From positions 1-39,786 of the forward strand of contig JADHNP010000018.1 of assembly GCA_016779445.1 (NCBI GenBank): 39,786 nucleotides of DNA, in the 5' to 3' direction. How positions within the stretch are numbered: position 1 is the first letter of the stretch; each line of letters starts with the position of its first letter. Of this stretch, positions 1-39,786 are shown one piece after another. The notes beneath the pieces were generated by a model. That model saw only the letters and a list, made by a program, of their open reading frames with translations. It searched no databases and was not told where the DNA came from. This stretch comes from Luminiphilus sp. (GTDB lineage Bacteria; Pseudomonadota; Gammaproteobacteria; Pseudomonadales; Halieaceae). The translations under genes were made by a program, and so were the position numbers.

Positions 1-1528
1 AGAAGCCTTGCCAACCCCATTCAAGACTGATTAGCGTTTCTTCATCGAAGATACTGAACCCGCTGACACGGTTTTGATCGAGGTCAGGCAGCGCTTCAAT
101 CGAAGCCAGCAAGCTGGCATTGGCGCCGCCCGCTCGCGCGCCGCGAGAAAGGGTAAGGTAGGTTTGTTGTCCGCGCTGGTAGCTCCAGGTGAGACCGGTA
201 CGCCCCGTCCAGTAGTCATGATCGAAGGGCGTATTGACCGCGGCGCTATCGCGGTAGTGGCTCTCGCGTCTTTCGAGTCGCGCCCCGATAAAGCCAGAGA
301 GAGTGTCCGTAAAAGCACGGTTTACCTCTGCAAAAATTGCGCCGGTGTCTGTTTCTATCTTGCTTGAGAACGGTCCAGGCAAGTAGCTGTAGTCGCGGGT
401 TAACGTTTCTCGCTGATGTCTCAAGAACGTGCCTAATATCCATGCGGTTCGTCCACCGCTCAGGGGTTGAACACGCCATTCCAGACTTGTCATTGTTCTG
501 TCGCGACGATATTCATCAAATGACTGGTATTCCCAGCCCGGTGCGATGCCAACAAAACTCCAGTCCTCGTCGTAGCTATAAGTGGTCTCGGTGTCCGCAT
601 GGCTCAGTTGGAGCCAGCTTTGATATGGCCCTATAGGACCTTGCCATTTGATCCGTGCAGCTTTGAGCGTCAGATCATCTTCCCCAGGCTCATCAGAGAG
701 CGTATGGCGGGTATTGTCGAGAGAAAACGCGTCGTAACCATTGTTAACACGAGTGTAGTAGAGCCCAGTCTCAAACAGGTGCTCATTCAATTGCCAGCGG
801 GCGGCGCCACGCGCTGTGAGCTCATCTCGCGCATTGGTGTCGTTGCGGTTCAGCCATTGATTAGTGGTGAAGCCATCACTTGTATAGCGCTGAAGTGCGA
901 GACGCGCGCTGGTATTTTCCGATGTTGGCCCTCCGATCTTCATACCCAACCGGTATCCACCATCAGTTTCTGCGCCTGCGCTAAAAGTAGTGTTCCGCTG
1001 CTCTGGGGAGGTGCTCTGCATGGCAATAACGCCAGCCAATGCGTTGGCGCCCATCAGTGTCCCCTGGGGACCTCGGAGCACCTCAACCTGTTCTAGATCA
1101 AATAGTGTGAGCGTCCCCCCCAAGCCACTGAGATCGACACCGTCTAACAGTATTCCGATAGAGGGGTTGAGCGGCTCGACAAATTGGCTGCGCTCACCGA
1201 TTCCACGTATCTGAATAAAACGGCTTCGAGATGCGCCAGAGGAGCTGGAAACGTTGGCCAGTAACGTGACCAGATCATCAAGATGGACGCCGCCGCGCTG
1301 GGCTCGATCACGACCATTGAGTACCGACACGCTGACGGGAGGCATGGCTTCCTCCATGAGGGTCGCCGTTACCGTGACTTCTTCAATCAGTGGTAAGGGT
1401 TGCGCAACGACGATCGCAGCATGGGTTGCCAAATAGCAGGCTCCAAGGCAAGTCAGCCTTGAGGCGTTCCCTTTTCTTACAGTGCAGTCGATATGGGCAT
1501 TTAAGCGTTTTGAGCTGATGGCGTTCAT
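1..1528 (-). CDS. TonB-dependent outer-membrane receptor, TPP-riboswitch controlled (partial)
   Basis: The reading frame is open from the ATG at 1528 to the left edge, giving 509 codons of a larger protein. After a basic, hydrophobic leader (about residues 18-43) comes a TonB box, EEVTVTA, at residues 49-55. A plug domain follows, with LRGPQGTLMGANALAG at about 151-166, then beta-barrel sequence including ETLISLEWGW near the edge. Such receptors import scarce nutrients across the outer membrane using energy from TonB-ExbB-ExbD. A TPP riboswitch in the leader points to thiamine, a precursor or a phosphorylated form as substrate; that substrate is inferred. A GAGG sequence lies 14 bases before the ATG, a rather long spacing, but no better in-frame start is visible. 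The C-terminus is outside the window, so completeness cannot be judged. Confidence 0.9.
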   Translation of the reverse strand, partial: MNAISSKRLNAHIDCTVRKGNASRLTCLGACYLATHAAIVVAQPLPLIEEVTVTATLMEEAMPPVSVSVLNGRDRAQRGGVHLDDLVTLLANVSSSSGASRSRFIQIRGIGERSQFVEPLNPSIGILLDGVDLSGLGGTLTLFDLEQVEVLRGPQGTLMGANALAGVIAMQSTSPEQRNTTFSAGAETDGGYRLGMKIGGPTSENTSARLALQRYTSDGFTTNQWLNRNDTNARDELTARGAARWQLNEHLFETGLYYTRVNNGYDAFSLDNTRHTLSDEPGEDDLTLKAARIKWQGPIGPYQSWLQLSHADTETTYSYDEDWSFVGIAPGWEYQSFDEYRRDRTMTSLEWRVQPLSGGRTAWILGTFLRHQRETLTRDYSYLPGPFSSKIETDTGAIFAEVNRAFTDTLSGFIGARLERRESHYRDSAAVNTPFDHDYWTGRTGLTWSYQRGQQTYLTLSRGARAGGANASLLASIEALPDLDQNRVSGFSIFDEETLISLEWGWQGF

Positions 1529-1562
1529 CGCGTTGCGGGTTCCCTCTTTGTGGCGGGGAACT

Positions 1563-1587
1563 GGCGAAGCCAGGCAGGAACTTCGCC
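1563..1587 (-). promoter_or_regulatory. Hairpin in the riboswitch expression platform
   Basis: GGCGAAG (1587-1581) and CTTCGCC (1569-1563) form a perfect 7-bp stem with an 11-base loop, directly after the TPP aptamer. No T-run follows, so it is not a classical terminator. Downstream, CCCCGC (1558-1553) can pair with GCGGGG (1671-1666) inside the aptamer, a possible alternative fold close to the ribosome binding site. The role is inferred. Confidence 0.45.
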
Positions 1588-1588
1588 C

Positions 1589-1678
1589 GGCACCTAGTCC
1601 CTCCGCCGGTATCATCCGGATCAGGTTCAACGGGTTCGCCACTCTGGCATCTCAGGTATTCACCACCCCGCAGGTACC
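1589..1678 (-). promoter_or_regulatory. TPP (thiamine pyrophosphate) riboswitch, THI element
   Basis: Read on the minus strand, this has the conserved THI-box parts in order: GGGGTG, CTGAGA, ACCC, TTGAACCTGATCCGGAT, then GGCGGAGGGA. The ends pair as a 7-bp P1 stem, GGTACCT (1678-1672) with AGGTGCC (1595-1589). It lies 60 bases before the start of the TonB-dependent receptor. By family knowledge, TPP binding lowers expression of the downstream gene. No T-run terminator follows, so translational control is more likely than termination. Confidence 0.93.
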
Positions 1679-1681
1679 GAA

Positions 1682-1711
1682 AAGATAGCACAGCGTCACC
1701 GGCTAGGTTAA
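1682..1711 (-). promoter_or_regulatory. Probable promoter of the TonB-dependent receptor gene
   Basis: On the minus strand there is an extended -10 of the form TG-n-TATCTT (TATCTT at 1687-1682). It is 18 bases from a -35-like TTAACC (1711-1706). Transcription would begin near 1675, essentially at the 5' end of the riboswitch, which supports the assignment. The -35 match is weak. Confidence 0.4.
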
Positions 1712-1855
1712 CGATAATCCTGAAATTTTCATCGAGATGCGTTGCTATTGGCAAAAAAGCATAGTCTTGCTGCCACTTCTTTCGTAGTCCGCCAAATTCC
1801 CTTTTTGCTACCCTTCCAGCGCGATTCATAATCGGTATTCGCGTCGCCATCAGCG

Positions 1856-1861
1856 TATAAT
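1856..1861 (+). promoter_or_regulatory. -10 element of the probable gsp operon promoter
   Basis: A perfect TATAAT hexamer lies 35 bases before the GTG start of gspC, and it is the only strong -10 match in the gap. No convincing -35 hexamer is seen 16-18 bases upstream, so an activator may be needed. It would drive the whole gspC-N operon. Confidence 0.5.
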
Positions 1862-1895
1862 AGGGGCCGTCCAGCCAAGGAATGTTTGTTCGACT

Positions 1896-2930
1896 GTGAG
1901 CCGATTAAACCAATACGTTACAAAGCTGCGGCTAGGGGATACCATCGCTCAGACGGAGTCTCTCTTGAATCGCCTGTGGCAAGATTATGCGCGGAACCCT
2001 GCGAAACTCACGCGGTTGCAGAGCTTCTTGCTCGCAGTGCTAGTGCTGTGGTCTCTAGCGAGCGCGAGCCAATTGTTTTGGGCCCCATGGCGTAGTACGT
2101 CATTGGAAGCCATTCCCGCCGAAATGATCAATATTCCTCGGCTTACCGCTGGCTCTGGCAATATCGCCATCGATATCACCCCCGTACTCGGTTCCGGCAT
2201 ATTCGGTGGTGATCCGGATACGCTAGAGGATGAGGGTGGGGCCGCAACCATCGATAGCGGGCGCGAGGGTATTGAGCAAAACGCCAAGGAGACGCGTCTC
2301 GCGTTGGTGTTGACGGGTATTGTCGCGTCGACTGAGGACGGATTGGGAAGCGCGGTAATTAAGGGAGGAAGTCGCGAGCAGGTATATGCCGTGGGTGATG
2401 ACTTGCCCGTTTCTGGCAAAGTGACTTTAGTAAAGGTGATGCCCAGACAGGTCGTTATCGATAATAGCGGCACTTACGAACTGATTAAGCTTTACGAGGG
2501 ACCGGGTCTGGTATTACCCACCCGAGCAGCGCAAAAGGCGCGTCCGGATTCGGCGACGCCTGCCACGTCGCAATCGGCCGGCGACGATACAGTCGTTGAT
2601 GTCGAGGCGAAGGCGATTGTGGCTGGGCAGTTTCGGCAGCAACTCTATGAGGCGCCTGAATCCCTTGCTCGCGTTGTCTCGATTTCTCCGGTACGCGAGG
2701 GGGGCAGTGTCTTTGGATACCGTGTAGCGCCCGGGGCAGACCGCGACGCCTTTAATGCAACCGGTCTTCAGTCGGGTGACGTTGTAAAGGCGGTGAATGG
2801 GCTGGCGCTGAGCGATGCGAGTAATACACTGAAACTGTATCAATTGATGAAAGACGCCAATCAAGCGACTTTTGAACTAGAGCGGAATGGCGAATCGGTC
2901 ACACTCAATGTGGATATTGCGAGCCCGTAA
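1896..2930 (+). CDS. gspC: Type II secretion system protein GspC
   Basis: GspC is the inner-membrane protein that links the cytoplasmic-membrane platform to the secretin GspD. The 344-aa product has a short cytoplasmic tail and one membrane segment (residues 42-62). The periplasmic homology region (about 120-200) contains LTGIVAS and a GDDLP-type motif. The C-terminus is a PDZ domain (about 250-344) with GLQSGDVVKAVNG. It is the first gene of the operon and lies 10 bases before gspD. The start is GTG at 1896 with AAGGA about 13 bases upstream. An ATG at 1882 is out of frame and stops after five codons. Confidence 0.95.
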   Translation: MSRLNQYVTKLRLGDTIAQTESLLNRLWQDYARNPAKLTRLQSFLLAVLVLWSLASASQLFWAPWRSTSLEAIPAEMINIPRLTAGSGNIAIDITPVLGSGIFGGDPDTLEDEGGAATIDSGREGIEQNAKETRLALVLTGIVASTEDGLGSAVIKGGSREQVYAVGDDLPVSGKVTLVKVMPRQVVIDNSGTYELIKLYEGPGLVLPTRAAQKARPDSATPATSQSAGDDTVVDVEAKAIVAGQFRQQLYEAPESLARVVSISPVREGGSVFGYRVAPGADRDAFNATGLQSGDVVKAVNGLALSDASNTLKLYQLMKDANQATFELERNGESVTLNVDIASP

Positions 2931-2940
2931 CAGGATACCC

Positions 2941-4950
2941 GTGAAAAAAATGGATATACGTTTGTTGTCCCTATCGAGTCTGCGCATCGTTTGTATCGCG
3001 GTGCTGCTGTGTTGGGCGCCTCTATCGCCCGCGCAAGAATATACGGTCAACCTTAAAGATACGGATATTCAAGAGTTTATTAAATTTGTTGCCGATGTGA
3101 CGGGCACCACGATGGTGGTGGATCCTAACGTCAAAGGTAAGGTCAGGGTTATTTCTTCTCAGCCTGTGACACAGGCTGAGCTGTACGACCTTTTTCTGTC
3201 TATTTTGGACGTTCAGGGTTACACCGCGGTGCGCAGTGGCCAGATCATTCGCATTGTTCCGAGTAAAGACGCGCGTTCCTCACCGGTGCCGCTCATGGGT
3301 GATCAGGACACGGCAGCCAATGATGAGTACGTTACGCAAGTCATCCGGTTGGAAAACATCTCGGCGGCTAAGCTGATTCCCGTATTACGCCCACTTGTGC
3401 CACAACAGGCCCACATGGCGGCTTATGCGCCAAGCAATGCGATTATCCTCTCAGATATTCGCTCCAATATTGGAAGAATTGTCGACATCATTGAGCGCAT
3501 GGATCGTTCCGCGGTTCAGACAACCGAGATTATTCGGCTGAGATATGGCGTCGCCGAGGATGTCGTCAGCATGCTCAACGCATTGGAAAAATCGCGTCAG
3601 GGTGAGGGTGCGGAGGCCGACAAGGAGGCGATACTCGTAGCCGATAAGCGCACCAATAGCGTAGTGGTAACCGCAGACGAGGTAACGGTAGAGCGAATCC
3701 GCAAACTGGTGACGTATCTCGATACCCCGCTCGAGCAGTCCGGTAACGTCCGGGTAGTCTACCTCGAGTATGCAGACTCAGTTGAAGTTGCGGAGGTGCT
3801 CACGCGGGTCATGCAAAATATCGCTCGGCTCGAAGAGGGCGGAGCGAACAAGCGCTCGGGTAATAATGAATCCACTATCGAAGCAGATGCCGGCACTAAC
3901 AGCCTGATCATCACTGCCGATACGGACGAAATGGCGGCGCTGGAGTCGGTGATTGCGCGCCTCGATATCCGTCGTGCCCAGGTGCTGATTGAGGCAATTA
4001 TCGTCGAGATGGAGATGACCGAGGGTCAGGAGCTCGGTCTGCAATGGCTGTTCTCAAATGATGGCGGTTTGTACGGTAGCAACATCAGTACGAGTTCTGC
4101 GCAACAGGCGCGCAACCGTGCGCTGGCCGATGCCATTCTTCCCGACGACGGATCCGAGACCATTTCTACAAGAAGTGTGGCGGGCGCGCTATCCCAAATT
4201 CCGGGCACGACCCTAGGCTGGGGCGTGGTCGATCAGGATCTGACTATGTCTGTCATCCTCAACGCCCTGGAGACTCAGGGGAACGCTAATATCCTCTCGA
4301 CGCCGAGCTTGTTGACTCTGGATAATGAAGAGGCCTTTATTACAGTTGGCCAACAAGTGCCCTTTGTTACTGGCTCCTATACGAGTACGGGCGTGGCTAA
4401 TGGCGCCCAGAATCCTTTCCAGACTATTGAGCGTCAGAGTGTTGGCGTTACGCTCACAGTGACACCGCAGGTTAACGAGGGAGATTCTATTGTGCTGGAC
4501 ATCGTGCAAGAGGTGTCGAGTATCTCTGCGCAGATTTTAGTGGCGTCCGACGTGATTACGAATGAGAGAAAGATTGAAACGAAAGTACTGGCCAATGACA
4601 GCGATATCGTGGTGCTGGGTGGATTGGTCAAGGACGAAGTTCAGGACTCGACCCAGGGGATTCCTATCTTGTCCGATATCCCACTGCTGGGAAGGCTGTT
4701 TCGTAACGATGTTGTCACGGTGACCAAATCGAACCTGTTGGTGTTCATTCGTCCCACGATCATCCGCGATGATGAGGATTTGATTGGCGCAACTGCTGAG
4801 AAGTATCGCTTTATACGAGAGCAACAGATTGAGCGTCGCGAGAGAGGCTTGATGTTCTTGGATGACGGTAATCTGCCGGTATTGCCCTCATGGGAAGAGC
4901 AGATACAGCAGTTACCTGAGGTGCCCGCGGACGACCGCGGAGATGGCTAG
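2941..4950 (+). CDS. gspD: Type II secretion secretin GspD
   Basis: GspD forms the outer-membrane channel through which folded exoproteins leave. The 669-aa product has a signal peptide (about 1-32, ending SPAQ). Domain N0 starts at EYTVNLKDTDI and is followed by N1-N3 repeats, with RTNSVVV and GTNSLIITAD marking N2 and N3. The secretin core then carries VGQQVPFVTG and the C-terminal DIPLLGRLF motif. I chose GTG at 2941 because AGGA lies 7 bases before it. A longer in-frame version from 2887 would overlap gspC and put extra residues before the signal peptide. No pilotin gene is seen nearby. Confidence 0.96.
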   Translation: MKKMDIRLLSLSSLRIVCIAVLLCWAPLSPAQEYTVNLKDTDIQEFIKFVADVTGTTMVVDPNVKGKVRVISSQPVTQAELYDLFLSILDVQGYTAVRSGQIIRIVPSKDARSSPVPLMGDQDTAANDEYVTQVIRLENISAAKLIPVLRPLVPQQAHMAAYAPSNAIILSDIRSNIGRIVDIIERMDRSAVQTTEIIRLRYGVAEDVVSMLNALEKSRQGEGAEADKEAILVADKRTNSVVVTADEVTVERIRKLVTYLDTPLEQSGNVRVVYLEYADSVEVAEVLTRVMQNIARLEEGGANKRSGNNESTIEADAGTNSLIITADTDEMAALESVIARLDIRRAQVLIEAIIVEMEMTEGQELGLQWLFSNDGGLYGSNISTSSAQQARNRALADAILPDDGSETISTRSVAGALSQIPGTTLGWGVVDQDLTMSVILNALETQGNANILSTPSLLTLDNEEAFITVGQQVPFVTGSYTSTGVANGAQNPFQTIERQSVGVTLTVTPQVNEGDSIVLDIVQEVSSISAQILVASDVITNERKIETKVLANDSDIVVLGGLVKDEVQDSTQGIPILSDIPLLGRLFRNDVVTVTKSNLLVFIRPTIIRDDEDLIGATAEKYRFIREQQIERRERGLMFLDDGNLPVLPSWEEQIQQLPEVPADDRGDG

Positions 4951-4956
4951 TCGCTG

Positions 4957-6474
4957 GTGACGGAGCCCGTAATCAACGAAGCGGTGGCAGCAGAAGCTCC
5001 CGGTGCGGTCATGGCCTCCGGCGTGCCTTTTACCTTTGCTCAGAGCCGCGGTGTTTTGCTCGATCGAAAAGGGGCTGTTCCTACTCTTTATTATGTCCCT
5101 CCATTACAGTCGGATGTATTGCTTGAGGTGCGTCGTTTTGTAGGCGAGGCTTTTACCCTAGAGGTGCTGGATGCGGAGCAGTTTCGGCAGCGCCTGACTC
5201 TGGCATACCAGCGTACGCAGAATGAAGCAGCGCAGATGGCAGAAGATTTATCTACGGATGTCGATCTGGCGCAGCTGGTTGATGAGCTGCCCGATGTGGG
5301 TGATCTCATGGATGCTGAGGACGATGCGCCAATTATTCGGCTCATCAATGCCATTCTTTCCCAGGCGGTGAAAGAGAAAGCATCTGATATTCACATCGAA
5401 ACTTTCGAAGAACGCCTCACTGTTCGCTATCGCGTAGACGGCGTGTTGACCGAGATCCTGTCGCCAAAACGCATGCTCGCGCCGTTACTGGTGTCACGGC
5501 TGAAGGTGATGGCGAAATTGGATATTGCGGAAAAACGTGTGCCGCAAGATGGCCGGATCTCGGTACGGATAGCGGGGCACGGAATCGATATCAGGATGTC
5601 GACCATTCCCTCGGCCTATGGTGAACGGGTCGTATTAAGACTTCTGGATAAGCAGGCGGGGCAGCTCAATTTAAGTGAGCTACGTATGAACGAGCAGGTC
5701 GACTCAGCCTATCGCAATGCGCTAGCGAGTCCCCACGGCATTATTTTGGTTACTGGCCCCACGGGGTCGGGTAAAACTACGACGCTTTACGCGGGGCTCT
5801 CCAGTATCAATGAGTCGTCACGCAATATTCTGACGATAGAGGACCCTGTTGAGTACATGTTGCCTGGTGTGGGGCAAACGCAGGTTAATCCCAAGGTTGA
5901 TATGACCTTCGCGCGAGGCTTGCGCGCTATTCTGCGGCAGGATCCCGATATCGTTATGGTTGGTGAAGTACGTGATCTTGAGACAGCGGAGATCGCTGTT
6001 CAGGCCTCGCTAACGGGGCATCTCGTGCTGTCTACACTACACACAAATACTGCGATTGGTGCCGTCACGCGGCTTCAAGATATGGGCGTAGAGCCATTTT
6101 TGCTGTCCTCCAGCTTACTGGCGGTAATGGCTCAGCGTCTGGTGAGACTATTGTGTCTGGAGTGTCGTGAGCCCTACCGGCCGACGGATATCGAGTGCGA
6201 GAGGCTCGGCATTACCGACTCTCAGATACAGCTATATCGCGGCGTAGGATGCGAGCACTGTAACTTCACGGGCTATCGTGGCAGAACCGGTATTTATGAG
6301 TTAGTAGAAATTGGCGACGCACTTCGTGAAGCCATTCACACCGGTGAGGGAGAGCAGGCGCTTTTGCGAATAGCCCGTCAGCATAGCCCCGGTATCGATG
6401 CCGATGGACGGCGGAGAATACTGGAAGGGCAAACTAGCCTTGAGGAAGTCCTTAGGGTAACGGCGGTGAACTGA
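4957..6474 (+). CDS. gspE: Type II secretion ATPase GspE
   Basis: GspE is the cytoplasmic hexameric ATPase that powers pseudopilus assembly. The 505-aa product has an N-terminal N1E-type domain that would contact GspL (FAQSRGVLL). The Walker A motif is GPTGSGKTTT at about residues 266-275, and an Asp box is followed by Walker B, DPDIVMVGEVRD, near 326-337. A zinc-binding CLEC...CEHC tetracysteine motif lies at about 400-432. The usual length is about 500 aa, so it is complete. The GTG start is 6 bases after gspD. An in-frame ATG at 5011 is an alternative nearer the typical family start but has no Shine-Dalgarno sequence. Confidence 0.96.
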   Translation: MTEPVINEAVAAEAPGAVMASGVPFTFAQSRGVLLDRKGAVPTLYYVPPLQSDVLLEVRRFVGEAFTLEVLDAEQFRQRLTLAYQRTQNEAAQMAEDLSTDVDLAQLVDELPDVGDLMDAEDDAPIIRLINAILSQAVKEKASDIHIETFEERLTVRYRVDGVLTEILSPKRMLAPLLVSRLKVMAKLDIAEKRVPQDGRISVRIAGHGIDIRMSTIPSAYGERVVLRLLDKQAGQLNLSELRMNEQVDSAYRNALASPHGIILVTGPTGSGKTTTLYAGLSSINESSRNILTIEDPVEYMLPGVGQTQVNPKVDMTFARGLRAILRQDPDIVMVGEVRDLETAEIAVQASLTGHLVLSTLHTNTAIGAVTRLQDMGVEPFLLSSSLLAVMAQRLVRLLCLECREPYRPTDIECERLGITDSQIQLYRGVGCEHCNFTGYRGRTGIYELVEIGDALREAIHTGEGEQALLRIARQHSPGIDADGRRRILEGQTSLEEVLRVTAVN

Positions 6475-6477
6475 GCT

Positions 6478-7698
6478 ATGGCGGCGTTTCGTTACAAGGC
6501 GCTCAACGGTGATGGCAAGCTGGTAAAAGGGGTCCTTGAGGGCGACTCTGATCGTCAAATTAGGGTCGTCCTGCGTCAGAGACACCTGCGCCCGGTCGAG
6601 GTGGAAGCCGCGAAGGACACCCTGCAGGTCGGCCGTAAGCTGCCCCTACGGATTTTTAGTCGGCGTCTGGCAGCGAGTGATTTGGCGCTGATTACTCGCC
6701 AATTGGCGACGCTCGTTGCCTCTGCTTTGCCCTTGGATGAATGTTTGTCAGCGGTGGCCGAGCAGAACCGCAAGCCTGCGATCACATCGATGATGCTCGA
6801 GGTGAGATCGAAGGTGGCTGAGGGACATACCCTTGCGCATGCACTGAATCAGTTCCCCACTGCTTTTGGTGAAATGTACCGTGCAATGGTGAATGCCGGC
6901 GAGGAGGCGGGGCAGTTGGGGCCAGTGCTGGAGCAATTGGCTCATTACACCGAGACGCGGCAGCACACCGCCCAGAAGCTTCAGATGGCGCTAATCTATC
7001 CGTTTGTCTTGATCGCGGTTGCGGTTGCAGTGGTGGCCGCATTAATGATTTTCGTAGTGCCTGAGCTGGTGGGCATCTTTGCCCACACAAAAAAGACATT
7101 GCCACCGCTGACAGTTGGCCTTATTTGGGTCAGCGACTTTATGCGTCTCTACACTGTGCATTGTGTGGTGGCCATTGTTATTGCAGCGTGGGGCATACAA
7201 CGCGCGTTGCGCCCGCCCAGTAGCCGGAAACGGTGGCATCGTGCTTTGCTAAAGGCTCCGATGTTGAGTGGCGTGTTAATCGCGCTGGATAGCGCCCGCT
7301 TTGCCTCTACGCTGAGTATCCTGATGGCGTCAGGTGTGCCACTGATTCATGCGCTTCGCATCGCAGGATCGGTGATGAACAATTTGGTGTTAAGAGATGC
7401 CAGTCTGTCGGTTTCCAAACGAGTGCAGGAGGGTTCGAGTCTCAGTCGGGCACTGTCTCAGGAGCAGTTTTTTCCACCCATGATGGTGCATATGGTTGCC
7501 TCGGGGGAGAGCAGTGGTGATCTTGAGAAAATGCTCGAGCGATCTGCCGCCAATCAGGAACGCGAGCTCGAAATGGCGCTTGGTACAGTAATGGGATTGT
7601 TTGAACCCGCAATGGTGGTATTCATGGGAGGGCTGGTATTGACCATTGTGCTCGCTATCCTGCTGCCAATATTTGACTTAAATACGATGGTGAGGTGA
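6478..7698 (+). CDS. gspF: Type II secretion inner-membrane protein GspF
   Basis: GspF is the polytopic platform protein at the base of the pseudopilus. The 406-aa product starts MAAFRYKALNGDGKL, the classic family beginning. It has two homologous T2SSF cytoplasmic domains (about 70-195 and 270-395), each with a hydrophobic segment. Membrane spans are visible near 172-198, 225-242 and 370-400. It begins 3 bases after gspE stops, which implies translational coupling. All expected parts are present. Confidence 0.96.
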   Translation: MAAFRYKALNGDGKLVKGVLEGDSDRQIRVVLRQRHLRPVEVEAAKDTLQVGRKLPLRIFSRRLAASDLALITRQLATLVASALPLDECLSAVAEQNRKPAITSMMLEVRSKVAEGHTLAHALNQFPTAFGEMYRAMVNAGEEAGQLGPVLEQLAHYTETRQHTAQKLQMALIYPFVLIAVAVAVVAALMIFVVPELVGIFAHTKKTLPPLTVGLIWVSDFMRLYTVHCVVAIVIAAWGIQRALRPPSSRKRWHRALLKAPMLSGVLIALDSARFASTLSILMASGVPLIHALRIAGSVMNNLVLRDASLSVSKRVQEGSSLSRALSQEQFFPPMMVHMVASGESSGDLEKMLERSAANQERELEMALGTVMGLFEPAMVVFMGGLVLTIVLAILLPIFDLNTMVR

Positions 7699-7704
7699 TG
7701 CATT

Positions 7705-8136
7705 ATGAAGCGTGATTATGGCTTCTCATTGATTGAGATCTTGGTGGTGCTGGTCATCATGGGGCTGTTGATCAGTGTGGTGGCTCCTACTGTCCTCAAC
7801 AGTGCAGACGATGCGCGAATTCAGAAAGTCAGAGCAGATTTTAAATCCATTGAAACGGCGTTAAAAATTTATCGTCTCGATAATTATGTCTATCCGACGA
7901 CTGAGCAGGGCCTCGAGGCATTGGTCTCACCCAGCACCTTGAATCCGGAGCCAAGAAATTTCAAGCAAGGTGGTTATCTTGCTGAAACACCGATGGACCC
8001 ATGGGGTCGCCCCTATCTATACCTTTCCCCGGGAGAGAATAGAGACGTTGATATCTATTCGCTGGGTGCAGATGGATTGCCCGGGGGAGAGGGTCAGAAT
8101 GCTGATATCGGTAATTGGAATGAAGCTGACGCCTGA
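7705..8136 (+). CDS. gspG: Major pseudopilin GspG
   Basis: GspG is the main subunit of the periplasmic pseudopilus that acts as a piston or screw in secretion. The 143-aa precursor has a short leader cut after Gly6 (YG/FSLIE), Glu at position +5 of the mature protein, and a hydrophobic N-terminal helix. The conserved family block TPMDPWGRPYLYLSPG follows, then a C-terminal loop rich in Asp and Gly, the calcium site in homologues. The prepilin peptidase GspO/PilD needed to cut it is not encoded in this window. Confidence 0.97.
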   Translation: MKRDYGFSLIEILVVLVIMGLLISVVAPTVLNSADDARIQKVRADFKSIETALKIYRLDNYVYPTTEQGLEALVSPSTLNPEPRNFKQGGYLAETPMDPWGRPYLYLSPGENRDVDIYSLGADGLPGGEGQNADIGNWNEADA

Positions 8137-8161
8137 TATTATTTTCGTTTCAAATTAAGCA

Positions 8162-8725
8162 ATGAGAGCTAGCTCGCGCGGGTTCAGCTTTATTGAGCTG
8201 CTGGTGGCCGTATTCATCATTGTGCTGCTGACAGGGGTCGTGACCTTGGGTGTGGGCCGTGGTGGAGCGGATCTCCGCCTCGAGGACGAGGTTAGCTACG
8301 TGGCTAATTTGCTTATGTTTGCTAGTACAGAGGCGGGCCTTTCCGCAAGTGACCACGGCTTGTTTCTTGGTCTAACGGTCGAGGACGGCGCTGATCGCTA
8401 TCAGGGTATTTGGCTGCAGCGCTTTGATCAGGGTTGGGCTTCACCGCGGGTCAACGCCGAGATATTCGGTCCACTTTGGTTCGAGGAGGGCTCGGAACTT
8501 CGATTAACACTGGACGGACAACCGGATATTGATATTCAGGAATACGATCCCGAACTTAATCCAACGCCGCAAATCGTCGCCTGGGCGGGTGGTGAAATGA
8601 CCCCCGGGGCGCTTGAATGGCTTGACCAGAAAACAGGTGAGCTTCTTTTCCGTCTGGAGTGGGATCTACTCGGGCGGATGACCGCCTTGCCTCGGGGAGA
8701 AGCCTTCGTGGAAGAACCAAGGTGA
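8162..8725 (+). CDS. gspH: Minor pseudopilin GspH
   Basis: GspH is a minor pseudopilin associated with the GspIJK tip complex of the pseudopilus. The 187-aa precursor has a leader cut after Gly7 (RG/FSFIELLVA) and Glu at +5, with a divergent beta-rich C-terminal domain as is normal for GspH. The gap of 25 bases after gspG is one of the larger gaps in the operon. The 3' end overlaps the GTG start of gspI as GTGA. Confidence 0.92.
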   Translation: MRASSRGFSFIELLVAVFIIVLLTGVVTLGVGRGGADLRLEDEVSYVANLLMFASTEAGLSASDHGLFLGLTVEDGADRYQGIWLQRFDQGWASPRVNAEIFGPLWFEEGSELRLTLDGQPDIDIQEYDPELNPTPQIVAWAGGEMTPGALEWLDQKTGELLFRLEWDLLGRMTALPRGEAFVEEPR

Positions 8726-9126
8726 GTCGCTGGCGATGCGGTCAGGGCTTCACTCTGATAGAGGTCATGGTCGCGCTCGCAGTGGTGGCTGTCGCGCTGC
8801 CTGCCCTCTTGATGACCATATCGCAACAGCTTGATGGTATGCGCTATCTGGAGGACCGAAGTCATGCACAATGGGTGGCAGCCAATCGGCTTGCAGAGCT
8901 CAGATTGGTGTCGAAAGCACGCGGCAAGTTACAGGCTGGTTTGATTTCGGGCAGCGAAGAGCTTGCAGGTCGGCGGTGGTATTGGTGGAGCGAAGGTAAA
9001 GAGACCGGAGTCCCGGGGTTTTTCCGTTATGAGATTCTCGTATCAGACCGAGAGGATTCTCGCATGAGCCCGCTGTATTCATTGGATGGTTATCTGGTGC
9101 ATGAGGCGACTCAGGGTGGTCAGTAA
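8722..9126 (+). CDS. gspI: Minor pseudopilin GspI
   Basis: GspI is a core minor pseudopilin that nucleates the tip complex with GspJ and GspK. The 134-aa precursor has the cleavage motif QG/FTLIEVMVALAV with Glu at +5. I chose GTG at 8722, four bases overlapping the gspH stop (GTGA), with GGAAG about 9 bases upstream. A longer in-frame version from 8659 would add 21 residues to an already complete prepilin leader. Confidence 0.93.
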   Translation: MSRWRCGQGFTLIEVMVALAVVAVALPALLMTISQQLDGMRYLEDRSHAQWVAANRLAELRLVSKARGKLQAGLISGSEELAGRRWYWWSEGKETGVPGFFRYEILVSDREDSRMSPLYSLDGYLVHEATQGGQ

Positions 9127-9769
9127 GTTCAGTGCCCGCGGTTTCACACTGATAGAGGTACTGGTCGCCATGGCGATCACTGCATTGGTTGCTATTGTCT
9201 CTTATAGCGCGCTCTCGGCCGCAATCTCAAGCGCCGAGGCGCTTCGTATTAGTACTGAAAGAGCACGGGATATCGGTCAAGTCATGGCAATACTCTCTCG
9301 CGATATTCGTCAGGTTGCAAAACGCCCGGTCATTGACGAGTTTGGACAGCGAATGCCTGCGGTATTGGGTGGAGAATTGGCCCGCGACGAACTGACCTTA
9401 ACCCGGGCAGGCTGGCACAACTCTACAGGTGCCCCACGCAGTACATTACAACGTGTGCACTGGTGGATCGAGGATGAAACGCTATGGCGTGGCTATTTTC
9501 CGGTATTGGATCGAACCGTGGGTACCGAGCGCATAGAAACCGCCGTCCTGAATGAGGTCGAGGGATTCGAGGTGCGATTTTTACCCAGTTTGGCTAGGTT
9601 GGAAATCAATCGCGACGACGCGATTGATCGCAAGAATTGGGAGGATAGTTGGGTTGAGGATGTATCTCAGCCGAATCAGGGACTGCCCCCGCCTGCCGCG
9701 GTTGAAGTGACAATGGAAGTGTCCGGTCTGGGCGCAGTGAAGCGTTTATATGTCTTGCCTGAACACTGA
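9116..9769 (+). CDS. gspJ: Minor pseudopilin GspJ
   Basis: GspJ joins GspI and GspK at the pseudopilus tip. The 217-aa precursor has the motif RG/FTLIEVLVAMAI and a C-terminal domain typical of GspJ, including MAILSRDIRQ and RVHWWIEDE. I chose GTG at 9116, overlapping gspI by 11 bases, because GAGG lies 9 bases upstream and it gives a normal short leader. In-frame ATGs at 9086 and 9101 would lengthen the leader. Confidence 0.93.
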   Translation: MVSKFSARGFTLIEVLVAMAITALVAIVSYSALSAAISSAEALRISTERARDIGQVMAILSRDIRQVAKRPVIDEFGQRMPAVLGGELARDELTLTRAGWHNSTGAPRSTLQRVHWWIEDETLWRGYFPVLDRTVGTERIETAVLNEVEGFEVRFLPSLARLEINRDDAIDRKNWEDSWVEDVSQPNQGLPPPAAVEVTMEVSGLGAVKRLYVLPEH

Positions 9770-10862
9770 TCCTACTGCATCACAACGCGGTGCCGCTTTG
9801 ATTATTGCAATGTTGGTCTTTGCTTTGGTAGCGGCATTATTGGTCGGATTGCAGCGTGACTTTTCGCTCACTCTACAACGTAGCGAGCAGCAGCTTTTCG
9901 CGGAACAGGCATGGGCTTATCTGATAGGCGCTGAAGGGCTTGCACAATTGGCGCTGCAGGCAGACGGCAGGCAAGACGCCAAATCGGAATCTCCCACGGA
10001 CCATATGGGTGAATTATGGGCACAACCGGCGGCACCTTACCTGTTAGAGGCAGGAGGCGTTATGAGGGGTCAGATTGAGGATTTACAAGGACGATTCAAC
10101 CTCCATTTACTGGTTTCAGCCTCAACAGAGCGCGATACCAGCGCCTCTGAGAACTCCGAAGATGCGGTCGGTGACGGTGTTGCGGACGAGGCTGAAACGC
10201 GTGGTTCGGCAAGGGCGGGTCAGTTAGCAGAAAAGCGCTGGTCGCCGGGCCAAAAACTATTGATCCGGCTTTTGCAGTCACTTGGTGAGGATGCGCTGTC
10301 GCTTGAGGAGGCAATGGCGTTGACCGAAGCGGTCAGTGACTTCATCGATGCAGATGCAGACAAACGCATGAATGGAGCCGAAGCTGACGATTATCGTTAC
10401 GCAGATTTCCCCTATTTGCCGGCTAATCGTTCCCTCGCGAGTGTAAGTGAATTAAGGGCGGTCAAGGGCATGACGAGTGAGGTGTACGAGGCTTTGAGAC
10501 CGTGGGTGACTGTGTGGCCGGAGACAGGAGCGAAGATCAATATTCTCACCGCGCCTCTACCTGTTTTGAGAAGCTTGAACGCTGACGACCAATGGGAACC
10601 GCTGCCCCTCATTGAGTCTGAGCGGCTGATGACAATGCGAACCGAAGGGGAAATTACGAGTGTTGAAGACTTTCTCTCGGATCCAACATTCGAGGGCCAA
10701 TCGGTAACGGACCTACAGACCCTCCTAGGTGTGCGCAGTAACTGGTTTCTGCTTGATGCCAGCGTGGATTTGGTAATGCGCGAGCGACACCTCTTCTCCG
10801 TGTTGACAAGAAAAGGAGGTGATGTGGTCTCGGCTGTTTTTCGTTCCGAGAGCGAGCTATGA
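9750..10862 (+). CDS. gspK: Atypical pseudopilin GspK
   Basis: GspK is the large minor pseudopilin that caps the GspIJK tip. The 370-aa precursor is cut after Gly14 (QRG/AALIIAMLVF). It lacks the Glu at +5 found in other pseudopilins (Ile here), which is normal for GspK and fits a position at the very tip. A large helical insertion domain follows, with DFIDADADKRMNGAEADDYR resembling its metal-binding region. It overlaps gspJ by 20 bases. Confidence 0.95.
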   Translation: MSCLNTDPTASQRGAALIIAMLVFALVAALLVGLQRDFSLTLQRSEQQLFAEQAWAYLIGAEGLAQLALQADGRQDAKSESPTDHMGELWAQPAAPYLLEAGGVMRGQIEDLQGRFNLHLLVSASTERDTSASENSEDAVGDGVADEAETRGSARAGQLAEKRWSPGQKLLIRLLQSLGEDALSLEEAMALTEAVSDFIDADADKRMNGAEADDYRYADFPYLPANRSLASVSELRAVKGMTSEVYEALRPWVTVWPETGAKINILTAPLPVLRSLNADDQWEPLPLIESERLMTMRTEGEITSVEDFLSDPTFEGQSVTDLQTLLGVRSNWFLLDASVDLVMRERHLFSVLTRKGGDVVSAVFRSESEL

Positions 10863-10905
10863 TGCGCCGCTCACGAGCCAATCGAGGTGCGCGAGCTTTT
10901 TGCTC

Positions 10906-12066
10906 ATGACCCAGGGCAATTTCAACATTATTAGGTGGAATGAGGAGTTTTTGTCCTTTCTGCGTCCGGGTAATCAGCCCGAGCGCCTAGGGCACGAGCC
11001 TGTGCAGTTACCTGACAATACGTGTCTTGCGCTCCCGGCAGACAGGGTCAGGACTTTGCCGCTGTCGGTTGCGCCCGAAGAAATAAAGCATTTGCGCCGG
11101 GCGCTGCCTTTCATGCTCGAGGAAGCGCTTCTGGAGGATGTGTCGGAGCTGCATTTTGCCAATGAACCCCTCGACAGCGATCGTCAGGCGGTAGCCGTAG
11201 TGCGACGGCAAACGATGAGTCAATGGATGTCCACGCTGCCCGATGCCCTGAAGGAATTACCTTGGGTGTCGGAAGCGCTTTGTCTGCCCTGGTCTTCGGG
11301 GTATTGCACGCTGGTTTTTGAGGCAGATCATGTTTTGGTCCGGTGGGGGGAGGCCAGCGGGAGCCGTATAGAGCGAAGCTTGCTGCCTGCGCTTCTGAAT
11401 AGCCTGCCAATAGAGCACGTGTCGATTGTGGCTTATTGTAGCGATGAAGATGTGGTGAGAGCGACCATTCCCGATGCACTCCATGAGGGATTACAGATCC
11501 GCCAGGGCGGGTTATCTGAGGCGCTCTTGTTGGCGAGCGCCGACACGCCGGGGCCCGACTTGCGCCAAGGTGATTTCGCACCACGACTCCCTTTCGCACG
11601 TTGGTGGCGCCTATGGCAACGGGTAATCATTGCACTGGCGGTGGCCGTTGTGCTGAAAACGGGCGCGTCGGCCGTCGATTACGTCAATATGAAAAGGGAA
11701 GATGTCCGACTCCGTCAGGCCATACAGCAGAGTTACCGGCGCGCGAACCCCAAAGGGGCGGTGGTCGATGTGGAGAAGCAGCTAAACAGGCAGTTGGCGG
11801 AGATGGGTGCAGTGGGCACGTACTCTGCGTTTACGCCGGTACTTGTTGAACTGCTATCTGCTCTGGCTGAGGTAGGGGATATTGAACTGACCTCCGTTAA
11901 TTACACGGGCGGGAAAGACATGCGGGTTAATTTTTCCGCGCCGGATTTCCAGGCGGTTGAACGCGTTAGGTTGGCACTTGAAGCGCGTTCCTTCAACGCC
12001 GAATTGGAGAACTCTAACGCTCGTAAAGAGGGTGTCGTCGCCCGCTTAAGGGTGGAGAATCGTTGA
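10906..12066 (+). CDS. gspL: Type II secretion inner-membrane protein GspL
   Basis: GspL recruits the ATPase GspE to the membrane and partners with GspM. The product has a cytoplasmic actin-like domain (about 1-230; RRALPFMLEEALLEDV is the family signature), one membrane span near 236-256 and a periplasmic ferredoxin-like domain. From ATG at 10906 it is 386 aa and aligns by eye with the usual N-terminus. The frame stays open upstream to GTG 10819 and ATG 10822. These sit beside a strong AAAAGGAGG only 0-2 bases away and would overlap gspK, so the start is unsettled. Confidence 0.9.
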   Translation: MTQGNFNIIRWNEEFLSFLRPGNQPERLGHEPVQLPDNTCLALPADRVRTLPLSVAPEEIKHLRRALPFMLEEALLEDVSELHFANEPLDSDRQAVAVVRRQTMSQWMSTLPDALKELPWVSEALCLPWSSGYCTLVFEADHVLVRWGEASGSRIERSLLPALLNSLPIEHVSIVAYCSDEDVVRATIPDALHEGLQIRQGGLSEALLLASADTPGPDLRQGDFAPRLPFARWWRLWQRVIIALAVAVVLKTGASAVDYVNMKREDVRLRQAIQQSYRRANPKGAVVDVEKQLNRQLAEMGAVGTYSAFTPVLVELLSALAEVGDIELTSVNYTGGKDMRVNFSAPDFQAVERVRLALEARSFNAELENSNARKEGVVARLRVENR

Positions 12067-12530
12067 TGAGGATTTGGTTTGAGGCGCTGTCCCGGCGCGA
12101 TCAGGTGGCGTTGCTCGTGCTCGGTGGGGCACTGGTGGCATGGCTGTTTATTCAAGTTGTCGTGATCGAATTAGATGGACGGCGCGCGCATTTGGTTCGT
12201 GCCAATCAATTACTGTCCGAGCAGCTGGTACGCGTTGATTTCAAAGTCGAGCAATTGGCTGTCTTGCGCGCGGGAGACGGCGGACGGCGGGTCAATTTAA
12301 CGCAAACGCTGAGTCAGGCAAGCGACGCTAACGATCTGGCGGTTAAGCGTCTGCAACCGAATAGTCGTGGCGAGGTTCAGATTCGATTCGAGGGCGTGGC
12401 CTTTGACGGTTTGCTGCGATTTCTTGAGCAGATTGAGGGGAGTTCGGGTCTTCGTGTGATGGATGCCTCGGTCACCAGCGCAGGGCGTGATGGTGGTGTA
12501 AACGCAACCCTTCGCGTAGCGAGTAACTGA
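12066..12530 (+). CDS. gspM: Type II secretion inner-membrane protein GspM
   Basis: GspM is a bitopic inner-membrane protein that stabilises GspL and binds GspC. The 154-aa product has a short cytoplasmic tail, one membrane span (about 13-33), a coiled-coil stretch and a small periplasmic ferredoxin-like domain. The ATG at 12066 overlaps the gspL stop codon by one base. Length and order fit GspM although the primary sequence is weakly conserved, as usual for this family. Confidence 0.9.
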   Translation: MRIWFEALSRRDQVALLVLGGALVAWLFIQVVVIELDGRRAHLVRANQLLSEQLVRVDFKVEQLAVLRAGDGGRRVNLTQTLSQASDANDLAVKRLQPNSRGEVQIRFEGVAFDGLLRFLEQIEGSSGLRVMDASVTSAGRDGGVNATLRVASN

Positions 12531-12533
12531 GGA

Positions 12534-13280
12534 GTGGCCATTATTAGGCGACGTTGGGGCATGATCGTGGGTGCCTTGTTTTTGCTGCTGTTGATCTTTC
12601 AGATACCGGCCGGTGCGGTGCGTTTGCTTCTGCCTGCACAAGCGGGTGTGAGTGGTCTCTCGGGAACCCTCTGGTCAGGCCAGGCAATCAGATGCTGGTG
12701 GGGGACAACCGATAAAAACATCATGCTGGGCCGTGTGGCGTGGCGCATTGAACCGTGGAAGTTGTTTTGGAGCACCCCTATATCGTTTACCAGTGAGTGG
12801 GGGGCACAGCGACTTGAGGCCCGTTTGGGTTACTTGCTGGGAGGAAGTTGGAGCCTCACTGATACCAACTTGGATTTTGATGCCCAGATTTTGAGCGAAC
12901 TTCTGCCGCTTTACATTGATGGCCGCTTTTCCGGTCGGTTTTCCAGCGTCGAATTTGAGAGTGGTCAATTACGACGCGCATCGGGCAAAGCGATACTTGA
13001 GGGCGCTGTGTGGACGGCTCAATCAGGCGATATTCCTTTGGGTAACTACCACCTTGATATTGGCACAGCCAGCGCAGATGGCGAAGTAGTGGGTGTTATG
13101 AAGACGCTGGGTGGTGCATTGCAGCTAGCGGGTAACTTGGTGCTCCGGCCCACGTCCTACCAGGTCGCGGTGCAGGCTTCAGGCCCAGTGGCATTTGATG
13201 AGAGTTTTCGCGGCGCGGTCGCCATGTTGGCAACACCCACATCGGCGGGTTTCGATATTAACTTGCAAGGGACCTATTGA
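12534..13280 (+). CDS. gspN: Type II secretion protein GspN
   Basis: GspN is an accessory type II secretion component found in only some systems; its exact role is unclear. The 248-aa product has an N-terminal membrane anchor (about 10-30), then a beta-rich periplasmic region with GTLWSGQ and WRIEPWKLFW, both typical of the family. The GTG start at 12534 lies 3 bases after gspM; an ATG at 12561 is an alternative. It is the last gene of the operon. The next 141 bases contain no gene and no obvious terminator. Confidence 0.9.
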   Translation: MAIIRRRWGMIVGALFLLLLIFQIPAGAVRLLLPAQAGVSGLSGTLWSGQAIRCWWGTTDKNIMLGRVAWRIEPWKLFWSTPISFTSEWGAQRLEARLGYLLGGSWSLTDTNLDFDAQILSELLPLYIDGRFSGRFSSVEFESGQLRRASGKAILEGAVWTAQSGDIPLGNYHLDIGTASADGEVVGVMKTLGGALQLAGNLVLRPTSYQVAVQASGPVAFDESFRGAVAMLATPTSAGFDINLQGTY

Positions 13281-13421
13281 GACCTGGGTGAGACTTGAGC
13301 GTGACGTGCGGTACGCGGTGCCTGCGTCGGCGTGCGTCGCCACAAATTTCAGCGTGGCACCCTCAATTTCGATGAGTGCTTGCGAACGGCCAAAAGAAAG
13401 ACATTGAAAGGAGGCCCACTT

Positions 13422-14765
13422 ATGGGGTCAGCAGGCAATGCAGTGTGGTCCAATCGTTTTGCTTTCGTTATGGCGTCGGTGGGATTTGCCGTCGGGTTGG
13501 GCAATATCTGGCGCTTTCCCTATGTGACGGGTGAAAACGGTGGCAGTGCCTTTGTTGCGATCTACCTACTCTGCACATTGTCGATAGGTATCCCGTGCCT
13601 GATGGCGGAGTTAATTGTTGGACGCCGCGGTGGTGGGAGTCCACCACGCTCTATGGCAATGGTCGCTCGACAGTCCGATCGCAGCGCTAATTGGATGATC
13701 GTTGGCGGTATGGGAGTATTGACGGCCTACACGATCGCGATTACCTATGCTGTTGTAGTGGGCTGGGTGCTCTGGTATCTGGGACGCGCGCTCATGACGG
13801 GCTTCGTGGGTTTTGATACAGGCGTAGCAGACAGCACTTTTGCAGGATTGCTCGGTGATAACCAGTCGATGGTGATCTGGACACTCATAGGCAATCTGAT
13901 CGTCGGTTGCATCATCTATGCCGGCATTACAGCGGGCATTGAACGCGCCGTGACCATCATGATGCCACTGATGTTCACACTTCTGATCGGGCTAAGTATT
14001 TATAACTATTTTGCCGGAGGCTTCTACGAAACCCTCCAGTGGCTGTTCACGCCCGACTTCAGCAAGGTAACAGGTGCTACTTTTCTCGCTGCGGTGGGGC
14101 AGGCTTTTTTCTCAATTGGCGTTGGCATGGGGGGCATGATGACCTACGGGGCTTACTTGCCGCGCGATTTTTCTATTGCGAAAGGTGCGGCGACAATTGT
14201 CATGGCCGATACGCTCGTAGCCTTACTGGCCGGATTTGTCGTATTCCCCGCGGTGTTTCATTTTGGACTCGACATGGCGGGTGGTCCGGGTTTGATTTTC
14301 CAAACGTTGCCGGTCGCGTTTGCACAGATGCCCGGAGGCGGCATATTCTCGGTCTTGTTTTTCATTATGTTGGCTGTCGCGGGGATCACCTCAATGGTGG
14401 GTCTGTTGGAAAGCGTCACCAGCTGGACCCAGGAAAGGCTGGATATATCGAGGCAGCGCAGCACATTATTGGTGGTTGGATCTGTCACCTGTTTCAGCGT
14501 CGTTTCGGTGCTCAGCTATAACATCTGGGAGGATTACCGATTATTGGGCATGAACTTCAATGAGTTAACCGAAGCGCTTTATGACAAAGTGTTGCTGCCA
14601 CTCGCGGGGCTACTGGTCGCGCTCTTTACAGGATGGTTCATGCATCGGGAGCACAGTGAAGATGAGCTAAGAGATGACCTTAGATGGTTTGGTCTATGGC
14701 GCGGATTGACCCGTTGGATCGTGGTGCCAGCAGTTGCACTGATTCTCATCAAGGGATTGTTCTGA
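13422..14765 (+). CDS. Sodium-dependent transporter, NSS/SNF family
   Basis: This is a 447-aa polytopic inner-membrane protein of the neurotransmitter:sodium symporter family, which imports amino acids or similar compounds with Na+. The N-terminus carries the family signature GFAVGLGNIWRFPYVTGENG (TM1 with the unwound, ion-binding segment). TM6 has FFSIGVGMGGMMTYGAYL. About 11-12 membrane segments fit the length. The ATG at 13422 has a strong AAAGGAGG about 8 bases upstream; the frame is open 30 codons further up but without support. The substrate cannot be told from sequence. It is followed within 5 bases by a second sodium symporter. Confidence 0.93.
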   Translation: MGSAGNAVWSNRFAFVMASVGFAVGLGNIWRFPYVTGENGGSAFVAIYLLCTLSIGIPCLMAELIVGRRGGGSPPRSMAMVARQSDRSANWMIVGGMGVLTAYTIAITYAVVVGWVLWYLGRALMTGFVGFDTGVADSTFAGLLGDNQSMVIWTLIGNLIVGCIIYAGITAGIERAVTIMMPLMFTLLIGLSIYNYFAGGFYETLQWLFTPDFSKVTGATFLAAVGQAFFSIGVGMGGMMTYGAYLPRDFSIAKGAATIVMADTLVALLAGFVVFPAVFHFGLDMAGGPGLIFQTLPVAFAQMPGGGIFSVLFFIMLAVAGITSMVGLLESVTSWTQERLDISRQRSTLLVVGSVTCFSVVSVLSYNIWEDYRLLGMNFNELTEALYDKVLLPLAGLLVALFTGWFMHREHSEDELRDDLRWFGLWRGLTRWIVVPAVALILIKGLF

Positions 14766-14770
14766 TCGCC

Positions 14771-16174
14771 ATGCTAGTAGCGATTACCGATTGGCTGTGG
14801 TCTTACGTATTAATAGCAGCGTTACTGCTAGTGGGCCTGCGGTTCACACTCGGATCCAGAGTTGCTCAGCTTCGGTTGTTCCGACGTGCATTGAGTGTGC
14901 TATCGGATATTGACTGGCGCGGTTCTGATCGGGGTATATCGAGTTTCCAGGCGCTGGTGGTGAGCATTGCTGGACGAGTCGGCGGAGGGAATATCGCGGG
15001 TGTGGCGGTCGCCATCACACTGGGTGGTCCCGGTGCCTTGTTCTGGATGTGGTTGATCGCCCTTCTGGGGATGGCCACCAGCTTATTTGAGTGCGCATTG
15101 GCGCAGCTCTACAAGAGGCGTGATGGCACCGATACTTTCCGTGGCGGGCCCGCCTATATGATGCGTTATGGTCTCGGCTGGCGAGTCCTGCCGGTTATCT
15201 ACAGCGTATTGCTTATGGCCACTATCGGCTTTGGATTTAATGCAGTTCAAAGCTATGTCGTAACGACTTCAATCGAATCTGCTTTTGGTGTACCGCCCCT
15301 GGTCAGTGGCCTTGTTATGACCTCTGCGATGGCGATTATTCTCTTTGGGGGTATTCGTCGACTGGCTTTTTTCGCCGAGATTGTTGTTCCTGTAATGGTA
15401 GTGGGATATCTGCTGATCGCATTGATGGTGTTGGCATTAAATGCCTCCGCGATACCGCAAGCACTGGGTTTGATTTTTACTTCGGCCTTCGGTTTGGAGC
15501 AGGCTGTTGGCGGGGGTATTGCGGCAGCGATTACTCAGGGTGCGCGTCGCGGCCTTTTCTCAAATGAGGCGGGGTTGGGGACCGTACCTAATGTCGCCGC
15601 TGCCGCTGATGTACCCCATCCAGTCACACAGGGATTAGTGCAATCGCTAAGTGTTTTTATTGACACCATCGTTCTATGCACTGCCACTGCACTGATTATA
15701 TTGCTGTCTTCTGTGTACCAGCCAGATGCTCAGGGTGTTCAGGGCGTTATCCTGACTCAAATGGCGGTAGCCGAGCACCTTGGGGCCATTGGTGAGCCGA
15801 TAGTCAGTATCGCCCTGGTTCTGTTCGCCACGACGACAATTGCTTATAACAGTTTTCTGGGAGAGAACAGCATCGCGTATTTTGGGAAAGCGGGCGGTCG
15901 CCCTGTGCTGATTTTCAGAGTCAGTGTCTTGGCGTTGATTGCCTGGGCATCTGTGCAGGATCTCAGCACTGTATTTGGTTTCGCGGATCTGACAATGGCG
16001 CTGCTGGCGTTAGTTAACTTGTTGGCGCTATGGGCTCTCTATCCTGTTGCGATGAGGTTGATGTCTCAATTTGAAGATCAGGTTAAGGCGGGTGAGTCTC
16101 CCCGATTTGGTGTCGACCAGCTTCCCGATCAGGCGTTGGATGTAGAGAGTTGGCCGTCTCAGCAGGCTCATTGA
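14771..16174 (+). CDS. Alanine/glycine:cation symporter, AGCS family
   Basis: This 467-aa membrane protein belongs to the AGCS family, which takes up alanine or glycine with Na+ or H+. Signatures are GRVGGGNIAGVAVAITLGGP near the N-terminus, FRGGPAYMMRYGLG, and TQGARRGLFSNEAGLGTVPN. The last is diagnostic. I chose ATG at 14771, 5 bases after the NSS gene; a longer in-frame version from 14684 would lie inside that gene. Its stop is 4 bases from the convergent htrA-like stop, leaving no room for a separate terminator. Confidence 0.93.
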   Translation: MLVAITDWLWSYVLIAALLLVGLRFTLGSRVAQLRLFRRALSVLSDIDWRGSDRGISSFQALVVSIAGRVGGGNIAGVAVAITLGGPGALFWMWLIALLGMATSLFECALAQLYKRRDGTDTFRGGPAYMMRYGLGWRVLPVIYSVLLMATIGFGFNAVQSYVVTTSIESAFGVPPLVSGLVMTSAMAIILFGGIRRLAFFAEIVVPVMVVGYLLIALMVLALNASAIPQALGLIFTSAFGLEQAVGGGIAAAITQGARRGLFSNEAGLGTVPNVAAAADVPHPVTQGLVQSLSVFIDTIVLCTATALIILLSSVYQPDAQGVQGVILTQMAVAEHLGAIGEPIVSIALVLFATTTIAYNSFLGENSIAYFGKAGGRPVLIFRVSVLALIAWASVQDLSTVFGFADLTMALLALVNLLALWALYPVAMRLMSQFEDQVKAGESPRFGVDQLPDQALDVESWPSQQAH

Positions 16175-16178
16175 CGGC

Positions 16179-17255
16179 TCACTGCACCTCTGAGAGTTCC
16201 ACCGTGAATTGCCGCTCTGTGCCCTCTCGCGTGGTTGTAATCTTGATCGTGTCTCCTACCTGATGTGTTTCCATCGCAGATAGAAACTCGTCGTTACTTG
16301 CGACTTGTTTCCCATCAATGTGGGTAATGACATCCCCTAGAATCACTTCACCTCTGCTGCCCCTGCGTGCACCAACTATACCGGCATTGTCGGCCGGAAA
16401 ATCGCGGTAAGTTCGAACGATAGGAACACCCTCAACCCGGTAGCGACGCAACCAGCGATCAGAGGCAAGTTCTACTCCTAAAACCGGTCTCATGATTTTT
16501 CCAAAGGCAATGAGTTGCGGTACTACCTCAATGACTGTGTTGACCGGGATTGCAAAGCCGATGCCAGCGCTACCGCCGCTGGGCGAGTAAATCGCAGTAT
16601 TGACCCCGACGAGTTGGCCCAGAGAGTTCAGTAAAGGTCCTCCAGAATTGCCGGGGTTAATCGCAGCATCGGTTTGAATCACACCCCGAATAGTGCGATT
16701 ACTGGGGGACTGGATTTCGCGATCCAGAGCGCTCACCACCCCGACGGTCAAAGAGGTATCAAGGCCAAAGGGATTCCCGATCGCCAATACTTTCCTTCCT
16801 ACTGATAGCTCAGAAGAATCTCCCAGCGGCAGTGCTGTGAGTGAGGGAGGGGGGGCCATCAATCGCAGCACGGCCAAATCTCGTTCGGGGGCGTAGCCGA
16901 CTACCTCGGCCTGAAATGTCTCCTCATCTTGCATGGTGATGGTAAGTCGGTCCGCGCCTGCCACCACGTGATAATTTGTCACTACTAGGCCTGAGGCGGC
17001 ATCCCATATGAAACCTGACCCCGCTCCGCGTGGTATTTCCATAATGTTGCGTGTAAAGCGCTGCCGACGCAGTTCGCTTGAAGTCACAAAGACGACGGCG
17101 GGGCTGGCCTTTTGAAACACCTCTGTCGTGTTCGCTTCGTCATCTGTCGCAAAGCTGAGATAATCGGGCGCGCTTTCCGCGCTGGCGGCGACTAGCGGGG
17201 ACAGCAATACCATCGCCAGCAGGCGGAAAGCCAAGGTCGCTCGACTGAGCATCAT
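16179..17255 (-). CDS. Periplasmic HtrA-family serine protease with one PDZ domain
   Basis: This 358-aa secreted protease has a signal peptide (about 1-27). Its chymotrypsin-like domain has a complete triad: His96 (TNYHVV), Asp126 (ERDLAVL) and Ser204 (GNSGGPL). One C-terminal PDZ domain carries ILGDVITHIDGKQV. DegP has two PDZ domains, so this is closer to DegS/HhoB in layout. From memory, however, IPRGAGSGFIWD and AIYSPSGGSAGIGFAIPV resemble plant chloroplast Deg1. The likely role is degradation of damaged envelope proteins. It overlaps htpX by 4 bases (ATGA), so the two are probably translated together. Confidence 0.92.
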   Translation of the reverse strand: MMLSRATLAFRLLAMVLLSPLVAASAESAPDYLSFATDDEANTTEVFQKASPAVVFVTSSELRRQRFTRNIMEIPRGAGSGFIWDAASGLVVTNYHVVAGADRLTITMQDEETFQAEVVGYAPERDLAVLRLMAPPPSLTALPLGDSSELSVGRKVLAIGNPFGLDTSLTVGVVSALDREIQSPSNRTIRGVIQTDAAINPGNSGGPLLNSLGQLVGVNTAIYSPSGGSAGIGFAIPVNTVIEVVPQLIAFGKIMRPVLGVELASDRWLRRYRVEGVPIVRTYRDFPADNAGIVGARRGSRGEVILGDVITHIDGKQVASNDEFLSAMETHQVGDTIKITTTREGTERQFTVELSEVQ

Positions 17256-18133
17256 GCATTCCTCAAGGCGCGGATGCGATCATCAAGCGGGGGATGTGAT
17301 CTAAAAAGGGCATCAAGACCCCTGCTGCCGCCCGATCGGATACCAAAGGCCGTGAGCTCTCCCGGCAGGTCCTCGGATAAGCCTTGCTCAGCTTTTAAGC
17401 GCTGCAGCGCTGCAGTCATATTGCCACTGCCCGCCAACTGAGCGCCTGACGCGTCAGCGCGAAACTCGCGGTGGCGAGAGAACCACATGACAATCGTGCT
17501 GGCGAGTATGCCGAGTACGATCTGGGCGAGGACAGTGACGACATAGTAGCCGATGCCGTAGCCACGCTCAGTTTTAAATATCACTCTGTCAACGGTGTGG
17601 CCAATGATGCGCGCAAAGAACATCACGAAGGTATTCACCACGCCCTGAATCAGGGTCAGAGTAATCATGTCGCCATTGGCGACGTGTCCAATCTCATGGG
17701 CCAGCACAGCGCGCACTTCACCCTCCTCGAAACGACGCATTAAGCCAGTGCTGACCGCCACGAGGGCGTCGTTGCGGTTCCAGCCTGTCGCGAATGCATT
17801 TGCGGCATCAGAGGGGAAAACCCCTACTTCTGGCATGCCAATTCCCGCTTCCTGAGATAGCGATTTCACCGTATCTAGGAGCCATTGCTCTTCGTGATTA
17901 CGAGGCGTCTCGATAATGTGAGCCCTGGTGCCGCGCTTGGCCATGTACTTCGATGCGAGCAGCGACACGAATGAGCCGAGAAAACCAAAAAGAGCGCAGA
18001 AAATCAGCAGACTACTCAAGTTAAGGTCGACACCATTTGTGGAGAGAATGCCTTCGAGACCCAGTAAGTTGAAGACTAGGCTGACTAATACCATGACGGC
18101 GATATTCGTTGCGAGGAACAACAATATTCTCAT
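17252..18133 (-). CDS. htpX: Membrane zinc metalloprotease HtpX
   Basis: HtpX is an inner-membrane M48 peptidase that degrades misfolded membrane proteins. The 293-aa product has two N-terminal spans (about 4-25 and 38-60). The zinc motif HEIGH is at 146-150, and the third ligand Glu223 sits in SRHREFRADASG. Two further hydrophobic segments lie around 155-178 and 196-217. This is the standard length and all catalytic residues are present. It is followed by the HtrA-like protease with a 4-base overlap and preceded by a 98-aa orphan 33 bases upstream. Confidence 0.96.
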   Translation of the reverse strand: MRILLFLATNIAVMVLVSLVFNLLGLEGILSTNGVDLNLSSLLIFCALFGFLGSFVSLLASKYMAKRGTRAHIIETPRNHEEQWLLDTVKSLSQEAGIGMPEVGVFPSDAANAFATGWNRNDALVAVSTGLMRRFEEGEVRAVLAHEIGHVANGDMITLTLIQGVVNTFVMFFARIIGHTVDRVIFKTERGYGIGYYVVTVLAQIVLGILASTIVMWFSRHREFRADASGAQLAGSGNMTAALQRLKAEQGLSEDLPGELTAFGIRSGGSRGLDALFRSHPPLDDRIRALRNA

Positions 18134-18166
18134 CGGACGTGCATCCTTTTGACTGATCGGCAGACC

Positions 18167-18463
18167 TTATGTAGTGGGGTCGCCTTCTGCGTTTTCAAGC
18201 GGCATGTCTGTCTCGATGCCATCATTTATTGGCAGAGGATGGTCGCTGATCGCGAGGTTTTTCGGTTTGCCATTCTCGACCTCTGTACTGAGCACTTCCC
18301 CGCGAAGATCCGTATCTTTGGATCCCAATTCAAAAAGAGTGTTGATGGCAGCATCATGAAAGTCCCAGATGGCTACCTGGCCATTATGGGTCCCGATTAC
18401 CCAATGTCCCGTCTTCCCCCAGTAGTGCCCCTTCTGGTTGCGAATGACAAATGCGCCGCTCAT
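18167..18463 (-). CDS. Conserved-looking small protein of unknown function (98 aa)
   Basis: I cannot assign a function. The 98-aa product starts MSGAFVIRNQKGHYWGKTGH. It has no signal peptide or membrane segment and an acidic C-terminal tail. GAGGAG lies before the ATG at 18463, and the gene sits in line between the J-domain gene and htpX, so it is probably real. The N-terminal pattern of aromatic and Gly residues recalls small proteins I associate with marine gammaproteobacteria, but I cannot name the family. Confidence 0.7.
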   Translation of the reverse strand: MSGAFVIRNQKGHYWGKTGHWVIGTHNGQVAIWDFHDAAINTLFELGSKDTDLRGEVLSTEVENGKPKNLAISDHPLPINDGIETDMPLENAEGDPTT

Positions 18464-18523
18464 TAATGGCTTCTCCTCAACAGACGTTCAATGTGGCGTT
18501 GCGCGTTTTACCGCTATGACAAC

Positions 18524-19240
18524 TCAGCGCAACAAAAAATCCTTGGCCTCGTTAATTTTTGCTGCCAGATAATCATTGCCGCCCCGATCGGGGTGGAGTT
18601 TTTGAATCAGCGTTCGGTGTGCAGCGATGATGTCTGCCTCACTGACCTCTTCGCTTAGACCCAGAATCGCGAGCGCCTCGCTTCGAGAAAGCCCTGTGGT
18701 GTTGGCACCGGAAACGCTACTTTCTCTCTCACTTTGGTGATCATCCTCAGGGAAGCGCTGATCCATATAGCTTGTGAGTAACTGCGCAGAATCGCTATCC
18801 TCTTGCTGACAATAGTCAAGCAGGGCATCCAATTGGGATCGGTCCAGCTCCGAGAGGAGCCAATCTTTGTAAGCGCCTTCCAGCACAACGCCACTAAGCT
18901 CGCCGTTATCGTGATCCAATGTCATTTTGATTAGGCGTGCACTGACTTCTGACTTTTTGCCCGCGGTGGTGGATGCTTGTGCGCGCCACTGACCGAGAAA
19001 GGGAAGCAGGCGCAATAGAACGGGCAGCATTTGCCGGGCGACAACCAGCAGGCCAGTGAGGGCCGCGCCAACCCAATGCATTTTGCCCATGAGGGTCAGG
19101 ATGATCACGCCGACTACGGCACCACCCAGTATGATCTGCAGATAAGCGCCCCGGCGCTTGTGTGGCGGTTGGCGTTGCGCTTGTCTGATTAAGAGGCCCA
19201 GCGTAATGGCAACGGCGAGTAACAGAATGATTCTCGGCAC
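18524..19240 (-). CDS. Membrane-anchored DnaJ (J-domain) protein
   Basis: This 238-aa protein has hydrophobic segments near residues 2-18, 34-51 and 57-83, a middle soluble region and a C-terminal J domain (about 186-238). The HPD motif at 216-218 stimulates DnaK ATPase in the family. The layout, membrane anchor first and J domain last, is like DjlA or mitochondrial Tim14. It probably recruits DnaK to the inner membrane; that is inference. The VWA-like gene lies 60 bases upstream. From memory, this VWA plus J-domain pair also occurs in alphaproteobacteria. Confidence 0.88.
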   Translation of the reverse strand: MPRIILLLAVAITLGLLIRQAQRQPPHKRRGAYLQIILGGAVVGVIILTLMGKMHWVGAALTGLLVVARQMLPVLLRLLPFLGQWRAQASTTAGKKSEVSARLIKMTLDHDNGELSGVVLEGAYKDWLLSELDRSQLDALLDYCQQEDSDSAQLLTSYMDQRFPEDDHQSERESSVSGANTTGLSRSEALAILGLSEEVSEADIIAAHRTLIQKLHPDRGGNDYLAAKINEAKDFLLR

Positions 19241-19300
19241 GGCTTATGCGGCTCCTGTCTAGAGAGTGGGACGGTGAATGATATCCGTTTTGTGCGTTGG

Positions 19301-20008
19301 CTACGGCTTATTGGGTAGTTGAGCTAAAAAGAGCTGATCTTTTTCAGAGTTGGAGGCTCTCAGCGCCCGAACACCGCCCACTGCAAAGCGCGACACAGCA
19401 CCTAGGAGCGCTCTGAGTTCGTCTGCGCAGTTCACGTCAAAGGGGGCGTAAGCACCCCGGCTGATATGAGCCAGTTGCCGAAAGACCGTTTTGGCTGCGG
19501 GGTCCTGGCCCTCGTGAAAAACAAAGATCGGTATTGTCTTGATAGCGCATTGACCCGCGAGCTCATAGAGCGCTTCGGGTTCCTCCTCGCAGGCATCCCC
19601 AACAAAAACAAGTGCACGAACAGGATGGCTAGTCGTTCCCGATTGCAGCGCATGCTTCAGCACGCGATGTATCTGCGTCGTGCCGGCTAGGCAAGTGACA
19701 TTGCTCAGTTGATCGAGTAACGCGGCAGGTTGAGTCAGCCAATGGCTGTGCTGGAAGTGCCCCAGACCCTGATAGTGGCAAAGCTGAACCGCAAGCGGTG
19801 TCGGCGTCGAGGCGGCATTGAAGAGTTCACTATGTAGCGCTCGGGCATGTTCCCAGGTGGGCTCTCTACTGGCGGTTGCATCCAGTGCAAAGATGAGTCT
19901 AGCTTGCCGGGATGTTACCGTCTGAATAGCTTTCGCCTTGCCTAAAAACGTGGCGACATCGCCTGATCGGAAATGATCAAGATCGGTTGTAATGTGACAA
20001 ACGCTCAA
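19301..20008 (-). CDS. VWA-like (von Willebrand factor A fold) protein
   Basis: This 235-aa, apparently cytoplasmic protein has a VWA-like core. RLIFALDATASREPTW resembles a DxSxS-type metal site in modified form (DATAS). TTQIHRVLKHAL and VRALVFVGDACEE follow as later motifs. VWA domains mediate metal-dependent protein binding, but the partner here is unknown. The start is TTG at 20008, overlapping the stop of the upstream 75-aa gene as TTGA; no nearby ATG exists. The adjacent J-domain gene suggests a shared role, perhaps presenting clients to a chaperone. This is inferred. Confidence 0.85.
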   Translation of the reverse strand: MSVCHITTDLDHFRSGDVATFLGKAKAIQTVTSRQARLIFALDATASREPTWEHARALHSELFNAASTPTPLAVQLCHYQGLGHFQHSHWLTQPAALLDQLSNVTCLAGTTQIHRVLKHALQSGTTSHPVRALVFVGDACEEEPEALYELAGQCAIKTIPIFVFHEGQDPAAKTVFRQLAHISRGAYAPFDVNCADELRALLGAVSRFAVGGVRALRASNSEKDQLFLAQLPNKP

Positions 20009-20232
20009 TAAGCGCGGGGGGCGAGGAGCCCACGATCACGCAATTCTCTTAAGTAGTGGCGTCGTTGGGTTAATTCCGTCACGACTGCCATCAGCATTTC
20101 GGTATCAATATCGAGCCGTTCCCTGTGCTGGTTCTGATCAACCAAATCCATAAGCTTGCGACTGGAGAATTCTTCCGCATTGAAAGGGGCATTATCTTTG
20201 TCGGCTCTTGAGTTGTGTTGTGTGTTTTGCAT
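20005..20232 (-). CDS. Small protein of unknown function upstream of the VWA-like gene (75 aa)
   Basis: The 75-aa product is highly charged and lacks a membrane segment. The C-terminal half (DIDTEMLMAVVTELTQRRHY) looks helical, perhaps a short coiled coil. GGGAGAG precedes the ATG at 20232 by about 8 bases, and the 4-base TTGA overlap with the VWA-like gene implies translational coupling. I recognise no family. It is the first gene of the six-gene minus-strand set and follows a structured leader. Confidence 0.7.
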   Translation of the reverse strand: MQNTQHNSRADKDNAPFNAEEFSSRKLMDLVDQNQHRERLDIDTEMLMAVVTELTQRRHYLRELRDRGLLAPRAY

Positions 20233-20244
20233 AGTTCTCTCTCC

Positions 20245-20313
20245 CCGCCACCCGCTGTTAGCGGGATTTCCAGTGGGGCGGCTGCGTATCGCGCAGCCTC
20301 ATTCCCCCGGCGG
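20245..20313 (-). promoter_or_regulatory. Strongly structured mRNA leader, three-way-junction-like fold
   Basis: Two perfect hairpins lie here: a 7-bp stem pairing 20292-20298 with 20280-20286 around a 5-base loop, and a 6-bp stem pairing 20260-20265 with 20251-20256 around 3 bases. An outer CCGCC/GGCGG pair (20309-20313 with 20245-20249) encloses both. The outer 3' arm abuts the ribosome binding site of the 75-aa gene. I recognise no known riboswitch class. Regulation is inferred. Confidence 0.4.
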
Positions 20314-20319
20314 TTTTTG

Positions 20320-20349
20320 TTGTCAGTTTTTAAAGTAGCCGCGTAGTAT
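20320..20349 (+). promoter_or_regulatory. Probable msrA promoter
   Basis: TTGTCA (20320-20325, five of six matches to TTGACA) is 18 bases from TAGTAT (20344-20349, four of six matches to TATAAT). It is on the plus strand about 57 bases before the msrA start. The score is moderate and is based on matching by eye only. Confidence 0.4.
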
Positions 20350-20406
20350 GCCAAAAATGAGTCGATAAGCCCAGTGCGCGTGCCCGGGCATTAAAATGGT
20401 AAAGAA

Positions 20407-21066
20407 ATGGGGTGGATGAAAATGATCTTCAAGACTGAGCTCCCGGATGCGGATAGTGCCCTACCGGGCAGGGATTCGGCCATGCCAATCACGGACCGGC
20501 ATGCGGTGCTGGGTAGTACGTTATTGCCTCCCTATCCCGAGAACATGCAAAGTGCGATGTTCGGTATGGGTTGCTTTTGGGGCGTAGAGCGTCTGTTTTG
20601 GGGCGTCAACGGTGTTTACAGCACGGCCGTAGGTTACGCCGCTGGGTCGACGCCTCATCCCAGCTATCACGAAGTCTGTACCGGCCAAACGGGCCACAAC
20701 GAGGTAGTGTACGTGGTGTTCGATCCGTCTCAACTCCACTATCACCAGCTCCTCTCCCTTTTCTGGGAAAACCACGATCCCACTCAAGGGATGCGGCAGG
20801 GCAATGATCGCGGCACTCAGTATCGATCAGGCATATATGTATTCGATGCAGGCCAGAGGAGCGCGGCGCATGAGAGCCAGAATCAATTTCAGCTACGCCT
20901 GACTCAGGCGGGTTTTGGGGCTATCACTACCGAAATAGTGGATGCCCCTGAATTCTATTTTGCTGAGGATTATCATCAGCAGTATCTGCACAAGAATCCG
21001 GCGGGCTATTGCGGGATGGGGGGCACGGGCGTTGCTTGCCCACTGGGTATCGGAGTGCCGTCTTAG
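20407..21066 (+). CDS. msrA: Peptide methionine-S-sulfoxide reductase MsrA
   Basis: MsrA repairs oxidised methionine (S-sulfoxide form) in proteins. The 219-aa product has the catalytic Cys56 in [11 protein letters not shown] and the conserved [12 protein letters not shown] and [11 protein letters not shown] blocks. C-terminal resolving Cys202 (GYCGMGG) and Cys211 are in the same arrangement as E. coli MsrA. The N-terminal extension with ALPGRDSAM is the one seen in the long gammaproteobacterial form. In-frame ATGs at 20416 and 20422 could also start it. It stands alone on the plus strand between two minus-strand gene runs. Confidence 0.96.
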
Positions 21067-21079
21067 CTGACGCGGAGCG

Positions 21080-21787
21080 TTAGGTTAGCGCCTGACTCAG
21101 CGCGGCAGCCAGCGCGGTGTCTACGCTCAGAGTGCGAGAACCCAAATGGCCGCCTGTAAAACCGATTGACTCCGCCAGCTCAAGCTCGAAAGGTACAAAT
21201 CCTCCTTCGGGCCCTAGCATTACCAGCGCCTTCCCTTTTGCTCGCGAAATTGGCTCTGCGGCGGTTTGATGGGCTATCCAACCGTGTCGGTCTTTTAGCA
21301 AAGCAGGCGCCGAGTCCTCGACGAAAGGTTTGAAAAAGCGGTGCATATGCACTTGTGGTGGGATTGTATCGCCCGATCGCTCGAGCCCGGCGTGTAAGGC
21401 TTCAGCAAGGCGTCCCGGCTGTAACAGCGGGCTTTGCCAGAAGCTTTTTTCCACTCGAGCGCTGTGAATCAGGTGAAGGTGTTCAACGCCCATTTCCGCA
21501 GCAGTGCGCAATACCCGGCGCAACATCTTTGGGCGTGGCAGCGCCAGCGCAATATCGAAAGCATGTCTGGGTGGTGGAGGCTGTGGCAGCGATATAGTCA
21601 GCTGGCTTTCGTCGTGTGTAAGCTTCGTTACAACGCCTGTTCCCCGCGCTCCTCCTAGCTTTCCCACCTTCAATGACGACCCAATCTGAGGTTTCAGCAC
21701 GTCGCGAATATGGACGTGGCGTCTGTCCCGAAGTTCAACTGTTGAGGAGTCGAGCCAGTCTTCGGGTCGAAGCAAAATAATATTCAC
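21080..21787 (-). CDS. rsmE: 16S rRNA (uracil-1498-N3)-methyltransferase RsmE
   Basis: RsmE methylates U1498 of 16S rRNA. The 235-aa product has an N-terminal PUA-like domain (about 1-72; HIRDVLKPQIG) and a C-terminal SPOUT knot domain with VMLGPEGGF. The last motif is unusual. Most RsmE proteins read RxLRTETA there, but this one reads RTLSVDTA, so Arg, Thr and Glu are replaced by Ser, Val and Asp. The gene lies 18 bases after rimO and ends 13 bases from the convergent msrA. Confidence 0.93.
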   Translation of the reverse strand: MNIILLRPEDWLDSSTVELRDRRHVHIRDVLKPQIGSSLKVGKLGGARGTGVVTKLTHDESQLTISLPQPPPPRHAFDIALALPRPKMLRRVLRTAAEMGVEHLHLIHSARVEKSFWQSPLLQPGRLAEALHAGLERSGDTIPPQVHMHRFFKPFVEDSAPALLKDRHGWIAHQTAAEPISRAKGKALVMLGPEGGFVPFELELAESIGFTGGHLGSRTLSVDTALAAALSQALT

Positions 21788-21805
21788 CGGTTGCCAGTCG
21801 CCGTT

Positions 21806-23146
21806 TTAAACCCAGAGGTCATAGTCGTCTGCTGCCGATATTTCTGCCTCTACCCAATCACCGGCTTGCAGATCCGCGTAGCCGGGCAGATGAACGACGC
21901 CATCGATTTCCGGAGCATCCGCTGGGGTACGTCCGATGGCGCCATTGTCGTCGACGCTGTCAATCAGTATTGACTGTAAGGAGCCGACTTTGTGACGTAG
22001 CTTATTCGCACTGATGGATTGCTGTAGCGTCATGAATCGCTCCCAGCGTTCTTTTTTAACCGCATCTGGAACTGGGTCGGGCAATGCATTGGCGGCAGCA
22101 CCTTTAACCGGTGAATACTCAAAGCAGCCAACTCGATCCAATTGCGCTTCCTCGATAAAGTCGAGCAGCGTTTCGAACTCCGCTTCGGTCTCACCGGGAT
22201 AACCCACGATGAAGGTCGAGCGGATCGTCAACTCTGGACAGATATTGCGCCACTGGGCAATGCGGTCCAGAGTTTTTTCTGCGGCGGCCGGCCGCTTCAT
22301 TCGCTCGAGCACACTGGGTGCCCCGTGTTGAAGCGGCATATCAATATAGGGGAGCAGCTTGCCGTCAGCCATCAAAGGGATAAGTTGATCAACATGGGGA
22401 TAAGGGTAGACGTAGTGAAACCGAATCCATATGCCTAACTCGGCGAGTGCAGTTGCCAGTCCGGCAAGATTGCTTTTCATGGGACGACCTTGCCAGAAAT
22501 CGGTCTGGTATTTGATATCGACGCCATATGCGCTGGTGTCCTGAGAGACGATGAGTAGTTCTCGCACCCCTGAGCGAACCAATCCCTCTGCTTCATTCAT
22601 TACCGACCCTATGGGCCTGCTAACGAGGTCCCCCCTGATGCTGGGTATAATGCAAAAGCGACAACGATGGTTGCAGCCTTCACTGATTTTTAGATACGCG
22701 TAGTGTCTGGGAGTCAGTTTCACACCCTGGGCAGGTATCAAATCAATTCGCGGGTCAGGGCGATGATGCCTTGGCAACACCTCGCGCACAGTCGAGAGCA
22801 CTTCCTCGTAGGCTGCAGGGCCACTGATGCCCAATACCTTGGGGTGGCGGGCGCGAATTTGGTCGGCATCATCGCCGCGTCCCATGCACCCGGTGACCAG
22901 AACACGCCCGTTTTCGCGGACCGCCTCTCCAATCGCCTCAAGACTCTCCTCCTTGGCTGCGTCAATGAAACCACAGGTATTGACGATGACCACGCCGGCA
23001 TCCTCGTAATGCGGTGTAATCTCGTAACCCTCAATCTTGAGTTGCGTCAGGATACGTTCTGAGTCCACCAGAGCCTTGGGGCAACCCAGAGAAATGAATC
23101 CCACCCTGTCGTTGTCGACAGTGGTGCTGCTGAATGGTTTTGTCAT
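21806..23146 (-). CDS. rimO: Ribosomal protein S12 methylthiotransferase RimO
   Basis: RimO is a radical-SAM enzyme that adds a methylthio group to an Asp of ribosomal protein S12. The 446-aa product has the N-terminal MTTase domain with cluster cysteines 22, 58 and 87. The radical-SAM motif CNHRCRFC has cysteines 158, 162 and 165, and a TRAM domain forms the C-terminus. [18 protein letters not shown] is the RimO signature and separates it from MiaB. I chose ATG at 23146; the frame is open 65 codons further but overlaps the upstream gene and has no family counterpart there. Confidence 0.97.
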
Positions 23147-23147
23147 A

Positions 23148-23651
23148 TCACGCTCTGAAAGTATCGGTGCCGCTGTGTGTGCGGACGCTGAGTTGTTGTT
23201 TGAGTAGGTTAAGTAATTCCAGGGTTTCATCGCGGTTGAGGAAGTCACCAACTCGGGTTTCCGTCTGCTGATCATGCACAGACAGCTCTGGTCCCTGCCA
23301 AGGATGTGTTTCTGTGGAGATCCTGAGTGCCGCCTCTTCACGTAAAAAATGCCAACTGCGCTTGGGAATAAAATACCCCTTGTCGATCACCACGCTCCCA
23401 TCGGTGAAGCGGATCACATGCCGGTATTCCAGTTTCCAATTCACCCAATATAAAGCGCCGCCCAGCGCCACTAGTTCGATGCTCGCAAACGGCAAAATGG
23501 GCCAGGCCCCTAATAGTGCAAATGCGACGCCTGCCCCCAGGGATGGCACGGCGAGCGCCGCCAGTAACCACAGATTCTGTCGCCAGCTCGCAGAATGATT
23601 GGGTTTGATCAAAATGACCGTTTCCGAACCGGCACGATTAACGGAAACCAC
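23148..23651 (-). CDS. DUF2244-type integral membrane protein
   Basis: This 167-aa protein has two adjacent membrane segments (about 26-46 and 52-70). A soluble C-terminal domain with [23 protein letters not shown] and [14 protein letters not shown] follows. That layout and pattern match DUF2244 proteins as I remember them; no biochemical role is known to me. The GTG start at 23651 has GGAGG 6 bases upstream. It lies one base before rimO, so the two are probably co-translated. Confidence 0.75.
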
Positions 23652-23672
23652 ATTGGCCTCCGTTTAATGCGG

Positions 23673-23719
23673 TAGGACACTCTGCAAGACGAAGCGTGGC
23701 AATCGGCGCGTGTGTCCTA
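23673..23719 (-). repeat. 8-bp inverted repeat between the rluA-like and DUF2244 genes
   Basis: TAGGACAC (23673-23680) and GTGTCCTA (23712-23719) are perfect inverted copies 31 bases apart. One arm contains the stop codon of the rluA-like gene. No T-run follows, so it is not a typical terminator. In mRNA the arms could form a long-loop hairpin upstream of the DUF2244 gene's ribosome binding site. Confidence 0.45.
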
Positions 23720-24412
23720 GCCATAATCATTCATGCACTTCGGTGGCGAGAACGCAGTGATGATGGCGCCTGATATGGGATGTGCGAAGCGGACTCGGGA
23801 AGCGTGCAGCAGAAGTCGGGGCGCTCTTGCAAGCACGGCTTCGGGGGCGTAAAAATCGCAGCCTAGAATGGCATGTCCAATAGCATTTAGATGAATTCGA
23901 AGCTGATGTGAGCGTCCTGTTTCGGGCGAGAGCTCAAGTAAAGACGTATTGTTCTCCCTAGACAATACGCGCCAATGCGTAATAGAGGGCTTGCCTGTCT
24001 CAAAGCAGACTTTTTGACGCGGTCGGTTCGGCCAATCCCGCGTCAGCGGTAGATCAATTGTTCCCGTGTCGTTGCGTATAGAGCCGATCACACGTGCAAT
24101 ATAGGTTTTCTCAATCATACGACCTTGAAATGCTTTGGCCAGTCGCGAGAGTGATTCGCGATTTCTTGGAATAATCATCACTCCAGAAGTGTCCAAATCA
24201 AGCCTGTGTACCGCAACCACGCCCGGATAGTGCGCATCGAGTCGCTCTATTAAGCAGTCCCTGTTTAACGGATGTCGTCCGGGCACACTGAGTAGCAGAG
24301 TAGGTTTGTCCACAACAAGCAGATCGGCGTCACGATATAGAATGCGGATGGCTTCCTGAGAATGCGGCACCAGATAGGGAGGGGGATCCAATGCTTGTTC
24401 TGGATGACTCAA
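23717..24412 (-). CDS. RluA-family RNA pseudouridine synthase
   Basis: This enzyme isomerises uridine to pseudouridine in rRNA and/or tRNA. The catalytic Asp lies in HRLDLDTSG. Other signatures are DLLVVDKPTLLLSVPGR, YIARVIG and ETGRSHQLRIHL. There is no S4 domain, as in E. coli RluA (23S U746 and tRNA U32), which it most resembles. I prefer TTG at 24412 (232 aa), 10 bases after the pdxJ stop. An ATG at 24484 is in frame but lies inside pdxJ. The exact target RNA is inferred. Confidence 0.88.
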   Translation of the reverse strand: MSHPEQALDPPPYLVPHSQEAIRILYRDADLLVVDKPTLLLSVPGRHPLNRDCLIERLDAHYPGVVAVHRLDLDTSGVMIIPRNRESLSRLAKAFQGRMIEKTYIARVIGSIRNDTGTIDLPLTRDWPNRPRQKVCFETGKPSITHWRVLSRENNTSLLELSPETGRSHQLRIHLNAIGHAILGCDFYAPEAVLARAPRLLLHASRVRFAHPISGAIITAFSPPKCMNDYG

Positions 24413-24422
24413 GTTGTCGGTC

Positions 24423-25190
24423 TCAGTGAACCTGTGAGACCGCCAGGGCCTCAAGGTAACGATGAACGGCGTTTTCAATACCATATCGCAGAGCGTCTAT
24501 CGTGAAAGCGTGACCGATCGAGACCTCTAGTAATTCCCGGATACGAAAGTTTGGCAAATTCTCAAGATTGAGGTCGTGTCCGGCGTTGATGCCGAGCCCC
24601 GTTGCGGTCGCCGCGGTTGCCGCAACCTGAAATCGAGATAATTCAGTATCTGCCTCGCCTTTGTCGTGTGCCTTGGCATAGGACTCGGTGTAAAGCTCTA
24701 TGCGATCTGCGCCCAGTGCACCGACGAGTTCAATCTGCTCGGGATCGGGATCCATGAAGAGACTGACACGACAGCCCCACGATTTAAGTTGCTCAATGAC
24801 CGGTTGTAAGGATTCACCATCACGACAAATGTCGAACCCGTGATCAGATGTGAGCTGGTTGTCGTTGTCTGGCACCAAAGTGACCTGATCTGGTCGAACC
24901 TTCTCGACAAGGGCTAAAAACCCGGGGTAGTCACCTACCCCCGCTCGGTCTGATCGTCTTGAGGCCGCAAACGGGTTTCCCTCGAGATTGAGTTCGGTTG
25001 TGCGTGTTTCACCGAGGTGAATGCAGTCAGAGGCCCTGATATGGCGCTGATCAGGGCGTGGATGAACCGTAATGCCGTGCGCGCCAGCCCCGGTGACTAA
25101 TCGCGCAAACTCTGCCGGTTCGGGGTGGGCAGTGTCTCTGGCATTTCGAATCAAGGCGATCTTGTTAAGGTTAATGCTGAGGCGCGTCAC
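24423..25190 (-). CDS. pdxJ: Pyridoxine 5'-phosphate synthase PdxJ
   Basis: PdxJ condenses 1-deoxyxylulose 5-phosphate with 3-amino-2-oxopropyl phosphate to pyridoxine 5'-phosphate in vitamin B6 synthesis. The 255-aa TIM-barrel protein has INLNKIALIRNARDT, HGITVHPRPDQRHIR, TLVPD, ELYTESYA and GLGINAGHDLN. The NLNKIA and HPRPDQRHI versions are those I recall from Bacteroidetes and Xanthomonas, not the NIDHVA and HLREDRRHI of E. coli. The GTG start at 25190 overlaps the cyclophilin stop as GTGA. SerC, encoded at 37527, acts upstream in the same pathway. Confidence 0.95.
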   Translation of the reverse strand: MTRLSINLNKIALIRNARDTAHPEPAEFARLVTGAGAHGITVHPRPDQRHIRASDCIHLGETRTTELNLEGNPFAASRRSDRAGVGDYPGFLALVEKVRPDQVTLVPDNDNQLTSDHGFDICRDGESLQPVIEQLKSWGCRVSLFMDPDPEQIELVGALGADRIELYTESYAKAHDKGEADTELSRFQVAATAATATGLGINAGHDLNLENLPNFRIRELLEVSIGHAFTIDALRYGIENAVHRYLEALAVSQVH

Positions 25191-25810
25191 GGTGCCATTC
25201 TGCTCACGGAAAGCAACACAATCGGTGTCACTGGGACGTCTTGAAACACAGCCGGACCACGACTTGTCTCCACTGATGTGGCACCCGTCTCAGTCAATGC
25301 AATGATATCGACCACTTGCATGCCCTCTACCACTTCACCAAATACTGCATAACCCTCATTTCCTGGTGTCCAATCCAGCCGGAGGTTGCTCCGCTGATTG
25401 ATAAAAAATTGCGCCGTGGCTGAGTCGGGATCACTGGTCCGCGCCATTGCCAATGTGCCTCGAGTGTTGTGAAGTTTGTTACTCGACTCGTTAATAATTG
25501 GGTCGCGGGTCGGCTTTTCTTTCATCTCGGTAGAGAAGCCACCTCCCTGAATCATGAAATTACTGATCACTCGATGGAAGACAGTATTGTCGTAGTACCC
25601 GGCGTCCACATATTGTAGAAAGTTCTCCACGGTCACCGGGGATTTTTCCGCGTAAAGTTCAATGACAATATCCCCGTCGGTGGTTTTTATAATGACTCTT
25701 GGGTTGTCTACGCTGTCCTCAGCCGCTGTGACCGCCATGGATATCGCGAGTAAGTAGCCCGCCAATCCGATCAATGCGCACGTTTTTTTTAAATAAAACT
25801 CAATATTCAT
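25187..25810 (-). CDS. Periplasmic cyclophilin-type peptidyl-prolyl isomerase
   Basis: This 207-aa protein is a cyclophilin, which catalyses cis-trans isomerisation of prolyl bonds. A signal peptide (about 1-30, ending VTAAED) points to the periplasm, as for E. coli PpiA. Family motifs are NFLQYVDAGYYDNTVFHRVI, FMIQGGG, RGTLAMAR, ATAQFFIN and VFGEVVEGM. I chose ATG at 25810 with AGGGA about 8 bases upstream. The signal-peptide region contains a run of eight A bases (codons 6-9), a possible slippage site. Confidence 0.94.
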   Translation of the reverse strand: MNIEFYLKKTCALIGLAGYLLAISMAVTAAEDSVDNPRVIIKTTDGDIVIELYAEKSPVTVENFLQYVDAGYYDNTVFHRVISNFMIQGGGFSTEMKEKPTRDPIINESSNKLHNTRGTLAMARTSDPDSATAQFFINQRSNLRLDWTPGNEGYAVFGEVVEGMQVVDIIALTETGATSVETSRGPAVFQDVPVTPIVLLSVSRMAP

Positions 25811-25835
25811 TATTGCTTCCCTGTCAATGTTCTCG

Positions 25836-26534
25836 TTAGTTCCAACCATCGCTTTGTTTTTTTGATGGCCACAATCGCGGCGTAATCACGGCCAGGATGA
25901 CACCAAGCAGCACTGCTAAAGCGCCGTCGAGGATCTGATTATTAGCAATGCGTTCACGTAAGCGCACGTTCTCCAGGCGGAGCAAGTCAGCCCCCGAGCG
26001 CTCCGACTCCAGCTCGGCCACAAGTTGCTGATTCATCAAATCGAGCTCCAGGGCGGCAGACGACACACGTCTGATCTCTGCCAGCTCATTGCGTGCGCTC
26101 TCGACTTGAGCAGTCAGTTCGTCAATCGCGCCGTCAGCCAGATCAGCTTCTGAGGATCGTTCACTAAGCTGGGCGACCAAACGATCATTTGCTGCTTGCA
26201 CCTTCGCAAGCTCAACGCGCATTTCTCCGATCAGTAATGAGGCGGGGGGGTCTGTTTGCAGATACTGAGCTCGCACCCATCCGCGAATGCCATTACGCGT
26301 TTCGATTTCTATCCATTCGTTATTTTCACTGAGCGCATAGCTTAGTACCGCTGTACCCGAAGACAAACCACGGTGAACAATCTCAGAATCAGTCTGAGCC
26401 TCGGCGCGAACTGCTACCAAAAGGGTGTCACTGATGTATCGAGTCTCCTGAGCGTAACTCAAGAGTGAAGGCAGCAGAAACGCCATAACAGCAGGAATAG
26501 CAGTTAGACGGTTCGCGAGTAGAGACTTTTTCAT
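25836..26534 (-). CDS. SH3-domain, coiled-coil membrane protein (YgiM/TIGR04211-like)
   Basis: The 232-aa product has a signal peptide ending at about residue 28 (SYAQE). A bacterial SH3 domain follows (about 30-95) with TRYISDTLLVAVRAEAQTDS and GIRGWVRAQYL. A long coiled coil (about 105-200) leads to a C-terminal membrane span (about 205-223) and a basic tail. This is the layout of E. coli YgiM. Bacterial SH3 domains often bind peptidoglycan; the role here is unknown. The ATG at 26534 overlaps yciB by 4 bases. Confidence 0.87.
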   Translation of the reverse strand: MKKSLLANRLTAIPAVMAFLLPSLLSYAQETRYISDTLLVAVRAEAQTDSEIVHRGLSSGTAVLSYALSENNEWIEIETRNGIRGWVRAQYLQTDPPASLLIGEMRVELAKVQAANDRLVAQLSERSSEADLADGAIDELTAQVESARNELAEIRRVSSAALELDLMNQQLVAELESERSGADLLRLENVRLRERIANNQILDGALAVLLGVILAVITPRLWPSKKQSDGWN

Positions 26535-27148
26535 GATGAACCTCGCATGGAACCTGCGTCGTCGCCGTCGCCGGCATCTTGTTCCTTCAAGTATGGGAGA
26601 ACCAGAAACATAGTGAGTAGCATAAGCAAGAGCGTAAACCCCACACTTGAATACAACTTGTAAGACACCCAAAAAGCTTCCTCAAAACGGTAGGCAACGA
26701 CAATGTTCAGCGTGCCCACTAGCGTGAAATTGGCGATCCACAGTGCGTTCAGGTATCCCCAGATTCTCTGTGGCAGTGTCAATTGTTGTCCCATAAGGCG
26801 TTGCAGAAGGTTTTTCTCTCCAAAAAACTGTGAGGCCAGAAAAACCAGTGCCAATCCCCAGTTAAACACGGTGGGTTTCCACTGAATAAACCTTTGATCG
26901 CGCAGAATCAGCGTGGCGGAGCCAAAGACAACAACGGCTAGCGTCATCCACATCAGCCGTTTGTCGTTGGCTTTGCTGATCATTGAGCTGACCAGCCATA
27001 CCAATACGCTACTGACCATCAGTACAGCAGTGGCGCTGAAGATCCCGTCAAAGGTGTGAGACCAGCTGCCTATGTTCAGGGTCTCGCCACTGAGTTGGTA
27101 GGCGCTAAAAAACAGAACCAGCGGGAGAAATTCGAGGAGTTGTTTCAT
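26531..27148 (-). CDS. yciB: Inner-membrane septation protein YciB (IspZ family)
   Basis: YciB is a small polytopic inner-membrane protein implicated in cell division and envelope synthesis. The 205-aa product begins MKQLLEFLPLVLFFSAYQL and has five or so membrane segments. It contains the family blocks QFFGEKNLLQRLMGQQLTLP, WGYLNALWIANFTL and FWVSYKLYSSVGFTL. AGGA lies 6 bases before the ATG. It heads the minus-strand run and faces the divergent PHP-phosphoesterase gene. Confidence 0.95.
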   Translation of the reverse strand: MKQLLEFLPLVLFFSAYQLSGETLNIGSWSHTFDGIFSATAVLMVSSVLVWLVSSMISKANDKRLMWMTLAVVVFGSATLILRDQRFIQWKPTVFNWGLALVFLASQFFGEKNLLQRLMGQQLTLPQRIWGYLNALWIANFTLVGTLNIVVAYRFEEAFWVSYKLYSSVGFTLLLMLLTMFLVLPYLKEQDAGDGDDAGSMRGSS

Positions 27149-27267
27149 GTATGTTCCTGTTTGCTAACGTGAGCGCTCGCTATCTATCGGCCTATGTTAG
27201 ACAATTCAGCCCAACCCGTTTGCGCGACCGGTTGCTGACATGCGGCCAGCGCAGTGTAGAGACAGCC

Positions 27268-28086
27268 TTGATCGACTTCCACACACATAGCACCGCCTCA
27301 GACGGCGCATTGACACCTTCCGAGTTAGTTAATCGAGCAGCTGCGGCGGGCATCAACACTGTTGCTTTGACAGACCACGACACCATCGCTGGGTTCGTGA
27401 GCGTGGCCCATAGTGTGCCATCGGGCGTGCGGCTTGTCAGTGGTGTCGAGCTGTCGTGTCAGTGGGGCAGGGTAGGTATCCATGTCGTGGGTCTGGGCTT
27501 TGATCCGACTTCGCCAGTGCTGCTTGATCATCTCGATGGTTTGGATGCGGCTCGCCTCAGACGTGCAGAGATGATTGCTCAGCGACTGTCTAAAAAAGGC
27601 ATGCAAGAGGCCCTTGAAGGTGCGATGACTGTCGCTGCGGGAGCGCAAATTGGCAGACCACATTTTGCCCGATGGATGGTGAAGAAGGGTTACGTGCAGA
27701 ACGAGAATGATGCTTTCAAACGATTTCTGGGAAACGGTAAAGTGGGCGATATCTCAACATTGTGGCCGGATCTTGGGCGAACCGTTGAGACCATCAAGTC
27801 AGCGGGCGGACTCGCCGTGCTAGCGCACCCCCTGAAGTATCGTCTGACGGCAACGCGCCTCAACGCGCTCTGTGCGGCTTTTGTAGCGGCGGGTGGCTCG
27901 GCGATCGAGGTCATTAATGGCCGACCCGTAACCGGTGACATAAAACGATTGGTGGGTATGGCTGTCGAGCGTGACCTGCTTATCTCGGTGGGATCGGATT
28001 TTCACCGCGATGTTGAATATGGCGCTGGATTGGGCATTGATACCGAAGGATTCCTGCCGGGCTTGGGGGTGTGGGAGAGGTTATGA
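27268..28086 (+). CDS. yciV: PHP-domain phosphoesterase (YciV/RNase AM family)
   Basis: This metal-dependent phosphoesterase resembles E. coli YciV (RNase AM/TrpH), which removes 3'-5' phosphates or trims RNA ends. PHP motifs are DFHTHSTASDG, ALTDHDT, GVELSCQW, GRPHFARW, LAHPLKY and SVGSDFH. The frame is open from ATG 27151, only 2 bases from the divergent yciB start and without a Shine-Dalgarno sequence. I prefer TTG at 27268 (272 aa), directly before the PHP motif as in most homologues. An ATG start at 27151 would give 311 aa. Confidence 0.9.
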   Translation: MIDFHTHSTASDGALTPSELVNRAAAAGINTVALTDHDTIAGFVSVAHSVPSGVRLVSGVELSCQWGRVGIHVVGLGFDPTSPVLLDHLDGLDAARLRRAEMIAQRLSKKGMQEALEGAMTVAAGAQIGRPHFARWMVKKGYVQNENDAFKRFLGNGKVGDISTLWPDLGRTVETIKSAGGLAVLAHPLKYRLTATRLNALCAAFVAAGGSAIEVINGRPVTGDIKRLVGMAVERDLLISVGSDFHRDVEYGAGLGIDTEGFLPGLGVWERL

Positions 28087-28195
28087 CATACAAGTGCCGC
28101 TTATCTATCGCGCTCTGTAAACAGCGACGCGCTGAACGCAACCGCTTTTTTGATGAAGTTCATGTAGCGAGGGCGGCAAGCCAGGACGCGATACG

Positions 28196-28822
28196 ATGAG
28201 TCAGTTTTTTTCAATGCATCCCGAGACACCTCAGGTCAGACTGATTCAGCAAGCCACAACTATCATCCGGCAGGGCGGTGTCGTGGTCTACCCGACCGAC
28301 TCGGCTTATGCGCTGGGTTGCCAGCTCGGGGACAAAAAAGCGGCTGACCGTATCCGAAGAATCCGGACTTTGCAGGATGACCACAATTTCACCCTCATGT
28401 GCCGCGATTTATCTGAGTTGGGCACTTATGCCCGTGTCGACAACGCAGTGTATCGACTCATTCGCTCCGCAACACCGGGGCCATATACCTTTATCCTGGA
28501 GGCCACGCGAGAGGTTCCGAAACGCTTGGTTCAGCCGAAGCGGAAAACGATTGGTCTGCGGGTGCCTGCTCATCCTATACCCAGAGCGCTACTGGATCTG
28601 CTCGATGAACCCCTGATGAGTGTCACCTTGCAGATGCCAGGTGATGAGTTCCCGTTGACTGATCCTTACGACATTCGCGATCAATTGGAGCATGAGGTGG
28701 ATCTTGTCATCGACGGTGGTTTTTGTGGGCTCGAGGCGACTTCAGTGGTGGACCTGACGGGACCGGAGCCACATATTTTGCGACGTGGCCTGGGTGATGT
28801 GAGCGACTTTGAGGCAGCCTGA
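28196..28822 (+). CDS. yciO: YrdC/YciO-family putative threonylcarbamoyl-AMP synthase-like protein
   Basis: The 208-aa product has the YrdC fold with GGVVVYPTDSAYALGCQLGD, a double-stranded-RNA and nucleotide binding family. TFILEATREVPKRL and TIGLRVPAHPI point to YciO rather than TsaC. TsaC makes the threonylcarbamoyl-AMP used for t6A tRNA modification; YciO activity is less certain. ATG at 28196 has AGGA about 11 bases upstream. It lies between yciV and scpA, as in other gammaproteobacteria. Confidence 0.92.
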   Translation: MSQFFSMHPETPQVRLIQQATTIIRQGGVVVYPTDSAYALGCQLGDKKAADRIRRIRTLQDDHNFTLMCRDLSELGTYARVDNAVYRLIRSATPGPYTFILEATREVPKRLVQPKRKTIGLRVPAHPIPRALLDLLDEPLMSVTLQMPGDEFPLTDPYDIRDQLEHEVDLVIDGGFCGLEATSVVDLTGPEPHILRRGLGDVSDFEAA

Positions 28823-28837
28823 GGGTATACTTGTCTG

Positions 28838-29716
28838 GTGAACAGTCCTGAGCAAACCTCCCCCCCGGAGGGCATTGAAGCGGTGCCCGCCCCGATCTCG
28901 CCACTCCCTCAGGAATCCGACTCGATGCGGCCTGAACAGGCGGAGATGCCCTTTGCAATGGTTCGCGGCGAAGCGGTCACGGAGCTGCCCAAAGACCTTT
29001 ACATCCCGCCCCAGGCTCTGGAAGTTTTTCTGGATGCGTTCGAGGGCCCGCTAGACTTATTGCTGTATCTCATTCGCCGACAGAATCTCGATATCCTCGA
29101 TATTGATGTTGCACAGATTACTGAGCAGTACATGCGTTACGTCGAACTGATGGATGCTGTGCAGTTTGAGCTGGCGGCAGAGTATCTACTGATGGCGGCA
29201 ATGCTGGCTGAGATCAAATCCAGAATGCTGTTGCCCCGTGCTGGTGACGTGGAAGATGAGGAAGAGGATCCTCGGGCGAACTTGGTACGCCGTCTGCAGG
29301 AATATGAACGGTTCAAGAAAGCGGCAGAGGATCTCGAGGAGTTGCCGAGGCTCGAGAGAGAGGTTTGGCAAGCCTCGGCGGCGCCTCCTGATCTTCACCT
29401 AGAGCGCCCACTGCCGGATATAGACATGCGGGAAGTATTGCTCGCGCTAAGCGATGTGCTCCGCCGCGCGGAAATGTATGCCAGCCATCATATTCAGCGA
29501 GAGTCGCTCTCGACACGTGAACGTATGTCAGAAGTCCTAGAGACGCTCAAATCAGGCGGATTTGTGCCATTCGTATCCCTTTTCCGACCTGAGGAGGGTC
29601 GCTTGGGCGTCGTGGTGACTTTCCTGGCGCTGATGGAACTGATCAAGGAATCACTGGTTGAGATTGTCCAAACTGAGGGTTTCGGCCCGATTCATATCAA
29701 AGCGAAGTCAGAATAG
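28838..29716 (+). CDS. scpA: Segregation and condensation protein ScpA
   Basis: ScpA is the kleisin that joins SMC heads and ScpB for chromosome compaction and segregation. The 292-aa product has the core motif EVFLDAFEGPLDLLLYLIRR starting near residue 63, then QFELAAEYLLMAAMLAEIKS. A C-terminal winged-helix domain (about 220-290) follows. The N-terminal 60 residues are acidic and Pro-rich, longer than usual. The start is GTG at 28838; ATGs at 28925 and 28946 would remove part of that extension. It lies 11 bases before scpB. Confidence 0.94.
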   Translation: MNSPEQTSPPEGIEAVPAPISPLPQESDSMRPEQAEMPFAMVRGEAVTELPKDLYIPPQALEVFLDAFEGPLDLLLYLIRRQNLDILDIDVAQITEQYMRYVELMDAVQFELAAEYLLMAAMLAEIKSRMLLPRAGDVEDEEEDPRANLVRRLQEYERFKKAAEDLEELPRLEREVWQASAAPPDLHLERPLPDIDMREVLLALSDVLRRAEMYASHHIQRESLSTRERMSEVLETLKSGGFVPFVSLFRPEEGRLGVVVTFLALMELIKESLVEIVQTEGFGPIHIKAKSE

Positions 29717-29727
29717 GCAGGATAAAA

Positions 29728-30399
29728 ATGGCAGAGGGATTGGTCCAGATCCTCGAAGGTGCGCTACTGGCGGCGGGGGAGCCGTTGTCAGTGCAACGCA
29801 TGGCTTTACTTTTTGAAGAGCATGAGCGACCGAGCAACGACGAAATCCGTGCCGCGATTAAAACGGTTGAGGAACGATGTGATGACAGAGGTTACGAGCT
29901 GTTACAAGTCGCCTCAGGTTTTCGCTTTCAGGTGCGTCAAAGTCTGTCGACCTGGGTTGGCCGCCTTTGGCAGGAGCGGCCCGCGCGGTACTCCCGTGCC
30001 CTTATGGAGACCTTATCGCTCATTGCCTATCGCCAACCGATTACTCGAGGGGAAATTGAGGAGATCCGAGGCGTGGCGGTAAGTACCAACATCGTCAAAA
30101 CCCTGATGGAGAGAGAGTGGGTTCGGGTGGTGGGGCATCGCGATGTGCCGGGTAGACCCGCGATGTACGCCACGACGCGACAATTTCTCGATTATTTCAA
30201 TCTCAAATCGTTAGACCAGCTGCCGCCACTGGCTGAAATCAAGGAGCTTGATAATTTATCTGGGGAGCTGGCGCTTGAGTTACGTGATGCCGGACAAAAC
30301 GAGCGGTTAGAGCCCGATGGGTCTGCCGAAGTTGAAGCAGTTAATTCCGCCGAGGCGGATGAGCGCGGGCACGATGAAGAAGACGCAGAAAAGCAATAG
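29728..30399 (+). CDS. scpB: Segregation and condensation protein ScpB
   Basis: ScpB binds ScpA as a dimer and completes the Smc-ScpAB condensin. The 223-aa product has two winged-helix domains (about 5-80 and 90-165) with EGALLAAGEPLS and ETLSLIAYRQPITRGEIEEI. An acidic tail (about 190-223) is probably disordered. The ATG at 29728 follows GGCAGGAT by 5 bases. Its 3' end overlaps rluB. Confidence 0.96.
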   Translation: MAEGLVQILEGALLAAGEPLSVQRMALLFEEHERPSNDEIRAAIKTVEERCDDRGYELLQVASGFRFQVRQSLSTWVGRLWQERPARYSRALMETLSLIAYRQPITRGEIEEIRGVAVSTNIVKTLMEREWVRVVGHRDVPGRPAMYATTRQFLDYFNLKSLDQLPPLAEIKELDNLSGELALELRDAGQNERLEPDGSAEVEAVNSAEADERGHDEEDAEKQ

Positions 30400-31258
30400 G
30401 CGCCTCGAATCCAGTGAGGAGGATAAGGGTGAGAAGCTGCAGAAGGTGCTTGCCCGTCTTGGTCTGGGGTCGCGTCGTGAGATAGAGCGGTGGATCGAGG
30501 AAGGCCGCCTCATGATCGACGGGAAACTCGCAGGTCTCGGCGACCGCGTGCGTGGCACTCAGGCTATTCGTCTCGACGGGAAGCCAGTGGCGCTTGATGC
30601 GGCGTCACAAGTCAGGGTTTTGCTATACCACAAGCCCCTGCGAGAAGTGTGTTCGCGCCATGATCCAGAGGGCCGCAAAACGGTATTCGAACGGCTGCCG
30701 AGGCTGAAGAATGGGAGGTGGATTTCAGTGGGCCGTCTGGATTTCAATACTTCGGGCGTTTTACTGTTCACAACCGATGGTGATTTAGCGCATGCGTTGA
30801 TGCATCCCTCCACCGCTATTGAGCGCGAGTACCTTGTGCGTGTGATGGGCAGGGTGGACGATGCATTGCTCGAGCGGTTGAAGGAGGGTGTGCACCTCGA
30901 TGACGGCCCCGCCCGGTTCTCTGACGTTCAGGACGGAGGCGGTGACGGCATCAATCACTTCTTTTACGTCGTATTGACCGAAGGTCGTAATCGCGAAGTC
31001 AGGCGGCTCTGGGAGTCGCAGGGCTTGACGGTTTCCAGGTTAAAACGCGTTCGCTACGGCGAAGTGTTCATGCCTTCTAAACTTAAAAAAGGCCAGTGGC
31101 TGGAACTCCCTCAGAAAGATGTTGATGTGATCTATCAAATGGCCGGCTTAGCCGCCCGTGAGGTGGCGTCGGTCAGCCAAAGAGAGCAAGTTCGGCACGA
31201 GCGTTTGGTCAATAAGAATCCGCGCCCGCGCGGCGGTCGCCATCGCCGGGCAAGTTAA
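30374..31258 (+). CDS. rluB: 23S rRNA pseudouridine synthase RluB
   Basis: RluB makes pseudouridine 2605 in 23S rRNA. The 294-aa product has an N-terminal S4 RNA-binding domain (KLQKVLARLGLGSRREIERW). The catalytic domain carries the Asp of GRLDFNTSGVLLFT and EGRNREVRRLWES, with a basic tail for RNA contact. I chose ATG at 30374, which overlaps the scpB end by 26 bases. ATGs at 30359 and 30317 are in frame, and 30359 has GAGG just upstream. Its TAA stop lies within the same TTAA as the stop of convergent yciK. Confidence 0.94.
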   Translation: MKKTQKSNRRLESSEEDKGEKLQKVLARLGLGSRREIERWIEEGRLMIDGKLAGLGDRVRGTQAIRLDGKPVALDAASQVRVLLYHKPLREVCSRHDPEGRKTVFERLPRLKNGRWISVGRLDFNTSGVLLFTTDGDLAHALMHPSTAIEREYLVRVMGRVDDALLERLKEGVHLDDGPARFSDVQDGGGDGINHFFYVVLTEGRNREVRRLWESQGLTVSRLKRVRYGEVFMPSKLKKGQWLELPQKDVDVIYQMAGLAAREVASVSQREQVRHERLVNKNPRPRGGRHRRAS

Positions 31259-32010
31259 CCTTGCGCACTTAGTGCTTTACCGTGGATCAAAGCGCTGGCG
31301 TCACTGAGGAGATAAATCCAGATATCCGTTAGCGCCTCGGGTAATGGGTTGCTGTCGGGCGGTTCGCCCGGGTAAGCAGCTCGTCGCATTCTGGTATTCA
31401 CGGCACCCGGATTCAAGCTGTTTACTCGTATGCTGGATGTGCCCCCCAGCTCATCGGCCAACACCTGCATGTACCCTTCCGTGGCAAATTTCGACACGGC
31501 ATAGGCACCCCAAAAGGCTTTGCCCCGTCGTCCAACTCCTGAGCTGGTGAGCACGATCGAAGCGAGGGAGGCGCGTTCCAACAGGGGCATCAGTGCACGG
31601 GTGAGGAGAAAGGTGGCAGTGATGTTGACTTGAAGCACCTCCTGCCAACTCTCTAGAGAGGTTTGTGATAGTGCGCGCCGCTCCCCGAGCACACCTGCGT
31701 TGTGCACCAGCCCGTCAATGGCCAATCCCTCTGCAAGAAGTGTTTCCGCCAGCTCATCGTAAGGCTCGTGTTGCGTTATCTTGAGATCAAGCGGGATTAG
31801 TCCGGGCGTTCTCCCGCCCTCATTTACGATGGTGTCATAGACGGATTCCAGTGCTGCTTCATTCCTGCCGGTAAGTAATACTTCCGCGCCGAGGCGCGCA
31901 CAGGCTAACGCGACGGCTCGGCCGATACCCTCTGTGGCGCCGGTGATGAGAATCGTTTTGTTTTTCAACTCATCTTGGGCTGGGCGCCAATGCGGTGGCA
32001 GTCCGCTCAC
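31255..32010 (-). CDS. yciK: Short-chain dehydrogenase YciK
   Basis: This is a 251-aa classical SDR oxidoreductase. It has the NAD(P)-binding TGATEGIGRA motif (about 24-33), the NAG motif (HNAG) and the catalytic Ser plus Tyr-x-x-x-Lys (YAVSK). The N-terminal block (PPHWRPAQDELKNKTILITG) and position beside mupP and ubiG identify it as YciK. Its substrate is unknown. It overlaps mupP by 4 bases, so ubiG-mupP-yciK is likely one operon. Confidence 0.92.
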   Translation of the reverse strand: MSGLPPHWRPAQDELKNKTILITGATEGIGRAVALACARLGAEVLLTGRNEAALESVYDTIVNEGGRTPGLIPLDLKITQHEPYDELAETLLAEGLAIDGLVHNAGVLGERRALSQTSLESWQEVLQVNITATFLLTRALMPLLERASLASIVLTSSGVGRRGKAFWGAYAVSKFATEGYMQVLADELGGTSSIRVNSLNPGAVNTRMRRAAYPGEPPDSNPLPEALTDIWIYLLSDASALIHGKALSAQG

Positions 32011-32681
32011 GCTAGTAGGTCCTCGATGAGGGTTCGCAGTGCCAAACTCGATGTTGCTATCGCGTCAGCCCCCCAATCCTGTGCGGATTCGCCATCGGCG
32101 AGATAGCCATAACTCGCCGCGATGGTTTGACATCCGGAGGCAATACCTGCATCGATATCTCTTCGGTGGTCTCCTATAAAAATCGTATCGGAAGCACTGC
32201 ACTGCAATTTTTCACAGGCCAGTAGCAGTGATTCCGGATCAGGTTTTGGTCGGATGACATCGTCGGGCGTCAGCACCACCTCCGCGCTAGGGGTAAATGA
32301 CATGAGCGTCATTAAAGGCACCGCGAAGCGGGCCAGTTTGTTGGTGACTATCCCCCAAGGTACGCCATGAGATCCAAGCGAGGATACGAGTTCTCGCATG
32401 CCGGGGTAGGGTTCGCTGAGCGATCCCAGTCCGGACTCATAATGATCGAGAAAACGTTGTCGCCAAAATTCAAAGGAAGGATCTGAAGCGGAAATCTCTA
32501 ATGCAGCCTGTACCATTCCTATTGCTCCATCAGAAACGCTACGCCAGACAGTTTGTATGTCCATAACGGGCAAGGAGGCTTCCCGCCGCAACTCCGCGGC
32601 AATATGGATAAACTCCGGTGCGGTATTGATCAATGTGCCATCCAAATCAAACAGCACCGCCCGTGGGCGGGAGAGAGTCAC
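32007..32681 (-). CDS. mupP: HAD-family phosphatase, probably N-acetylmuramate 6-phosphate phosphatase MupP
   Basis: This 224-aa protein is a HAD hydrolase with motif I FDLDGTL (Asp12 and Asp14), motif II (VTNK), and KPDP and GDHRRDID as motifs III and IV. The family includes phosphoglycolate phosphatase Gph. The position between ubiG and yciK is that of Pseudomonas MupP, which acts in peptidoglycan recycling through UDP-MurNAc. The assignment rests on context; Gph activity cannot be excluded. It overlaps both neighbours by 4 bases. Confidence 0.87.
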   Translation of the reverse strand: MTLSRPRAVLFDLDGTLINTAPEFIHIAAELRREASLPVMDIQTVWRSVSDGAIGMVQAALEISASDPSFEFWRQRFLDHYESGLGSLSEPYPGMRELVSSLGSHGVPWGIVTNKLARFAVPLMTLMSFTPSAEVVLTPDDVIRPKPDPESLLLACEKLQCSASDTIFIGDHRRDIDAGIASGCQTIAASYGYLADGESAQDWGADAIATSSLALRTLIEDLLA

Positions 32682-33385
32682 GGTTTGCGCGCTCTGATCA
32701 GATAATTAACGGAGACATCGTCTTTTGTGAGTCGGTACTGCTTGCTGATTGGATTATAGGTCATCCCTGTCATTTCCAGCATCTCGAGACCCGCGTCGCG
32801 GATCCACTTTGCCAACTCGGAGGGTTTGATCAGTTTGGCGTACTCGTGGGTGCCGCGAGGAAGCAGATTCAACACATATTCGGCGCCGACGATTGCAAAC
32901 AGAAACGCCTTAGGATTACGGTTAATGGTTGAAAAAAAGAGATCGCCCCCGGGTCGACACAAGTCCGCGCAGGCGCTGACGACGGTGGAGGGGTCGGGCA
33001 CGTGCTCAAGCATTTCAAGACAGGTCACCACATCAAATTCACCCGCTCTTTTTTCGGCAAAGGATTCAGCAGTGCTGCGTTCGTAATTGACGTCTATACC
33101 GCTTTCTAATTGATGCAGGCGAGCCACCGACAACGGTGCCTCGCCCATATCGATGCCGGTCACGTGGGCGCCCCGATGCACCAGTGCCTCAGACAATAGC
33201 CCGCCGCCGCAGCCGACATCGAGTACCGATTTTCCCCTGACTTCGGCTAAATCGTCGATCCAATTCGCGCGCAATGGATTGATGTCATGGAGGGGCTTGA
33301 ACTCGCTATTGGGATCCCACCAGCGGGATGCGAGTTTCTCGAATTTAGCGATCTCATCCAGATCGACATTATTTTCGGTGATCAT
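32678..33385 (-). CDS. ubiG: Ubiquinone biosynthesis O-methyltransferase UbiG
   Basis: UbiG carries out both O-methylation steps of ubiquinone synthesis using S-adenosylmethionine. The 235-aa product has EIAKFEKLASRWWDP at the N-terminus, SAM motif VLDVGCGGG (54-62), TCLEMLEHVPDP and a C-terminal GMTYNPISKQY block, all typical. I chose ATG at 33385, with GGAG about 9 bases upstream. The frame is open 34 codons further but extends into the upstream deaminase gene. Confidence 0.96.
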   Translation of the reverse strand: MITENNVDLDEIAKFEKLASRWWDPNSEFKPLHDINPLRANWIDDLAEVRGKSVLDVGCGGGLLSEALVHRGAHVTGIDMGEAPLSVARLHQLESGIDVNYERSTAESFAEKRAGEFDVVTCLEMLEHVPDPSTVVSACADLCRPGGDLFFSTINRNPKAFLFAIVGAEYVLNLLPRGTHEYAKLIKPSELAKWIRDAGLEMLEMTGMTYNPISKQYRLTKDDVSVNYLIRARKP

Positions 33386-33389
33386 ACTG

Positions 33390-34721
33390 TTAATGCTCCA
33401 AGGAAGATCGCAAGGCGGCGAGTTGGCTTGACCAGTTAATAGCGCGATGGGTGACGTCATTGTAGTCAAGTGTTTGAAGTTGACCATTGCTCATGATTAA
33501 TCGACCCCCTATCCAGCTCCACAGCACCTCGCTACCGTTGTTCGCGTATACAAGGTTAGACGCTACGTTATTCTGGGGCAGCTGATGCGAGCCCGAAACA
33601 TCCACGGCGATCAGATCGGCTAACTTGCCAATTTCAATACTGCCCAGTTGGTTCGCCTTTCCGAGCGCTCGAGCGCCTGACAGAGTGGCCATTTCAAGCA
33701 CGGTCCATGCATTAAGCGCCTGAGGGTCGCCGTGTTGGACTTTGCCGATAAGTGACGCTGTTTGCGCCTCGGCCAACATACTGAGCCGGTTGTTGCTGGC
33801 CGCGCCATCGGTTCCCAGTGCGACGTTGATGCCGTGATCCAACAATTTCTGCACTGGACTGATGCCCGACGCCAGCTTTAGATTGGATCGTGGGCAGTGC
33901 ACTACATGTGCGCCGTGTATTGCTAGAGTTTCTATATCCTGTTCGCCTATCGCGTTCATGTGAACGCAGTGCGTCCTGGGACTCAGTAGCCCCAATTTTT
34001 GCAGCAGATCGATCGGTCTGAGACCGCATCGCTCAACCGAGCTCAATACTTCCTCTTTGGTCTCTTGAAGATGAATGTGAATGGGGGCATCCAGTTCTTC
34101 CGCCAGCATGGCGACTTTATTCAATATCGTTTCACTGACTCCGTAGGTGGAGTGGGGGCCAAAGCCGATTTCTATGCGGTCATGATCACGATATCGATCG
34201 CGTAGTTGCAGACCTCGGTTAATGCAGGCGTCCGCATCGCGAGCCCATGCCGTTTCCATGTCGATAATCGGGAAATTCAGCAGGGCACGCAGCCCTGCGC
34301 TGTCACACTGTTCGGCCGTGATCTCGGGGAAAAAGTAATTGTCTACCAAAGTTGTTGTGCCGCCCTTTAATAGTTCTGCGATAGCCAGATCGGAGCCGTC
34401 ACGGACAAATGCCGGGCTGAGCACCTTTTGCTCGGTTGGCCAGATATATTGCTGCAGCCAAGACATGAGGGGCATGTCATCGGCATACCCTCGGAATAGC
34501 GACATCGCGGCGTGACAATGAAGGTTGATAAGGCCTGGCATTAGCACGCAGCCTGGGAGATCGATATGCTGCTCTGCGGCAGCTTCGTCGGCCTCAGATC
34601 GAGGCATAATGGCAGCGATGTTATGGTCTTTGAGCGCCACGCTGTGTGCTTCAAGCACCTGACCCCGCGGAATAATGGGCACCACAAAATCAGGATGCAA
34701 GACGGTATCGTACTGAGACAT
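33390..34721 (-). CDS. mtaD: Amidohydrolase, probably 5'-methylthioadenosine/S-adenosylhomocysteine deaminase
   Basis: This 443-aa amidohydrolase has the metal-binding HxH at His68 and His70 (NLHCH), then HLQET, HCVHM and LGTDGAASNN. These fit the MtaD/SsnA-type deaminases of nucleoside substrates such as methylthioadenosine and S-adenosylhomocysteine. It lies directly before ubiG, a methyltransferase that releases S-adenosylhomocysteine. The ATG at 34721 has AAGGAG about 7 bases upstream, a clear start. The exact substrate is inferred from family and context. Confidence 0.88.
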   Translation of the reverse strand: MSQYDTVLHPDFVVPIIPRGQVLEAHSVALKDHNIAAIMPRSEADEAAAEQHIDLPGCVLMPGLINLHCHAAMSLFRGYADDMPLMSWLQQYIWPTEQKVLSPAFVRDGSDLAIAELLKGGTTTLVDNYFFPEITAEQCDSAGLRALLNFPIIDMETAWARDADACINRGLQLRDRYRDHDRIEIGFGPHSTYGVSETILNKVAMLAEELDAPIHIHLQETKEEVLSSVERCGLRPIDLLQKLGLLSPRTHCVHMNAIGEQDIETLAIHGAHVVHCPRSNLKLASGISPVQKLLDHGINVALGTDGAASNNRLSMLAEAQTASLIGKVQHGDPQALNAWTVLEMATLSGARALGKANQLGSIEIGKLADLIAVDVSGSHQLPQNNVASNLVYANNGSEVLWSWIGGRLIMSNGQLQTLDYNDVTHRAINWSSQLAALRSSLEH

Positions 34722-34742
34722 ATGTGCTCCTTTTCGCCACAC

Positions 34743-34748
34743 AGTATA
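34743..34748 (-). promoter_or_regulatory. -10 element of the probable promoter of the mtaD-ubiG-mupP-yciK operon
   Basis: On the minus strand TATACT (34748-34743) lies about 21 bases before the deaminase ATG, at normal distance for a -10 with a short leader. The best -35-like match, TCGACA at 34775-34770, is 21 bases away, too far for a standard promoter, so only the -10 is convincing. Confidence 0.35.
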
Positions 34749-34815
34749 CCGTGATGTCCCTGTGCGGATTGTCGAAAACTGCGCCGCCAGACTCGCTCGT
34801 TCGGGTGTTGTTTGG

Positions 34816-34855
34816 TACACTACGTCTTTGTTGTTTTGGGCCCTTCAAAGCCCAA
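34816..34855 (+). promoter_or_regulatory. Possible gyrA -10 element and leader hairpin
   Basis: TACACT (34816-34821) is a plausible -10 without a clear -35. Downstream, TTGGGC (34836-34841) and GCCCAA (34850-34855) form a 6-bp hairpin in the leader, 26 bases before the gyrA ATG. gyrA is often supercoiling-regulated in bacteria; nothing in this sequence proves it here. Confidence 0.3.
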
Positions 34856-34881
34856 TCAAGACGCTGAGCTAAGTAGCCCTA

Positions 34882-37530
34882 ATGGCAGAAAATCCGCAGG
34901 AAATGGCCCGGGAAATCCTCCCGGTCAACATTGAAGACGAGCTGAAACAGTCCTACATGGATTACGCGATGAGCGTGATTGTAGGGCGGGCCTTGCCTGA
35001 CGTGCGGGACGGACTGAAACCCGTGCATCGTAGGGTGTTGTTCGCCATGAATGAGCTCAATAACGACTGGAATAAGGCCTACAAAAAGTCTGCTCGTGTC
35101 GTGGGTGATGTAATTGGTAAGTATCATCCCCACGGAGACTCTGCCGTCTACGACACCATCGTCCGGATGGCTCAGGATTTTTCATTACGCTACATGCTGG
35201 TGGACGGGCAAGGTAACTTTGGCTCCATCGATGGCGATTCCGCCGCGGCCATGCGCTACACGGAAATCCGCATGTCCAAAATCGCACATTCGCTGCTCGC
35301 GGATCTCGACAAAGAGACGGTCGATTTTGTCGACAACTACGACGGCACAGAACGTATACCTGCCGTTATGCCAACGCGAGTTCCCAATTTACTGGTTAAC
35401 GGTTCGTCGGGTATCGCCGTGGGTATGGCCACCAATATTCCTCCCCACAATTTGCGAGAGGTCGTGGCAGGGTGCCTTGCGACATTGCAAAACCCAGACA
35501 TCTCAATCGATGAGTTGATGCAGTACATTCCCGGACCAGATTTCCCTACCGGGGCGCAGATCAACGGGCGAGCGGGCATTGTGCAGGCCTATCGCACTGG
35601 CCGAGGCCGGATTTACGTGCGTGCAAAAGCGGAGGTTGTTACCGACGACGCCAGGGGGAAAGAGTCGATCATTATCCATGAAATCCCCTATCAGCTGAAT
35701 AAAGCGAGGCTGATAGAGCGGATTGCCGAATTGGTCAAGGACAAGAAGCTTGAGGGCATTACCGAGTTGCGTGACGAGTCCGACAAGGACGGGTTGCGGG
35801 TGGTGATTGAATTACGTCGTGGCGAGGTTGGAGAGGTTGTTCTGAATAACCTCTATGCCCAGACCCAGCTGCAATCTGTGGTCGGTATTAATATGGTGGC
35901 GCTGGTTGATGGCGAGCCGAAGGTGCTGAATCTCAAGCAGATGGTCGACGCCTTTGTCCGACATCGCCGCGAGATCGTCACGCGACGAACGGCCTATTTA
36001 CTTCGTAAAGCGCGCGAGCGGGGGCACGTACTTGAAGGTCTGGCAATTGCTCTTGCCAACATCGATGAAGTGATCGAGTTGATCAAAGCGTCGCCGACAG
36101 CGGCTGACGCTCGCGAGGGCTTAATGGCACGATCCTGGGCCCCAGGAGAGGTTATGGCGATGTTGGAGCGCGCGGGCGCTGATGCCTGTCGCCCCGACGA
36201 ACTACCAGAGCAGTATGGGGTGCTTGAGGGCCAGTATCATCTCTCCCCCGCGCAGGCTCAGGCAATTCTTGATCTTCGACTGCATCGCCTGACAGGGCTC
36301 GAGCACGAGAAGCTCTTGCAAGAATATGCCGACAAGATCGCCGAGATCGCGGGCTATCTGGATATTCTCGGTGATCCGGATCGGCTCACGCAGGTGATTC
36401 GCGAAGAACTCGAAGCGCTGGTAGAGGAGTTCGGTGACGAGCGAAGAACACAGATTTCGGATTCGGCACACGACTTGACGGTCGAGGATCTCATTACCGA
36501 GGAAGACAGAGTCGTCACCATATCCCATGGAGGCTATGCCAAAACCCAGTCACTGACCGATTATCAGGCACAGCGTCGCGGTGGTACAGGAAAGAGCGCA
36601 ACAGCCGTCAAGGATGAGGACTTTATCGAGCACCTGCTGATTGCCAGTACCCATGCCACGATCTTGTGTTTTTCAAACCTGGGTAAAGTGTACTGGCTCA
36701 AGGTCTTCCACATTCCCCTGGCAAGCCGTAACGCTCGCGGTCGTCCGATGGTCAACTTGCTGCCGCTCGATGAGGGCGAGCGGATTACGTCGATTCTGCC
36801 CATTGAGGGTTATGAGACAGATCACTTTATTTTCATGGCAACCAGCAATGGCACCGTCAAGAAAACCGACATGAGTCTGTTTTCCCGGCAGCGCAGTGTG
36901 GGCCTGCGGGCCATTGAATTGGATGAGGGCGATGTGCTGATCGGTACAGCCGTGACCGACGGCACCCAGGACATCATGCTGTTTTCGAGCGAGGGAAAGG
37001 TTGTACGCTTCCCCGAATCGGCGGTCAGAGCGATGGGACGAACAGCCCGCGGTGTTAGAGGCATTCGCTTGGGTGATGGACACCGTTTGATATCCCTCTT
37101 GGTACCCCAACTGGGCAGCAAGATTCTGACTGTCAGCGAGAATGGCTACGGTAAACGATCTGAGACTACTGATTTTCCGGTCAAGGGGCGCGGGACCAAG
37201 GGTGTTATCGGCATGACAACATCCTCTCGCAACGGACCTCTAGTGGGTGCCGAGCAGGTATGGGACGGGGATGAGATCATGTTGATCTCGAATCAGGGAA
37301 CCGCTGTGCGAACCCGCATCGAAGAGGTCGGCGTTCAAGGTAGGAATACCCAAGGGGTGAGAGTTATTCGCACCCGGGATGGTGAAGCGCTGGTGAGTGT
37401 GAGTCGTATTGCCGAGGACGATATCGAAACGAGCACCGGTACCGATTTGGATGCGGGTGATTCTGGGCCCAAGGTGAGCAGCATGGCTGAGGACACCGCC
37501 ACTGAAGGTGAAGAGGGCGCCGACGAGTGA
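34882..37530 (+). CDS. gyrA: DNA gyrase subunit A
   Basis: GyrA is the DNA breakage-rejoining subunit of gyrase, which introduces negative supercoils. The 882-aa product has the winged-helix/tower core, catalytic Tyr126 ([10 protein letters not shown]) and a six-bladed C-terminal wrapping domain. The GyrA box is QRRGGTG at about 564-570. The quinolone-resistance region keeps the sensitive residues Ser87 and Asp91, equal to E. coli Ser83 and Asp87. The C-terminus is acidic. The stop overlaps the serC GTG start as GTGA. Confidence 0.98.
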
Positions 37531-38606
37531 GTCGCAGGCACAATTTTTGTGCCGGACCGGCCGCACTACCTTTACCCGTGCTTAATCGAGCGAGAGATGA
37601 ATTGCTGGATTGGGCGGGGGTGGGCGCCTCGGTCATGGAGGTTAGCCACCGCAGCGGTGAATTTGTTGCCTTAGCCGAGGGCGCGGAGGCGTCTCTCAGG
37701 CGACTCCTCGACATTTCAGACGATTATGCAGTGTTGTTTTTGCAAGGCGGCGCATCCACACAGTTTGCCGCAGTGCCGCTTAATTTGAGTCAACCGGGCC
37801 AAACGGTCGATCAGGTTGTTACCGGCCAATGGTCAAAAAAAGCGCTGCAAGAGGGGCGTCGATTTGCAGATGTCCGCGTGGCGGCGAATTCGGCGGAGCA
37901 GAATTTTTTTGTTGTGCCGCCACAAGACGTTTGGCAAACGCATTCCGAGTCGGCATACCTTCATTACTGTCCCAATGAAACCATCGGAGGTCTCGAGTTT
38001 TGTTTTGTCCCTGAAGTCTCGACGCCTTTGGTTGCGGATATGTCGTCGACCATTTTATCGAGGCCGCTGGATGTTAATCAGTTTGGTGTGATCTATGCCG
38101 GCGCGCAGAAGAATATTGGTCCGGCGGGATTGTGTCTTGCCATTGTGAGAAGAGATCTTCTCGGACGCAGTCGCGAGGGGACACCGGCAATGTTGGATTG
38201 GCAGGTTGCCGCAGACAACGACTCGATGTACAACACACCCCCTACCTTTGCGATTTATCTTGCCGGGCTGGTTTTTGAATGGCTCGAGGAGCTGGGTGGA
38301 TTAAATGAGATGGCCGCGATTAATCAAAAAAAAGCGTCGACGTTGTATGGTGTCATCGACGGGAGTGACTTTTATCACAACCCTGTAGAGCGCCAGAGCC
38401 GGTCGCTGATGAATGTGCCCTTTACCCTCGTCGATGCCGCGCTGGACGCCGCGTTTTTAAAAAGCGCAGAAGCGGCCGACTTGCTTAACCTAAAAGGCCA
38501 TCGATCTGTCGGTGGAATGCGTGCGAGCTTGTACAATGCGGTGGAGCAGACCTCGGTAGAGGTCCTGTGTGATTTTATGAAGGATTTCGAGCGACGCTAC
38601 GGCTAG
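37527..38606 (+). CDS. serC: Phosphoserine aminotransferase SerC
   Basis: SerC transaminates 3-phosphohydroxypyruvate to phosphoserine and the parallel substrate in vitamin B6 synthesis. The 359-aa product begins with [10 protein letters not shown]. The PLP-binding Lys195 lies in [12 protein letters not shown], and RASLYNAV marks the C-terminus. Length is normal. The GTG start at 37527 is tied to gyrA by a 4-base overlap, so gyrA and serC are probably translationally coupled. The gyrA-serC-pheA order is the same as in Pseudomonas. Confidence 0.97.
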
Positions 38607-38629
38607 CCCGGCTAGCGAGGGCAGTTTCC

Positions 38630-39745
38630 ATGGACTCTGATCAGCAACTCAACCACATCAGACAGCGTATCGACGACATTGATCTGCGAATTTTGGAGCT
38701 GATCAGTGAGCGGGCTCAGTGTGCCCAGCAGGTGGCGGAGGTGAAGCTTCTGGCATTACAGTCGGATGAAGAAACGCCCTTGTTCTACCGCCCTGAGCGG
38801 GAGGCACAAGTACTGAGATCGATTCAGGAGCGAAATCCTGGGCCTTTGGCAAGTGATCAGGTGGCGGCGATTTTCAGAGAGCTAATGTCGGGTTGTTTGG
38901 CGCTCGAGCAACCGCTTTCGGTTGCCTTTTTGGGGCCAGAGGGCACTTATTCTCAGGCAGCTGCGCTGAAACATTTTGGTCAGTCTGCAGTGCCTCAGGG
39001 TCAGGCCAGTATTCACAAGGTTTTTCGTCAGGTCGAAGAGAGGCAGTGTGATTACGGAGTTGTGCCAGTTGAGAACTCGACGGAAGGCATGGTCGGCCAG
39101 ACCTTGGATTGTTTTTTAGAATCGCCTCTGCAGATTACGGGTGAAATAGAGTTGCCCGTGGTTCATCACCTGCTCGTCGGTGACCGCGAGTTAGTCAGTG
39201 ATATTGCGCTTGACGATGTGAGGCTTGTGATTGGTCATGAACAAGCGCTGGGTCAGTGTCGCCAATGGCTTGACAGTCACTTGCCCGAGGTGCCCAGGGA
39301 AGCAGTTGCGAGTAATGGTGAGGCCGCTCGGCGAGCGGGAAGTGAGCCAGGCGTAGCAGCAATTGCAGGGGAGCTGGCACTGAAGCAGTACAGCCTCGTG
39401 CCGCTTGCAAGCGCCATTCAGGACAGCAGTAGCAACACCACTCGATTCTTGGTTTTGGGCAGAGAGAGTGTGCCGCCCAGTGGTTATGACAAGAGTTCCT
39501 TGTTGGTTTCTGCGCGCAATCGGCCCGGGGCTTTGCTGGGTCTGTTGCGCCCCTTTGAGGAAAAGGGCGTAAGCCTGACTCGAATTGATTCCCGTCCATC
39601 CAAAACAGAAAAATGGACGTACGTTTTTTATATCGAGTGCGAGGGTCACCTGGTAGATCCCGTGATGGCCGAGGTGATCGCCGAGATTGAAGAGCATTCC
39701 ATCATGCTTAAAAAGCTGGGTTCATACCCCCGGGCGCCGATTTGA
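38630..39745 (+). CDS. pheA: Bifunctional chorismate mutase/prephenate dehydratase PheA
   Basis: PheA converts chorismate to prephenate and then phenylpyruvate, for phenylalanine. The 371-aa product has an AroQ-type chorismate mutase (about 1-95; LNHIRQRIDDIDLRILELI). Prephenate dehydratase follows (about 97-275; VAFLGPEGTYSQAA, VPVENSTEGMVG, SSNTTRF). An ACT regulatory domain (about 288-365) reads LTRIDSRPSKTEKW, where the usual ESRP motif is DSRP. The ATG at 38630 has GAGGG about 9 bases upstream. Confidence 0.96.
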   Translation: MDSDQQLNHIRQRIDDIDLRILELISERAQCAQQVAEVKLLALQSDEETPLFYRPEREAQVLRSIQERNPGPLASDQVAAIFRELMSGCLALEQPLSVAFLGPEGTYSQAAALKHFGQSAVPQGQASIHKVFRQVEERQCDYGVVPVENSTEGMVGQTLDCFLESPLQITGEIELPVVHHLLVGDRELVSDIALDDVRLVIGHEQALGQCRQWLDSHLPEVPREAVASNGEAARRAGSEPGVAAIAGELALKQYSLVPLASAIQDSSSNTTRFLVLGRESVPPSGYDKSSLLVSARNRPGALLGLLRPFEEKGVSLTRIDSRPSKTEKWTYVFYIECEGHLVDPVMAEVIAEIEEHSIMLKKLGSYPRAPI

Positions 39746-39786
39746 ATTCTTCCCCGGTTCACGACTGGACAATCGCTTTTCTGGGG
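39742..39786 (+). CDS. Start of a further gene, possibly prephenate dehydrogenase (partial)
   Basis: A frame opens at TTG 39742, overlapping the pheA stop as TTGA, and stays open for 15 codons to the edge (LNSSPVHDWTIAFLG). TIAFLG would fit the first beta strand of a Rossmann fold, as in TyrA, which often follows pheA. The evidence is slight because so little is visible. Confidence 0.3.
   Translation, partial: MNSSPVHDWTIAFLG

Follow-up and report, generated by a model that had tools for sequence, protein, structure and literature searches.

A TPP riboswitch and its TonB-dependent receptor as the probable head of a vitamin B1 uptake operon in Luminiphilus

Thiamine auxotrophs are common among bacteria of the surface ocean, yet the TonB-type receptor candidate omr1 is described as being of unclear specificity (PMC12442306). 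In this context, a locus of Luminiphilus raises the question of what a receptor encoded directly behind a TPP riboswitch carries across the outer membrane, and which other functions the switch might govern. We analyzed a stretch of 39,786 nucleotides, here called the window, and followed the locus into the remainder of the source genome and into related bacteria. The riboswitch is very probably the control region, and the receptor the leading gene, of an operon for vitamin B1 uptake.

Riboswitch, leader and receptor gene

The initial annotation had described a full THI element in the receptor leader and named a search with the Rfam TPP model as the way to check it. That search returns a significant match: cmscan places a complete TPP riboswitch aptamer (THI element, RF00059) at positions 1580–1680 of the minus strand, read from 1680 to 1580, with 69.7 bits against a gathering threshold of 54.3 (E 7.3e-12) and over the full length of the model (1–105). 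The 7-bp P1 stem proposed at the time was a fair reading, as P1 counts 5 bp in the Rfam alignment (ACCUG/UAGGU) and 9 bp upon folding. A home-made covariance model, R1, trained on 23 riboswitch sequences with the window's own among them, scores the aptamer at 89.1 bits. Since the aptamer region folds with no better energy than shuffled sequences (z -0.23), the case for a riboswitch is made by the covariance match and not by stability. No other Rfam family exceeds its threshold in the window, and the source genome (G000, an assembly of 2.47 Mb in 132 contigs, 86.8% complete) contains a single TPP riboswitch match at E 0.001. On the 5' side of the riboswitch a pattern scan picks out a weak sigma-70-like promoter candidate at 1725–1754 of the minus strand (TTGCCA, 18 nt, GAAAAT; 9/12 matches), and on the 3' side 51 nt separate the aptamer from the ATG at 1528.

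Folding of the leader suggests a putative expression platform at 1529–1592 (minus strand), in which AGUUCCCC has two possible partners, the Shine-Dalgarno (SD)-like GAGGGA in the OFF state and the aptamer 3' core GGCGGAGGGACU in the ON state. At low TPP, the 3' core of the empty aptamer would pair with AGUUCCCCGCC, the SD-like GAGGGA would be open and the receptor would be made; with TPP bound, AGUUCCCC would pair with GAGGGAAC and the SD would be hidden. The mean unpaired probability of the SD in the window's leader is 0.58 in free folding versus 0.17 with the aptamer barred from other pairing, and 5 of 200 shuffled spacers equal this difference. Support from relatives is weak: among 38 leaders entered, several with doubtful start codons and some sharing a genome, 36 were scorable, and folding opens the SD by more than 0.1 in 8 and shifts it in the opposite direction in 2. 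In a shuffle control on six leaders picked from these 8, again with 200 shuffles each, the observed difference was reached 15 times for L069, 4 times each for L055 and L057, 5 times for L008, as for the window, and 30 times for L026. A conserved SD-sequestering platform was rejected on the grounds that so few leaders open, and because the relatives are inconsistent the idea is retained for the window's leader alone.

The variable platform folding among relatives would also agree with transcriptional control, through Rho or a terminator that escaped recognition, by which the whole operon including its last gene, PanE, would be switched. Tight packing of the genes makes polarity likely, which speaks for such a mechanism as well; it is countered by a search of positions 1400–2000, including the region downstream of the aptamer, in which no intrinsic terminator was found, and by the agreement of the window's own leader with SD sequestration. 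We regard transcriptional control as possible but somewhat doubtful. Given the inconsistent relatives and the missing intrinsic terminator, translational control through the SD is taken as the working model.

The receptor frame occupies positions 2–1528 of the minus strand, from the ATG at 1528 to base 2 at the contig edge, and encodes the N-terminal 509 residues of a TonB-dependent receptor: a hydrophobic N-terminus, a TonB-box-like EEVTVTA, the plug (PF07715, E 5.5e-16) and the first part of the barrel. EEVTVTA, seen by eye after the hydrophobic N-terminus, is a putative TonB box. Because the window starts at base 1 of contig C7, the truncation of the gene is an assembly edge. The missing part of the receptor, from residue 310 onward and 99% identical, closes another contig of this genome, C4, where it runs from 40575 downwards, and C7 (window 1–601) and C4 overlap within the gene over 601 nt with 11 mismatches. 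The simplest reading of this split is a break in the assembly, which strain variation may have caused.

Judged by its named relatives, the source genome belongs to Luminiphilus (Halieaceae). In the nearest named relative, isolate CPC75 (L069), the whole locus sits on one contig and the receptor is 94% identical over the 509 residues. This full-length copy contains both PF07715 and PF00593, as a plug-in-barrel receptor should, and its AlphaFold2 model (pLDDT 86.1) shows a plugged barrel whose nearest solved structures are FyuA (Z 40.8) and BtuB (Z 39.8 over 525 aligned residues with 14% identity). Across 41 receptors, the motifs NNGYDAFSLDNTR and YSYDEDW are rich in acidic and aromatic residues and near-invariant at many positions; they are candidate sites for a cationic ligand. 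By strand alternation in the model, the conserved motifs at about residues 263–284 and 317–323 would face outward, being placed inside or next to the loops that follow barrel strands 5 and 7. Models of known receptor classes were also tried. The BtuB model (TIGR01779) gives 45.4 bits for the window protein and 41.1 for the full L069 copy against a cut-off of 599.7, a siderophore-receptor model gives the full L069 copy 120.8 against 223.5, and heme receptor models likewise score the receptor below cut-off.

Elsewhere in the window, a type II secretion cluster, of which T2SSC and T2SSE were tested, runs divergently from the riboswitch at 1896–6471 (plus strand), and frames that look alike by eye flank the receptor on the corresponding side in L069 and L053. 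Two overlapping frames at 13332–16174 (plus strand) encode sodium symporters, one of the SNF family and one of the sodium:alanine family.

Association of riboswitch and receptor across genomes

A profile of 41 receptors, made from protein matches and not from riboswitch hits, was run on 97 genomes: 57 from the genus, a further 4 from its family and 36 from other families of the order. Family and paralogue scores split cleanly, at least 428 bits versus at most 320, two short gene pieces aside; the family was taken as all hits above 400 bits plus two smaller pieces (G037:C50 and G002:C4:74270) added by hand. Every one of the 60 hits that bear the N-terminus has a TPP riboswitch 61–292 nt upstream on the same strand, with distances measured from the profile match rather than the start codon. 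This count was repeated by hand and excludes the 3' piece of the split G002 gene, which an automatic count had credited with a riboswitch at 558 nt; one genome search behind it used stricter filters. The other 6 of the 66 family hits lack the N-terminus, and five of them have no upstream riboswitch (model starts 86, 194, 292, 396 and 400). Among the paralogue matches listed (204–320 bits), none of 58 has a TPP riboswitch; these represent part of all TonB receptors, as at most 12 candidates per genome were scored and matches were listed at E 1e-60. Three riboswitches of the genus have no adjacent receptor match: those of G014 and G055, both no more than about 525 nt from the end of a contig, and that of G052.

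Similarly, R1 detects the riboswitch in 33 of the 35 named clade loci that have upstream DNA. The two exceptions, L086 and L091, are from Campylobacterota, and their genomes each carry a TPP riboswitch elsewhere; no upstream DNA is available for L083, L088, L101 and L119, which stand outside this count. An Rfam search of these six loci gave no TPP match and one microRNA match below threshold. None of the non-clade loci L106 and L108–L148 has a riboswitch, with L119, cut at its start, set apart.

In a phylogeny of 82 proteins, L086 and L091 group with the receptors linked to a riboswitch; this single group holds 43 rows at an SH-aLRT of 100 and spans Gammaproteobacteria, Campylobacterota and one Neomarinimicrobiota MAG. 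The tree was computed by a quick method, and the program flagged long branches. It leaves out the window, loci numbered below 52 and receptors shorter than 450 residues, and also L052, L059, L064, L066–L068, L075, L076, L081, L083, L088, L101, L118, L119 and L122. With a link this close to universal in the clade, by locus, by genome hit and by phylogeny, the TPP-riboswitch control of the receptor that was first proposed for the window alone appears well founded as a comparative prediction.

A connection to thiamine that is independent of the riboswitch comes from Sulfurovum mangrovi, where the receptor, a small protein, PnuC and a kinase are followed some 3.7 kb further on by thiS and a thiazole synthase. 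The same species provides the one plasmid record with the receptor at E 1e-20: this locus (L149, NZ_CP087125.1) is filed as a plasmid, has pheST near the cassette besides thiS and thiazole synthase, and shows receptor and pnuC annotated as several short frames. Two TPP riboswitches 4.5–6.3 kb apart are seen in Sulfurovum and relatives (L087, L089, L093, L094, L096, L097), one in front of the receptor and the second further upstream or, in L097, downstream of the receptor. Within Luminiphilus, the receptor at G002:C4:74270–76298 is in two pieces with a TGA, which points to gene damage or to faulty assembly.

The downstream operon and the cargo of the receptor

The initial annotation had placed the remaining transport system outside the window, and it was found on contig C4. 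The order there is receptor, an 87-residue YkoF-like protein, a PnuC/PnuT-family transporter, an APH-family (ThiK-like) kinase and a PanE-like reductase, with gene families assigned on the L069 and L053 copies and the C4 genes by similarity. In the C4 sequence the receptor stop and the YkoF-like start overlap as ATGA, the PnuT-type gene begins 1 nt past the YkoF-like stop, the kinase probably starts inside the PnuT-type gene, and kinase and PanE again overlap as ATGA. Genes that overlap or nearly abut in this way suggest one transcript. The five-gene order is complete in 13 of 17 fetched regions. Among the four that remain, L059 and L064 had been selected for other riboswitches and contain no receptor of this type, L060 gives no YkoF or PnuT matches, and a contig end truncates L061. 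PanE lies about 0.6 kb away in L058 and L065, and the kinase of L066 is in two frames.

The transporter, two genes 3' of the receptor on C4 and in L069, belongs to family PF04973. It passes the cut-off of the nicotinamide riboside PnuC model (TIGR01528; 68.2 bits in L069 and 69.2 in L053 against 42.45), so its role in thiamine transport is drawn from context; the model may fail to separate PnuT from PnuC. The L069 kinase falls within the APH superfamily (PF01636, 49.6 bits against 23.2) and reaches 47.9 bits with the ThiK model TIGR02721, far under its cut-off of 299.45; the guanitoxin kinase model GntI scores higher, and also below cut-off (58.6 against 357). The YkoF-like protein of L069 just exceeds PF07615 (21.8 against 21 bits), which L087 narrowly misses and L089 does not match, and PF01910 is passed by L053 and missed by L069; at E 0.01 each of the two families matches 16 of 19 members. 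A profile of these proteins finds ykoF in the PDB at E 2.1e-6, and the structural model (pLDDT 84.6) retrieves MJ1052, MTH1187 and TM0486 as best Foldseek matches, with YkoF weaker. The profile link to YkoF/Thiamine_BP and the ferredoxin-like fold go together in this protein, and the structure of YkoF itself has been solved with thiamin.

These parts can be arranged into a pathway. A receptor energized by TonB-ExbBD would carry intact thiamine, perhaps also TMP or TPP, over the outer membrane, and the PnuT-type transporter would move thiamine through the inner membrane into the cytoplasm, where the YkoF-like protein may bind it. The APH-family kinase would then make TMP, ThiL would convert TMP to TPP, and TPP would close the switch.

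The gene content of the genus is consistent with such a route. ThiC was found in none of the 57 genus genomes, and neither ThiE nor thiamine pyrophosphokinase scored above cut-off in any of them; the latter left one 19-bit hit, and weak or partial ThiE hits occur in five genomes, as a 108-bit fragment in G056, at 56.5 bits in G017 and at 19 bits in G012, G023 and G033. ThiB at E 1e-20 was likewise found in 0/57. ThiL is above cut-off in 51 of the 57 and below it in G001, G019, G034, G046, G048 and G051. Many of these genomes are incomplete, and the same picture is given by G006, G031 and G053, each a single contig and 98–99% complete. With neither ThiC nor ThiE, the genus should depend on a supply of intact thiamine or thiamine phosphates; a pyrimidine by itself would not suffice. 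ThiL in the company of neither ThiE nor pyrophosphokinase implies that TMP is either made by a thiamine kinase or supplied externally. On this genomic evidence the Luminiphilus source bacterium apparently cannot make vitamin B1. Across 36 genomes from other families of the order, one per family, the receptor is present in 6 of 8 that lack ThiC versus 1 of 28 that have it (Fisher p 9.5e-5, uncorrected for shared descent); receptor and ThiC occur together in G083, from another family, and in G058, from the same family. In culture, Luminiphilus syltensis and three related isolates are reported to require thiamin (PMC3679898).

The pathway also helps to weigh other cargoes. TPP riboswitches adjoin precursor transporters as well, such as thiV in Pelagibacterales, and YkoF is listed as a binder of B1 or HMP (PMC10881298), so that the receptor might take up HMP or another pyrimidine instead of thiamine. 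With ThiC and above-cut-off ThiE both at 0/57, HMP could not be joined to thiazole and the pyrimidine would be unusable; we therefore consider a precursor cargo highly improbable. Of the substrates to which the initial annotation had limited the receptor, thiamine and its phosphates stand, and the pyrimidine precursor is argued against. TonB receptors usually serve scarce or large cargo, and free thiamine is porin-sized, which leaves room for TMP, TPP or a larger thiamine conjugate as the main cargo, the more so as ThiL could use imported TMP directly. The operon kinase would be superfluous for TMP, and the operon transporter belongs to the PnuT family, whose namesake is reported as a carrier of thiamine (PMC5613172), so that a phosphorylated or conjugated main cargo seems unlikely, if worth keeping in mind. 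Resemblance to other receptor classes invites a further reading, in which a cobalamin or siderophore receptor stands behind a TPP riboswitch by chance. The nearest folds are indeed FyuA and BtuB, as expected of any TonB-dependent receptor, and a siderophore-receptor model gives the best NCBIfam score. Such a coincidence is very hard to credit when both the siderophore and the B12 model leave the full L069 copy below cut-off, the riboswitch link is clade-wide and missing in the paralogues listed, and the neighboring genes fit thiamine. Uptake of intact thiamine, perhaps also of TMP or TPP, is the reading that we carry forward.

The last gene of the operon points beyond thiamine. PanE (G000:C4:36792–37724; L052:15793–16725, minus strand) is the only TIGR00745 match of its genome at E 1e-15, with 178.4 bits, and its L069 counterpart scores 174.9 against a cut-off of 141.35. 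At the same E value, 47 of the 57 genus genomes have a match, 43 of these 47 with PanE 1.65–1.74 kb from the receptor match; a second full copy is confined to G030, and G036 and G037 each show two pieces. PanB is present in 52/57, one of them partial, so pantoate synthesis is likely, and the operon PanE may, from these gene counts, be the sole dedicated ketopantoate reductase. It is conceivable, though in our judgment improbable, that the TPP riboswitch governs PanE along with the intact-thiamine cassette, so that B1 status would set the supply of a coenzyme A precursor. If true, one vitamin switch would tune two cofactor pathways.

Comparison with known systems

The closest described arrangement is OMthi (BT2390), which forms one operon with pnuT and tnr3 in most of the gut Bacteroidetes studied, and whose deletion raises the thiamine need of a Bacteroides biosynthesis mutant, even as OMthi and pnuT transcripts of Bacteroides thetaiotaomicron are described as barely responding to thiamine (PMC5613172). 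Likened by arrangement, that system as reported and the Luminiphilus locus have in common a TPP riboswitch 5' of a TonB-dependent receptor, a PnuT-type transporter and a thiamine-phosphorylating enzyme. The Luminiphilus receptor lies directly 3' of the riboswitch and is linked to a PnuT-family gene of presumed thiamine specificity, which makes it a putative OMR1/OMthi receptor. It differs from the OMthi system in that the searched biosynthesis genes are lacking, a ThiK-like kinase and a separate ThiL stand in the place of Tnr3, and the operon adds a YkoF-like protein and a PanE-like reductase.

Among marine bacterioplankton, omr1 is treated as a TonB-type putative B1 transporter (PMC10881298, PMC12442306, PMC12236431, PMC10470507). 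It is described beside a TDP riboswitch in SAR86 and Flavobacteriales (PMC10881298), and its transcripts are reported in Cellvibrionales, cited as lacking thiE (PMC12442306). Judging from these reports, the initial annotation overstated the rarity of such receptors in Gammaproteobacteria. Halieaceae and with them Luminiphilus are assigned by NCBI to Cellvibrionales, so the present locus resembles marine omr1 as reported in its TonB-type receptor near a TPP/TDP riboswitch and in its host; the passages on omr1 describe neither a Luminiphilus locus nor downstream genes. An earlier parallel is omr, a btuB homologue found behind THI elements on short metagenome fragments (PMC2211319), which like the present receptor is described as an outer-membrane receptor predicted under TPP control. 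The passages on those fragments give no organism or operon, whereas Luminiphilus has both.

BtuB, itself under riboswitch control, shares with the Luminiphilus receptor the fold and the logic of a vitamin receptor governed by a riboswitch. The two are set apart by the 14% identity in the structural alignment, by the failure of the Luminiphilus protein with TIGR01779 and by the class of riboswitch. Our literature search, with most subscription papers outside its scope, recognised no description of this operon, and for a TPP-controlled ketopantoate reductase it turned up a single entry, a metabolic model of Clostridium; Rodionov 2002 is said to be among the work on TPP-switched outer-membrane receptors.

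The locus seems to be present in the cultured strain HTCC2080, because this strain (L108) is in G124, whose single riboswitch agrees in contig number and coordinates with that of G016, where the whole operon was found (L062). A locus in a cultured strain would make substrate and affinity directly testable. By uniting receptor, inner-membrane transporter, kinase and switch, the Luminiphilus locus restricts the cargo to intact thiamine or thiamine phosphates. Set against the systems above, the receptor type is largely known, and the fresh point is the make-up of the operon, PanE included.
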